Assembly: GCA_017959005.1 (NCBI GenBank)
Contig: JAGDBO010000005.1
Span: 1 to 52,448 of the forward strand
Reading direction: 5' to 3'
DNA from: Bacteroidales bacterium
GTDB lineage: Bacteria > Bacteroidota > Bacteroidia > Bacteroidales > UBA932
DNA length: 52,448 nucleotides
In this document: piece by piece, positions 1 through 52,448 of the stretch
Position numbering within the stretch: the first letter of the stretch is position 1
Layout: each line of letters opens with the position of its first letter
Notes under the pieces: generated by a model
Databases searched by the model: none
What the model was told of the DNA's origin: nothing
What the model saw: only the letters and a program-made list of their open reading frames with translations
Program-made: the position numbers and the translations under genes

Positions 1-147
1 ATCCACCCACACCCGCATCGCCTCCCCACACATCGCCTCCCCCCACTGCGGGCGCCCCCAGTGCAGGCGTTCCCCCCACTGCGGCGATTCCCTCCCCACA
101 CTGCAGGCGCCCCCCACCACTCAGCTCCAACGAGCCCCTCAACTAAA
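1..147. repeat. C-rich imperfect repeats at the window edge
   Basis: The + strand is strongly C-rich and repeats short blocks of the form CCCCACTGC followed by GGCG or GCGG, with spacing of roughly 25 to 30 bases; a related block (CCACTGCGGGTG) recurs near 277. Base composition is clearly unlike the rest of the window. On the minus strand one frame stays open from about 120 to the window edge and reads as a repetitive peptide with PQWGE-like blocks, but there is no convincing start and the remainder lies outside the window. I therefore call it only a repeat region. It could be the low-complexity end of a gene to the left, or a non-coding repeat. Confidence 0.4.
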
Positions 148-235
148 GTGTTCCCGGTGTCCGGAAAACAGGGACACTGGGAACGAAAAAGGGGGTAAAA
201 CGTTCCCGGTGTCCGTAATTTGGGACGCTGGAAAC
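148..235. repeat. Palindromic repeat pair, unit A (two hairpins plus linker)
   Basis: Two inverted repeats lie at 148-185 and 201-235, separated by the linker AAAAAGGGGGTAAAA. In the first, the left arm GTTCCCGGTGTCC pairs with the right arm GGGACACTGGGAAC apart from a G-T pair, around a short A-rich loop. In the second, CGTTCCCGGTGTCC pairs with GGGACGCTGGAAACG. The compensating differences between copies keep both stems foldable. The same two-hairpin-plus-linker arrangement recurs at 294-379, and a single hairpin of the same family occurs inside aroE (43235-43273). Confidence 0.8.
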
Positions 236-293
236 GGCTGGAAACAAGCAGGACATGGAGAAAGCAGGAGGGGCTCCACTGCGGGTGAACCGT

Positions 294-379
294 GCTAGGT
301 GTCCGGAAATCAGGGACACCTGCAGCAAAAAAGGGGGTAAAACGCTTCAGGTGTCCGAAAAATGGGACACCGGCAGCAG
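294..379. repeat. Palindromic repeat pair, unit B (two hairpins plus linker)
   Basis: This is the second copy of the composite unit. Hairpins at 294-326 (core AGGTGTCC with GGGACACCT) and 344-379 (CAGGTGTCC with GGGACACCGG) are joined by a linker almost identical to that of unit A (AAAAAAGGGGGTAAAA). The outer arms have changed from GTTCCC/GGGAAC to GCT/AGC-type sequence while the GTGTCC/GGGACAC core is kept. The second hairpin supplies an ATG at 362 that artificially extends the reading frame of the next gene. Confidence 0.75.
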
Positions 380-448
380 TTTCAATGTTTAAATTGGAGA
401 AATGGTTATATTTGTAGAGACACATGTGGAAGTTCAAAAAAACATTTT

Positions 449-1144
449 ATGAAGCACGTTTATGATTTTCTAGCACGGTTGGCAAAGAACAACAACAGGG
501 AATGGTTTGAAGCCCACAAAGATGAGTACCTGGCTGCAAAGGAGATCTTTGACAACTTTACTAAAGAACTGATTAGGGAGATAAGCCGTTGGGACCCTTA
601 CATTGACCATAGAAGACTCACCGTACAGGACTGTACTTACAGGATTTACAGAGATCTTCGCTTCTCCAAGGACAAAACTCCATACAAAACCCACATTGGC
701 TGCTTCATAACTCACGGAGGCAAAAAATCTCAATATCCAGGATATTACTTTCACATGGAACCACCTGAGAGCGGTTCCTTCCTTGGCGGCAACATTCTCT
801 TTGCCGGTATCTATATGCCGGAGCCCAAAGTGATTGCCAGCATTAGAGATGAAATCTCAGTTAACGGAGACGCTCTCATTAAGGCTATTAACAAGGCCAA
901 AGGATTTGTACTTCAATACAACGCCCTCAGAAGGGTGCCTGCCGGATATGAGAAGGTAGAGGATGAGGGGTGGCGCAATCTTATAAAGCTCAAGGAGATA
1001 AGCATGTTCTCCAATGTATCTGAGAATTTTCTCTTTGCACGTGGCAACCTGGCAAAGCGTGTATCAGAGAGGTTCAGATACTGCAAGGATCTCAACCTAT
1101 TCCTGAACCGTTGCGTGGACTATGCAATGGAAGGCAACATATGA
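449..1144 (+). CDS. DUF2461 family protein (TIGR02453-like)
   Basis: The 231-residue product begins MKHVYDFLARLAKNNNREWF, the typical opening of DUF2461 proteins (a short helix, then NNxREWF and HKDEY). A central block with YRIYRDLRFSKDKTPYKTHIG is the most conserved stretch of that family. The biochemical function of the family is unknown; the protein looks cytosolic, with no signal peptide. The frame is open back to an ATG at 362, but that ATG lies inside a palindromic repeat and the added 29 residues do not resemble the family, so I place the start at 449. Identification rests on recalled family motifs, not a search. Confidence 0.85.
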   Translation: MKHVYDFLARLAKNNNREWFEAHKDEYLAAKEIFDNFTKELIREISRWDPYIDHRRLTVQDCTYRIYRDLRFSKDKTPYKTHIGCFITHGGKKSQYPGYYFHMEPPESGSFLGGNILFAGIYMPEPKVIASIRDEISVNGDALIKAINKAKGFVLQYNALRRVPAGYEKVEDEGWRNLIKLKEISMFSNVSENFLFARGNLAKRVSERFRYCKDLNLFLNRCVDYAMEGNI

Positions 1145-1315
1145 ATGACCCAGCAGAGGTTCTCTTTAATGAGATAAAAGAAGAAATAATTGAAAAGAAG
1201 TATAATTGAGAAGAAAAATGATTTGCAGAGAGAGTGTCATTTAAGATTTGTTGATACCTAGTAGAGAAAGTGTTCAGAAAGAGATAGTTAGAATTGAAGA
1301 TGAGGTAGTGTTATA

Positions 1316-2509
1316 ATGAAGAAGAATTCTGGGAAAATAGTTTTTTATGTGATTGCGTTGGTGGCTGCGGCGCTGCTGATATTCTATTTAGTTATGCGAG
1401 TTATTAAGACACGAGAGTCTCAATATCACTTGTACATAGGCGGTTACGGCAACACTGCGGTTAAGTGCCTCTTCAATTCAGACAACCTGGAGTACGGAGT
1501 GCTGGAAGACTTTAAGGCCAAGAACCCATCTTTTCTGGCTCTTACTCTAAAGGGAAACCGTCTTTACGGAGTGAGCGAAAGCGGCTCAACGTCAGGTGTT
1601 TGGGGATATGCAAACAATGGTACGGAGACTTCTCTTGGTGAGTGTGCAGACGGCGGTCTGGATCCGTGCCATCTGGCACTTTACAGGGGTTACATCTTTA
1701 CCGCCAATTACGGTAAGGGTAGTATCTCCGTGTTCCCGCTGGACACATCCGGCAGAATAAAATCAGCTTCACAGGTTATACAATTTGTTCCTTCGACAAC
1801 AAATGCCGGCCATGGGGCGAGTACTATTGTACCACGTATACATATGGTGAAGGTGCTGAAGATGAAGCAGAGCGGGCGTAACTATCTGCTGGCAACTGAC
1901 AAGGGGAGTGACCGTATTTACTTCTTCCGTATTGAGCAGGACACTACTGCAAATGCTTCTGCGGATAACATTCTTGGAGGAAAACCTCTGCGTCTTAACC
2001 GCTGTGACACAGCCTTTTTGCAGGTTCCAAGGAACTACGGGCCACGTCACATGGAGTTCTCTCAGGACGGCCGCTTTATGTATCTTCTCTGTGAAGTTAG
2101 CTGTAAGGTAATTGTATACAGGCTGAACGAGGAGAACGAAAACATACTCCTTAAGCCGATACAGGAAATCATTTCAGACAGGGATCTCAATGAGGCCTGC
2201 GCAGACGTACATTTGTCTCCGGACGGGCGCTTCCTCTACACTTCCAACAGAAGAGGCAGGGACGGCATAACTATCTTCCATGTGAATACGGACGGAACGC
2301 TGGAACGTGTTGCATACCAGGTAACTGCAAAATATCCACGTAGTTTTGCCTTCTCTCCGGACGGAGAATTCCTCTTTATCTGCTGTCAAAAGGATAAAAT
2401 TGTACAGATTTTCCGCACCGACCGCAAATCAGGCTACCTTATAAATACAGGAAAGAGTATCTCATTTACAGATCTTGAACCTTCTTGTATACTCGTAAGA
2501 GAGATTTAA
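1316..2509 (+). CDS. Membrane-anchored seven-bladed beta-propeller, lactonase-like
   Basis: The 397-residue product has one hydrophobic segment at about residues 9-27 and then blade-like repeats: YIGGYG, LYGVSESGS, FTANYGKGSISVF, PRHMEFSQDGRFMYLLCE, DVHLSPDGRFLYTSNRRG and FAFSPDGEFLFICCQ. This pattern is that of the lactonase/6-phosphogluconolactonase propeller family (PF10282). The N-terminal anchor suggests a periplasm-facing protein tethered to the inner membrane, so a cytosolic pentose-phosphate role is unlikely and the substrate is unknown. It stands alone: 171 bases separate it from the DUF2461 gene, and there is no close downstream partner. Confidence 0.75.
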   Translation: MKKNSGKIVFYVIALVAAALLIFYLVMRVIKTRESQYHLYIGGYGNTAVKCLFNSDNLEYGVLEDFKAKNPSFLALTLKGNRLYGVSESGSTSGVWGYANNGTETSLGECADGGLDPCHLALYRGYIFTANYGKGSISVFPLDTSGRIKSASQVIQFVPSTTNAGHGASTIVPRIHMVKVLKMKQSGRNYLLATDKGSDRIYFFRIEQDTTANASADNILGGKPLRLNRCDTAFLQVPRNYGPRHMEFSQDGRFMYLLCEVSCKVIVYRLNEENENILLKPIQEIISDRDLNEACADVHLSPDGRFLYTSNRRGRDGITIFHVNTDGTLERVAYQVTAKYPRSFAFSPDGEFLFICCQKDKIVQIFRTDRKSGYLINTGKSISFTDLEPSCILVREI

Positions 2510-2828
2510 GTATCTATAATTTATTATAAATCAATTTGTTAATGATTAACTTAAATAGTCAAACAACTATTTAAGGATACCTATGTATGTTAATTATTTC
2601 GTCCGCAAAAAGAGGGTTTTTATCGGCAAGGATGTTTTTGAGAGCGGTTATTGTGTAACTTGCAGAGCGTTGAAGAGGAAAAGATAGGGAGAAAGAGAAA
2701 AAGAGAAGTAGAAAAGTTGGAGAAGAGTTGGAAAAGTGATGAAGAAGTGATGAAGAAGTGATGAAGAAGTGATGAAGAAATGATGGAGAAGAGAAGGAAA
2801 AATTAAGAAATAAAAGTTCTTTAAATAT
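2510..2828. other. Purine-rich intergenic region with an 11-bp tandem repeat
   Basis: There is no convincing gene. From about 2664 to 2810 the + strand is almost entirely G and A with scattered T. Within this, GTGATGAAGAA is repeated four times without gaps at 2736-2779, followed by a degenerate fifth copy. A 34-codon open frame at 2583-2687 (with a CVTC motif) is too short to support. The region ends directly at the truncated tolC, whose promoter should lie here, but I see no clear TAnnTTTG element. Confidence 0.5.
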
Positions 2829-3182
2829 ATGAATATCAAGATTTTTATTAAGGCCGGGGCGCTTTCAATGGCGCTTATCTGTGGCTTGCAGGCGCCGGCT
2901 GCGGCACAGAGCGGGCAGACGAGTCCGCGGGGCAGGCTGCTGACGTTGAAGGAGTGCACGGATTATGCTATTGAGAACAACATTTCACTCATTCAGAGTA
3001 GGTTAGATGAAGAGGCGGCGGAGATAGATCTGCTTACTGCAAAGGCGGGGATGCTGCCAAGCGTTTCTGCTTCCACTAATCAGGGAGTAAGCGGCAACTG
3101 GTTCAATAACTCTGCTGCTCACAAGAATTCCTACAACGGAAGTTACGGTGTCTCTGCAAGTTGGACCCTATTGAGGCAATAA
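2829..3182 (+). pseudogene. Truncated TolC-family outer membrane efflux protein
   Basis: The product has a signal peptide (hydrophobic to about residue 26, ending AAAQ) and the start of a TolC-family domain: LTLKECTDYAIENNISLIQS, then LPSVSASTNQ and GVSASWTL. A full TolC-type protein has about 420-500 residues; this one stops after 117. The last codons (after SWTL) are out-of-family. Read in another frame, 3164-3193 encodes DPIEAIRYE followed by TAG, the characteristic C-terminus of a MacB-type ABC permease (compare DPIEALRYE at the end of the permease at 30034-31302). The gene therefore looks like the remnant of a deletion joining tolC to the end of a permease gene. The fragment cannot form a channel. 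Confidence 0.85.
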
Positions 3183-3193
3183 GATATGAGTAG
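3164..3193 (+). pseudogene. C-terminal remnant of a MacB-type ABC permease
   Basis: Ten codons read DPIEAIRYE plus stop in a frame different from tolC. The tail is diagnostic of FtsX/MacB-type permeases. The stop (3191-3193) overlaps the ATG of the histidine kinase (3186-3188) in the string ATGAGTAG, as expected for translationally coupled genes in an efflux operon. This supports an original order of tolC, adaptor, ATPase, permease(s), kinase, regulator, from which everything between 3162 and 3169 has been lost. Confidence 0.7.
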
Positions 3194-4313
3194 AAAAATT
3201 CACATAAGCATATTTATTCAGATAGCGGTCTGGGTGCTGGTGTTTCTCTTCCCGCTCTTATTCATTGGCAGAGAGTCAGATAGCATGATATCTCTTCCGC
3301 GCTATCTGCGTGCCTGCATACTTCCGCTATCCTTTATGATTCTCTTCTATGTGAGCACTCTTTGGTTAATTCCAAAGTATCTCTTCACAAAGAAGTATGT
3401 GCAGTTCATTATCATAGAGGTTCTTCTGGCGGTGGCGCTGGTTGCCGGTAACTACGTGTGGCACAAGAAGATGATCCGTCCGCAGATGATGGAGCAGGAG
3501 CGCAGGGTTGAGGTCGGGGTTGCGCCGGCCGGGGTTGCTCCGGGCAATGTGCCTGAGGGGGTTGCTCCCGCTCCGCCTGCCCGTAGAGGGCCGTCCCCGG
3601 TGGTCTTTTTCATACGGGATTTTACCTCAATGGCTTTTGTCATTGCAATTGCCTGTTTGGTTATGATGTGGAGCCGTTATCTCAGGATTGAGAAATCACT
3701 GCAGCAGGCGGAGGAGCAGAAGACAAAGGCGGAGCTGGATAACCTTAAGAATCAGATAAATCCGCACTTTCTGCTCAACACTCTGAACAACATCTACGCC
3801 CTCATTGCCATCAATCAGGACAAGGCGCAGGAGGCTGTCCATCAGCTCAGCAGGTTGCTGCGTCATCTGCTCTATGAAAATCAGGACAATTTTATCTCCG
3901 CGTCAAAAGAGGTAGAGTTTTTAAAGGAGTATGTAAACCTTATGAAGCTGCGCCTTTCTCCAAACTGCAAGGTCTCTTTCAACAGCAATATCGCTGAGGA
4001 TGAGGGGATAAAAATTGCGCCGCTGCTTCTTATATCGCTGGTAGAGAACGCTTTCAAGCACGGCGTCTCCCCTATTAAGGATAGTTTTATCTCGATAGAT
4101 ATATCGCAGAACAGTGAGAATATCACCTGCCTGATTGAGAACAGTTACTTCCCTAAAGGGGCGGAGGATAAATCGGGAAGCGGAATAGGACTCTCACAGG
4201 TTCAGTCCCGCCTGGATCTCCTCTATAAAGGCAAATACAGCTGGGATAAGGGGCTTGTTGAGGGCAAAGAGGGGGAAATGGTTTACCGCTCACTCCTTAA
4301 GCTCTATTTTTAG
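3186..4313 (+). CDS. LytS/YehU-type sensor histidine kinase
   Basis: The 375-residue membrane kinase has hydrophobic segments at about 8-27, 42-63, 72-90 and 139-161. The His_kinase domain (PF06580) carries NQINPHFLLNTLNN with the phosphoacceptor His at about residue 194. The ATPase domain has the N box ENAFKHG (about 287-293) and a G box GSGIGLSQVQSRL. Between the third and fourth segments lies a low-complexity loop with GVAP repeated (about residues 111-127). It pairs with the LytTR regulator downstream. In Bacteroidetes such pairs commonly sit at the end of TolC/HlyD/MacB operons; here the transporter genes have been deleted, so its control target in cis is gone. The ATG overlaps the permease stop. 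Confidence 0.92.
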   Translation: MSRKIHISIFIQIAVWVLVFLFPLLFIGRESDSMISLPRYLRACILPLSFMILFYVSTLWLIPKYLFTKKYVQFIIIEVLLAVALVAGNYVWHKKMIRPQMMEQERRVEVGVAPAGVAPGNVPEGVAPAPPARRGPSPVVFFIRDFTSMAFVIAIACLVMMWSRYLRIEKSLQQAEEQKTKAELDNLKNQINPHFLLNTLNNIYALIAINQDKAQEAVHQLSRLLRHLLYENQDNFISASKEVEFLKEYVNLMKLRLSPNCKVSFNSNIAEDEGIKIAPLLLISLVENAFKHGVSPIKDSFISIDISQNSENITCLIENSYFPKGAEDKSGSGIGLSQVQSRLDLLYKGKYSWDKGLVEGKEGEMVYRSLLKLYF

Positions 4314-4324
4314 TAAATTTGCGT

Positions 4325-5089
4325 ATGCAAATAAGGTGCCTTATAGTTGACGACGAGCCTTTTGCGGTGGAACTCCTTAAGAGTTACGCTGCCAGGTGCG
4401 GCTTCATCACTCTGGTTGCCACCTGTTCCAGTGCAGAGCAGGCGCTGGAGGTGCTGAAGAAGGAGGAGGTAGATCTGCTGCTTCTGGATATACAGATGCC
4501 GGGAGCGAGCGGCCTGGAACTGGGGGCGGTGCTGAGCCGTATGGAGGAGTTCTCAACCTCCGGTAAACCGCTGATTATCTTCACCACAGCCTTTGAGCAG
4601 TATGCTATTGAAGGGTACAAGGTAAACTCTGTTGGCTACCTTTTAAAACCTATCTCATATCCGGAATTTTTGGAGGCGGTGCAGAAGGCGGCGCGCATAT
4701 TGGAGGGGATGGCATCTGGTGCTTCTGCAAGTGGAGGAGCATCCGGAGCCGTTGAGCCTGAATGTCTTTATGTAAAGAGCGGCTACAAGCTGGTAAAAGT
4801 GGATCTCTCCACCATCATTTACATTGAGAGCCAGAAGGATTATATCGCCATAAATACCTCTGCTTCAACCACTCCAATTATGACACAGATTAGCACAAAG
4901 GAGATTGAGAGCAAGTTGGAGGGTGGCAGTTTTTACAGAGTGCATCGCTCGTTTATAATCAACGCTCAGTACATAGAGAGTCTGGGTAAAAGCAAAATTG
5001 TACTTAAAAATCCATCGGGAGGAAAGAGTATTTCCATTCCGGTTGGAGAAAGTTATAAAGAGGTCATTACTAAGATAATAGAAAGATAG
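4325..5089 (+). CDS. LytTR-family response regulator
   Basis: The receiver domain starts QIRCLIVDDEPF, with acidic pocket Asp residues and the phosphoacceptor Asp in LLLLDIQMPG (about residue 55). It is followed by a Gly/Ser/Ala-rich linker (about residues 129-143) and a LytTR DNA-binding domain (YVKSGYKLVKVDL to FYRVHRSFIINAQYIESL). It is the partner of the kinase ending 11 bases upstream and would bind DNA as a dimer at LytTR direct repeats. An in-frame TTG at 4319 would add two residues; I prefer the ATG at 4325. The regulator abuts the DUF748 gene by one base, so all three genes are probably co-transcribed. Confidence 0.92.
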   Translation: MQIRCLIVDDEPFAVELLKSYAARCGFITLVATCSSAEQALEVLKKEEVDLLLLDIQMPGASGLELGAVLSRMEEFSTSGKPLIIFTTAFEQYAIEGYKVNSVGYLLKPISYPEFLEAVQKAARILEGMASGASASGGASGAVEPECLYVKSGYKLVKVDLSTIIYIESQKDYIAINTSASTTPIMTQISTKEIESKLEGGSFYRVHRSFIINAQYIESLGKSKIVLKNPSGGKSISIPVGESYKEVITKIIER

Positions 5090-5090
5090 T

Positions 5091-7148
5091 ATGGAACAGT
5101 CCAACATCACTGAGGTAAAAAAGAAGTCTGCTTTTAAGAGAATTTTAAAGGTTCTTCTTTGGGTGGTTTTAATTGTTGCAATTGTTATGGTTGTTGCAAT
5201 TTTAAGCTTCGGCCACATAGCAAAGTGGTATCTGGAGAAACACTCTAAAGAGCTGACAGGCAGAATAATAACCGTAGAGCGCATTCACATGAACCCGCTC
5301 TTTGGAACTGCCAGAATCAAGGACCTCAAGGTATTGGAGGCAAATGACAAAGATTTGTTTTTAGGATTTGGAGAGTTGGACTACAGGATGAACCTTCTGG
5401 GACTTATGCATAAGAAGTTCAAGATGAGACGTCTCCATATAGACAACATGGACCTGAACATTATCCAGACCGGAAAGAACTTTAACTTTGATGACCTTAT
5501 AACGCGCTTTGCATCAGATAGTTCCTCAAAGAAAGAGACAGACCCTTCCTGGACCATAGATCTCAACAACATAAAGATTTCAGAGAGCCGTATGCGTTAC
5601 AGAGATATGGAGGTTGGTTCCAACTTTGGCTTTAACCGTATGAACGTTGAGATTCCTAGAATCTACCTCACCGGAAAGGATACTGATGCCGGCATTCAGC
5701 TTCATTTTGAGGATGGTGGAAGTTTGGGCTGCCGTCTTTCATACAATATGGACCACAGCCGTTACAATCTGGATCTTAAGATCAATGATTTTGGTATAGA
5801 CGGCATACTCCCTTACCTTCAACAATATATGAACGTGAGCAAGTGTGACGGTCTCCTCTCAATGAACGTTAACATTAACGGAGATACGGAGCACATTACA
5901 GAGGCCAATGTTAAGGGAACGGTAGACGTTGTAAAATCTGAGGTGATAGATGACCAGGGAAGGATGATTTTTGCAGCGGACAGCGTTGGTGCTAACATTA
6001 AGGAACTCAGCACCGCAGGCCGTATCACCCACTTGGAGTACCTCAACATTGTAGGTCCTCAGAGCCAGTACATTATATACAAAGACTCCACGGATAACTT
6101 CTCCTATCTTATGAAGAGCACTCCGGAGATTGCAGAGCAGCCGGATGCCGTTGAGGAGGTTCAGGAGGATGTTAAGAAGATGATTCTCAAGGCAGACCGT
6201 CTGAGGATTGCAGGTGGAAAAATTGCCTATGAAGATAATCTTATGAAGGGCGGATTCAAATACAGCCTCAGCGAGATTAGCGCATACTGTAATGATTTCC
6301 AGCTGGATAAGATGAACCGCATTCTAGGACGTGCAGTTCTGGGCCAGGCGGGCAAGGTTGCATTAGACTGGACCACAGACTTTAAGAGCATGCGTAATAT
6401 GCACCTTAAACTCACGGCTCGTAATGTAAATATTACAGACTTTACCCCTTATTCACTGGTTTATGTGGGCAACAAGATAGAGAACGGAGTGCTGCAGATT
6501 GAGAGTGATAACACCGTAACAGACAATAAGTTAGACGGAGAGAACAAGATTGAGATTTATAAGCCTAAGGTAAGCAAGAGAGTTAACTCCAAGCCTGTTT
6601 ACAAGGTTCCTGTAAGACTGGGAGTTTACGTTCTTACAGACAAAGAGGGAATGATGAAGGTCTCACTTCCTGTCTCCGGAGATCTGGACAACCCGCAGTT
6701 CTCTTACCGCAAGATTTTGTTCAAGGCGCTTATGAACCTCTTTGTTAAGGTTGCTACCGCTCCGGTTACTGCAATAGGAAGTCTATTCTCTTCAGAAGAG
6801 CCTCTGGATCACATAGATATAGATGTTACAGAGCCGGACTTTGATACCAAGCAGTACACTCAGTTAACGGAACTTGTAGAGGCCTTAAAGGAGAAGGATG
6901 AACTCAAGTACCAGTTCAACCAGCGCTTCAACCTGGAGAAGGCAGTTAAAGAGCATCCGGACTTTACTGAGGATAAACTCCTCACTCTGGCTAAGATAAG
7001 AAACCAGAATCTGGAGAAGTTCCTAAAGCGTATGAACGTAAAGAGCGGTCAGATAACGGTCTCCCCTATTGTAACAGACTCACTTAAAGCCTACTCCGAA
7101 GAGCCGTCCATCCGCATGACCGCCCTCTGGTCCCCGGAAAACGACTAA
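5091..7148 (+). CDS. DUF748/AsmA-like envelope protein
   Basis: The 685-residue product has one N-terminal transmembrane segment (about residues 21-43) preceded by a short basic cytosolic stretch. The rest is a long beta-rich periplasmic body with AsmA-like features: ITVERIHMNPLFGTARIKDLKV near the start, repeated beta strands, and MMKVSLPVSGDLDNPQFSYRKI near residue 520, matching the PVSGDLxNPxF block typical of DUF748 and AsmA relatives. Such proteins belong to the bridge-like lipid-transfer/outer-membrane homeostasis superfamily; a specific role here is inferred only. It starts one base after the regulator gene and converges on the fimbrial operon with a two-base gap. Confidence 0.75.
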   Translation: MEQSNITEVKKKSAFKRILKVLLWVVLIVAIVMVVAILSFGHIAKWYLEKHSKELTGRIITVERIHMNPLFGTARIKDLKVLEANDKDLFLGFGELDYRMNLLGLMHKKFKMRRLHIDNMDLNIIQTGKNFNFDDLITRFASDSSSKKETDPSWTIDLNNIKISESRMRYRDMEVGSNFGFNRMNVEIPRIYLTGKDTDAGIQLHFEDGGSLGCRLSYNMDHSRYNLDLKINDFGIDGILPYLQQYMNVSKCDGLLSMNVNINGDTEHITEANVKGTVDVVKSEVIDDQGRMIFAADSVGANIKELSTAGRITHLEYLNIVGPQSQYIIYKDSTDNFSYLMKSTPEIAEQPDAVEEVQEDVKKMILKADRLRIAGGKIAYEDNLMKGGFKYSLSEISAYCNDFQLDKMNRILGRAVLGQAGKVALDWTTDFKSMRNMHLKLTARNVNITDFTPYSLVYVGNKIENGVLQIESDNTVTDNKLDGENKIEIYKPKVSKRVNSKPVYKVPVRLGVYVLTDKEGMMKVSLPVSGDLDNPQFSYRKILFKALMNLFVKVATAPVTAIGSLFSSEEPLDHIDIDVTEPDFDTKQYTQLTELVEALKEKDELKYQFNQRFNLEKAVKEHPDFTEDKLLTLAKIRNQNLEKFLKRMNVKSGQITVSPIVTDSLKAYSEEPSIRMTALWSPEND

Positions 7149-7150
7149 CA

Positions 7151-7954
7151 TCACCAGGTTACGTGAGAAGGAGGTATTTGGTTCCAGGGTTCCGTATCTA
7201 TGTTGGCACCTGCCCTTCCTGCATCTATAACCACGTAAACATCCTTGGGCTCACTCTCCATAAAGTCATACTTTAGGGCTGTAAGTTCCTCGCCCAGAGG
7301 GAGTGAAGCCTCTAACAACCTTCCATCCTCGAGTATGAAAGTATAGTCTATCCTCATTCCCTCCAGCGAGAAGGGTCTGGTAATACGCATCCGGTACTCG
7401 GTTTTCTCTCTCCCATAAACCTTGCACTCAGAGGCATATCCCTTGCCTTCCAGAGAAAAACCGTTCCATCCACCCACAAGATAGATCCCCGCAATCTGCT
7501 CGGCCTCAATCCCTTTGAAACTTATGAAAAAGTTGATAAACTGTCTGGTAGGTATTGCTTCAACCCTTACAGGTTCCTTGGAAACCGTAACGGTTGTAAA
7601 GAAAGAGTAGAGAGAATCACAGCTCTGAAGATCCTTCTTTAAAATTGCACACTCCCTTGAGTATGAATCTGTAAGAAGTGTCATCCCGCTCACGTTTCCC
7701 CATACTACACAGAGCAGTTCGTCTCTGGGAACATCAAATGTTATATCAGAAGAGAGTTCACTCCTCCTTACGGACGTTCTCTGAACAAGTTCACCTGAAC
7801 TCCGGAACACCCATACCTCTACACCCTCTGCAACCTCCTTAAACGCAGAGCAATCCAACGCAAAATGCTGCGGACAGTTCTTACGATCTTCCCACACCCC
7901 GCATCCTATAAGGAGGAGTGAAACAATGAATAATATCAATTCTCTTCTTTTCAT
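7151..7954 (-). CDS. Mfa2/FimB-family fimbrial anchor lipoprotein (DUF1812)
   Basis: The 267-residue lipoprotein has a lipobox ending IGC (Cys 18). The sequence after it (NCPQHFALDCS, VEVWVFRSSGELV, ELLCVVWGN) matches FimB/Mfa2-type anchor subunits, which cap fimbriae at the cell-surface end and limit their length. It is the last gene of the minus-strand fimbrial operon and starts immediately after the FimA-like subunit (no spacer). Identification is from recalled family motifs; it could also be annotated as a minor fimbrillin. Confidence 0.8.
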   Translation of the reverse strand: MKRRELILFIVSLLLIGCGVWEDRKNCPQHFALDCSAFKEVAEGVEVWVFRSSGELVQRTSVRRSELSSDITFDVPRDELLCVVWGNVSGMTLLTDSYSRECAILKKDLQSCDSLYSFFTTVTVSKEPVRVEAIPTRQFINFFISFKGIEAEQIAGIYLVGGWNGFSLEGKGYASECKVYGREKTEYRMRITRPFSLEGMRIDYTFILEDGRLLEASLPLGEELTALKYDFMESEPKDVYVVIDAGRAGANIDTEPWNQIPPSHVTW

Positions 7955-9019
7955 TTAAAAACTAACGGAATACTCTTGTGCTCCGCTCCACCCGGATACT
8001 GAAGTATTTACAGTAAGTGTATAAGAAATAAGTTTATCACTCGGATCCAGAACTCCAGGTCCTGTTATGACAAAGTCAAAAGAATAACTTGTATTACGTC
8101 TTACTCCGTAGTGTGCATTTGCTGCAACATATCCAAAACCTTCCTGGTTGATATCTACCGGATAATAATATTTATTTCCGTTGAGTTTTGCCTCCAGTAT
8201 CAACCTTGTAAACTTCAGACTGGAAGTCTCTGAAGATGTCTGATTTTCATAGCAGTAGAAGTAGTGGTCCGTAGTATAAGCGTTGTCATCATCAATAGAT
8301 GGCATTATCACATCATAGAGCATGTTGCTTATTGTAAGTCCAGAGTTGCTGGAAGCATCATATCCTCCGTTGTTCAAAATAGTAGGAGAAGCAAAGCCCG
8401 TCCCCATAAAGTTCTTACTGCTGTGAACGTTAGCCAGATAGAGCTTTACATCTCTCAGTTCCTGTCCCTGGTATGGAGTTCCCGTAAAGGCGGTGGAAAT
8501 TCCCGTCACAACAACCCTGGCCACAAGACGGGAGATTGTAATCTCCACACTCCCAGCACCTGAGATAGTTGCAGAGGTGGAACCGCTCATGGTAAAGTTT
8601 TGATAATTCTCGGAGGCAAGATTGCAGGCCCTCTCCAGAAAATAGCTCTCATCTATGTAGCCCGTCCAGTTATCCATCTTGGAGTTGGCAATCACATAGA
8701 TGTTCTTCTGCCCGGCAGTACTTTTAATCTCAAGATTTGTAAGACCGCCAGCTGCAGTTATCTGCTCTGCAGTGTATTTCTTGTAAGTCTCCAGCGCACC
8801 GTTAGACTTAAAGAGGAATATCTCCAACGTATTGATTGTATTGTCATTAGCATCGTTGCCATTAACACCGTTGGTAGAGTTCTTTGTGTAGACTCCCGCC
8901 TTTTTCACCTTAAGATGTACAATCTGTTCTTCCTCCGGGGAGGTAACCTCCTCGCTTTTGCTGCAAGATGCCAGAACCACTCCGGCCACCATTGCCCAAT
9001 AAAAAATCTTTTTCATCAT
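7955..9019 (-). CDS. FimA/Mfa1-family major fimbrial subunit (fimbrillin)
   Basis: The 354-residue product has a lipoprotein signal with lipobox LASC (Cys 19) and an acidic start to the mature protein (SKSEEVTSPEEE). A fimbrillin N-terminal domain follows (NTINTLEIFLFKSNGALETYKKY, then LEIKSTAGQKNIYVIANS) and a beta-rich C-terminal domain (ISRLVARVVVTGIS through SYSFDFVITGPG to YTLTVNTSVSGWSG). In Porphyromonas and Bacteroides such subunits are lipidated, exported and cleaved by an arginine protease so that strands can be exchanged; the exact site is not obvious here. It lies between the OmpA/TPR lipoprotein and the Mfa2-like anchor. Confidence 0.85.
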   Translation of the reverse strand: MMKKIFYWAMVAGVVLASCSKSEEVTSPEEEQIVHLKVKKAGVYTKNSTNGVNGNDANDNTINTLEIFLFKSNGALETYKKYTAEQITAAGGLTNLEIKSTAGQKNIYVIANSKMDNWTGYIDESYFLERACNLASENYQNFTMSGSTSATISGAGSVEITISRLVARVVVTGISTAFTGTPYQGQELRDVKLYLANVHSSKNFMGTGFASPTILNNGGYDASSNSGLTISNMLYDVIMPSIDDDNAYTTDHYFYCYENQTSSETSSLKFTRLILEAKLNGNKYYYPVDINQEGFGYVAANAHYGVRRNTSYSFDFVITGPGVLDPSDKLISYTLTVNTSVSGWSGAQEYSVSF

Positions 9020-9040
9020 TTATGTATTTAGTTAAACATG

Positions 9041-10888
9041 TTATAGCACCCCTATTTCTTCCATCAACGGCTCCATCTCCGGGTCCAAAGCCGCCTTAAA
9101 ACTCATATCCGGATCCTGCTCTATGCTTGCCATCAGGAGTTTGGCGGCGCTCTCGCTCTCTCCCCTTCTTAGCATTGCAACAGCCTGCAGATAAAGCACT
9201 TCTGCAGTAGGCTTCAACTCCTTAAGCACATCCAGAGCAGACGCATTGTAATCCAAACTCAGATAGCAAATTGCAGTGTTGATATTCCTGTAGGGCCTTA
9301 AAATCTCCAACGCATCTTTGTACTGCCTCTCCTTCAAAAGAGCAAGTCCCTTCAGATACACATCATCCAGCGGAGCCTCAACCGTCAGCGTATCATAACA
9401 CTTGCGGTGCAGATGGAAAGAGAAATCTATGCGTCTTAAAATTGGATAGATGGAACTTCGTATATATCTGTAATCCTTACATTTAGAAAGCCTAGCTTCT
9501 CGCACATCCGGATCTTCTGTCTTCAGAACCTCCAGCAGTTGCTCCTTATAGAGAATCTTCTCATCCTCCAGAATATATCTCTTCAGCAGCTCCCAATTCT
9601 CCGGAATATAATCCGTCTTAAAAAACTTCTTCCCCCTATTCAAGTAAGAAGCAAAGTACTCCCTAACCGCCTCCGCACGCTTTTTAGAAAGACGGCTGTT
9701 CATAGCGTAACTCCCTTCAGGTGAGCAAGATGAGACAATATCCACAGAGTCCGTCACAAACTCCTTATTCAGCTGCAGAGAATCAAAGTTTGCCTTAATC
9801 CTCTCAATCTCTCTATTGTTCTCACCCAGAGACTCATCCACCGTCCAACTCCCCGCCTTGAACTCAATGAACGCAATGGTAGAGAGCACCACATCCCTCT
9901 CAACTCTGGATGTCAGATAGAGCGGACTCTCATCCAAAAAGCGGCTGAAAGAACTCACATAGTATGCCAGCGTGTCAGACTTAGGAAAGTTGTAAAGCTT
10001 TCTGCCATAAGCGAATACACCGCCTGAGAAGGTAAGCCGCAGTTTCTTCATTCCATCCACGGCCTTCACATCCTGGCTGTAGCGGTAGATGATGTCACCC
10101 TCACCGCCCCTTATGATTGTGTCCAATCTTATTCCCGATGTATCTATCGGATCCTTCACGCACTTCTTAAACACCTCCTCCAGCTTTGCCTTTCTCCTGT
10201 TGTTGAGATTTACCAGGTAGTGTTTTATATAGTACTCAACCGCCTCATCCTCAGTCACTCCAAACTCCCCTAAAGAATCTTTAAAGTTTCTTGCGGAGAA
10301 GTTTTCCAGCAGAAAGAGATATGTGAAAGCCTTCACAAAGTCAACAGAATCAGGGATTATGGAGGAGAGAAACTTCCGGTACTTCTCATACCCCCGCATC
10401 TGTGAAGAGCGGTAAAGTTCTCCCGTAGCCATAACCCTTTCCAGCTCCATAGAATCCCTCTCCCAGAAGAGTTTAGGAGTGAGCCTCACTTGCCACTCCT
10501 CAGAACAGAAGGTAGAAGGAATATGCACATCAAACCCCAAACGAATCTTCCCACCCCTTACAGAGACCCTCTTATGGTTGGCCGTAACCACCACCGCAGA
10601 GAGTTTTCCCTTAGCCACCAGACCGCCCTCATTATCCTCAACCACAGCACTTAAGATCATAGGTTCATTCTCTCCGGCACTCTCCGCTTCAACCACACCG
10701 CCCCTTCTAAAGCCCTCTTTGTTATCCACGGAAATCTTCCCGAACGGATTCTTCTCCACCTCACTTCTCTGTAAAATGGAAACCTTGTCTTCACCAATTA
10801 TCTTCACAAACCTCCTGCTTTGGCTGCAACCCCAAAGAAAAACCAAAAGAATCCATAATAAAACAACACCTCTTCTCATAACACGCAC
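9041..10888 (-). CDS. OmpA-like/TPR lipoprotein of the fimbrial operon (DUF3868-like)
   Basis: The 615-residue lipoprotein has lipobox WGC (Cys 21). An N-terminal beta-rich part (ICSEEWQVRLTP-like region) matches the DUF3868-type proteins found beside FimA/Mfa1 genes. A central block VDIVSSCSPEGSYAMNSRLS followed by KKRAEAVREYF resembles the peptidoglycan-binding OmpA C-terminal motif. The C-terminal 120 residues contain TPR-like helices (LLKERQYKDALEILRPYRN). A role in anchoring the assembly machinery to the wall is a reasonable inference, unproven. It begins one base beyond the DUF3575 stop region and is followed by fimbrillin. Confidence 0.65.
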   Translation of the reverse strand: MRVMRRGVVLLWILLVFLWGCSQSRRFVKIIGEDKVSILQRSEVEKNPFGKISVDNKEGFRRGGVVEAESAGENEPMILSAVVEDNEGGLVAKGKLSAVVVTANHKRVSVRGGKIRLGFDVHIPSTFCSEEWQVRLTPKLFWERDSMELERVMATGELYRSSQMRGYEKYRKFLSSIIPDSVDFVKAFTYLFLLENFSARNFKDSLGEFGVTEDEAVEYYIKHYLVNLNNRRKAKLEEVFKKCVKDPIDTSGIRLDTIIRGGEGDIIYRYSQDVKAVDGMKKLRLTFSGGVFAYGRKLYNFPKSDTLAYYVSSFSRFLDESPLYLTSRVERDVVLSTIAFIEFKAGSWTVDESLGENNREIERIKANFDSLQLNKEFVTDSVDIVSSCSPEGSYAMNSRLSKKRAEAVREYFASYLNRGKKFFKTDYIPENWELLKRYILEDEKILYKEQLLEVLKTEDPDVREARLSKCKDYRYIRSSIYPILRRIDFSFHLHRKCYDTLTVEAPLDDVYLKGLALLKERQYKDALEILRPYRNINTAICYLSLDYNASALDVLKELKPTAEVLYLQAVAMLRRGESESAAKLLMASIEQDPDMSFKAALDPEMEPLMEEIGVL

Positions 10889-10889
10889 A

Positions 10890-11480
10890 TTAAAACAAGA
10901 ATGAGACTCCCAACACTACATCTGCCGGAGAGACAATGAACTTTTTCCTCTTTAAAACAGGGTCTCCGCACCTGGTACACTGATACTTAGTGTAATCCGC
11001 CATGCCCATAAAGAGCCCCAGCCCCATCTCCAGGTTGAGCCTTTTTGTAAGGAGCAGAGCATAGCCGCCGCCTGCCTTAAAACCGTAGGCGTAACCCTCG
11101 TATGAACTTTTGGAGGTGATTCCTCCGTATGAAAATTTGCACCATGAAGCTCCCCCCTGCAGGTACCACCCGGAGTTGACAAACCAGGGCCAATACCGCC
11201 CTTTCAGCTCAAATTCAGCCCTTCTGAAGAAGATTGGAGAGGAGCTTTTGCCAAATGAGAATGGATTGTAACTTCCCGATAGATGAACTGAAAGATGCCT
11301 TGAGATAGGCACCCCCGCCTCAGCATTGATTGTCCCCAGAGTGAGCCACTCTATTCCGTTTGTGGAAAGAGATCTGTTTTGGCAGAATGCCATCTTGCCG
11401 CAAAGCAGAAAAGCAGCTAAAAGAAAGAGCCTAAGCCGCGCCGCATTGATGCATCTATTTTGAATTTTGCCTGTGCACAT
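10890..11480 (-). CDS. DUF3575 outer membrane protein
   Basis: The 196-residue product has a hydrophobic signal (about residues 16-33, LFLLAAFLLCGKMAFCQ) followed by short amphipathic strands (GIEWLTLGTINAEAGVPI, LSVHLSGSYNPF, GWYLQGGASW, GFKAGGGYALLL, LNLEMGLGLFMG) ending with the aromatic residue of VSFLF, a typical outer-membrane barrel end. It matches DUF3575, regularly the first gene of Bacteroidales fimbrial operons. The ATG at 11480 leaves a long n-region before the signal; a later start is possible. It is the first gene of the operon, just downstream of a good promoter at 11507-11538. Confidence 0.75.
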   Translation of the reverse strand: MCTGKIQNRCINAARLRLFLLAAFLLCGKMAFCQNRSLSTNGIEWLTLGTINAEAGVPISRHLSVHLSGSYNPFSFGKSSSPIFFRRAEFELKGRYWPWFVNSGWYLQGGASWCKFSYGGITSKSSYEGYAYGFKAGGGYALLLTKRLNLEMGLGLFMGMADYTKYQCTRCGDPVLKRKKFIVSPADVVLGVSFLF

Positions 11481-11506
11481 ATCCTTGCCTCTTCAAAATT
11501 GTGAAG

Positions 11507-11538
11507 CAAAAATATCTGCAGATGCCCTAGCCTCCAAG
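11507..11538 (-). promoter_or_regulatory. Bacteroidetes-type promoter of the fimbrial operon
   Basis: On the minus strand 11507-11514 reads TATTTTTG, a perfect TAnnTTTG (-7) element. A CTTG at 11535-11538 sits 20 bases upstream at the -33 position. Transcription would begin near 11500, giving a leader of about 20 bases before the DUF3575 ATG at 11480. Confidence 0.55.
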
Positions 11539-11545
11539 CATTTGC

Positions 11546-11578
11546 GTAAAATGTATCTTTTTTTTGGATACATTTTAC
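11546..11578. repeat. Perfect 12-bp inverted repeat upstream of the fimbrial promoter
   Basis: GTAAAATGTATC (11546-11557) and its exact complement GATACATTTTAC (11567-11578) flank a 9-base T-rich loop. It lies between the addA-like stop (11608) and the fimbrial promoter, directly upstream of the -33 element. It could be an end-of-operon hairpin for the upstream operon, though no T-tract follows on the minus strand, or an operator for the fimbrial operon. Confidence 0.7.
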
Positions 11579-11607
11579 TCTATTGCAAATTTTGGCTGAA
11601 AAATGGT

Positions 11608-14600
11608 CTAAACTTCTATGATTTTTCCCTCAAAAACGTACCAAAGATACCCTTTCACGTTCTCTTTTTGGAGTCGTTTCAGAATATCCATGTAACCGCG
11701 CACTTGGCGGAGATAACTGTTTTGAGATGAGAGAGTTCCAAACTTATAATCTACAACTATGGTTTCATCTCCGTTTTTGGAGTACATCACTCTGTCCGGA
11801 CGGAAGATGTTTGCACCGTCTAAATACTCCGTTTCATTCTCAACACTGTATTTATCTGTAAACCAGCCGTATTCAGCGGCATCAGGAAGAAGAGAAAGAA
11901 TGGTTTCTACAATCTTTGTCTTGTCATCTCCAAGTAAAGTAGTAGGATTCTTCTTAAGGAACTTCTCCACAGCCCCCTCTACAACCTCCTTAATATCTGA
12001 CTGTTGTGAAACCTCTCCAATGTAGGAGAAAATCTCATGCATAAGAATTCCTCTTCTTACGTTATCATCATTATCATACTTACTTCTTAGCTTAGCCTTC
12101 TGAGACTCGCTAGACAAAGATGCCGTAAGATGGTTTCCATCAGCCTCTTGCACGGTATAGAGAGAATAAGAATCATCACTGATTTTTGGAGGACGGCTCT
12201 CACTTGGATCTCCCAAAGTATACTCCGTGTAAGTGAAATCCAAACGGTCATCTTCCGGATCCGCACACCTGTCAACCTCACATAACTCCTTAAGCGTAAG
12301 CACTTTCTCCTCCTTGCTAAATAGAGAGTTATTAAAGCAGAACTTGTTCAGATAAGAGGATAACGACTTCTCGTCAGTCTTTGTACAGTATATGTACAGA
12401 CGCTCTCTAGCCCTTGTAAATGAGACGTATGCAAGGTTAAGGTTATCTATGCAGTTTTGCAAAAGTTCCTCATCCGCCTCCTTGCCGTAGATAGATTCTC
12501 TAAAGTTTTTGCTCTCCACATTTATCATCAAAGGAGCGTTACATCCCAGCCACTCTGAGGAGGAGATAATCCACCTGGATCCCTTAAGTCTAAAGACTTC
12601 CTCCCTAAGGAACGGAGCAAATACTACCTTGAACGCCAATCCCTTAGCCTTATGCATAGTCAGAATCTTAACCGCATCAACAGTAGAAGAGTGTTCAGGC
12701 AAAAAGAACTTACCCCGTTTCTCATCCCACCATCTGAGGAATGATGTAACATTGGTGCCGTATGTAGTGTTAAACTCCAGAACCCTATCCAGGAAAGCCT
12801 TTATAAATCCCTCATCAGAAGATGGATAGCTCTCCACAAAGGTGTTCAGCAGTACTTCACACATCTCGTAAAGCGTTCCGCAATCTGCAAGTTTTGCTCT
12901 GAAGGCCTCCGCCTCCTCACTCTCCTCCGTAAAGAGAGAGAGGTTCTTAACCTTGGCGGAAGATATTCTTACAAGAGCCTCCAAACGCTCATCCGTAGGG
13001 TCTACAAGTTTTCTCAGCAGTTCCAGAAGAACAGCTACAGTGTTATTCAGATAGAGCAACAATGAGTCATTGGAAGTGATGCTTATTCCGTTGTTTATCA
13101 GACTGGAAGCCAGAGTCTCCGCCTGACGGTTAGAATTAACCAGAATAGCAATGTCTGAGAGAGAGTACTTGGCATTCTCACCCTCAGTAAGTTCTCTTAT
13201 CCTGTAGATTATATCCGCACAGACAAAGCCGGAGAGATTGGTTATGTAACCGGTATACTTGCTTTTAGCCGGATAGATAACCTTCACAACTCCCTTTTGA
13301 GGAATATCTTTATACTCGTCTCTTACGCTCTGAGCGGAGTTCTTGTAGATATCCGTAATAACGGCCGGCAGATGAATCTTAGCCTCGCCTTTAACCTCCT
13401 CTTTCAATCCTTCTGCAATCTCATGAACCAAAAATCCCGGCTCAGAGAAGAGTAAATTGTTGAATTTAACAATATTAGATAGGCTTCTGAAATTCACAAG
13501 AAGAGGCTCCTCTTCATAATAATCCTTAAAGAGAGCCGGTATCTTATCCTTCAGAATCTCCCAATCTCCACCTCTCCATCTATATATGCTCTGCTTTATA
13601 TCTCCCACCAGCAGAGAGGATTTACCGCTTGCAAGAGAGTTTGAAAGAAGTGGAGAGAAGTTCTCCCACTGAGAGTCTGAAGTATCCTGGAACTCATCCA
13701 GAAGATAGTGTTCCAGAGTTGTACCAATCTTCTCATATACAAACGGAGTATCACTTCCGGATATCAGATCAGAAAGAATCTGCGGCGCATCTGCAAGCAG
13801 CGTAAGTTGCTGCTCCTTAAGATATTCCACAAGTTCATCAGAGACATAATCCAACAGTATGGTCTCCCTTATGTTCTCAGATATCAGTCTGTAACTTAAA
13901 TAATGGGTGTAATGTTTATCATACAGAGCCTCTATCTTTGAGAGAATTACACCAACGCTCTCCTTATAGGAATTGACTACGCTCTCCGGTGTATTTTTAC
14001 GGAAGAAATACTCCGGCTCACTATTCCATCTATCAATGTCCAGAATCTGATCCTTACCGTACAACGGAGTAACTAGCTTAGACTTAGAAGATATGAAACG
14101 TTTCTCCCCGCAAAGCGTACTTTTAAACTTCTTAGCAGTATTCCCGTTCAAAAAGCTCTTATCCAATGGTTGGCAGGCAGTTATAAGACTCTCATTCAAA
14201 GCAAATAGCGGCTCTAGGAACTCCTTTTCCAACGCCCTGTACTTTGCATTCAGCTGACGGTTGAACTCCTCATAAGAAATCAGTTTCTCCCCCTCCTTAA
14301 GACGCTCCTCAGCCTCCTTTCTCTTAGAGCGATACCCCTCCTCCACAATCTGTTTGGATATCTTCAGAAGGTCTCTCTTCCAGTCCCAGTTCTTATCATC
14401 ATCAATCCTTGCAAGAGACAGATTATTAATGCGTTCCAGCATCTTCTCAAACCCTTTGTTTCCCAACTTTGAATAAAGACCGTCCAGTGCGGAAGAGACC
14501 GCCGTCTCAGAATCTATAGATGTCTCAAAGGCTCCACGGTGCCCCATCTCCAGAGCAAAAGCCCTCAGCACTTTTTGGAAGAAGCTGTCTATTGTGCTCA

Positions 14601-14880
14601 CCCTGAACATTGTATAGTCATGAACCAGCCTCCTCAGAACCTCCTTAGCCTTCTCCCTCTCTTTTGGATTATTTATCTCTTTCCCGATAGATTTTTTATA
14701 GAGCGTCTCTATTATTCTCTCCTTCATCTCAAAGGTTGCCTTGTTGGTGAAGGTAACCGCCATAAGATGTTTGTAGGCCTCAGGCCCTCCCTCCATAAGG
14801 TACTCCGCAAACTTCTTTGAGAGGTTGTGAGTCTTTCCGCTGCCGGCAGATGCGTTGTAAACCAGTAACTTATTTTTCAT
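11608..14880 (-). CDS. addA: AddA/RecB-like UvrD-family helicase-nuclease
   Basis: The 1090-residue protein has Walker A ASAGSGKTHNL near the N-terminus, motif II in LLDEFQDTSDSQWENF, motif III/IV blocks (VGDIKQSIYRWRGGD, LLVNFRS), motif V/VI (KILTMHKAKGL, LAYVSFTRARERLYIY) and a C-terminal PD-(D/E)XK nuclease signature (IVVDYKFG). This is the layout of AddA subunits that process double-strand breaks for recombination with AddB. Length is close to the usual 1050-1250. It overlaps the AddB-like gene by 11 bases and is the last gene of the six-gene minus-strand operon. The symbol is by analogy. Confidence 0.9.
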   Translation of the reverse strand: MKNKLLVYNASAGSGKTHNLSKKFAEYLMEGGPEAYKHLMAVTFTNKATFEMKERIIETLYKKSIGKEINNPKEREKAKEVLRRLVHDYTMFRVSTIDSFFQKVLRAFALEMGHRGAFETSIDSETAVSSALDGLYSKLGNKGFEKMLERINNLSLARIDDDKNWDWKRDLLKISKQIVEEGYRSKRKEAEERLKEGEKLISYEEFNRQLNAKYRALEKEFLEPLFALNESLITACQPLDKSFLNGNTAKKFKSTLCGEKRFISSKSKLVTPLYGKDQILDIDRWNSEPEYFFRKNTPESVVNSYKESVGVILSKIEALYDKHYTHYLSYRLISENIRETILLDYVSDELVEYLKEQQLTLLADAPQILSDLISGSDTPFVYEKIGTTLEHYLLDEFQDTSDSQWENFSPLLSNSLASGKSSLLVGDIKQSIYRWRGGDWEILKDKIPALFKDYYEEEPLLVNFRSLSNIVKFNNLLFSEPGFLVHEIAEGLKEEVKGEAKIHLPAVITDIYKNSAQSVRDEYKDIPQKGVVKVIYPAKSKYTGYITNLSGFVCADIIYRIRELTEGENAKYSLSDIAILVNSNRQAETLASSLINNGISITSNDSLLLYLNNTVAVLLELLRKLVDPTDERLEALVRISSAKVKNLSLFTEESEEAEAFRAKLADCGTLYEMCEVLLNTFVESYPSSDEGFIKAFLDRVLEFNTTYGTNVTSFLRWWDEKRGKFFLPEHSSTVDAVKILTMHKAKGLAFKVVFAPFLREEVFRLKGSRWIISSSEWLGCNAPLMINVESKNFRESIYGKEADEELLQNCIDNLNLAYVSFTRARERLYIYCTKTDEKSLSSYLNKFCFNNSLFSKEEKVLTLKELCEVDRCADPEDDRLDFTYTEYTLGDPSESRPPKISDDSYSLYTVQEADGNHLTASLSSESQKAKLRSKYDNDDNVRRGILMHEIFSYIGEVSQQSDIKEVVEGAVEKFLKKNPTTLLGDDKTKIVETILSLLPDAAEYGWFTDKYSVENETEYLDGANIFRPDRVMYSKNGDETIVVDYKFGTLSSQNSYLRQVRGYMDILKRLQKENVKGYLWYVFEGKIIEV

Positions 14881-17842
14881 CTCTCACCTCCCTGTTACAA
14901 ATGGTTACAAAATCACAATAGGTGCACCCCTTCTCACTTGAGCAGACAGGCATACGCCCCTCAACGGACGGAGAACATTTACCCTCCAGCTCCTCTATCA
15001 GAGCCCTAAGCCTCTCTGCAAACGCCTCAATTTGAGCACGGTTCACGCGTATAACAATAGGACCGCATTTATTGAGAAGTTGCAGCTGATATATGCAGAG
15101 TTCCACATCTCCCTTGTATGCTCTCTCTTCAGATATCATAAGAGCGTAGAAGAAGAGTTGGAAGAGAATCTTTGTGCGCGTATCTCTGAGTTCCCCAACC
15201 TTGAACATATTCTCAAGATCCTTGGAGAACTGCTTCTCTTCCAGAACAGTATAAGACTCTTCAGGAGCCTTGTCCAGGAACTTACCGCTCTTGTAATCAC
15301 AGACTCTGTAAATGCCGTTTTGATTCTCCAAGCGGTCTATCTTTATCAATGCCTTAGCGGAGAAGAGTCCCATATCTATAGGATACTCAGCACCTTCAAA
15401 GTAATACTCACCCCTCTGAACCTTTTCCAAATCCTTCTTGAGAGTTATCTTTATATACTTCTTAACAGACTCCTTTATCACAAGGTTCTCCCCCTCAATC
15501 ACCTTGACCTTCATATTGACTCTAAAGGCCTCAGCAATAAGCTCCTCCAGCCGCTCATCCGTATTCTCCGCGATGAGCTTTTTCGCAAACTCCTCCGTCA
15601 CCTTTACGCTTTTGGCTTTCAAATACTTACAGTATATGTGCTCCATGCAGTAGTGGAAGATGTCCCCGTAGTTTTTGGCCTCTACTGAATCCGTAAGGTC
15701 TTCGTCATCTCCACCCAGCCCAAGAATCTTTTCAAAGAAGAATCTTCTGTTACAACTTATGTAGGTGTTTAAAGATGATGGAGATAGATGTCTCTGATGC
15801 CCTTCAGCATCTGCAACAAAGTAGTTCTGCAGCCTCTGTTTCTCTTTGTCCGTCAGAACAATATCCTCATCATAAGAGACGTTTGGAGTTGGAACCGGAG
15901 AAGTGAATGTACGCTTAACCGGCTTAATACCAAAATCATAGACCAGTTGCTTAATGAAACGGCTCTCCTCCTTGGTCTTCAGATTCTCAGTGTTGGTGTC
16001 ATAAATCATATAGACGTTCTCCGCCCTCTGAATCAGACGATAGAAGTTGTATGAGGAGATGCTGTCCTTGTCCTCATAGGTTGGGAGGTTGAAGGCCTTG
16101 CGTAAGAAGTAAGGGATTGCGCTGGTACGCTCTCCGCTTGCCGGAAAGAGGCCGTCATTAAAGGAGAGGAATATTATGTTCTTAAAGTCCAAACACCTGG
16201 TTTCCAGCGGTCCCATAATCTGCACTCCCTGTAGAGGCTCCCCTCTGAACGCCACATTCCTCCCATTCAACCCGCTCCTAATCACTGCATACACAGTCCT
16301 GGCCTGCCCAAACGCCCCCGCCACCGCGCCCTCAGAACTGACTGCAGATGAAGATATTGCATCCAACACCTCGTGCATACCGTTCACAAAGCACCTCTCA
16401 CGGCTTGTCAAATACGGTGCTACGTATTCTATGATCCTTCTTAAATAGTTAACTATCTCTAACGTAAGGTTGCCTTGAGCGTTTGAAAACATCCCGTCTG
16501 TAGGAACCAGCAACTGCAGCAGGGTGGCCATACGTTCACCCTTGGTATCCAGCGGGTTCCTACCCGTCAGCTGAGCAGCCTCAACAAGTATCATATTGGA
16601 TGTAAGTATGCGGTCAGAAGCCCTCTTTGCATCCTCCTCGTCCACACTCAGAATATACGGATGAGAGAGGATCTCCCTCAGAACCGAGCCGCTCAGATAA
16701 ATCCCCTTATCCCTCTTCTTTGCCCTTAAATGCAACGCTGCCAGAGAGTTAAAGAGTGAAGCAACCGCAGTTGAACGAACCGGATAGCCCATTGTTATGT
16801 TGAGATTCTCCTCATTAATCACACTCAGCAGCGGCAGCAACAAATTCTCATCAGAGACCACAATTGCACTCTCCAACGGTTCCCATCCTTCTCTCTCTTT
16901 TATCTCTTTCAGCAGCTCTGAGGCGATCATGGTTTGCTCCACCTGCCCCGCCGCCGGTATCACCTGATATGAGCAACCGCCCTCAGTGTACGGCAAAACC
17001 TCTCCGGGGAACTCCTCTACACACTTGGAAATCAGCAATGAAGATTTATTATCCGGCGCTTTGATAAACTCCGAATAGTAATCCCAGTAGAACAAGGCCT
17101 TGGAGCTTTTCTGCAGATGCTCCATCACTCTCTTTTCACAAACCGTAGGCGCGGAGAACCCTATGAATACAACGGTATTAAGTTCGGCCAGCTTGTCTGA
17201 GCACGCATCCAGGTCCTCTGCTACAACCCTCATGCGCAGAGCCGGATAGACCTTGCCCTCAGCTTTCAACGCAGCACTGAAGTCCGCATACACCTCATAC
17301 AGAGAATCCCAGATATCAAAGTAACGTTTCTTAATCAGCTTATCAGAGATATTCTTGCTCATAGCAGAGAGTCTCTTTGTAGCCGCCATCTGCCTCTCAT
17401 TCAACCATTCAAAGCCGGTAGAGAGATTCTGCAAATCTTCTAAATTGGTAAAGAGCTGCTTAGGATCTACCAGATACTGGTCTATATCATTGAAGTCCGA
17501 GAGCAGAATCTTGCCCCAATAGAAGAACTCATCCAGTGGTTCATTGTAGAGGTTCTCCTCCTTAACGCCCTTCCGGCGCTGCTTTGAACGCTGCACCTTG
17601 GTGTAAGATTTCCAAAGGCGGAAAAGCAGGGAGAGTTCATCAATGACGGTAAGTGTGCTGAGCCTCTCAAAGAGCTCATCTACAGTGAGAATCACCGGTG
17701 CCTTGATTGGTCCTTTGGAGAGTTCTCCAAGGTATTTTCTAAAGAAGACGGAACTCCTTCTGTTTGGGAAGATGAAGGAGTGGCGGGAAAGATCCTTTCC
17801 CACAAACACCTCTGCAACCTGTTCTAAAAACTTACTTTTCAT
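14870..17842 (-). CDS. addB: AddB-like PD-(D/E)XK nuclease/inactivated helicase
   Basis: The 990-residue protein starts with a helicase-like fold (HSFIFPNRRSSVFFRKYL, ILTVDELFERLS) and has IIFLSFNDGLFPASGERTSAIPYFLR in the middle, as in AddB-type proteins. A C-terminal nuclease domain follows: LSPSSLNTYISCNRRFFFEK, VCDYKSGKFLD, and Cys residues CTYCDFVTIC near the end that, with the Cys of SCNRRF, can form the iron-sulfur cluster of AddB nucleases. Partner of the overlapping AddA-like gene. Its ATG overlaps the stop of the antiporter gene by four bases. Confidence 0.88.
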   Translation of the reverse strand: MKSKFLEQVAEVFVGKDLSRHSFIFPNRRSSVFFRKYLGELSKGPIKAPVILTVDELFERLSTLTVIDELSLLFRLWKSYTKVQRSKQRRKGVKEENLYNEPLDEFFYWGKILLSDFNDIDQYLVDPKQLFTNLEDLQNLSTGFEWLNERQMAATKRLSAMSKNISDKLIKKRYFDIWDSLYEVYADFSAALKAEGKVYPALRMRVVAEDLDACSDKLAELNTVVFIGFSAPTVCEKRVMEHLQKSSKALFYWDYYSEFIKAPDNKSSLLISKCVEEFPGEVLPYTEGGCSYQVIPAAGQVEQTMIASELLKEIKEREGWEPLESAIVVSDENLLLPLLSVINEENLNITMGYPVRSTAVASLFNSLAALHLRAKKRDKGIYLSGSVLREILSHPYILSVDEEDAKRASDRILTSNMILVEAAQLTGRNPLDTKGERMATLLQLLVPTDGMFSNAQGNLTLEIVNYLRRIIEYVAPYLTSRERCFVNGMHEVLDAISSSAVSSEGAVAGAFGQARTVYAVIRSGLNGRNVAFRGEPLQGVQIMGPLETRCLDFKNIIFLSFNDGLFPASGERTSAIPYFLRKAFNLPTYEDKDSISSYNFYRLIQRAENVYMIYDTNTENLKTKEESRFIKQLVYDFGIKPVKRTFTSPVPTPNVSYDEDIVLTDKEKQRLQNYFVADAEGHQRHLSPSSLNTYISCNRRFFFEKILGLGGDDEDLTDSVEAKNYGDIFHYCMEHIYCKYLKAKSVKVTEEFAKKLIAENTDERLEELIAEAFRVNMKVKVIEGENLVIKESVKKYIKITLKKDLEKVQRGEYYFEGAEYPIDMGLFSAKALIKIDRLENQNGIYRVCDYKSGKFLDKAPEESYTVLEEKQFSKDLENMFKVGELRDTRTKILFQLFFYALMISEERAYKGDVELCIYQLQLLNKCGPIVIRVNRAQIEAFAERLRALIEELEGKCSPSVEGRMPVCSSEKGCTYCDFVTICNREVRDEK

Positions 17843-20109
17843 GGACGCAAAGATAGAGGCGCGTTCAAATTATTTACCTTTTTCAGGTTTCCAACAACCC
17901 AAATGGTATCACCTTTCTCCATAATGACGGAAGAGGTAGGACGTAAAAAGTCCTCAGATTCTTCCTTTTCCACTCCTACAAGCAGCACCCCGAACTCATG
18001 GCGGAACTTGGTTATGTTGGCATCATGCCCAATAACCTTGGAACCCTCCTCAAGGGTAATCTGGAAGAGCTGCATCTCAATCTTCTCCTCCGGAGCCATA
18101 GGGGTATCTTCATTAACGTTGTGAGAGAGGTCTATGAAGTTTTTAAGTTGCTGGTCCGATCCCAAAATCAGCAGGGAATCTGAAGGATACATCACCTGCT
18201 CTTTTGACGGGAGGTTAATCACCTTGTTGCCTCTAATCAGCTGAATCACAAGGGCTCCGGTATCCTTCTTCCTATGGACGGTAGCAATGTTTCTGCCGGC
18301 CAGATAGGAGTTCTGCCCAACGGTACACTTCTCCATGTGAATCTCGTTGGCCTTGTCTCTAGGAATGACAAAACGTCTGCCCCCCTCGCTGTCCAGGTTG
18401 GTGAAAAAGTTGGTCTCAATCTTTGAGTAATAGCCCTTTACCAGTTTTGAAATAGTGACAAACACAATAATAACGGCGGTAATGAGCATTATAACACCCA
18501 CACTGTGAGTGATATACAAGGAGGCCACAGATGAAACCGCCATCACGGCAATGATATACTTGAGCGCCACCATAAAGAGCAGAGGCCCCCTTGCATACTT
18601 ACGGTCCGCCCAAATCTGGTCGTAGATACCCTCCTTGTCCTTCACCTTCAAAAGCGCCCAAATGAATGGAGAAATTATCGCGATAGTAAGGGCAAAAAGA
18701 ATCAGCCTAACCCAAAAGGCGCCAGAAGCAGGAGGGTAGATTCTGGTGATGAGAGAGGAGATGAAAGGGTTCACTACCTTACTGAAAACCAGGATCAAAG
18801 CAGCCATCCAGGTAGTGAGTATGAAGACTCTGGTGGTGTAACTTCTGAGCAGTTTTTTCCAGCGGTTCTCCTGGTTGAGCGTCTGCTTACCGGTACCCAA
18901 ACGGTCTATCACATTTCTCCAGCCTCCGGAGGAGTGACGGTATATGAAACTGTATATTTTATCTCCCGATTTTGCCCAGTACGGAGTAATGAACGTTGTC
19001 AGTATGGAGACCGTAACTATCACAGGGTAAAGGTAATCCGGCGTAGCTTTCAGCTCCTTGCCTAGGGATGCAATGATGTAGGAGAACTCACCTATCTGAC
19101 ACATACACAATCCGGCAGGGAGTGCAATCTTCAGAGTCTGACCGCTGAAGAGCAATCCGCTTGTTGCAGCCAGAGGCTTAATCAGAATCACAGCCAGCGT
19201 AATAACCAGTATGTGAGGCCAGTAGTGAAGCAGAACAGAAGGATCCACCAACATACCAACGGATACAAAGAAGATGGCACCAAAGAAATCCTTTATTGGT
19301 TTTGTGATGGCTAATATCTTGTCTCTCTGCGGAGTACCGGAGAGAATGGAACCCATAACGAATGCGCCCAACGCCTCTGAGATGTTGGCATTCAGCGTAA
19401 TAACCACCATCAAAAGGCAGAGCCCCAAAGATGTGATAAGAATGGTCTCATCACTCATCAGTTTTCGGAGCTTGCGGTAAATGGTTGGCACAAAGTAGAT
19501 TCCACCGGTAAACCACAACAAAAGAAATACCGTAATGGAGAAGATTTTATTGGCCAGCTCCATTCCGTTAAAGGTCTTACTGATGACAAAAGTTGGAAGC
19601 ATCACCAGCAGGAGAATTGCCACAAGATCTTCGCAAATCAGAGCGCCGTATACCAGTTGAGAGGAGCGGCGCCCTCCCATGCCTAAATCGTCGAATGTCT
19701 TGATAATGATGGAAGTTGAGGAGATGGAAATCATTGCTCCAACAAAGAGAGCGGTAACGGTTGTCCAACCAAAAATCTTGGCTATCAAGAAGCCCATACA
19801 GAACATCACCACCGCCTCAGAGAAGACGGTAATTGCACCCGGGCCTCCCACCTTCTTTAACTTCTTGAAACTGAACTCCAGTCCCAGTCCAAAGAGAAGG
19901 AAGATAACGCCTATCTTTCCCCAGAACTCCACGCTCTCCACCTCGGTAGCCGTAGGAATGAAGGAGATGTATGGACCGGTGAGCACTCCGGCAATAATGT
20001 AACCCAATACCAAAGGCTGCTTAAGCGCTTTGAATATGATAGTTACAATGCCTGCTACAATAAGTATCAGCGCCAGATCCAAAAGGAGGGGATTGATAGC
20101 TTCCGTCAT
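17839..20109 (-). CDS. CPA2-family cation:proton antiporter (KefB-like) with TrkA-C domains
   Basis: The 756-residue integral membrane protein has 12 or more hydrophobic segments over residues 1-390 (Na_H_Exchanger, PF00999), including KQPLVLGYIIAGVLTGP and the FLLFGLGLEFSF, GALICEDLVAILLL and GAFVMGSILSGTP blocks. A second membrane block lies at about 400-560, and C-terminal RCK/TrkA-C-like cytosolic domains follow (IRGNKVINLPSKEQVMYPSDSLLILG and a second copy ending SSVIMEKGDTIWVVGNL). It probably exchanges K+ or Na+ for protons; ion specificity is not decidable. It lies between gpsA (3-base gap) and addB (4-base overlap). Confidence 0.88.
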   Translation of the reverse strand: MTEAINPLLLDLALILIVAGIVTIIFKALKQPLVLGYIIAGVLTGPYISFIPTATEVESVEFWGKIGVIFLLFGLGLEFSFKKLKKVGGPGAITVFSEAVVMFCMGFLIAKIFGWTTVTALFVGAMISISSTSIIIKTFDDLGMGGRRSSQLVYGALICEDLVAILLLVMLPTFVISKTFNGMELANKIFSITVFLLLWFTGGIYFVPTIYRKLRKLMSDETILITSLGLCLLMVVITLNANISEALGAFVMGSILSGTPQRDKILAITKPIKDFFGAIFFVSVGMLVDPSVLLHYWPHILVITLAVILIKPLAATSGLLFSGQTLKIALPAGLCMCQIGEFSYIIASLGKELKATPDYLYPVIVTVSILTTFITPYWAKSGDKIYSFIYRHSSGGWRNVIDRLGTGKQTLNQENRWKKLLRSYTTRVFILTTWMAALILVFSKVVNPFISSLITRIYPPASGAFWVRLILFALTIAIISPFIWALLKVKDKEGIYDQIWADRKYARGPLLFMVALKYIIAVMAVSSVASLYITHSVGVIMLITAVIIVFVTISKLVKGYYSKIETNFFTNLDSEGGRRFVIPRDKANEIHMEKCTVGQNSYLAGRNIATVHRKKDTGALVIQLIRGNKVINLPSKEQVMYPSDSLLILGSDQQLKNFIDLSHNVNEDTPMAPEEKIEMQLFQITLEEGSKVIGHDANITKFRHEFGVLLVGVEKEESEDFLRPTSSVIMEKGDTIWVVGNLKKVNNLNAPLSLRP

Positions 20110-20112
20110 AAA

Positions 20113-21120
20113 CTAGTAGAGTTTCTCCGCCAAACGGTTAATCACGTATGCAGGATACTTCATCTCATGGATAATCTCAAATACCGCCTCGGCAATGGGC
20201 ATTTCAACATTGTACTTCTTGTTTATCTCGTTGATTGCCTTAGAGGCGTAGTAACCTTCCGCCACCATATTCATCTCAACTTGAGCATTTTGCACGGAGT
20301 AACCTTTACCAATCATACTACCGAACGTGCGGTTGCGGCTAAACTGAGAGTAACCTGTTACCAGCAAGTCTCCAAGGTACGGAGAGGTTAGCACGTTGCG
20401 GTTAGAATCAGGATGTGAGGCATTTAAGAAGTCCACCATCTCCTTGAATGAGCTGGTCATAAGTACGCTGGTGAAGTTGTCTCCGTATCCCAGACCGTGG
20501 CAGATTCCAACTGCAATGGCATATATATTCTTCAGAGCAGCAGCATATTCCACGCCGTAAATGTCTGTTCCTGGCGTTGTGTTTATGTAGTCACACTTAA
20601 AGAAATCACAGAGTTTCTTTGCGGAATCCAGATGTTTGCTGGTGAAAGTAAGGTATGAAAGTCTCTCCATACCAACCTCTTCCGCATGGCAAGGGCCGCT
20701 CACCACACCAATCCTGTCATAAGGAATATTGTGTTCATCATGAAAATACTCCGCAATGGTTTTTTGTCCCACAAAGCCCTTTATTGCAGAGACAATGAAC
20801 TTGTTATCAAGCTGAACGGTGAGTTTTGACATCACCCCCTCAAAGTAGGCGGAAGGGATGCAGAAGATGAGAACGTCTCCCCAGGAGACAATCTCATTTA
20901 TATCCGTAGACATTAAAAGGCGCTCAGGCTCAAGGATTACGGAACTCAGATAGACCTTGTTACGGTGATTCTTCATCACGCGGTCTATGTTCTTCTGGTC
21001 CCTGATGAACCAGGCTATCTTCTCCTGATGATTCATAATGAGCTTTACCAAAGCGGTAGCCCAACTGCCGCTTCCCACCATTGCAAACTTCAGGTTTCTT
21101 TTCTCCAATATTGCATTCAT
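20113..21120 (-). CDS. gpsA: Glycerol-3-phosphate dehydrogenase [NAD(P)+]
   Basis: The 335-residue cytosolic enzyme has the N-terminal nucleotide-binding motif VGSGSWATAL (GxGxWGTA in most homologues, here Ala for Gly), the SAIKGFV block, VVSGPCHAEEV, and the catalytic-domain block GVEYAAALKNIYAIAVGICHGLGYGDN with the active Lys. C-terminal EMPIAEAVFEIIHE is typical. It reduces dihydroxyacetone phosphate to sn-glycerol 3-phosphate for phospholipid synthesis. Spacing of 6 bases from rnhA and 3 from the antiporter indicates co-transcription. Confidence 0.95.
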   Translation of the reverse strand: MNAILEKRNLKFAMVGSGSWATALVKLIMNHQEKIAWFIRDQKNIDRVMKNHRNKVYLSSVILEPERLLMSTDINEIVSWGDVLIFCIPSAYFEGVMSKLTVQLDNKFIVSAIKGFVGQKTIAEYFHDEHNIPYDRIGVVSGPCHAEEVGMERLSYLTFTSKHLDSAKKLCDFFKCDYINTTPGTDIYGVEYAAALKNIYAIAVGICHGLGYGDNFTSVLMTSSFKEMVDFLNASHPDSNRNVLTSPYLGDLLVTGYSQFSRNRTFGSMIGKGYSVQNAQVEMNMVAEGYYASKAINEINKKYNVEMPIAEAVFEIIHEMKYPAYVINRLAEKLY

Positions 21121-21126
21121 ACTCTG

Positions 21127-21570
21127 TTAATTGTCTTTTTTTGTAAATTGAGACGCCGCTTCAAATGCCAACCTGTCACAGCGCTCGTTCTCCGGATGGC
21201 CGGCGTGCCCCTTCAGCCAGTGGAAGTTGAGCGTCAACCCTTTGGAGGCCTCAATGAACTCCATCCAGAGGTCCGGGTTCTTCTTCTTTTTAAAATCTGA
21301 GGCTACCCACTTTTCCAACCATCCCTCCTCAATTGCCTTCACCACGTATGAAGAATCTGACCAGATATGCACCGTGGCATCCTTCCACTTGATTGCCTTA
21401 AGTCCCTCAATCACAGCGGTCAGCTCCATACGGTTGTTGGTAGTAAGAGCCTCCCCTCCGCTCATCTCCTTACGCAGTTTTCCGCAAATAAGCACAACTC
21501 CCCAACCTCCCGGTCCCGGGTTCCCTCTGGACGAGCCGTCCGTGTAGAGATAGATTGGAGGTCTTTGCAT
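21127..21570 (-). CDS. rnhA: Ribonuclease HI
   Basis: The 147-residue protein begins MQRPPIYLYTDGSSRGNPGPGGWG. The four catalytic acidic residues are seen in YTDGSS (Asp), NNRMELTAV (Glu), IWSDSSYV (Asp) and NERCDRLA (Asp). It degrades the RNA of RNA-DNA hybrids. The frame is open 24 codons further upstream, but that extension overlaps pdxA; the pdxA stop TAA is followed by T and then this ATG, and family similarity begins here, so the start at 21570 is well supported. Confidence 0.95.
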   Translation of the reverse strand: MQRPPIYLYTDGSSRGNPGPGGWGVVLICGKLRKEMSGGEALTTNNRMELTAVIEGLKAIKWKDATVHIWSDSSYVVKAIEEGWLEKWVASDFKKKKNPDLWMEFIEASKGLTLNFHWLKGHAGHPENERCDRLAFEAASQFTKKDN

Positions 21571-21571
21571 A

Positions 21572-22642
21572 TTAAACTTCTCTGTGACTTTCCTCCTGGC
21601 CCGGAATCTGTGCGGTAAGCGGGTTGGAGTGAATCTCCGCATATCTTTCTCTGTTGCGGTAAATATCTATAGCCAAGTAAATTGCAGAGAGCATAGAACG
21701 AGGATTTGCCTTGTTCTGTCCTGCAATATCAAATGCCGTTCCGTGGTCCGGAGAGGTACGTATCACCGGAAGACCGGCCGTATAGTTGACTCCGGTGTCA
21801 AATGAGAGAGTCTTAAACGGAATGAGGCCCTGATCGTGATACATGGTAAGAACCGCATCATATTTTCCCTGCAGGGTAGCTGCAAAGAATCCGTCCGGCG
21901 GGAACGGGCCAAAGGTCTGGATTCCAGAGTCATTAGCCTCCTTAATTGCCGGTATCACAATGTTTATCTCCTCATCTCCCAGCAGCCCCTTGTCTCCCGC
22001 GTGAGGGTTGAGTCCCAGCACCGCAATCTTTGGTTTCTCAATGCAGAAGTCCTTCTTCAAAGAGTCATTCATAAGGCGCAACTTGCTGAGTATTATCTCC
22101 TTGTTTATTGCAGCAGAGACATCCTTCAAAGGGATGTGCATTGTTACAACTCCAACTCTGAGGTTGTCAGAGCACATAAACATCAGACCGTCCTTTGCTC
22201 CAAAGGTCTCAATCAAAAATCCTGTATGGCCGGCATACTTAAAGTGCTCAAGGGTAACGCCTTTCTTGCTGAAAGGAGCCGTTACAATGACATCTATCAG
22301 CCCCTTCTTGGCATCCGCAACGCACCTGTCAAGGGATGCAATTGCAGCCTTGGCGCTCTCGTGAGTCAGTTTTCCCGGCTCTATAGGAAGATCGTCACCC
22401 ACACAGTTGATTATGTTAACCATCTTAGGATGAGCGTCTTTTGCATTGTTAATGACGTTGGTATCTATGTTTTCGGTTTCAGGAATCTGCTTTCTGTAAT
22501 ATCCGAACGCCTTGGACGACCCGTACACCACCGGGGTAAAAAGATCCAGCACATTGGCATTGGCGAGGGATTTAATGATAACCTCATACCCTATTCCGTT
22601 GCTGTCGCCCTGCGTAATTCCTATAACAAGTTTCTCTTTCAT
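21572..22642 (-). CDS. pdxA: 4-hydroxythreonine-4-phosphate dehydrogenase
   Basis: The 356-residue protein opens with IGITQGDSNGIGYEVI, the PdxA N-terminal motif. It has metal-binding His residues in HAGHTGFLIE-like (FKYAGHTGFLIETFG), LNPHAGDKGLLGDEE and the YHDQGLIPFK block, and ends with RTSPDHGTAFDIAG. It catalyses the oxidation step leading to 3-amino-2-oxopropyl phosphate in the DXP-dependent pyridoxal phosphate pathway, consistent with dxs elsewhere in the window. It is the first gene of the six-gene minus-strand operon and diverges from recG. Confidence 0.95.
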   Translation of the reverse strand: MKEKLVIGITQGDSNGIGYEVIIKSLANANVLDLFTPVVYGSSKAFGYYRKQIPETENIDTNVINNAKDAHPKMVNIINCVGDDLPIEPGKLTHESAKAAIASLDRCVADAKKGLIDVIVTAPFSKKGVTLEHFKYAGHTGFLIETFGAKDGLMFMCSDNLRVGVVTMHIPLKDVSAAINKEIILSKLRLMNDSLKKDFCIEKPKIAVLGLNPHAGDKGLLGDEEINIVIPAIKEANDSGIQTFGPFPPDGFFAATLQGKYDAVLTMYHDQGLIPFKTLSFDTGVNYTAGLPVIRTSPDHGTAFDIAGQNKANPRSMLSAIYLAIDIYRNRERYAEIHSNPLTAQIPGQEESHREV

Positions 22643-22698
22643 AATAGTTTTCTCAATCGGTGCAATTTACAAAAAATAAGCTTTCAATAGATATTTTA

Positions 22699-22728
22699 TA
22701 TTTTTGTATTTGCAGACGCAAACGTCTG
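22699..22728 (+). promoter_or_regulatory. recG promoter -7 element and leader hairpin
   Basis: TATTTTTG at 22699-22706 fits TAnnTTTG exactly. A 6-bp stem, CAGACG at 22713-22718 with CGTCTG at 22723-22728 around a CAAA loop, lies in the short leader 10 bases before the recG ATG. No clear -33 TTTG is present. Whether the hairpin matters for translation is unknown. Confidence 0.4.
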
Positions 22729-22738
22729 TTGCAAGAAG

Positions 22739-24901
22739 ATGGCTGATATATTGGACACGTCTATCAAGTACCTGCAGGGCATAGGACCTAAGCGGGCAGA
22801 ACTGCTTGCAAAGGAGCTTAACGTGCAGACCTTCAGGGATATGCTCTACTACTTCCCCTTCCGGTGGATAGACAAGAGCAAGGTCTATCCAATCAGCAGC
22901 ATACTCAAAGAGGAGCTTCTGGATTCCGAGGAGGTGAACACATCTTCATACGTTCAACTGCGCGGCATCATCACAAAAAAGGAACTGGTAGGTTTCTCTA
23001 ACGGCCGTCCAATCAGGGGAAAAGCGAGGTTAATCTTCACACTTACGGACGCCACAGGCAGCATACAACTAGTCTTCTTCAGCGGCCTTAAATGGATTGC
23101 GGAAAAGGTGAAGGAGAACGAGGAGTACATTGCATTCGGCCGTCTCACCCTCTTTAACAACCAGGTGAATATGGTCCACCCGGAGCTCTACCCTTCGGCA
23201 CAGGCAGCCGTCTACGGAAGCGGCTCAATGGTAGGTATTTACAGCACCACTGAGAAGATGAAAAACGGTGGCTTTGGCATAAAGGCCATCACCAAAATCG
23301 AGTCCCTTCTGCTGGAGAAAACCCTGCCTCACATTAAGGAGACCCTGCCGGAGTACATCATAAAGAGCATGGGCTTTTGCTCTCTTGCTCAAGCACTTAA
23401 GAACATCCATTTCCCTGTGGATCAAAAGGCTCTGGATGCCGCTCAGCGCCGTCTCAAATTTGAAGAGCTTTTCTACCTGCAGCTCAGCCTTTTAAAGCAG
23501 AAGAACGTACGCACCTCAAAGGGCGGAGGCATAGTTCTTTCCAAGGTTGGAGACAACTTCAACAAGTGCTACTGCTCTCTCCCTTACCAACTTACAAACG
23601 CGCAGAAGCGGGTGATAAAAGAGATGCGTGAAGATATGCGCAGCGGCAAACAGATGAACCGCCTGCTGCAGGGAGACGTAGGTAGCGGCAAAACATTGGT
23701 TGCCGTCCTGCTTTCTCTCATCGCGATAGATAACGGTTACCAGGCCTGCATCATGGCCCCTACAGAAGTGCTTGCCAACCAGCATCTTGCGAGCATTCAG
23801 AAATTTCTCACTGCTACAGATGTTAAGGTTGCACTCCTTACAGGCAGCACCAAGACCAAAGAGAGACGCCAGATACTCAAGGAGTTGGAAGAGGGCACGC
23901 TCAACATCATAGTGGGAACCCACGCGCTGATTGAGGAGCGTGTAAAGTTCCACAAACTCGGTCTTGCCGTCATAGATGAGCAGCACCGCTTTGGTGTAGA
24001 CCAGCGCAGCCGTTTGTGGTTAAAGAATGATGCTCAACCACCGCACATAATGGTGATGACCGCCACCCCAATCCCAAGGACGCTGGCCATGACGTTATAC
24101 GGTGATCTGGATGTCAGCATACTGGATGAGCTTCCTCCGGGCCGCACCCCTATCATCACCAAGCACGCTTGGGAGAGCCAGCGTAAACAGGTCTTTGATT
24201 TCATGCGCCAGGAGATAGACAAGGGCCGCCAAGTCTTTGTGGTCTACCCGCTTATAAAGGAGAGCGAGAAGATGGACTACGAGAATTTGGAGGCCGGCTA
24301 TCTGAGAATTGTTGAAGAGTTCAAGGCTCCGAAATACATAACTGCCGTAGTTCACGGCAAGCAAAAAACAGAGGACAAGAACTTGGATATGCAACTCTTT
24401 GCTTCCGGCAAAGCTCATATACTGGTGGCGACCAGCGTGATAGAGGTGGGCGTAGATGTCCCGAACGCCAGCATAATGGTGATTGAAAGCGCAGAACGCT
24501 TTGGACTCAGCCAGTTACACCAGTTAAGAGGAAGAGTTGGCCGTGGCTCCAACAAATCTTACTGCATACTGATGAGCGGTTATAAACTCAGCAGAGAGAG
24601 CCGTAAACGCCTGGAACTTATGTGCTCTACAACAGACGGCTTCCTGCTTGCAGAAGAGGATATGAAAATGCGCGGTCCGGGTGACATTGAGGGCACCTCC
24701 CAGAGCGGCCTTGCCATAGACCTCCACATAGCCTCACTCTCCAAAGACGGCATCTACCTCCAGCAGGCCAGAGACCTTGCAGAGAAGATCCTCAACCAGG
24801 ATCCGCAGCTCTCCGCCCCTGAAAACCGCCTCCTCACAGAGCAACTCCTCTTCCTCCGCCGCCAAGGCAAAGACCCCAAAGACTACTCCTCCATCTCCTA
24901 A
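22739..24901 (+). CDS. recG: ATP-dependent DNA helicase RecG
   Basis: The 720-residue protein has an N-terminal wedge/OB domain (IKYLQGIGPKRAELLAKEL, YVQLRGIITKKE), Walker A LLQGDVGSGKTLVAVL, the DEQH box AVIDEQHRFGVDQR, MTATPIPRTLAMT, and the RecG-specific C-terminal TRG region with HQLRGRVGRGSNKSYCIL and MRGPGDIEGTSQSG. It branch-migrates stalled replication forks and Holliday junctions. Length is near the usual 690-700. It is a single-gene unit with its own promoter. Confidence 0.97.
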   Translation: MADILDTSIKYLQGIGPKRAELLAKELNVQTFRDMLYYFPFRWIDKSKVYPISSILKEELLDSEEVNTSSYVQLRGIITKKELVGFSNGRPIRGKARLIFTLTDATGSIQLVFFSGLKWIAEKVKENEEYIAFGRLTLFNNQVNMVHPELYPSAQAAVYGSGSMVGIYSTTEKMKNGGFGIKAITKIESLLLEKTLPHIKETLPEYIIKSMGFCSLAQALKNIHFPVDQKALDAAQRRLKFEELFYLQLSLLKQKNVRTSKGGGIVLSKVGDNFNKCYCSLPYQLTNAQKRVIKEMREDMRSGKQMNRLLQGDVGSGKTLVAVLLSLIAIDNGYQACIMAPTEVLANQHLASIQKFLTATDVKVALLTGSTKTKERRQILKELEEGTLNIIVGTHALIEERVKFHKLGLAVIDEQHRFGVDQRSRLWLKNDAQPPHIMVMTATPIPRTLAMTLYGDLDVSILDELPPGRTPIITKHAWESQRKQVFDFMRQEIDKGRQVFVVYPLIKESEKMDYENLEAGYLRIVEEFKAPKYITAVVHGKQKTEDKNLDMQLFASGKAHILVATSVIEVGVDVPNASIMVIESAERFGLSQLHQLRGRVGRGSNKSYCILMSGYKLSRESRKRLELMCSTTDGFLLAEEDMKMRGPGDIEGTSQSGLAIDLHIASLSKDGIYLQQARDLAEKILNQDPQLSAPENRLLTEQLLFLRRQGKDPKDYSSIS

Positions 24902-24923
24902 TCCCCTACTCAATACTCTGGTT

Positions 24924-25025
24924 TTATAACCGTACGGGTATAATTTTACTCTTTTATATGAATTTTATACCCTTTGTGGTATGATTTTACAAATTTTTAT
25001 TAATTTTGCACCCGATTAGGTATAA
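24924..25025 (+). promoter_or_regulatory. Triple operator array and promoter of the hip locus
   Basis: Three copies of a 20-bp palindrome, TTATACC-N6-GGTATAA, lie at 24924-24943 (left arm TTATAAC), 24965-24984 (right arm GGTATGA) and 25006-25025 (left arm TTGCACC). Their starts are exactly 41 bases apart, and the bases just after each right arm are also alike (TTTTAC, TTTTAC, TTTTTA), so these are degenerate 41-bp direct repeats. A TAATTTTG -7 element (25001-25008) overlaps the third copy, and a TTTG (24973-24976) lies inside the second. HipB binding here would block the promoter. The hipB ATG follows 5 bases after the third copy. Confidence 0.75.
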
Positions 25026-25030
25026 TTTTT

Positions 25031-25231
25031 ATGTCATTAGCAGAACATATTAAGGCAAAACGCAAGAAATTTGGGCTTACCCAGGTGGAACTTGCAGAAA
25101 GAGCATCCGTGGGTCTGCGCTTTGTTCGTGAGATGGAACAGGGCAAAAAGACTCTCAGAATGGACAAAGTGAACAAAGTTCTCGCCCTGTTTGGTGAGGC
25201 ACTTGTTCCGGATAGAGTTAAGGTATTATGA
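25031..25231 (+). CDS. hipB: HipB-like XRE-family antitoxin/repressor
   Basis: The 66-residue DNA-binding protein consists of one helix-turn-helix of the Cro/C1 type (HIKAKRKKFGLTQVELAERASVG, then FVREMEQGKKTLRMDKVNKVLALFG). It is shorter than E. coli HipB (88) and lacks the C-terminal tail. It is expected to dimerise on the palindromes just upstream and repress its own operon. Its stop overlaps the start of the next gene (ATGA). The symbol is by family and context. Confidence 0.88.
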   Translation: MSLAEHIKAKRKKFGLTQVELAERASVGLRFVREMEQGKKTLRMDKVNKVLALFGEALVPDRVKVL

Positions 25232-25542
25232 AACAGGCAAAGATCTACATAAAGGATTGTTTCTGCGGCATACTTAGAGAAGATGAAGAGGGCTTTCACT
25301 TTAAGTATGACGGAGAGTATCTTAAAACGAAAAATGCGAGAGCGCTATCCCCTACCATGCCTCTGACAGAAGAGACGTACAAGAAGGAGATAATGTTCCC
25401 TGTTTTTGACGGTCTTATTCCGGAAGGTTGGCTATTGGATATTGCATCAAGTTCCTGGAAAATAGATCCAAGAGACAGAATGGCTCTGCTAATGGCTTGT
25501 TGCAAAGATTGTATTGGTGATATCAGTGTTATTCCTTTGTGA
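25228..25542 (+). CDS. HipA N-terminal-subdomain protein (HipS-like)
   Basis: The 104-residue protein corresponds to the N-terminal subdomain of HipA (Couple_hipA, PF13657): IYIKDCFCGILREDEEGFHFKYDGEYL, ALSPTMPLTEETYKKE, and FPVFDGLIPEGWLLDIA, where HipA normally has FFxNLLPEG. In a standard HipA this is the first 100 residues of one polypeptide; here it is a separate gene with its own stop, one base before the ATG of the kinase part. This is the layout of three-gene HipBST systems, in which the small protein (HipS) neutralises the kinase. Function as the antitoxin is inferred. Confidence 0.8.
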   Translation: MKQAKIYIKDCFCGILREDEEGFHFKYDGEYLKTKNARALSPTMPLTEETYKKEIMFPVFDGLIPEGWLLDIASSSWKIDPRDRMALLMACCKDCIGDISVIPL

Positions 25543-25543
25543 T

Positions 25544-26488
25544 ATGAGTAAGTGTTTATATTGCTATAAAGAGTTGGAAGAGGGGCAAGTAGATTTTCAT
25601 CCTGCTTGCGCCAAGAGGTTTTTTGGCACGGATGAGGCTCCGCAAATGCCTTATACAAGGGATAATATGTCCGAGTTGGCTAAAAAGGTTATCAGAAGCA
25701 GCGTATCCGTTACCGGTGTTCAGGAAAAGATGTCTTTGGATTTAGACAGAGGCAAGAAAAACGAGCCTGCAAAATTTACAATTGTAGGTCTCTGGGGTAA
25801 ATATATCTTCAAACCACAGAGCAGCAAATACCATTCTCTTCCGGAGCTTGAAGACTTAACTCTTAGGCTTGCACAAACTGCTGGTATTAAGACTGTTGAA
25901 CATTCGCTAATTAGGCTGGCAGATGGAGAACTCGGCTACATTACAAAGAGAATAGACAGAGATAAAAAAGGTGAAAAAATATCTTTGTTGGATATGTGCC
26001 AACTCTCTAACCGTCTTACGGAACACAAGTACTACGGTACATATCAACAATTGGCAGACACTATAAAAGAATACTCGTCCGCCACTGTGTTGGATTTACA
26101 AAGATACTGGGAAGTTGTCTTTTTCTCATGGTTAACTGGAAACTCTGACATGCATTGTAAGAACTTCTCTCTCATTGATATAGGAGACTCGGAGTATATC
26201 CTCTCTCCCGCTTACGATTTGCTCGCAGTTCTGCTGGCAGACCCGTATGATGATGAAGAGATGGCATTGTCACTGATCGTTGGGGGTAAGAAAAAAGGCT
26301 TTAAGATTGCAGACTTTTCAGAAGCAATGGTAGAATCTGGAATAGAGAAAAACCGTGCGGAAGCAATCATTGAAAAGATGATTGCTAAGAAAGAAACTTG
26401 GTTCTCCCAGATAGACAGCTCCTTCCTCACTGCAGATCTCAAACAGAAGTTCAAGGACCTCATCTCCTCCAGAACCACCCAACGCTAA
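25544..26488 (+). CDS. HipA-family serine/threonine kinase, kinase part only (HipT-like)
   Basis: The 314-residue product lacks the HipA N-terminal subdomain. Residues 4-22 have the spacing C-x2-C-x11-H-x2-C (CLYC to HPAC), suggesting a small zinc site. The Gly-rich loop is SSVSVTGVQEKMSL with Ser 53 and Ser 55 in an SxS arrangement like the autophosphorylation motif of HipT proteins. The kinase core has YITKRIDRD, the catalytic GNSDMHCKNFSL (Asp 202, Asn 207) and the metal-binding SPAYDLL. HipA/HipT kinases inactivate aminoacyl-tRNA synthetases. The frame is open upstream to 25514, but an ATG at 25544 directly follows the upstream stop and begins the conserved region. Confidence 0.87.
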   Translation: MSKCLYCYKELEEGQVDFHPACAKRFFGTDEAPQMPYTRDNMSELAKKVIRSSVSVTGVQEKMSLDLDRGKKNEPAKFTIVGLWGKYIFKPQSSKYHSLPELEDLTLRLAQTAGIKTVEHSLIRLADGELGYITKRIDRDKKGEKISLLDMCQLSNRLTEHKYYGTYQQLADTIKEYSSATVLDLQRYWEVVFFSWLTGNSDMHCKNFSLIDIGDSEYILSPAYDLLAVLLADPYDDEEMALSLIVGGKKKGFKIADFSEAMVESGIEKNRAEAIIEKMIAKKETWFSQIDSSFLTADLKQKFKDLISSRTTQR

Positions 26489-26529
26489 ACGGAAGCATCT
26501 CCGTCCAACGGTCACACCCCCATCCTCGT

Positions 26530-27933
26530 CTAAGGCACGGTGTTGAAGGTGATCATGCGTTCAAGGGCGCGGCGGCAGACAGGGCAGAAATCCGGGTAGC
26601 TATTGTCCCGCATTCTGCAAGTTGGGAAGGGCCTGTAGATACCCTGGGAAAGATATCCTCCGCCCTCATAAATCCCTACCTTATAGTCAGATGCAGGCAT
26701 AGTCTTAAATTTTTCATCCTGCTGGTCATACTTGGTAACTGTCCACGCTCCAAGGTGACGGCTCTCATCAAAGTAGACAAATCTTCTGGAGTTCTTTCCG
26801 CTGAACTTATGCTTCACCGGAGTAATCATATCCTGCCACTTAGTCTTAAAGTTTATAAGCGTAGTGATGTTCTGCTCCCACGGCTCAACATTCAAATCAT
26901 ACTGGTCCGTACCGTCATCATAGAAGTACTCGTCCGCCAATCCGCCAAAACTGTGACCGAACTCGTGAACCACAACCGGCATTGCCCAGCGGTTTCTTGC
27001 TGCAGTCAGCACGTATGAGTTAAAAATTCCTCCGCCACCGTAATTATCTGTATTTGCAAGAATTATGATATGCTCATATGGCACGCTTGCAAGTGCGTCA
27101 TGCAAATCAAACAGATGCAGCGTTGTAAGATAACGGTCCATGTAGAAGGTGCTGAAGTGAGAAGAAAAAGCCGTCTCCTTCCACTCATCCTTCAACGGAA
27201 TACTTACTCCGCTCTCTTTGCTCTCAACTGGAACGGCAATGAAATTCAGAGAGTTAGCCATTGACTTAAATGGTTCATATCTAAGAATTTCATCAGACGT
27301 TTCCTTTGCATGTTTGAAGAAACTCTCCATCTCTTCTGCAGTGTATCCTTCTCCAACTATTGCAATATCAATTGCATCTTTGCTCTCTCCACCCTTGTGA
27401 GTGTACTTACACTTATCTACTGTGTATGAAGACTTTACAGGCCTAATCAAAATATCTTTAGGGTCCACTTTGTGAGTCATCTCACAGGTCACAAGCTCAT
27501 TTCTTCCAAACAGCGTAACTGTTACAAATGCAGTACTCTTTGGCATTGGAACCAGGAAGACATTCTCAAAAGATTTACGAGTTGTTGCAGCCTCCGAAGT
27601 AGAGAGCCACTCGGAGAACAAAGTAGAGAACGGTACCTTGTAGAGCACCCTGTTAGTTGCTGAATCTCTGAGCGTTATCTGCCCGTTACCCCTAAGCGGA
27701 ACAGCATCCATGTTGACGCGTCTTCCCCACCAACCATCCAACTTCCCCATCTTGGCCAATGAGATCTCAGCCCCCTTTGCATCCCCGCTAAAGATGTAAT
27801 CCAACCTCAACGTCTTCTCATAATTCAAATACTTTCCCCAATCATTTAAAGCCGGAATTATTGAAAGCGCATAAACATAAGATACTGAGATAAGTGCAAG
27901 CAACGCAGCCAAAAAGATGAATACCTTTTTCAT
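26530..27933 (-). CDS. Secreted M64 (IgA-peptidase-like) metallopeptidase
   Basis: The 467-residue protein has an N-terminal signal or membrane anchor (MKKVFIFLAALLALISVSYVYA), an M64 N-terminal beta domain, and the peptidase domain with VVHEFGHSFGGLADEYFY, the HExxHxxG zinc site plus LADEY that marks family M64 (peptidases related to the IgA peptidase of Clostridium ramosum). The upstream block AIDIAIVGEGYTAEEM is also typical. Substrate here is unknown. A start six codons upstream is possible, but that would overlap era; the ATG at 27933 leaves one base after the era stop region. It is last in the rluB-era operon. Confidence 0.85.
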   Translation of the reverse strand: MKKVFIFLAALLALISVSYVYALSIIPALNDWGKYLNYEKTLRLDYIFSGDAKGAEISLAKMGKLDGWWGRRVNMDAVPLRGNGQITLRDSATNRVLYKVPFSTLFSEWLSTSEAATTRKSFENVFLVPMPKSTAFVTVTLFGRNELVTCEMTHKVDPKDILIRPVKSSYTVDKCKYTHKGGESKDAIDIAIVGEGYTAEEMESFFKHAKETSDEILRYEPFKSMANSLNFIAVPVESKESGVSIPLKDEWKETAFSSHFSTFYMDRYLTTLHLFDLHDALASVPYEHIIILANTDNYGGGGIFNSYVLTAARNRWAMPVVVHEFGHSFGGLADEYFYDDGTDQYDLNVEPWEQNITTLINFKTKWQDMITPVKHKFSGKNSRRFVYFDESRHLGAWTVTKYDQQDEKFKTMPASDYKVGIYEGGGYLSQGIYRPFPTCRMRDNSYPDFCPVCRRALERMITFNTVP

Positions 27934-27934
27934 A

Positions 27935-28873
27935 CTATACGATATAACCAAAACGTTTCAGCTCTTTTTTGTTCTCTCTCCAAGAAGGATCAACCTTTAC
28001 AAAAATCTTGAGGAATACCTTCTTTTCAAAGAATTTCTCCATATCCTTACGGGCTTGAGTACCAACCCTTTTCAGTGCTGCACCTTTCTTCCCGATGATG
28101 ATTCCCTTCTGGCTCTCCCTCACTACATTTATCACCGCCTCAATGGAGTAGAGTTCCTCCTCTTCAATGAAGTTTTCTATCACAACCTCCGCGCAATATG
28201 GAATCTCTTTGCTGTAGTTCTCCAGGATTTTCTCTCTCAAAATCTCCGATGCAAAGAAGCGCAAGTTCTTATCTGTAAAGACATCTCTATCATACCAGGC
28301 GTGCTGCTCCGGGAGGATTGAAACAATTTTATTCAGCAGAAGGTCTGTGTTTATTTTGTTCAGTGCGCTCATTGGAAGTATCTCAGCCTTAGGTACTAAG
28401 GTGTGCCACTTCTCTACAAGAGCATCAATTGTCTGTGGTTTCTTTTCACCGCTCTCAGCGGCAGAAGGATTGTTATCCTTGCCGGTAAGCAACTTGTCAA
28501 TTTTGTTGATGACAACAATCACAGGGCAGGAGAGCAGATTGAGTTTGTCTACATACTCTTTATTCTTCTGAGAGGACTCGTAAACATCTGTTACGTAAAT
28601 GATTATATCTGCGTCACCAATAGCGGTGTCCACAAAGTTCATCATGGCCTCCTGCAGTTCATAGGATGGTTTGAGAATACCCGGAGTGTCTGAAAAGACA
28701 ATCTGATAATCCTCACCGTTCACTATTCCCATAATGCGGTGACGCGTGGTCTGCGCCTTGGAGGTGACAATTGAAAGTTTCTCACCCACAAGGGCATTCA
28801 TCAATGTGGACTTCCCAACATTCGGGTTCCCAATGATGTTAACAAACCCAGACTTGTTGATTTTATCTTCCAT
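27935..28873 (-). CDS. era: GTPase Era
   Basis: The 312-residue protein has G1 GNPNVGKSTLMNAL, G3 DTPGI, G4 NKIDKL, and a C-terminal KH domain with ESQKGIIIGKKGAALKRVG. It binds the 3' end of 16S rRNA during 30S assembly. Between G4 and the next motif there is a short insert rich in polar residues (KDNNPSAAESGEKKPQ, about residues 130-147), longer than in most Era proteins. It is flanked at one-base distance by the rluB-like gene and the M64 gene. Confidence 0.96.
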   Translation of the reverse strand: MEDKINKSGFVNIIGNPNVGKSTLMNALVGEKLSIVTSKAQTTRHRIMGIVNGEDYQIVFSDTPGILKPSYELQEAMMNFVDTAIGDADIIIYVTDVYESSQKNKEYVDKLNLLSCPVIVVINKIDKLLTGKDNNPSAAESGEKKPQTIDALVEKWHTLVPKAEILPMSALNKINTDLLLNKIVSILPEQHAWYDRDVFTDKNLRFFASEILREKILENYSKEIPYCAEVVIENFIEEEELYSIEAVINVVRESQKGIIIGKKGAALKRVGTQARKDMEKFFEKKVFLKIFVKVDPSWRENKKELKRFGYIV

Positions 28874-28874
28874 T

Positions 28875-29951
28875 TTACTCGTATGAACCCATCATCAGCA
28901 TAGCGAGTTCCTTATCTGTGAGGAAACGCCACTGACCGCGTCTGAGACTCTTCTTTGTAAGACCTGCAAAGTAAACCCTATCCAGCTTAACCACCTTGTA
29001 ACCAAGTGATTCAAAGATTCTGCGAACAATGCGGTTACGTCCGCTGTGAATCTCAATGCCAACCTGAGAATGGTCTCCGTCTATGTATGAAAGAGCATCT
29101 GCGTTAATCATTCCGTCATCCAGGTGTACGCCCTTCAGAATCTTTTCAAAGTCCTTCTGAGTGAGGTTCTTATCCAGGAACACCTGATAGATTTTCTTCT
29201 TGTTGTATGAAGGATGGGTAAGACGCTCGGTAAGATCACCGTCATTTGTCAGAAGCAGAACGCCGGTTGTATCTCTGTCCAGGCGGCCAACGGGATATAC
29301 TCTCTGTGAGCACTTTCCGGCAATCAGGTCAATGACGGTCTTGCGAGCCTGCGGATCATCAGTCGTAGTCACACAGTTCTTAGGCTTGTTCATCAGGATG
29401 TAAACCTTCTCCTCTCCCTTAATCACTTTGTCCTCAACCTTTACCACATCATTCTGGAAAACTTTTGTACCGAGTTCTGTAACAACCTGACCATTAACGG
29501 ATACCAGGCCTTCAATTATATACTGATCTGCCTCTCTTCTGGAGCAGAGTCCTGAATTCGCAATGAACTTATTGAGTCTAACTCCCTCTTCTCCCTTCAC
29601 TTTTGGCTGCCTTGGTTTTGGTGTGTAGGCTTGTGCACGAACCTTCATTGGAGCCTTTGTTACCTCGCGCTCCTCTATCTGACTTCTGACTCTTTCAAAA
29701 TCTCCCTTTGTGCGTTTGATTGCTCTTGCAGGACGCTCAGCAAATGAGCGCTTTGGAGCACCGGTGCGTGGAGCGGCTGTACTGCGGGCTGCTCCTCTTG
29801 TTCCCGCGCTACGGGTTGCGCCTCTCCTTGGCCCCTCGCTGCGAGTTGCGGAAGGACGGCCTGAACGTTTTGCACCTGCTCGTCCGGTTGCCGGTCTGCC
29901 TGCCGGGCGGCGGCCGCCGGAAGGACGGCCTGCTTTATTTGTTGTTCTCAT
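28875..29951 (-). CDS. RluB/RsuA-family pseudouridine synthase with basic N-terminal extension
   Basis: The 358-residue protein has an S4 domain ([20 protein letters not shown], about residues 122-165) and an RsuA-family catalytic domain with [20 protein letters not shown] containing the catalytic Asp. The first 90 or so residues are a low-complexity Arg/Gly/Ala/Pro/Ser stretch with repeated RxAGRPA-like blocks, which should be disordered and could bind RNA. Such basic extensions are common in Bacteroidetes members of this family. It pseudouridylates 23S (or 16S) rRNA; the exact target is not fixed. First gene of the operon with era. Confidence 0.88.
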
Positions 29952-29973
29952 AATTACTCTCTTTGATTATTCC

Positions 29974-29981
29974 ACAAATGT
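29974..29981 (-). promoter_or_regulatory. Promoter -7 element for the rluB-era-M64 operon
   Basis: On the minus strand this reads TACATTTG, an exact TAnnTTTG match, 22 bases upstream of the rluB-like ATG. No clear -33 element was found. Confidence 0.4.
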
Positions 29982-30033
29982 AGACCAATTAAACTATTTT
30001 TCCTACTTTTACCACCCATTAAGTTTAAAGGGT

Positions 30034-31302
30034 ATGGCAATAATGAAAGGTTTGAAAGGCGTTAGGATATCGCCGCTGGTGAGGGAGAACATCAAGGTGG
30101 CCCTTAGATCCATTAGAAATAACCGTCTGAGAAGTGTGCTCACTATCTTGATGGTAGCCGTTGGTATTACCTCTTTGCTGGGTATTCTGACAGCTACGGA
30201 CACCGTCAAAAAGCAGGTCAGCGACAGTTTTGACGCAATGGGGTCCCGCTCTTTCTACATCCGCGCCCAGTACTACGCCCCTACCGGAGGAGACAAGCAT
30301 ACCCGCAAGCGCAACAATCAAAGCATCAGCTATTTCCAGGCAAAGAGCTTTAAGGATTTGTTTGAGACTCAGAAGAAGGGAACCGCCTCCATATTCACTG
30401 CCCAGAGCCCTCTGACCTTTAAGAGAGGAGACAAGAGCTCCAACCCAAACTGCACTCTGGTGCTCTCAGATGAGAACTTTGTGACAATGAGGGGCTTTAC
30501 CATAGAAAAGGGCAGAGACCTAAATATCAGAGATTTGGAAGAGGCCTCCGCAGTCTGCGTCATAGGGCACGGACTCGCTGCCAAGCTCTTTGACAGGAAG
30601 GAAGACCCTCTCTCCTCAGTCATCACTGCTAACGGCGTGAGTTACAGGGTGGTGGGCGTTATGAAGGAGATGAGTTCCCAGTCCCAGGGTCCAAATGATA
30701 TGGCCATAATTCCGGTAACAAACGGCAGAGCCCGCTTCTCCGGCAGTTACACCATCGGGATAAAGCCAAGCGTTTCAAGAGATGAACTTTCAGACACTTA
30801 CGCAGAGGCGGAGATGATGTTCCGCTCCATCCGCCGTCTCTCCCCGCAGGATGAGAGTGACTTCACCATAATGTACAATGAGACAATGGCAAAGAGCGCC
30901 ACAAAGACCATGGGCACCATCACCCTTATTGCCGGAATCATTGGTCTAATCACCCTGCTGGGCGCCGCCATTGGCCTGATGAACATAATGTTAGTCTCAG
31001 TTAAGGAGAGGACGTCAGAGATTGGTGTAAGGAAGGCAATAGGAGCCTCAGCAAAGATTATCCGCCACCAGTTCCTGTATGAATCTATCGTAATAGCACA
31101 GATTGGGTGCATAATAGGAATCGTGCTGGGAATTATTGTGGGGCTTATTGTGGCAAAGCTCATTCAGGGCACCTTTGTAATGCCTTGGTTCTGGATTTTT
31201 GCGGCGGTGGCAACCTGCGTCCTTGTGGGCGTTGCAAGCGGCTATTTGCCAGCCAGAAAGGCCGCAGCGCTGGATCCTATAGAGGCTCTCCGCTACGAGT
31301 AG
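30034..31302 (+). CDS. MacB/FtsX-family ABC transporter permease, stand-alone
   Basis: The 422-residue protein has a first transmembrane helix at about residues 33-54 in [27 protein letters not shown], a periplasmic MacB-PCD-like domain, and three C-terminal helices (from [21 protein letters not shown] to [20 protein letters not shown]). [13 protein letters not shown]-like sequence ([17 protein letters not shown]) and the end [10 protein letters not shown] are diagnostic. No ABC ATPase or adaptor gene is adjacent, so its partners must be elsewhere. The frame is open upstream through the divergent rluB-like gene; I place the start at ATG 30034 (30043 is also possible), where family similarity begins. 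Confidence 0.88.
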
Positions 31303-31315
31303 TTCAATTTTTTTG

Positions 31316-31323
31316 TAAATTTG
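31316..31323 (+). promoter_or_regulatory. Promoter -7 element for the ompA-parC-aroK cluster
   Basis: TAAATTTG is an exact TAnnTTTG match, located 36 bases before the OmpA-family ATG and just after the permease stop. No good -33 element is visible. Confidence 0.4.
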
Positions 31324-31359
31324 TCCGTTGCAGAAAATAATATCTAAAAACATATAGTT

Positions 31360-32685
31360 ATGAACGTAAAAAGACTCATGATTGCCCTTATTCTGATTTT
31401 TGCAGTGGGCACAGTAGCAAATGCACAGGGATTCCTTGGCAAACTCAAGGATAAAGCAGCCAACAAGGTCAAAGAGAGAGTGGAAGACAAAGTTGTAGAC
31501 AAAGTGGGAAAGGAGACCGATGACGCAATGGATACCGTCTTGGGTAACAAGAAGAAAGACAAGGATAAAGATAAGAAGAGCAAGGACAAGAAATCCAATA
31601 AGAACAATGACGAGGATGCAGAAGAGGTGGATACCACTCCGGATGCTGTAGGTCAGAACGTTAAGAGCGACTTTGTTCGCGGCAGCGTAATTCTCTTTGA
31701 GGATGACTTTGCAAACGAGCAAATGGGAGAGTTCCCTTCCAAGTGGGATATTAGTGAAGGCAGTTTAGAGGTGGCTTCTGTTAACGGTAAGAAGTTTGCT
31801 CACAGTAATGCTCCAAGTTCCAGATTCTCACCGTTGATGGAGAATATGAGCTCTTATTTGCCGGATGTCTTTACGCTGGAGTGGGATGAATTTTTCTGCA
31901 AGCAGGGAGAAACACCGGATTTCGCATTTGAATTCTTTTTCTTTGATGCAAACGGAGATCAGACCGGCCATATCTATTTGAGATATCGTCCTTGGAATCC
32001 AGATTATTATGGCAACTATGCGTTTAAGAAGGGTGGCGGTCTTGATGGTGATGTTTCCGGTAGTTTAGACTGGGATAATCTGGGCAAGTGCACCAAGGTA
32101 GGTCAGTGGAACCATTTTGCAATCTCCTTCAACAAGCGCGCCTTTAAATTCTATATCAATGGAATCCGTATCATCAATCTGCCTAATGTAGCGGCTCCTA
32201 AACGCTTTGCTTTTGATGTTGCAGATGATAATCCTTATCGTGGAGTTGGTAATGTAGTTCTTGCAGCCGGTGCCGTTGAGCTTTATGAGCGTAAAACTAC
32301 AGACTTGTCTGCAGAAGCAGCTGCTATTGAGAAGGCTATAAAGGAGACCGGAAAGTTTGTAACCAACAACATTCTCTTTGAGACCGGCAAGGCAGACCTC
32401 AAACCGGAGTCTATGGAGGAGATCAAGAAGGTGGCTGAGTATATGAAGGCCAACCCTACCGCACGCTTTGAGGTTCAGGGACATACAGACAACCAGGGTT
32501 CAGATAAGACTAACGATCCGCTTTCACAGAAGAGAGCAGAGGCAGTTGTAAACGCCCTTGTATCACAGGGTTGTGATGAGTTCAACCTCCGTCCTGTAGG
32601 TAAGGGTTCACACGAGCCTGTTGCAGACAACAAGACTGCAGAGGGAAGAGCACAGAATCGCCGAGTAGTATTTGTTAAAAAGTAG
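31360..32685 (+). CDS. OmpA-family outer membrane/periplasmic protein with LamG-like domain
   Basis: The 441-residue protein has a signal peptide (to about residue 23, VANAQG). A highly charged Lys/Asp-rich stretch follows (about residues 30-95, with KDKDKDKKSKDKK), then a beta-sandwich-like central domain (VILFEDDFANEQMGEFPSKW, then QWNHFAISFNKRAFKFYING) resembling LamG/concanavalin-like folds. The C-terminal OmpA domain has NNILFETGKADLKPESMEEI, FEVQGHTDNQGSD, LSQKRAEAVVNAL and AEGRAQNRRVVF, which bind peptidoglycan. It has no N-terminal barrel, so it is probably tethered to the wall or outer membrane. The next gene follows after 5 bases. Confidence 0.85.
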   Translation: MNVKRLMIALILIFAVGTVANAQGFLGKLKDKAANKVKERVEDKVVDKVGKETDDAMDTVLGNKKKDKDKDKKSKDKKSNKNNDEDAEEVDTTPDAVGQNVKSDFVRGSVILFEDDFANEQMGEFPSKWDISEGSLEVASVNGKKFAHSNAPSSRFSPLMENMSSYLPDVFTLEWDEFFCKQGETPDFAFEFFFFDANGDQTGHIYLRYRPWNPDYYGNYAFKKGGGLDGDVSGSLDWDNLGKCTKVGQWNHFAISFNKRAFKFYINGIRIINLPNVAAPKRFAFDVADDNPYRGVGNVVLAAGAVELYERKTTDLSAEAAAIEKAIKETGKFVTNNILFETGKADLKPESMEEIKKVAEYMKANPTARFEVQGHTDNQGSDKTNDPLSQKRAEAVVNALVSQGCDEFNLRPVGKGSHEPVADNKTAEGRAQNRRVVFVKK

Positions 32686-32690
32686 CTCTT

Positions 32691-33806
32691 ATGAAAAAAG
32701 TTAGCCTGTTGGTTGTTATGCTTGCCATCTCTATGGCGGCAATGGCTCAGATGAGTGCTGAGCGGATAATGGCGCTTGCTCCAAAACTCCCTACTGAGGC
32801 GGAGATGATCAAATACGAGAAAGAGAGCAGCGCTCCTCTTCATATGAAGATGGAGGTATCGCAGCCTGAACTTTACTCCAAAGTAAATGAGGCTATTAAG
32901 AAGGCAAAAGAGGCTATAGATGCAGATAACGAAAAGAATCTTGCACCATCGCTGAAGAATAAGATTGAGGGTTCAAAGGTTGCCGGAACAAATGTTACCG
33001 TTAACCAGGTTGAGGGAATGAGCGAGGCTGAAAAAGAGGCCTTTGCAAAGAACATGGCGCAAAATAAGATGGCATCTTTCGGGATTAGCCAGAGTGATAT
33101 GGCCAAGATTCAGAGCGGCAACTATAGCGAGGCAGATGCTCAGGCTCTGGCCAACAAGATGGTTCAGCAGATGAGCGGAGGGCTTACTGCAGAGGAGATT
33201 AAAATGATGGAGAATATGAGTGACGAGCAGAGAGCCGCTTATATGCAGAAGAAGGGTATGACCGGTTCTCCTAAGGGCAAGGCAAATACTGGAGTAACGC
33301 CTCTTATTCAAAAGAATGTGGAGTTGGATAAGAAGATTAAGGAGGTTTCAGACAAGGTTGTTGCTCAGAGAGGGAATGCCAAGAAACAGGGCCGCAAGAT
33401 TTATGACCAGAAGTACAGAAAAGAGATAGAGAAGTTCAATGCCATTATGGATCAGGCAATTAAGGAGGGAGCTTTCTCAGAGAAATACACTCAGGAAGAG
33501 GCTCCTAAAGTAAAGGCTGCCGGAGCTAAATACAACAAGGCTGCAGAAGATGGATGGATGGTTCGTTGCAAGTTCTACGAGGAGTACCTTCCAATCTGGC
33601 GCAACGCGGTTGTTTCTTCAATGAGCATTTGCAAAAACGAACTGCTTCCGCTATACAATGAAAAGAAGGCAATTACGGACAAACTCTATGCTCTTACTCA
33701 GAATCCTGAATACAGTATGGGAGCATCCTATCCTTTGATTCCTGCAAACTTCTATCTTGAGTGTGCAGAGGCAATGGACGACTACGGCCCGTTTGAAGAA
33801 GATTAA
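32691..33806 (+). CDS. Secreted protein of unknown function
   Basis: I do not recognise a family. The 371-residue product has a clear signal peptide (MKKVSLLVVMLAISMAAMAQ). The mature part is rich in Lys, Glu, Met and Ala, and mostly helical in character: a run of ALANKMVQQMSGGLTAEEIKMMENMSD-like sequence with many Met residues, and coiled-coil-like stretches at about 215-265. It lies 5 bases after the OmpA-family gene and 2 bases before parC, so it is probably co-transcribed with both; a periplasmic partner of the OmpA-like protein is possible but unsupported. Confidence 0.7.
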   Translation: MKKVSLLVVMLAISMAAMAQMSAERIMALAPKLPTEAEMIKYEKESSAPLHMKMEVSQPELYSKVNEAIKKAKEAIDADNEKNLAPSLKNKIEGSKVAGTNVTVNQVEGMSEAEKEAFAKNMAQNKMASFGISQSDMAKIQSGNYSEADAQALANKMVQQMSGGLTAEEIKMMENMSDEQRAAYMQKKGMTGSPKGKANTGVTPLIQKNVELDKKIKEVSDKVVAQRGNAKKQGRKIYDQKYRKEIEKFNAIMDQAIKEGAFSEKYTQEEAPKVKAAGAKYNKAAEDGWMVRCKFYEEYLPIWRNAVVSSMSICKNELLPLYNEKKAITDKLYALTQNPEYSMGASYPLIPANFYLECAEAMDDYGPFEED

Positions 33807-33808
33807 TT

Positions 33809-36580
33809 ATGTCAGATATAGAGAGGGAAGATATTTATACAGAAGATGATGCAACCGGCGAGACCACCGGAAAATACTCTAAACTTATAAAGGAGGGCGA
33901 TAACAAATACCGCCTTCCGGGTATGTACAAGAACTGGTTCTTGGACTATGCCTCTTATGTGATTTTGGACCGTGCGGTGCCGCACATTGAAGACGGACTC
34001 AAGCCCGTTCAGCGCCGTATTCTCCACGCTATGAGGAGTATTCACGATGGTTCACTTAGAAAGGTGGCTACTATTGTTGGTGAGGCCATGAAGTACCATC
34101 CTCACAGTGATGCCTCCATTAAAGAGGCACTTGTGCAGATGGGCCAGAAAAACCTGCTCATAGACTGCCAGGGTAACTGGGGCAACACCATCACCGGAGA
34201 CGAGGCGGCAGCTGCCAGATACATTGAGGGCAGGCTCTCTCCATTTGCCATTGAGGTTGTATTCAATCCAAAGACCACAGAGTGGATGAACTCCTATGAC
34301 GGGCGCAACAAAGAGCCTGTCACTCTGCCGGTTAAGTTCCCTCTGGTGCTCCATCAGGGAGCAGACGGTATTGCCGTAGGACTCAACTGCAAAATCCTTC
34401 CGCACAACTTTAACGAGCTCATAGACGCCTCTGTAGCTTACCTTAAGGGAGAGGAGTTCAGGCTATATCCCGATTTCCCATCGGGAGGAATAATGGATGT
34501 CTCCCGCTATGCAGACGGCAAGAGAGGCGGCCAGGTTATGGTCCGCGCAAGAATCATAAAGACAGACAAAAAGACCATCAAGATAACAGAACTTCCGTTT
34601 GGCAAAAACTCCGGCGATATATGCAAGAGCATTATGGCCGCCAATGACAAAGGGAAGATTAAGGTGAAAAAGGTGGAGGACCTCTCCACGGAAAAGGCTG
34701 AGATTGTGGTAACTCTGGCCCAGGGAGAATCTCCGGACAAGACCATAGACGCACTCTACGCCTTCACCTACTGCCAGGTCTCCATCAATCCAAACACCTG
34801 TCTTATAAAGGATAACAAGCCTCACTTTATGACAGTGAGCCAGGTTCTGGAAGATAACACGCTCAGAACCAAGGAGCTCATAAGAAGAGAACTCCTCATA
34901 AAGATGGGAGAGTTGGAGGCTTCATGGCACTCGCTCACACTGGAGAAAATCTTCTTTGAGGAGGGCAAGTACAAGATGTTGGAGGAGAAGAAGACCAAGA
35001 GTTGGGAGAGCCAGGTAAATGAGATTCACAAAGCGTTGAAGGAGTATGAAGATCTTCTGCACCAGGAGGTTACAAGAGAGGATGTTCTGAAGTTGGTTGA
35101 GAAGCCTGTTAGAAAAATCTCCCGCTTTGACATAAAGGAGTGCAACAACAAGATTGCAGGAGTGGAGAAGGAGATTGCAAAGGTGAAGAGAGACCTTGCA
35201 AATCTGACTCAGGTTACCATAGATTACTTCCTCTCACTCAAGGAGAAATACGGAGAAAAATTTCCTCGCCGCACGGAGATTACAAACCTGGAAACCATTC
35301 AGGTTTCAAGAGTTGCGGTTGCCAATGCCAAACTCTACGCCAACTTTGAAGAGGGCTTCATTGGTATGGATCTTAAGAAGGATGACAACGCCCAGTTCAT
35401 CTGCAACTGCTCAGATATTGATGATATCATTGTCTTCTTCCAGAACGGAAAATATCTGGTTACAAAGATTACGGACAAGTCCTTTGTGGGCAAGAACATC
35501 ATCCACGTTGCAGTCTTTGTAAAGAACAATCTCAGAACGGTTTACAACGCCATATACAGAGACGGAAAGAACGGCTTCTGCTACGTTAAGAGGTTTGCCG
35601 TTACCGCAGTTACAAGAGACAAGGAGTATGACATCACAATGGGCACTCCGGACTCCAAAATCCTCTGGTTCACCGCCAACCCTAACGGAGAGGCTGAGAG
35701 CGTAAGAGTGGCTCTGCGTCCGCGTCCAAAACTTAAGAAACTCTTCTTTGATTATGACTTTGCAACCCTTGCAATAAAGGGACGTTCATCCAGAGGAAAC
35801 CTCCTCTCCAAGAACCCTATCAGCCGCATAACTCTCAAGAGCAAAGGAACTTCCACCATTGGAGACAAACCACTCTGGTTTGATATGGACGTTAACCGTC
35901 TCAATGAAGACAAGAGAGGAAAGTTCCTGGGCAACTTCAAAGATGAAGATAAAGTTCTGGCTGTTTACGCAGACGGAACATACTGCACAACCAACCAGGA
36001 TCTCAACAACCATTACCAAGGAGAACTCATTGCCATTGAGAAGTTCAACCCTGCAAAAGTCTACGCAGCAGTCTATTATGACGCTGAGAGCTCCAAGTAT
36101 TACCTCAAGCGCTTTAAGTTTGAAGCCAACAACAACACCTCCAACATCTTCATTTCAGAGGCGGAAGGCTCTCGTCTTGTGGCACTTACAGGAAAGAGTG
36201 GCTCACAGATTGTTATCCAGTTTGGCGGCAAACATGAAGGCCGTCAGAACGAACTCGTGGTTGTAGACACCTTCATTGCAGAGAAAGGCTGGAAGGCTAA
36301 AGGCAAGAGACTCACCCAGTTTGAGGTAGAGAAGGTAGTCCTCATAGAACCCCCTGTCCTGGAGGATGAAGAGTTTGAAGAGTATGACGAGCAGGATGCA
36401 GAAGGCACAGCTACCGCCAAGTTCAACGGTTCTGATGCAGAAGGCGGCAGCGCAGAAAGTCCTGAGCAAGAGGCTGCTACAGAGGGACAAGAAGAAGAGG
36501 GAGATTTTGACTTCCCGGATGAAGATGAAGAAGAGACCTCCGGTTTCTCCTCAGATGATGATGAACCAACACTCTTCTAA
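33809..36580 (+). CDS. parC: DNA topoisomerase IV subunit A
   Basis: The 923-residue protein has the type IIA topoisomerase core: YKNWFLDYASYVILDRAVPHIEDGLKPVQRRILHAM, the winged-helix region KYHPHSDASIKEALVQMGQ, and the catalytic Tyr in AAARYIEGRLS (about residue 138). The C-terminal domain lacks the QRRGGxG GyrA box, which favours ParC over GyrA. The last 70 residues are strongly acidic (EDEEFEEYDEQDAEG to DFPDEDEEETSGFSSDDDEPTLF). A partner parE is not in this window. It sits between a secreted protein gene and aroK. Confidence 0.92.
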   Translation: MSDIEREDIYTEDDATGETTGKYSKLIKEGDNKYRLPGMYKNWFLDYASYVILDRAVPHIEDGLKPVQRRILHAMRSIHDGSLRKVATIVGEAMKYHPHSDASIKEALVQMGQKNLLIDCQGNWGNTITGDEAAAARYIEGRLSPFAIEVVFNPKTTEWMNSYDGRNKEPVTLPVKFPLVLHQGADGIAVGLNCKILPHNFNELIDASVAYLKGEEFRLYPDFPSGGIMDVSRYADGKRGGQVMVRARIIKTDKKTIKITELPFGKNSGDICKSIMAANDKGKIKVKKVEDLSTEKAEIVVTLAQGESPDKTIDALYAFTYCQVSINPNTCLIKDNKPHFMTVSQVLEDNTLRTKELIRRELLIKMGELEASWHSLTLEKIFFEEGKYKMLEEKKTKSWESQVNEIHKALKEYEDLLHQEVTREDVLKLVEKPVRKISRFDIKECNNKIAGVEKEIAKVKRDLANLTQVTIDYFLSLKEKYGEKFPRRTEITNLETIQVSRVAVANAKLYANFEEGFIGMDLKKDDNAQFICNCSDIDDIIVFFQNGKYLVTKITDKSFVGKNIIHVAVFVKNNLRTVYNAIYRDGKNGFCYVKRFAVTAVTRDKEYDITMGTPDSKILWFTANPNGEAESVRVALRPRPKLKKLFFDYDFATLAIKGRSSRGNLLSKNPISRITLKSKGTSTIGDKPLWFDMDVNRLNEDKRGKFLGNFKDEDKVLAVYADGTYCTTNQDLNNHYQGELIAIEKFNPAKVYAAVYYDAESSKYYLKRFKFEANNNTSNIFISEAEGSRLVALTGKSGSQIVIQFGGKHEGRQNELVVVDTFIAEKGWKAKGKRLTQFEVEKVVLIEPPVLEDEEFEEYDEQDAEGTATAKFNGSDAEGGSAESPEQEAATEGQEEEGDFDFPDEDEEETSGFSSDDDEPTLF

Positions 36581-36592
36581 GCCCCAATCATA

Positions 36593-37240
36593 ATGATTAT
36601 AGCACTCTGTGGTTTTATGACCTGCGGCAAAACTCTTGCCGGAGAAGCCTTCTCAAAAGAGCAGGGCCTGCAGTTCATAGACCTGGATCAGTACATAGAG
36701 AAACAAGAGAAGATGACCGTTCTGGAAATTTTCCACACAAAAGGAGAATCCTACTTCAGAGCCCTGGAAATAAAGTGCTTACAAGAAATTATCGCTGAGC
36801 ATAAAGACATTGTTCTTTCAGTGGGTGGTGGCACCCCAATGAATCCTGAGTGCGCAAAGATGCTGAAAGAGAAGACCTTCTGCATCTACCTCCAATGTTC
36901 CCCGGCCATCCTCGGCGAGCGCCTCTCCTATCTCTACCACAACCGCCCCTCAGCCGTAGACCTCCTCGCCCAAGCCACCGCAGCAGCTGCAACTCCGCTC
37001 AAAGCAGACTCATCTGCCAATACTTCAGCAAAAGAACATTCTGCGGAACGATCTGAGAACAAGAAACTTACGAAGAAACAGAAAGAAGAACTCTTCACCT
37101 CCTGGGCCGCAGAACAACTCAAAACCAGAGAACCACTCTACAAGGCCTGCTCCCACGCCCAAATCAACACAGACAACTTCCACCTCCCCACCATCTGCTC
37201 CTCCCTCCGTTCCGTACTGAGAGAATCCTCAGTTGGTTAG
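36593..37240 (+). CDS. aroK: Shikimate kinase with an insertion in the lid region
   Basis: The 215-residue protein has Walker A GFMTCGKT, shikimate-binding Asp in FIDLDQYIE, the Arg of ESYFRALE, and the GGG motif LSVGGGTPMN. Between NRP (about 117-119) and the conserved Arg of KTREPLY (about 179), where typical enzymes have about 25 residues, there are about 60, including an Ala/Ser/Thr-rich stretch (LLAQATAAAATPLKADSS) and a Lys/Glu-rich part. Usual length is 165-180. It catalyses phosphorylation of shikimate in chorismate synthesis. Catalytic residues are intact, so the enzyme is probably active. Confidence 0.92.
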   Translation: MIIALCGFMTCGKTLAGEAFSKEQGLQFIDLDQYIEKQEKMTVLEIFHTKGESYFRALEIKCLQEIIAEHKDIVLSVGGGTPMNPECAKMLKEKTFCIYLQCSPAILGERLSYLYHNRPSAVDLLAQATAAAATPLKADSSANTSAKEHSAERSENKKLTKKQKEELFTSWAAEQLKTREPLYKACSHAQINTDNFHLPTICSSLRSVLRESSVG

Positions 37241-37269
37241 TATCACTCACCAACTTAATGAATACAAAT

Positions 37270-38142
37270 CTACTCCTGCTCGTAATAGTAGGAGTAATCT
37301 ATGCCCTTCATAAAGATCTCACGGTCATTTATTTTGTCTGTCATTGCTCCCTTGAGTAAGGCTCTTATATAAGTATCATCTATAGAACTTTTTCGCATAG
37401 CTTCCAGATACTCATTCTTGTCTATCTTGCTCCAATCTACACACAATTTAATGCACTTCTTAAATACCAAGTCCAGCCAGATGCGAGTTGAGCGACCGTT
37501 GCCCTCCATAAAAGGATGCGCCATGTTCATCTCTACATACTTACTTACAATCTCATCAAATGAAGTCTGTGGCATTGCCTCAATAAGTCTTAGGTTCTTC
37601 ATCAGATACTCGGCACGGCAGAAGATTGTTCCTCCCTTCCAAATTGTCTTTGTACGTATCTGCCCGGCAAAGTCATAGAGGCCTCCAAATAGGTAAGCGT
37701 GAATCTGTTGCAGACATTTTACGGTTCCGGGTTCCATACTGTCTAGTAATCCGCTCTCTATCAGGGTGTAGGCCTTCTTTTTACTCCGGCCGTCAATGCT
37801 GTTGTCACTGTAAGTGAACCAATCCAGGAATTTGCGGGCTCGGTTATTTGGATAATTTTCAGCCAGTGTCTGAACACACTTTGCATCCAATGCATCAGCA
37901 TAGCGCTGCTTACCATCTGGAGCTTGGAATTTGAAGTGGTTAGTGACACTAACCAGTTCAACTCCGTCTTTAGCCATTTTTCCCTTCAAGTATTTCCAAT
38001 AGTTACGGCACTTTTGGTAGTCATCCTCATTATTGACTGCCCTCACAATGTCTGTTGCAGAGAACCACCACTTATTGTGCTCCTCATCCCACACCGCCCG
38101 CACTTCGCGGTCGTTGAAAAATCGTATAGACTTCTTGCTCAT
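37270..38142 (-). CDS. BRO-N/Fic fusion protein (putative AMPylase)
   Basis: The 290-residue protein has an N-terminal BRO-N-like domain (about 1-110: IRFFNDREVRAVWDEEHNKWWFSATDI, then the KFQAPDGKQRYADALDA block). The Fic domain has HPFMEGNGRSTRIW (catalytic His 209) and AGQIRTKTIWKGGTIFCRAEYL. At the C-terminus SYYYE (284-288) fits the SxxxE part of the Fic inhibitory helix, though the usual following Gly or Asn is Gln. This is the layout of Fic proteins that regulate themselves from the C-terminus. Target unknown. No separate antitoxin gene is adjacent. It converges on aroK and follows recJ on the same strand after 3 bases. Confidence 0.87.
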   Translation of the reverse strand: MSKKSIRFFNDREVRAVWDEEHNKWWFSATDIVRAVNNEDDYQKCRNYWKYLKGKMAKDGVELVSVTNHFKFQAPDGKQRYADALDAKCVQTLAENYPNNRARKFLDWFTYSDNSIDGRSKKKAYTLIESGLLDSMEPGTVKCLQQIHAYLFGGLYDFAGQIRTKTIWKGGTIFCRAEYLMKNLRLIEAMPQTSFDEIVSKYVEMNMAHPFMEGNGRSTRIWLDLVFKKCIKLCVDWSKIDKNEYLEAMRKSSIDDTYIRALLKGAMTDKINDREIFMKGIDYSYYYEQE

Positions 38143-38145
38143 ATC

Positions 38146-39909
38146 TTACAGGGTGGTGTCTTTGCCCTCACGGATATCCTTAATTCTCAGCTGGATGTTG
38201 GCAATGCTGCTGCGGTAGAAGTTCTCTGCAATTGAGTAGCAGATATCTACAGGGTCACCGCCTGCAAGGTGATCAAAGTACTCGCTCATATTGAATGCAA
38301 TTGCACTGAGCGGACGGTAAGGTGCATCCTCCTGAATCAGTTCAAGTTTGAGGTGACCGCCTCTGCCTCCGTTGGCATTACCAACTATGCGGCCGTTACC
38401 GTTGTCGTAAACGCTGGTAGTCATAAAGACAGGAGACTGGTTGCCCGGTCCGAACGGCTGGAAGTTGTTCAGCAGACGGAAGAATTTTGGAGTAATCTGC
38501 TTGAACTCAAGGAATGCGTCTATGTTGATGATAGGAGTCAGAATCTCCTTTGTAATGTTCTTTGTTACAATCTCTTCAAACCTCTTACGGAAGGTCTCAA
38601 GGTTTTCCTCCTTAAGGGTGAGACCTGCAGCATAGGTGTGACCTCCAAAGTTCTCAAGAAGGTCTGCGCAACTCTCAATTGCATCGTAGAGGTCAAAACC
38701 TGCAATACTTCTGGCGGAGCCGGAGATGAATCCGTTGGCAGATTTTGTGAGGACAATGGTAGGACGGTAGAAGGCCTCAACAAGACGGCTTGCAACAATA
38801 CCCACAACTCCCTTGTGCCACTCAGGGTTGTAAACCACGGTAGAGTTTAAAGTGCTGAAGTTAGGGTGGTTACGAACTATCTCTATTGCCTGCTCTGTAA
38901 TGGCTCTATCTATGCTCTTGCGTTCGTTGTTGTGGTCGTTGATCTCCTTTCCAATCCTGGAGGCCTCTGCAATATCGTCAGAGGTAAGCAGATCCACGGC
39001 CATACGTCCGCTCTCCATTCTGCCGGCAGCATTGATTCTAGGACCAATCTTAAAGACTATATCGTCTATTGTAATCTTGTGTTTCTCAAGGCCTGAGAGC
39101 TTTATCATAGAGAGCAGTCCCTTTCTTGGAGCCTCGTTCAGACGCTTAAGTCCGTAGTAAGCAAGTACTCTGTTCTCTCCGGTAACGGAAACAAGGTCTG
39201 CCGCAATACTAACCGCAACAAGATCCAAAAGCGGCGTAATCTCCTCAAACGGAATGTTATATCTCTGGGTATATCCCTGTACCAACTTGAATCCTACACC
39301 GCAGCCTGAAAGGTCATCATACGGGTAATGGCAGTCTGTCCTCTTAGGGTCAAGCACTGCAACTGCAGGAGGAAGAACGTCTCCAGGGAGGTGGTGGTCA
39401 CAGATTATGAAATCTATGCCCTTATCCTTGGCGTACTTAACCGCCTCAGCCTCCTTAATTCCACAGTCCAAGGCAATTACAAGAGAGCATTTACGCTCCA
39501 GAGCCCAGTCAACTCCGTAGAATGAGATACCGTAACCCTCGTCATAACGGTCCGGTATGTAGTAGTCCAAATTAGGGGTAAGACGTCTTAAGAATGAGTA
39601 AACAAGTGAAACGGCGCTTGTTCCGTCCACATCGTAATCTCCGTATACCAGAATCTTTTCCCGCTCTGTTACAGCTTTGTGAAGTCTCTCAACCGCAACA
39701 TCCATATCCGTCATTAGGAACGGATCATGCAACATCTCAAGTGATGGATGGAAGAAACGGCGCACATCGTCTGAGTTCTTTATTCCTCTCTGCACCAACA
39801 GGTTAGCTAAGACCTCGTCAATACCTAACTCCTGCACCAGCTGTCTGGTGTAGATAGGATTTCCAGGCTCCCTTACAATCCACTGTTTCTCCTTAGTCTT
39901 AACTACCAT
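38146..39909 (-). CDS. recJ: Single-stranded-DNA-specific exonuclease RecJ
   Basis: The 587-residue protein has DHH-family motifs VYGDYDVDGTSAVSLVYSFLRR (motif I), ALDCGIKEAEAV (motif II), ICDHHLPGDVLPPAVAVLDPK (motif III DHH) and SGCGVGFKLVQ, and the DHHA1 block HKGVVGIVASRLVEAF with GHTYAAGLTLKEEN. It degrades 5'-ended single strands in recombination and mismatch repair. Length is typical. It diverges from lysS. Confidence 0.96.
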   Translation of the reverse strand: MVVKTKEKQWIVREPGNPIYTRQLVQELGIDEVLANLLVQRGIKNSDDVRRFFHPSLEMLHDPFLMTDMDVAVERLHKAVTEREKILVYGDYDVDGTSAVSLVYSFLRRLTPNLDYYIPDRYDEGYGISFYGVDWALERKCSLVIALDCGIKEAEAVKYAKDKGIDFIICDHHLPGDVLPPAVAVLDPKRTDCHYPYDDLSGCGVGFKLVQGYTQRYNIPFEEITPLLDLVAVSIAADLVSVTGENRVLAYYGLKRLNEAPRKGLLSMIKLSGLEKHKITIDDIVFKIGPRINAAGRMESGRMAVDLLTSDDIAEASRIGKEINDHNNERKSIDRAITEQAIEIVRNHPNFSTLNSTVVYNPEWHKGVVGIVASRLVEAFYRPTIVLTKSANGFISGSARSIAGFDLYDAIESCADLLENFGGHTYAAGLTLKEENLETFRKRFEEIVTKNITKEILTPIINIDAFLEFKQITPKFFRLLNNFQPFGPGNQSPVFMTTSVYDNGNGRIVGNANGGRGGHLKLELIQEDAPYRPLSAIAFNMSEYFDHLAGGDPVDICYSIAENFYRSSIANIQLRIKDIREGKDTTL

Positions 39910-39973
39910 ATCCGTTAAATTGCACTTCCACCAATAGGCAAAAGTAATTAATTATTATCTGATAAAAAAATGT

Positions 39974-39981
39974 TACCTTTG
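39974..39981 (+). promoter_or_regulatory. Promoter -7 element for lysS
   Basis: TACCTTTG matches TAnnTTTG exactly and is followed by GCCGTTAA, giving a leader of about 15-20 bases to the ATG at 40001. The region at the -33 distance is A/T-rich without a clear TTTG. Confidence 0.45.
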
Positions 39982-40000
39982 GCCGTTAATTTAATTTTCA

Positions 40001-41533
40001 ATGGAACAGAATCTTAACGAACAGGAACAAATAAGAAGACAGTCTCTTCAGCTGATACGAGACTTGGGTATAAATCCTTATCCGGCAGAGGAATATCCTA
40101 TTACAGCCACTTCCAAGGAGATATTGGAGGCTTTCAACCCGGAGGCTGCGGAGGATGACCCTTCACAGCAGAAGTTTAAGGAGATATCCTTTGCAGGACG
40201 TCTTATGAGCCGCCGAATTATGGGTGCCGCCTCATTTATAGAGCTCCAGGATGCAGAGGGCAGAATCCAGGCCTACGTAAAGAGAGACGAGGTTTGCCCG
40301 GGAGAGGACAAGACGCTCTATAACACTGTCTTTAAGAAACTTCTGGACATTGGAGATATCATTGGAATTAAGGGATACGCCTTCGTAACCCAGACAGGTC
40401 AGAAGTCCATCCACGTTAAGGAGCTTAAGGTTTTAAGCAAGTCCCTAAGAGTGCTCCCTATCGTTAAGGAGAAGGACGGAGAGGTATATGACGCCTTTGC
40501 AGATCCTGAGATGCGCTACCGCCAGAGATATGTGGATCTCATTGTAAATCCGGACGTTAGAAAGGTATTTGAGAAGCGTACCACAATATACAACACCATG
40601 CGTGAGTTCTTCAACTCCCACGGTTATCTTGAGGTTGAAACCCCTATCCTTCAGCCTATTCCTGGAGGAGCCAACGCACGTCCGTTCGTAACTCACCACA
40701 ACGTTCTGGATATGGATCTCTATCTGCGTATTGCAGACGAGCTCTACCTCAAGCGCCTTATAGTTGGCGGATTCCCAGGTGTTTATGAATTCTCAAAGAA
40801 CTTCCGTAACGAGGGTATGGACCGCACTCACAACCCTGAGTTCACAGCAATGGAAATCTACGTAGCCTACAAGGATTACTACTGGATGATGAACTTTACG
40901 GAGCAGATGCTGGAGAAGATCTGCGTTGCGGTTAACGGAACCACCAAGGTAAAGATTGGAGAGAACGAGGTAGATTTCAAGGGACCATACAAGAGACTCC
41001 CTATGCTTGAGGCAATTAAGCAGTACGCCGGAGTGGATATCACCGGAATGAATGAGGATCAGCTCAGAGAGACCTGCAAGAAGCTCAACGTTCCAATTCA
41101 GCCAAGCTTTGGAGAGGGCAAACTCATAGATGCAATCTTTGGAGAATTCGTTGAGGATAAGCTCATTCAGCCAACCTTCATCATAGATTATCCTGTTTCA
41201 CTCTCCCCGCTTACCAAGAGAAAGAGAGACAACAACAACCTGGTTGAGAGGTTTGAACTCTTTGTTTGCGGCAAGGAACTGGCAAACGCATACAGCGAGC
41301 TCAATGACCCTATAGATCAGCTAGATAGGTTCCAGGACCAGTTGCGTCTGAAGAACGGCGGAGATGACGAGGCAATGTATATAGACTATGACTTCATCCG
41401 CTCACTGGAGTACGGAATGCCGCCAACCAGCGGAATGGGAATTGGAATGGACCGCCTCACAATGTTCATGACTAACCAGGTCTCCATTCAGGATGTCCTC
41501 TTCTTCCCTCAGATGAAAAAGGAGCAATACTAG
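40001..41533 (+). CDS. lysS: Lysyl-tRNA synthetase, class II
   Basis: The 510-residue protein has an N-terminal OB-fold ([23 protein letters not shown]), class II motif 1 ([29 protein letters not shown]), motif 2 ([26 protein letters not shown]) and motif 3 ([19 protein letters not shown]). It charges tRNA-Lys. Length is about normal (500). Motif 2 residues for ATP binding are present. First gene of the lysS-trmH-like-aroE cluster. Confidence 0.97.
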
Positions 41534-41546
41534 TATCTCCCGATAG

Positions 41547-42614
41547 ATGAACGCTTTACTACAGAACGCAACCCCTATCACCTCACTTCAGAACCCCAAG
41601 GTGAAAGAGGCCGTTTTGCTGCAGGAAAAGGCCCGTGAAAGGGAAAAGCGCTCACTCTTTGTTGCTGAGGGAGTTAGGGAAATCACCGCTGCAATCACAT
41701 CCGGCTTTGAAGTGGAATCTCTCTTTTTCTGCCCGGATATTATTACAGACTTTCCTTTCCCGATAGATTCCCGCACACGCCTCTTTTCTCTCCCTTCCAA
41801 CGTCTATGCTAAGATTGCCTACCGCTCAACTACAGAGGGCGTTACAGCAATTGTCAAATCCAAGCACCTCACGCTTGAAGACCTTACCCCACTGCTTTAT
41901 CCTAACTCCGCCTCCAACAATAATGCAACAACTGGCAGAGCATCATCCAACAGTAAATCCACAGCAGACAGGACATCATATAATAAGAAAATATCAACAG
42001 AGAATTCAACAATTGTTGCATCACAAAAATGCAATAATCCATTGATTATCATTGCAGAGGCAGTAGAGAAACCTGGCAACCTGGGAGCAATACTCCGTAC
42101 AGCAGACGCCGTTGGAGCAACCGCTGTTCTCTTCTGCAACCCAAAGACAGACCTCTACAACCCCAACCTCATACGTGCATCACTTGGCGGAGTCTTCACC
42201 CAAAAGATTGTCTGCTGCAAAACAGAGGATGCCATCAAATGGCTCAAAGCCAACAAAATAAAAATCTACAGCGCACAACTCCAAGACTCCGTTCCATACT
42301 ACGGCACAGATATGACCCTTCCGTGCGCCATAGCCCTGGGAAGTGAAGCAGATGGAATCTCCACCGAGTTCCGCATTGCCTCAGATAAAAAGATAATGAT
42401 TCCAATGCTGGGAAAACTGGACTCCCTCAACGTCTCAGTCTCCGCCTCCATCCTCTGCTATGAAGCCCTAAGACAGCGAGTTGCAAAAGCACAGAAGGTT
42501 GCTCAACCACAGAAGGTTGCACAAGCACAGAAGAATCAGAAAGCGCAGAAGATTCAGGAAGTGCAGAAGATTCAGGAAGTGCAGAAATTGCAGAAGATTC
42601 AGAAATCAAAGTAA
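41547..42614 (+). CDS. SpoU/TrmH-family RNA 2'-O-methyltransferase with low-complexity insert and tail
   Basis: The 355-residue protein has an N-terminal substrate-binding domain (LFVAEGVREITAAI) and a SPOUT methyltransferase domain with IIIAEAVEKPGNLGAILRTADAVGATAV, IRASLGGVF, AIALGSEADGIS and MIPMLGKLDSLNVSVSASILCYE. Between the two domains is an Asn/Ser/Thr-rich insert of about 45 residues (about 117-163). The C-terminus carries an extra Gln/Lys/Val repeat (QKVAQPQKVAQAQK, then QKIQEV copies) of about 40 residues (42487-42614). Family enzymes are about 250-275 residues, so both regions are additions. Modification target (23S rRNA or tRNA) not fixed. 13 bases after lysS, 12 before aroE. Confidence 0.88.
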   Translation: MNALLQNATPITSLQNPKVKEAVLLQEKAREREKRSLFVAEGVREITAAITSGFEVESLFFCPDIITDFPFPIDSRTRLFSLPSNVYAKIAYRSTTEGVTAIVKSKHLTLEDLTPLLYPNSASNNNATTGRASSNSKSTADRTSYNKKISTENSTIVASQKCNNPLIIIAEAVEKPGNLGAILRTADAVGATAVLFCNPKTDLYNPNLIRASLGGVFTQKIVCCKTEDAIKWLKANKIKIYSAQLQDSVPYYGTDMTLPCAIALGSEADGISTEFRIASDKKIMIPMLGKLDSLNVSVSASILCYEALRQRVAKAQKVAQPQKVAQAQKNQKAQKIQEVQKIQEVQKLQKIQKSK

Positions 42615-42626
42615 AAAGGGTCTCTG

Positions 42627-43817
42627 ATGAAAAAGTTTGCACTCATAGGAAATCCCATCCAACATTCACTTAGCCCGGCCCTCTTCTACGCCGCCTATCC
42701 ACAGACGTCAAGCCCCATTTCCCCAAACTCCTCAGTCTCAGATCCTTCTAGCTCAAACACATCTATCTCAGATACATCTACCTCAAGCACATCTAGCTCA
42801 AGCACATCTAGCTCAAGCACATCTAGCTCAAGCACATCTATCTCAGATACATCTGCCTCAAGCACATCTATCTCAGATACATCTGCCTCAAGCACATCTA
42901 TCTCTGAAAGATCTGCATCTGAGTTTGCAGAACAAATGTCATATGAGTTGGTACAGGAAGAGAGTATTGAGGAGTCCATGAAGCGCTTAAAACAAGGCGG
43001 TTACAACGGTTGCAACGTAACGGCTCCGTTCAAAGAGGATGCAATGTGCTACGTCACAGACCCGAGCACCGTCTGCAAAGCACTGCAAGCCACAAACTTG
43101 CTGCTCTTCAAAGAGGATCACACCTACGCCTTCAACACAGATTATCTGGCAGTCCGCCGCCTGCTCCAAGAAAATCAAAAGTGTGATACTAAGCACCACC
43201 TTGCACACCCTACTGAAACTCTCTCTGAAAGTGAGTGTTCCCAGTGTCCGGAAAACTGGGACACCGGGAACACCGTGCTGGTTATTGGGTGCGGCGGAGC
43301 GGGAAAAGCTGCAGCACTAGCAGCAAAGGATGAAGGGTTCAACACTCTCATAACCAACAGAACGGAAGAGAAGGCCGCGGCCTTTGCAAAGTCTATAGAC
43401 ATAAAGGCTATCTCCCAAAAAGAGGCTCACTCCTTTCTCTCTTCACTCATTGACCCTCAGTCAAATCACTCATGCAACTCTAATCCAGAGACCAACAGTT
43501 GCAGCACTAAGACAGAGACCAACAGTTGCAGCACTAAGACAGAAACCAACAGTTGCAGCACTAAGACAGAAACCAACAGTTGCAGCAACAGGCTTCTTGT
43601 CATTTACACTCTGCCTCAAAAAGATGAGCTTCTTTACCCATTGCTTTTGAATCTGAGCACCAGGCTAATTGGCTTAATTGAAGCAAATTACAAGAATCCA
43701 TGCCTCAACCCAACAAGCGGACGCAAGTGGCTGCTTTATCAAGCCGTAGAGAGCTTCCGTCTAATGACCGGCATGGAGCCTTCTCTTGCCTCCATGAAGG
43801 AAGTTATCACTCTTTAG
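42627..43817 (+). CDS. aroE: Shikimate dehydrogenase with three in-frame insertions
   Basis: The 396-residue protein is much longer than the usual 245-290. Conserved parts are intact: IGNPIQHSLSPALF (shikimate site), CNVTAPFKED with the catalytic Lys (about residues 128-137), FNTDYLAVRRLL, the NADP loop VLVIGCGGAGKAA (about 217-229), the NRT block and EANYKNPCL. Three insertions lie between them: a Ser/Thr repeat (about 27-98), the peptide of a palindromic repeat (CSQCPENWDTGN, about 204-215), and a 9-residue repeat ETNSCSTKT (about 288-320). All lie between secondary-structure blocks. Reduces 3-dehydroshikimate; AroK is elsewhere in the window. Confidence 0.9.
   Translation: MKKFALIGNPIQHSLSPALFYAAYPQTSSPISPNSSVSDPSSSNTSISDTSTSSTSSSSTSSSSTSSSSTSISDTSASSTSISDTSASSTSISERSASEFAEQMSYELVQEESIEESMKRLKQGGYNGCNVTAPFKEDAMCYVTDPSTVCKALQATNLLLFKEDHTYAFNTDYLAVRRLLQENQKCDTKHHLAHPTETLSESECSQCPENWDTGNTVLVIGCGGAGKAAALAAKDEGFNTLITNRTEEKAAAFAKSIDIKAISQKEAHSFLSSLIDPQSNHSCNSNPETNSCSTKTETNSCSTKTETNSCSTKTETNSCSNRLLVIYTLPQKDELLYPLLLNLSTRLIGLIEANYKNPCLNPTSGRKWLLYQAVESFRLMTGMEPSLASMKEVITL
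42759..42905 (+). repeat. Ser/Thr-coding tandem repeat inside aroE
   Basis: Three near-perfect 15-bp units (ACATCTAGCTCAAGC) are followed by about two and a half 30-bp units alternating ACATCTATCTCAGAT and ACATCTGCCTCAAGC. All units are multiples of three bases, so the frame is preserved. The translated repeat is STSSS and SISDTSASST. Confidence 0.85.
43235..43273. repeat. Palindromic repeat element inserted in frame in aroE
   Basis: The left arm GTGTTCCCAGTGTCC pairs with the right arm GGGACACCGGGAACAC (one G-T pair) around GGAAAACT. It is closely related to the hairpins at 148-185 and 201-235: the sequences TTCCC, GTGTCCGGAAAAC and GGGACAC are shared. The 39-base element keeps the aroE frame, and no stop codon occurs in any of its six frames. 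It lies just before the NADP-binding loop. Confidence 0.85.
43488..43586 (+). repeat. 27-bp tandem repeat inside aroE
   Basis: Three full 27-base units and an 18-base partial unit encode ETNSCSTKT copies. Units start at 43488, 43515, 43542 and 43569. Units differ by one or two bases (GAG or GAA), so expansion looks recent. It is a candidate for length variation between strains. Confidence 0.9.
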
Positions 43818-43856
43818 AGAGCATTGCAAAATGCTTTGAATATTCGTAAATCTTTT

Positions 43857-43888
43857 CTTGCAGTTTTCCGTTTTTCTGAATAATTTTA
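43857..43888 (+). promoter_or_regulatory. Probable ssb promoter
   Basis: CTTG at 43857-43860 (-33 position) and TAATTTTA at 43881-43888 (one mismatch to TAnnTTTG) are 20 bases apart. The ATG follows at 43908. A small inverted repeat, AGCATT with AATGCT at about 43820-43834, just after the aroE stop could be an attenuator or terminator hairpin, but has no clear T-tract. Confidence 0.35.
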
Positions 43889-43907
43889 CGCGTTAAAATT
43901 TTGAATT

Positions 43908-44417
43908 ATGTCTTTCAATAAAGTATTCATTTTAGGAAACGCGGGGAGAGATCCGGAGGTAAGACACCTCGAGGGCGGAGCGGCAGTTGCAAATTTCACG
44001 GTAGCAACTTCAGAGGTATTCAGAGACCGCAACGGCAACAGACAAGAGAGAACCGAGTGGCATAACATCGTATGCTGGAGGCAGTTGGCAGAGTTTGCTG
44101 AAAAGTATGTAAAGAAGGGAACTCAAGTATTCATTGAGGGTAAGATTCGTACAAGAGATTACACAGATCAGAGCGGACAGAAGAGATACGTTACTGAGAT
44201 TTTTGCAGACAATCTTCAGCTCGTTGGAAGAAAGTCAGACAATCCTGCAAACAGCGCAGGCGGATACCAGGCACCGGCTCAGGACGGTTATCAGGCTCCG
44301 GCGCAACCAACTCAGGTTCAGAGGCCTCAGCCTGCTGTACCTCAGGCGCAGGAGACCGCAGACTTCCCTTCAATGGATGACTTCAATGATACGGATGCAA
44401 ATGATCTTCCGTTCTAA
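43908..44417 (+). CDS. ssb: Single-stranded DNA-binding protein
   Basis: The 169-residue protein has an OB-fold over about residues 1-110 (MSFNKVFILGNAGRDPEVRHLEGGAAVANFTVATSE, TEWHNIVCWRQLAEFAEKYVKKGTQVFIEGK), a Gln/Ala/Pro-rich linker (GGYQAPAQDGYQAPAQPTQVQ), and the acidic tail ending NDLPF that recruits repair and replication proteins. Length is in the normal range. 39 bases precede purA. Confidence 0.96.
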   Translation: MSFNKVFILGNAGRDPEVRHLEGGAAVANFTVATSEVFRDRNGNRQERTEWHNIVCWRQLAEFAEKYVKKGTQVFIEGKIRTRDYTDQSGQKRYVTEIFADNLQLVGRKSDNPANSAGGYQAPAQDGYQAPAQPTQVQRPQPAVPQAQETADFPSMDDFNDTDANDLPF

Positions 44418-44456
44418 TCTGCCTCTTATAATCGGATATATATTAATTAGCATACT

Positions 44457-45716
44457 ATGAAAGTTGATGTAGTATTAGGCCTGCAATGGGGAGATGAAGG
44501 CAAGGGTAAAATTGTGGATGTTCTTGCCAAGAACTACCCCGTAATCTGCAGATTCCAAGGAGGTCCAAACGCCGGACACTCTCTGCAGTTTTCTAAAAAA
44601 AGTTTTGTGCTCCACTCAGTTCCTGCCGGAGTTTTCCGCAAGAATACCGTTAACATAATCGGTAACGGCGTTGTACTGGATCCTATCATCTTTAAGGAAG
44701 AGACTGAGGCAATTGCAAAGATGGGTGTAGACCCTACAAAGAACGTTGTAATTTCCAAGAGAGCACACCTTATCCTCCCTACTCACAGGATAATGGACGC
44801 AGCCAGCGAGGCTTCAAAAGGCAAGGGTAAGATTGGTTCCACTCTTAAGGGTATTGGTCCAACTTATATGGACAAGACCGGAAGAAACGGACTGAGAGTT
44901 GGAGACGCTCTTGCAAAAGATTTCAAAAAGAGATTCAACACACTTAAGGCAAAACATATTGAGTACCTCAAACAGTTTGATTTCCAATATGATCCTTCAC
45001 AGAATGAGAAGGAGTGGATGAAAGCAATTGAGTACCTCAAGAAGTTCAAGATTGTAGACGGCGAGTATGAACTCAACAACCTTCTCAAGACAAAGAAGGC
45101 TTTGGCAGAGGGAGCACAGGGTACAATGCTGGATGTTGACTTTGGTGCATATCCGTTTGTAACCTCCTCATCTACAATCTGCGCCGGTGCCTGCACAGGT
45201 CTCGGTCTTGCTCCTTCAAAGATTGGTAAGGTTTACGGAGTCTTCAAGGCTTACTGCACAAGAGTTGGCAGCGGTCCGTTCCCTACAGAGCTGTTAGACA
45301 GCGCTGGAGAAGATATCCGCCAGAAGGGTCACGAGTTTGGTGCAACTACCGGAAGACCAAGAAGAACCGGCTGGTTAGACATTCCTGCACTTAAGTTTGC
45401 AATTATGGTAGACGGAGCAACAGACCTCATCATGATGAAAGCAGATGTTCTGGATTCCTTTGATACAATTAAAGTTGCAACGGGTTACATTGTAGACGGC
45501 AAGAAGACAGACCGCGTTCCGTTTGACACCTTCAGTAAGATTGAACCTGTTTACAAGGAGTTCAAGGGCTGGAAGACAGACCTTACAAAATGCAAGAGTG
45601 CCAAGGAATTACCGGCAGCATTCAAACGTTACATTGCCTTCATTGAGAAGGAGCTCAAAGTCAAAATCTCCTACGTTTCCGTAGGTCCGGACCGCTCCCA
45701 AACCATTAAGATGTAA
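44457..45716 (+). CDS. purA: Adenylosuccinate synthetase
   Basis: The 419-residue protein starts VDVVLGLQWGDEGKGKIVDVLA (GTP/IMP loop with the catalytic Asp) and has FQGGPNAGHSL with the catalytic His, GIGPTYMDKTGRNGLRV, LAEGAQGTMLDVDFGAYPFVTSS and TTGRPRRTGWLDI. It joins IMP and aspartate in AMP synthesis. Length is slightly short of the usual 425-430. Last gene of the right-hand + strand cluster. Confidence 0.97.
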   Translation: MKVDVVLGLQWGDEGKGKIVDVLAKNYPVICRFQGGPNAGHSLQFSKKSFVLHSVPAGVFRKNTVNIIGNGVVLDPIIFKEETEAIAKMGVDPTKNVVISKRAHLILPTHRIMDAASEASKGKGKIGSTLKGIGPTYMDKTGRNGLRVGDALAKDFKKRFNTLKAKHIEYLKQFDFQYDPSQNEKEWMKAIEYLKKFKIVDGEYELNNLLKTKKALAEGAQGTMLDVDFGAYPFVTSSSTICAGACTGLGLAPSKIGKVYGVFKAYCTRVGSGPFPTELLDSAGEDIRQKGHEFGATTGRPRRTGWLDIPALKFAIMVDGATDLIMMKADVLDSFDTIKVATGYIVDGKKTDRVPFDTFSKIEPVYKEFKGWKTDLTKCKSAKELPAAFKRYIAFIEKELKVKISYVSVGPDRSQTIKM

Positions 45717-45717
45717 C

Positions 45718-45765
45718 GCAACGCACCGCACTGCAACACACTGCAACGCACTGCAACACACTCGT
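45718..45765. repeat. 10-bp tandem repeat downstream of purA
   Basis: Imperfect units of CGCACTGCAA/CACACTGCAA are repeated about four times directly after the purA stop (45714-45716), just before the hairpin at 45781-45810. No coding role is evident. Confidence 0.7.
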
Positions 45766-45780
45766 TGTTGCTTAAACTAG

Positions 45781-45817
45781 AAGGAGGCCACCCCAACGGA
45801 TGACCTCCTTTCTTAAA
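45781..45817. terminator. Hairpin between convergent purA and TPR genes
   Basis: AAGGAGG (45781-45787) pairs with CCTCCTT (45804-45810); the bases inside (CCA and TGA side) extend weakly. On the + strand the stem is followed by TCTTAAAAAAA rather than a T-tract; read on the minus strand the preceding run is T-rich, and the downstream side is not. It lies between two converging genes and may work for either, but a classic U-tract is absent on both sides. Confidence 0.5.
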
Positions 45818-45828
45818 AAAAATGTAAG

Positions 45829-46947
45829 TTATTCCAACCGTAAGGTTAGGCCGTCTTGTGACGGAACAAACCTATGTTCAGACTGCCACTTGGCAAACTC
45901 TTTAAACTTATCTAATTCAGCTTCTAGGATATCATAGCCCTCGTTGAACTCATTGCCCATAAGCCAGGCGTTATAGACCCTCCAATAGCCTGCATCCTTA
46001 ATCTTCTTCTCATATTTAAGAATGGCAACCTGTTCGTCTGTCTTGATAGCATCTCCCATCTCTTTTCTCTCGTTGAGATAGAACTCCAGTGCATCACCTC
46101 TTAACTGAATTAGGTCCTCAAACGTAAGAGTATCTTTATCTGGAGTTAGTGAAGCAAGTACACCCCTTTCATAAGTCAGTTCAAATGCTGCAAGTTTGCC
46201 AAACAAAATATCCGGAGTCATATTCTCTTCAGATATTTTTATGTTGTTCTTATTTGTAAGGGTGACTTTTACCTGACGTTTTGTGGAATCCGTTGCGGGA
46301 ATAAAAGAGATGTTTTTTCTGTAAACTTCTTCAATCAAAGCACCCATCTCATCACTTCTCTCACTGTTAGGATCCAAAAAACGGTATACTGTACCATAAA
46401 GAGCTGCAAAGAGCGGCTCATTTGTAAGGATAAGAATTTGGGAAGCTCTGTAATAGTTGGAAGAAAAGTCTGGATCTACCTCTATTCCCTTCTCATACAG
46501 AAGCAAAGCTTCAATGTAGTTCTTTTCCATCAACTCACAGTTGCCCAGTTCCAGATAAAGAGATCCGGATTTAGGGAAGAGTTTAAGCCCCTCATTATAA
46601 GTCTCTTTTGCCTTCTCTCTATCTCCCTTTAAGTCATAGGCATTGCCAAGAGCCTGATATAGATATGGTTCCACATCCTTATGATTTTTAAGAGAAGAGA
46701 GTGTTGCTATTGCAGAATCATAATTCTCCTTTCTGTAGTAGGCAAGAGACAACTCGTAGCCTATACCGTAATCGTTCGGATAAACTTTTTGAAGCCCTTG
46801 AAGTATCTCGATGGATTTATTGACATTGCCTGAATCCATCTCTCTAATGGCTTCGTAAATCTTCTCTTTATCCTGTTCTGTCACTGTTTGTGAAAGAGCA
46901 AACAGCGGCAGAAGGACAAAGATGAATAGAAGAAAAAAACGTTTCAT
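45829..46947 (-). CDS. Secreted tetratricopeptide-repeat protein
   Basis: The 372-residue protein has a signal peptide (MKRFFLLFIFVLLPLFALSQ). At least four TPR-like units follow over about residues 25-180 (SGNVNKSIEILQGLQKVYPNDYGIGYELSLAYYRKENYDSAIATLSSL, AYDLKGDREKAKETYNEGLKLFPK, NCELMEKNYIEALLLYEKGIEVDPDF). The second half has no repeats and resembles no family I recognise. Likely a periplasmic or surface scaffold. It follows the MFS transporter gene after 18 bases on the same strand. Confidence 0.8.
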   Translation of the reverse strand: MKRFFLLFIFVLLPLFALSQTVTEQDKEKIYEAIREMDSGNVNKSIEILQGLQKVYPNDYGIGYELSLAYYRKENYDSAIATLSSLKNHKDVEPYLYQALGNAYDLKGDREKAKETYNEGLKLFPKSGSLYLELGNCELMEKNYIEALLLYEKGIEVDPDFSSNYYRASQILILTNEPLFAALYGTVYRFLDPNSERSDEMGALIEEVYRKNISFIPATDSTKRQVKVTLTNKNNIKISEENMTPDILFGKLAAFELTYERGVLASLTPDKDTLTFEDLIQLRGDALEFYLNERKEMGDAIKTDEQVAILKYEKKIKDAGYWRVYNAWLMGNEFNEGYDILEAELDKFKEFAKWQSEHRFVPSQDGLTLRLE

Positions 46948-46965
46948 ACTATGTTTGTTTGTCTG

Positions 46966-48381
46966 TTATTTTCTCTTGTTAGGAAGGTCAAGTTCCAGTT
47001 CCGGGTGCTTGTTGGAGGAGGCTTTCAGAAGGAGTGAAACGCAAACTGCAACAATACCCAAACCTATGAAGATGTACTCTGCTCTTACAGCGGCAGTTAT
47101 CTCCTGAGCGTGGTCACCTGCGGTGGTGATGTACTTCTTCAGAACTGCACCTACAAAGATTGGAACAAGGAGCATACCCATGTTCTGAATCCAGTAGATG
47201 AGTGAGTAAGCGGTACCGAGGTTCTTCTCCGGGATAATCTTTGGAACGGATGGCCACATAGCGGCAGGAACCAGGGAGTAACCAATTCCGAGGATACCTA
47301 TTGCGGTGTAACCAAAGAACTTAGAGCCTTCCGGTGCAAATGCAATGATAAGGTGAGCTGCAAGAACAAGGCAGGAACCGAGTATCATCCAGCGGGTTGA
47401 CTTACCAATCTTATCTACAAGGATACCAAAGAGAGGTGTACCTATAACGGTGCAGAACGGTATCATTGAGACCATTACGGCTGCAGTCTCAACATCCAGT
47501 CCAAATCTTGGAATGATGATGGAGGTTGCAAACTTCTTGAATGAGATAATGCAGCAGTAGAAGAATACGCAGAGCAGTGAGATAAGAATGTAGTGCTTGT
47601 TGGTCAGAATCTTAAAGATGTCTGAGAACTTGAACTTATCCTCATCAGTGGTCTCTTTGGTATCTTTCTCTCCGGTCTGGCGGTCAAACTTTGCATCCAT
47701 GGTAATGAAAACGCTCCAGAGGATTACACCCAAAATCATAATTGCAATACCTACGAGTGCAGGACGGTTGGTCTCCACAAACTTATAGAGAGCGCCGCTC
47801 TCATGAGCACCAACAAGAACTGGAGAGAGAAGGAATGCGGTAGCAGTTCCCAATCTTGCAATAGCCAGCTGGGCACCCATTGCAAAGGCCATCTCTTTAC
47901 CCTTGAACCACTTTGCTATTGAACGGGTTACGGCAACTCCCGCAATCTCTGATCCTAAGCCGAATAACATACATCCTATATATGCCAGAATCAAACTTGG
48001 CTTAGAGGAGAAACCGGACATCCAGTTGTAGAGGCCGCTGCCGTTGAAACTGCCTGAAATAGCGTAAGCTACAATGGCGGCACCAACCACCATCATACCC
48101 ACAAAGAGAGAACCGGTAATGCGGACTCCCCACTTGTCAAGCAGCATACCGCAGATAATCAGACCTCCCCAAACGCAGAGGAATGAGTATCCGCCGGCAT
48201 AGAAACCGTAGTCTTGTGAGTTCCAGTTAAGCTCCAGGAACTCAGGGGTTTTGAAGATATGTGACAGGGTGGAGAACATATCATCAAAAAAGTACGATGC
48301 GAACATCGGGATAACGAGACAGGCGAGCACAATCCAGCGTGCACTCTTGGAGTCTCTTAGTAGTGTTACTGCTTTGTTCAT
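46966..48381 (-). CDS. Major facilitator superfamily transporter
   Basis: The 471-residue integral membrane protein has 12 predicted membrane segments and MFS signatures (VRITGSLFVGMMVVGAAIVAYAISGS, AVTRSIAKWFKGKEMAFAMG, DKIGKSTRWMILGS). The stretch GKEMAFAMGAQLAIARLGTA is shared with the neighbouring transporter. A long loop (FDRQTGEKDTKETTDEDKFKFSD) separates the halves. Substrate is not decidable from sequence. It is a paralogue of the gene at 48406-50070 and probably arose by duplication. Confidence 0.88.
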   Translation of the reverse strand: MNKAVTLLRDSKSARWIVLACLVIPMFASYFFDDMFSTLSHIFKTPEFLELNWNSQDYGFYAGGYSFLCVWGGLIICGMLLDKWGVRITGSLFVGMMVVGAAIVAYAISGSFNGSGLYNWMSGFSSKPSLILAYIGCMLFGLGSEIAGVAVTRSIAKWFKGKEMAFAMGAQLAIARLGTATAFLLSPVLVGAHESGALYKFVETNRPALVGIAIMILGVILWSVFITMDAKFDRQTGEKDTKETTDEDKFKFSDIFKILTNKHYILISLLCVFFYCCIISFKKFATSIIIPRFGLDVETAAVMVSMIPFCTVIGTPLFGILVDKIGKSTRWMILGSCLVLAAHLIIAFAPEGSKFFGYTAIGILGIGYSLVPAAMWPSVPKIIPEKNLGTAYSLIYWIQNMGMLLVPIFVGAVLKKYITTAGDHAQEITAAVRAEYIFIGLGIVAVCVSLLLKASSNKHPELELDLPNKRK

Positions 48382-48405
48382 ATTATTGTTTTTTGTCTGT
48401 TTCTC

Positions 48406-50070
48406 TTAGTTATTCTCCTTAATGTTAGGGAGTTCCAGGCCGTAACCCTTCTTGCGGTCTACGCGCTTGAGAATAAATCCCAGAATGAGAGCTGCTACAC
48501 CCAGGCAGGCCAGCATAACCAGCGGAGCGGTGTAATCATAAGATACAGCAGCCTCTTCTGCAGTAATCTTACCGGTCTCAAGTGCCTCCAGAACCTCCGG
48601 GTTGGTCTTGTCCAAAACCTTACCAATCAGAAGCGGGAAGAGCCACAATCCTATATTCTGAATCCAGAAGATAAGAGCGTAAGCGGAACCTATAATCTTG
48701 GCGTCCACCAGTTTAGGTACGCTCGGCCAGAGTGATGCCGGAACAAGTGAGAATGAAGAGCCAAGCACCAGAATGGTAAGATAAGCTATCGCGATACCGC
48801 CAACGGCGTTGCCCTTAAACATCGGGAGGATAAAGGCGAATGTAAGGTGGCAGGCAATCAGAAGGAGGGAGCCCAGCACAAGCATACTTGCAGCCTTTCC
48901 TTTGTGATCCACGTAACTACCTAAGATTGGGGTGATTCCAACCGCCAGCAGAGGGAATACGGCAAATACCGTCTCTGCGCTCTGCCTCATATAACCCATG
49001 TAGCAGAAGACAACGAGTGCTATAATCGCGATGGCCAGCAGGAAGAACTTTCTCCCCTTGTTCTTTGAGAAGTTGCTCATAAAGGCAGCCACTGCAACTA
49101 CCAGCATAATACAGTATTGAATAACTGTAACGGTGCTTGTTGCCCAGAAGGAATCCTTTGGAACCTCCGTGAATGTGAGGTTGCACTGCAGCATATTAAC
49201 TGCATACTTCTGGAACGGGAAGATTGCGGAGTAGTAGAGCACGCAAAGGAGTGCTACCAACCAGAATCCGCTGCTCTTAAGGATGGCACCTATGTCACTG
49301 ACTTTGAATGGATCATCCTTCTCCTCAGCCTCACCGGTCTGAGCATCCAGTTTCTTGTCCATAAAGAAGTAGACAATGAACATAATGAGGGCTATCATAA
49401 GGAGAACAACTCCAAAAGCCACTGAGCGTGAAACATCTATGTGGCCTCCCATCTTTGCAAATACAGGTGAGAAGATCATACAGGTTGCAACGCCCAATCT
49501 AGCAAGAGCCATCTCTGAACCCATTGCAAGAGCCATCTCACGTCCCTTGAACCACTTTACAATACCTCTGGAAACGGTAATTCCGGCCATCTCAACGCCG
49601 CAACCGAAGATCATAAATCCAACGGCTGCAAACTTTGCGGATGCAGGCATGCCTCTGTAGAAGGGAGAAATTCCCAACTCGTCAAAGCCGGGTATATAGT
49701 TCAAATTGTTTGTAAACCAGGTTGCTATGGAGGTGTTATTGAAGGCCTCGGTAACTGCGTACCAGTTGATTGAGGCACCTATAAGCATAACCGCTCCGGA
49801 GAGGATGGCGGTAAAACGCACACCCATTTTGTCCAGGATAATACCGGCAAAAATTAGGAAGAAGACAAAGACGTTGAGGAATGTCTCAGCACCCTGCATT
49901 GTTCCAAAAGCCGTTGAATCCCAGCCTCTTGTAGATAACATTAAGTCTTTGATAGGCGATAGGATGTCCATAAAGATGTATGAACAGAACATAGCCAGCG
50001 CAAGTAGCAATAGCGCCGTCCATCTTACAGCCGCCGAATCTCTTAAGGTCTGTTTCTGAACTGTAGTCAT
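48406..50070 (-). CDS. Major facilitator superfamily transporter (paralogue)
   Basis: The 554-residue protein shares the block TVSRGIVKWFKGREMALAMGSEMALARLGVAT with the downstream transporter, as well as the C-terminal LVPASLWPSVPKL and YALIFWIQNIG regions (compare LVPAAMWPSVPKI and YSLIYWIQNMG). It is about 80 residues longer, mainly in periplasmic loops near residues 135-165 and in an added hydrophobic block around 350-390, so it has 12-14 membrane segments. Substrate unknown. It is first of the minus-strand three-gene cluster; 24 bases separate it from its paralogue. Confidence 0.88.
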   Translation of the reverse strand: MTTVQKQTLRDSAAVRWTALLLLALAMFCSYIFMDILSPIKDLMLSTRGWDSTAFGTMQGAETFLNVFVFFLIFAGIILDKMGVRFTAILSGAVMLIGASINWYAVTEAFNNTSIATWFTNNLNYIPGFDELGISPFYRGMPASAKFAAVGFMIFGCGVEMAGITVSRGIVKWFKGREMALAMGSEMALARLGVATCMIFSPVFAKMGGHIDVSRSVAFGVVLLMIALIMFIVYFFMDKKLDAQTGEAEEKDDPFKVSDIGAILKSSGFWLVALLCVLYYSAIFPFQKYAVNMLQCNLTFTEVPKDSFWATSTVTVIQYCIMLVVAVAAFMSNFSKNKGRKFFLLAIAIIALVVFCYMGYMRQSAETVFAVFPLLAVGITPILGSYVDHKGKAASMLVLGSLLLIACHLTFAFILPMFKGNAVGGIAIAYLTILVLGSSFSLVPASLWPSVPKLVDAKIIGSAYALIFWIQNIGLWLFPLLIGKVLDKTNPEVLEALETGKITAEEAAVSYDYTAPLVMLACLGVAALILGFILKRVDRKKGYGLELPNIKENN

Positions 50071-50163
50071 TGTATTGTGTTTTAAAATATCTTTCAGTTA
50101 AGCCAAAAATGACTTCGCAATTTACTCAATAATTTGTAAATTGCCACCCGTTTTGTTAGCGAA

Positions 50164-52038
50164 ATGGTCAATATGGAATACCGTATTCTAGATAAGATAG
50201 ACTCTCCAAAGGATATCAAAAGCCTGGACGTAAGACAGCTTCAGACTCTTTGTGAAGAGATAAGAGAGTATATGATAGAGTGTTGCGCCACCAACCCGGG
50301 CCACCTTGGGGCCTCTTTGGGAAGTGTAGAGATTGCCGTGGCGCTCCATTACGTGCTCAACACACCGGAAGACAAGATAGTATGGGATGTGGGCCACCAG
50401 GCATACGCCCACAAAATCATAACCGGAAGAAGGGAGGAGTTCCGCCTCAACCGCAAGAAGGAGGGGCTTTCCGGCTTCCCAAAGATGAGCGAGAGCCCCT
50501 ATGACTCCTTTGGCGCAGGCCACGCATCCACCTCAGTATCTGCAGCTTTGGGACTTGCAACCGCAGCCCGTCTGGAGGGAAAGAGTACAAAGGTGGTGGC
50601 TGTTTTGGGAGACGGAGCCTTTTCCGGAGGGTTGGCTTATGAGGGATTGAACAACGCAGGCGCCTCAAAGACAGACCTTTTGGTTATCCTCAACGATAAT
50701 CAAATTGCCATAGACAAGAACGTTGGCGCAATGCACAACTACCTGCTTAGGATCTCAACCTCAAGCACTTACAACCGCGCCAAAAATAAACTGTGGGACA
50801 AGCTGGGAGCCAACGGATTACGCCGCGTGCTCCAGAAGTTCCTCCGCTCCACCAAGAACTTCTTCTTCCGCCACGGCACTCTGTTTGAGGGACTTGGCTT
50901 CCGTTACTTTGGTATCATAGACGGCAACAACATAGAAGAACTGGTAAAGACCATTAACAGCATCATCAATCTCAAAGGGCCTAAACTGTTGCACGTGAGC
51001 ACGGTAAAGGGCAAGGGCTACAAACCTGCAGAGGCAGATCAGAGTATCTGGCACGCCCCGGGCAAGTTTGATATTGAGACCGGAGAGAGAATCCATCAGG
51101 AGGGCGCACCTTTGAAATACCAGAATATCTTTGGACAGACCATTGTACGCCTGGCCAAGGAAAACCCTAAGATTGTGGGAGTTACACCGGCTATGCTCAG
51201 CGGAGGTCAGCTCATAGATATGATGAAGGTCTTCCCGGAGCGCACCTTTGACGTGGGAATTGCAGAGGAACACGCAGTTACCTTCTCCGCCGGATTGGCC
51301 GCCTCCGGAATGCTCCCTGTCTGCAACGTCTACTCCTCCTTCCTGCAGAGGAGTTTTGACCAGATTATTCACGATGTGGCCCTGCAGAACCTCAAGGTAA
51401 TCTTCACGATAGACCGTGCCGGACTGGTGGGAGAGGACGGCGCAACTCACAACGGCTCCTTTGATCTGGCCTACCTTCGTTTCATCCCTAACCTTACGGA
51501 GATGGCACCTATGAATGAGATAGAGCTGCAGGATATGCTCTACTCCGCCACAACGGAGAGTTACAGCGGCGCCATAACCATCAGATACCCAAGGGGTAAC
51601 TGTGAGGGGCTGGAACTTCCTAATGAGTTCTCCTTTATAGAGAAAGGTAAGGCGGTTAAGATTAAAGAGGGAAAAGAGGTTGCCGTTTTATCCATCGGGA
51701 CAATAGGAAATAAAGTTAAGAAGGCAATAGAAATGGTTGAGCAGGAGGGCATTACCCCTACTCACATCAATATGAGATTCCTCCGTCCGTTTGACATTAA
51801 CTGTGTTAAGGAGGTTGCAAAGAACCACCGCGCCATTATAACGGTGGAGGACGGATGCATTGTAGGAGGCTTGTACAGCGCTGTATGTGAGGCGCTTTCA
51901 GATACGGATAACAACTGTAAAGTGGTAGGTTTGGGTATACCGGACCGTTTCATTGAACAGGGTACGGTTGCCGAGCAACTGAGAGAGTGCGGCATAGATG
52001 CGGAGGGCATCTACAAGGCCATTAAGTACTTTTTTTGA
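50164..52038 (+). CDS. dxs: 1-deoxy-D-xylulose-5-phosphate synthase
   Basis: The 624-residue enzyme has the N-terminal TPP-binding part HLGASLGSVEIAVALHYVL, WDVGHQAYAHKI and GDGAFSGGLAYEGLNNAG with NDNQIAIDKNVG, and the transketolase-like part DVGIAEEHAVTFSAGLAASG and IDRAGLVGEDGATHNGSFD. It makes DXP for isoprenoids, and for pyridoxal phosphate through PdxA. The ATG at 50173 (MEYRILDKIDSP) is an equally plausible start. A Bacteroidetes-type promoter could lie in 50071-50163, but I see no exact TAnnTTTG. Confidence 0.96.
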   Translation: MVNMEYRILDKIDSPKDIKSLDVRQLQTLCEEIREYMIECCATNPGHLGASLGSVEIAVALHYVLNTPEDKIVWDVGHQAYAHKIITGRREEFRLNRKKEGLSGFPKMSESPYDSFGAGHASTSVSAALGLATAARLEGKSTKVVAVLGDGAFSGGLAYEGLNNAGASKTDLLVILNDNQIAIDKNVGAMHNYLLRISTSSTYNRAKNKLWDKLGANGLRRVLQKFLRSTKNFFFRHGTLFEGLGFRYFGIIDGNNIEELVKTINSIINLKGPKLLHVSTVKGKGYKPAEADQSIWHAPGKFDIETGERIHQEGAPLKYQNIFGQTIVRLAKENPKIVGVTPAMLSGGQLIDMMKVFPERTFDVGIAEEHAVTFSAGLAASGMLPVCNVYSSFLQRSFDQIIHDVALQNLKVIFTIDRAGLVGEDGATHNGSFDLAYLRFIPNLTEMAPMNEIELQDMLYSATTESYSGAITIRYPRGNCEGLELPNEFSFIEKGKAVKIKEGKEVAVLSIGTIGNKVKKAIEMVEQEGITPTHINMRFLRPFDINCVKEVAKNHRAIITVEDGCIVGGLYSAVCEALSDTDNNCKVVGLGIPDRFIEQGTVAEQLRECGIDAEGIYKAIKYFF

Positions 52039-52056
52039 AAAATTTTTGAAAAAAGT

Positions 52057-52087
52057 TTTGGTTGTTAGCTGAAATCTTCTACCTTTG
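52057..52087 (+). promoter_or_regulatory. Promoter of the tRNA cluster
   Basis: TTTG at 52057-52060 and TACCTTTG at 52080-52087 are separated by 19 bases, matching the Bacteroidetes housekeeping pattern of TTTG, 19-21 bases, TAnnTTTG. The first tRNA begins about 30 bases downstream. This is the best promoter in the window. Confidence 0.75.
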
Positions 52088-52117
52088 CAACCCGTTTCGC
52101 AAAAACGGAAAATATTT

Positions 52118-52191
52118 GCCGATGTAGCTCAGTTGGCCAGAGCAGCTGATTTGTAATCAGCTGGTCGGGGGTTCGAATCCCTCCATCGGCT
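52118..52191 (+). tRNA. tRNA-Thr (TGT)
   Basis: The cloverleaf has acceptor GCCGATG paired with CATCGGC, a D arm GCTCAGTTGG, the anticodon arm GCTGA-TTTGTAA-TCAGC giving anticodon TGT, and the T arm with GTTCGAATC. Discriminator base is T. It reads ACA. No CCA is encoded. Confidence 0.95.
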
Positions 52192-52208
52192 CTGAAACAT
52201 AACTATTT

Positions 52209-52291
52209 GGAGGGGTACCAAAGTGGCCAACTGGGGCAGACTGTAAATCTGCTGGCTCATGCCTTCGGAGGTTCGAATCCTTCCCCCTCCA
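52209..52291 (+). tRNA. tRNA-Tyr (GTA)
   Basis: This is a class II tRNA of about 83 bases, with a long variable arm (TGGCTCATGCCTTC region). Acceptor GGAGGGG pairs with CCCCTCC; the anticodon arm GCAGA-CTGTAAA-TCTGC gives GTA. T arm has GTTCGAATCC; discriminator A. Confidence 0.95.
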
Positions 52292-52297
52292 CAAATT

Positions 52298-52370
52298 GCG
52301 GAAGTAGCTCAGTTGGTAGAGCATCAGCCTTCCAAGCTGAGGGTCGCGGGTTCGAACCTCGTCTTCCGCT
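52298..52370 (+). tRNA. tRNA-Gly (TCC)
   Basis: Acceptor GCGGAAG pairs with CTTCCGC; D arm GCTCAGTTGGTAGAGC; anticodon arm CAGC-CTTCCAA-GCTG gives TCC; T arm GTTCGAACC. Discriminator T. It reads GGA. Confidence 0.95.
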
Positions 52371-52375
52371 CTAAG

Positions 52376-52447
<72 letters not shown>

Positions 52448-52448
52448 C

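Follow-up and report, generated by a model that had tools for sequence, protein, structure and literature searches.

REPs typically carry a GT[AG]G foot and often occur as inverted pairs, and "atypical secondary structures" are noted for the Bacteroidetes TnpAREP subclass 2.6 (accessible part of PMC6006769). REPs inside genes have already been described in other bacteria (accessible part of PMC3733652). The same text counts Rickettsia RPE-4 and RPE-6 among intragenic GTAG/CGTC REPs, places CGTC repeats in some Bacteroidetes as well, and describes CGTC repeats as apparently lacking a RAYT. The DNA analyzed here, hereafter the window, is a stretch of 52,448 nucleotides from a gut-type Bacteroidales genome of 1.8 Mb in 22 contigs (G000). 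It contains a family of hairpins, which we call type A, that recurs between genes and lies in frame within aroE. We consider it probable that the element is a REP-like hairpin of a RAYT-REP system that is new in sequence and layout, in which a RAYT seeds the copies and arrays inside genes are kept in frame.

The type-A hairpin family

The left end of the window holds an intergenic array of four copies, scored with a covariance model (CM) built from 46 hairpins:

148..185, + strand: type-A copy 1 (CM 63.5 bits)
200..235, + strand: type-A copy 2, 52 bp from copy 1 (CM 50.6 bits)
290..326, + strand: type-A copy 3 (CM 51.7 bits)
342..377, + strand: type-A copy 4, 52 bp from copy 3 (CM 47.4 bits)

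Degenerate C-rich repeats (CCCCACTGCGGGCG) adjoin this array at 21-114. Genome-wide, the model finds at least 47 distinct full copies in G000 among the best 150 of 624 candidates; at most 150 candidates were scored in each genome, and the counts are lower bounds. These copies form 14 arrays, the ends of contigs C12 and C13 being counted as one array on the strength of the flanks of loci in genomes G061 (L138) and G025 (L161). Twelve of the 14 arrays, with 43 of the 47 copies, are intergenic. Genes were distinguished from intergenic space by their ORFs, "intergenic" meaning that no convincing gene crosses the array, and short or N-terminally extended ORFs spanning five arrays (L143, L146, L147, L151, L152) were treated as spurious. 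The core pattern occurs at 5 sites in the window vs. 0.18 expected. A stricter pattern matches 24 times on one strand of the genome and 7 times on the other, with two sites counted on both strands, and a reversed control gives 0. The preliminary description of this DNA had proposed a dispersed, palindromic family, and the genome-wide search for its core bears this out, with the element found well beyond aroE and mostly between genes.

The type-A hairpin has a 13 bp stem and a 9 nt loop. Its left arm reads GTTCCCG, or variants of it, followed by GTGTCC, and its right arm GGACAC followed by TGGGAAC or variants. Across all 46 copies GTGTCC, GGGAC, and two more C columns never vary, a constancy that is partly built in since the selection pattern contained these letters. 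A unit of 52 bp consists of the hairpin (about 35 nt) and a spacer of 16-17 nt, e.g., GAAAAAGGGGGTAAAAC. All units face one direction in 27/35 multi-copy arrays and one or more are inverted in the other 8/35; head-to-tail order is the rule, but not an absolute one. At the edges of 50 arrays the commonest sequences are AAGT (19) and AAAC (8) on the left and ACTT (23) on the right. Neither a GTAG nor a GTGG foot was found at the 5′ edges (0/50), and CGTC was found at neither the 5′ (0/50) nor the 3′ edges (0/50).

Pairing is kept in 90.5% of cells. Both sides of a pair have changed in 23 cells, a number reached by 0/500 shuffles, and the covariation score also beats all 500. The number of pairs with a two-sided change (3) was matched in 456/500 shuffles and that of further pair types (12) in 95/500. 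An excess of G-T wobbles on the forward strand (46 vs. 16 A-C cells) was left out of account, because the pattern used to pick copies and their orientation favors one such column; in the aroE copy it is the opposite strand that gives the better fold. A phage origin of the hairpins and of the RAYTs described below was rejected for lack of matches: window 1-480 had none in the phage collection, the exact 21-nt type-A core was not found in viral_contigs, and the two RAYTs matched no PHROGs family at E 0.01.

Copies inside aroE and other genes

The aroE gene carries copies of two hairpin families:

42627..43817, + strand: aroE (shikimate dehydrogenase), 396 aa, with an in-frame insert (ORF, Pfam, TIGR00507, and Foldseek)
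43235..43273, + strand: type-A REP-like hairpin, 39 nt, in frame in aroE at residues about 203-216 (covariance model and fold)
43183..43206, + strand: decayed hairpin of a second family (type B), about 11 nt shorter than intact copies (exact 15-mer at 43192-43206 plus the edge AAAAGTGTG)

The aroE product matches Shikimate_dh_N (6.5e−14) and SDH_C (4.5e−7) in Pfam and TIGR00507 at 5.2e−29, under that model's cut-off, and its predicted structure matches AroE structures in Foldseek (1.4e−13). It is the sole aroE match in G000. The 39-nt hairpin first noticed in this frame is upheld by the model, with 57.9 bits at 43234-43274, although this copy is itself one of the 46 sequences that built the model. 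Folded as single-stranded DNA, the + strand reaches −12.7 kcal/mol vs. a shuffle mean of −5.4 (z −4.4; 0/200 shuffles as good), and the − strand folds better still (−14.6 kcal/mol). The preliminary description gave the insertion as about 13 residues, and the hairpin DNA does span 13 codons; the peptide it quoted, CSQCPENWDTGN, has 12 residues, and the whole insert is larger (residues about 186-216) and includes the decayed type-B copy. The 15-mer of that copy has five other exact matches in the genome, all in type-B hairpins, and is preceded by AAAAGTGTG, the usual edge of the type-B family.

Of 26 AroE loci found, 24 entered the alignment, and the block is absent from 23/24 aligned relatives. 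The linker was recovered for 15/30 aroE loci, and those with a type-A insert are G000 and G061, which we took as its sister genome. G061 holds four type-A copies (L037/L165) at the site of the single copy in G000. The two genomes that also have many type-A hairpins do not offer clean empty sites. Window 40407-44076 is 94-96% identical to L163 of G025 upstream of aroE and 82-87% identical in pieces of aroE itself, and against G029 the aroE pieces are 78-79% and most of the flanks 91-94% identical. Since aroE is more divergent than its flanks in both, their alleles have likely been replaced.

In the predicted structure of AroE (mean pLDDT 71.8) the shikimate dehydrogenase fold is intact. The insert falls in a loop of low confidence that joins helix 171-188 to strand 216-221, with residues 204-211 below 50. 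Since the hairpin keeps the reading frame, it probably gives the enzyme a small extra loop.

Two rivals concern aroE itself. One is that the block is an ancestral loop in AroE whose likeness to the hairpin is accidental, or else an artefact of assembly. For it speak the variability of the loop (G034 has a different insert there), the metagenome-assembled nature of the named relatives, and the 22 contigs of G000. We reject this reading, whose probability is practically nil, because 23/24 relatives lack the block, the four copies of G061 occupy the same site in a separately assembled genome, and the CM match is 57.9 bits; the ancestral loop that the preliminary description had allowed for is not seen. 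It is also highly improbable that the insert inactivated aroE and that the gene is decaying. The 15-bp and 27-bp tandem expansions that the gene also contains would agree with decay, but the frame is open in G000, and in G061 up to the contig end, and G000 has no second aroE match. Between G000 and G061, dN/dS is about 0.2 for the native parts and 0.35 when every aligned codon is counted, and K136, N157, and D172, which we take to be active-site residues, are invariant across 22 aligned sequences. The aroE gene is under purifying selection.

Other repeats occur in and beside aroE. The two expansions lie at 42738-42919 and 43473-43590, with units of 15 bp (Ser/Thr-rich) and 27 bp (NSCSTKTET). 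The Ser/Thr-rich stretch at the first place is shorter in G061, and the 27-bp expansion is common to G000 and G061 and absent from the other 23/24 aligned relatives. The insert of G034 (L113), in the same loop, has about 40 residues (RCAQSSAAQSAALPSDLRGF...), and the covariance-model search found no type-A match in that genome. The gene upstream of aroE, presumably rRNA methylase-like, ends in a repetitive QKIQEVQKIQ tail (42490-42614).

Across the four repeat-rich genomes (G000, G061, G029, G025), at least three genes contain type-A copies. The second, which we take to be LuxE/PaaK-like and which matched no Pfam family at 0.01, carries arrays in 4/4 of these genomes (three copies at L036, four at L142, four at L150, three at L159), mostly oriented opposite to the gene. 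The second gene would encode a GVPVFGTPGT-like repeat. The arrays are absent from 14/14 other aligned homologues. That alignment covers 18/20 loci, two having no ORF, and includes the G029 sequence (L194) in a wrong frame, its array being seen by the covariance model. The third gene is PD-(D/E)XK nuclease-like (PF12705, 4.4e−24), with one copy in G029 and none in G000, G025, and G061. Its orthologue in the window is:

14876-17842, − strand: PD-(D/E)XK gene orthologue, without a copy

Spacing differs between the two settings. Between genes, 62/74 spacings in the four genomes are 52 bp and 4/74 are divisible by three, and the spans of multi-copy arrays fall over the three phases as 13/12/9. Inside genes, the spacings are 51 (7), 54 (3), 90 (1), 52 (1), and 53 (1) bp, i.e., 11/13 are divisible by three (Fisher 3e−9, with the reservation that the second-gene arrays share descent and the 11/13 are not independent). 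The second gene has spacings of 51 or 54 bp plus one of 90; aroE of G061 has 51 + 53 + 52 = 156 bp, and the spans of all multi-copy in-gene arrays are divisible by three (5/5). These counts omit hairpins cut at contig ends, and the four-genome totals include orthologous arrays. The triplet spacings and spans are the strongest sign that in-gene arrays are translated and held in frame. The preliminary description had the element entering genes in any phase by being free of stops in all six frames. This is so for the aroE copy and for the copy at 148-185, but the copies at 200, 290, and 342 have stops in some frames, and it is instead selection for array length that seems to account for the tolerance of in-frame copies.

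RAYT genes and the array period

A Y1_Tnp profile search of G000 returned two ORFs, on contigs C13 and C22, with a match below the Pfam cut-off. The NCBIfam model REP_Tyr_transpos (REP-associated tyrosine transposase) matched both of these ORFs, at 1.4e−12 and 2.2e−9, under its 80-bit cut-off. The gene on C13 has type-A hairpins on both flanks:

G000:C13:9443-10336, − strand: RAYT gene, 298 aa (Y1_Tnp and NCBIfam matches)

One type-A pair lies 13 bp past its stop codon and another 186 bp before its start. An HUH motif (NHVH or NHIH) and a YVQMN block are kept in 11/11 aligned RAYT homologues, and dN/dS among G000, G061, and G029 is 0.10-0.13. No solved structure matched the RAYT in sequence at E 0.01. 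Contig C13 (74.5 kb) holds 7/14 of the G000 arrays, the edge array included. Upstream of the RAYT, at G000:C13:10642-10981, is a short tandem repeat with HSFWRIHFDAF-like ORFs.

RAYT orthologues of ≥76% identity occur in G000, G061, and G029 alone among 39 same-genus genomes, the next best being 60% identical. Type-A matches on both strands number 87 in G000, 81 in G061, 41 in G029, and 32 in G025; matches are fewer or weaker in G027 (28), G018 (11), G011 (5), and G012 and G028 (1 each). The close RAYT is thus present in 3/4 hairpin-rich genomes (hypergeometric 4e−4, without correction for relatedness). It was not found in G025, which has the hairpins and is 73% complete.

Clade members less similar to this RAYT (48-60% identity) have other hairpins on their flanks, and these too repeat at 51-52 bp. 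Tandem inverted structures at 51-52 bp were detected at 14/19 RAYT-clade loci vs. 0/28 same-genus aroE loci (Fisher 3e−8). A minority of the 14 are weak. Six have no GGGAC in the listed structure, and at L083 and L164 the copies are only 62-63% identical. The scan detected none at the other five RAYT loci (L084, L086, L168, L169, L170), of which L084 still has 51-bp repeats and L086 has repeated blocks by eye. A separate family, type B (GTGCAAGGTG...CACCTTGCAC), belongs to the second G000 RAYT and has a 52 bp period as well. At G000:C16:87582-87640 a type-A array comes after a type-B hairpin, with hairpin starts about 52 bp apart, and arrays of the two RAYT families are mixed there.

It is possible, if somewhat short of probable, that RAYTs of this clade build REP arrays head to tail, with a period of 51-52 bp that does not depend on the hairpin sequence. 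Within genes the period would shift to triplets (51/54), so that one and the same element would exist as a DNA array outside genes and be translated into a peptide repeat inside them. Two RAYT families could then deposit copies at one coding site and repeatedly supply core enzymes with new loops.

Origin of the arrays and relation to known repeats

Copy number at a given site changes fast. One locus has 2/3/4/2 copies in G000/G061/G029/G025 and, 1.4 kb further on, 4/2/2/1. With the C12 and C13 ends taken as one, another genome has a counterpart matching on both sides for 10/14 G000 arrays and on one side for two; the remaining two have no flank match. Much of the change seen is therefore in copy number, and for that slippage or unequal recombination could suffice, with no RAYT. 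The arrays might accordingly be a minisatellite whose spread and turnover are due to slippage, recombination, and gene conversion, the RAYT being a bystander that has adjoining arrays. The shared sites with differing copy number and the exactly 52 bp in 62/74 intergenic spacings speak for this, yet we hold it to be rather unlikely: hairpins that differ in sequence adjoin RAYT genes of the same clade with one common period of 51-52 bp, and for 6/46 array entries no counterpart was found among the arrays fetched from the other three genomes, which contig ends or missing sequence may explain in some cases. Gain of new sites is likely. Another possibility is an element acting in RNA, either a stabilizer at the 3′ end of mRNA or a terminator, for which selection would favor gene ends; the aroE copy would then be accidental. 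Half of the intergenic G000 arrays (6/12) do lie ≤60 bp from the stop of an ORF of ≥120 aa, but the last hairpin of the arrays is not consistently followed by a T-run, one array (L033) lies between divergent ORFs, and in-frame copies occur in coding genes in both orientations. We find such a role quite improbable.

RAYT seeding is the reading we prefer. The putative RAYT, as a member of the HUH single-strand endonuclease family, would recognize the folded single strand, cleave, and seed copies at new sites by transposition, often just downstream of genes, and the hairpin would be mobile. After seeding, copy number at the site would change, and an array inside a gene would persist only if its total length keeps the frame, as the spacing patterns suggest. 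Tolerance of the encoded peptide in aroE may come from its position, a loop that would lie on the surface just ahead of the NADP-binding strand. The one type-A copy in aroE of G000 could then be the remnant of a site that has four copies in the sister genome and that would also have taken up a copy of the second REP family.

Why RAYT genes persist in genomes is an open question, raised in the accessible part of PMC6006769. Many RAYT families in one clade, each paired with a different hairpin but at nearly one spacing, may make the recognition rule readable by comparison. In-gene arrays would be a natural test of a non-coding repeat becoming protein, with the shift from 52 to 51/54 bp as a countable mark of translation. 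Unusual protein loops in metagenome-assembled genomes, which could be mistaken for assembly errors, may also be due to hairpin arrays.

The type-A family resembles the REPs and REPtrons of TnpAREP/RAYT, as the accessible part of PMC6006769 describes them, in being a short hairpin with many copies, mostly intergenic, that flanks an HUH Y1 transposase gene, and in having separate hairpin families for separate RAYTs. It differs from the REPtrons presented there in its mostly head-to-tail 52-bp arrays, fixed spacer, and in-frame copies in several genes. With subclass 2.6 it shares the lack of a GTAG foot, and the NHVH or NHIH of its RAYTs agrees with the HuH motif NH[LIV]H. However, the HuH-Y distance is 61 here vs. 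a median of 82 there, and the tyrosine motif is YVQMNS here vs. YIH[QN]NP there (same source), and membership of subclass 2.6 was rejected on these two differences.

REPINs and BIMEs of enterics and pseudomonads are also RAYT-linked families with many copies, but they are inverted or alternating doublets (accessible parts of PMC3116915, PMC2817692, and PMC6006769), whereas type-A arrays run in one direction in 27/35. The BrickBuilt MITE of Porphyromonas gingivalis is likewise a mobile-looking tandem short repeat in Bacteroidales. As its abstract presents it (PMC4596501), it has a 23-nt unit without a spacer, is always intergenic, and comes with no mention of a RAYT, while type A has a 52-nt unit with a spacer and copies within genes.

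The preliminary description likened the element to Rickettsia RPEs. The likeness holds in that intragenic GTAG and CGTC REPs, RPE-4 and RPE-6 included, are palindromes in frame in protein genes, single or in clusters encoding tens of residues (accessible part of PMC3733652). Unlike these, as that text describes them, type-A arrays have no GTAG or CGTC edge tag, occur in Bacteroidales with a RAYT present, and have in-gene spacing divisible by three. RPE membership was rejected since the CGTC tag is absent, and the affinity appears instead to be with RAYT-associated REP arrays, a RAYT gene being flanked by type-A hairpins. In the literature that is open without subscription, supplements aside, we recognized no report of 52-bp head-to-tail RAYT arrays or of in-gene REPs in Bacteroidales. 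We therefore class the family as RAYT-associated and REP-like, a new variation on REPs and in-gene RPEs, in which the foot is absent, the arrays are mostly head-to-tail, and the RAYT falls outside subclass 2.6.
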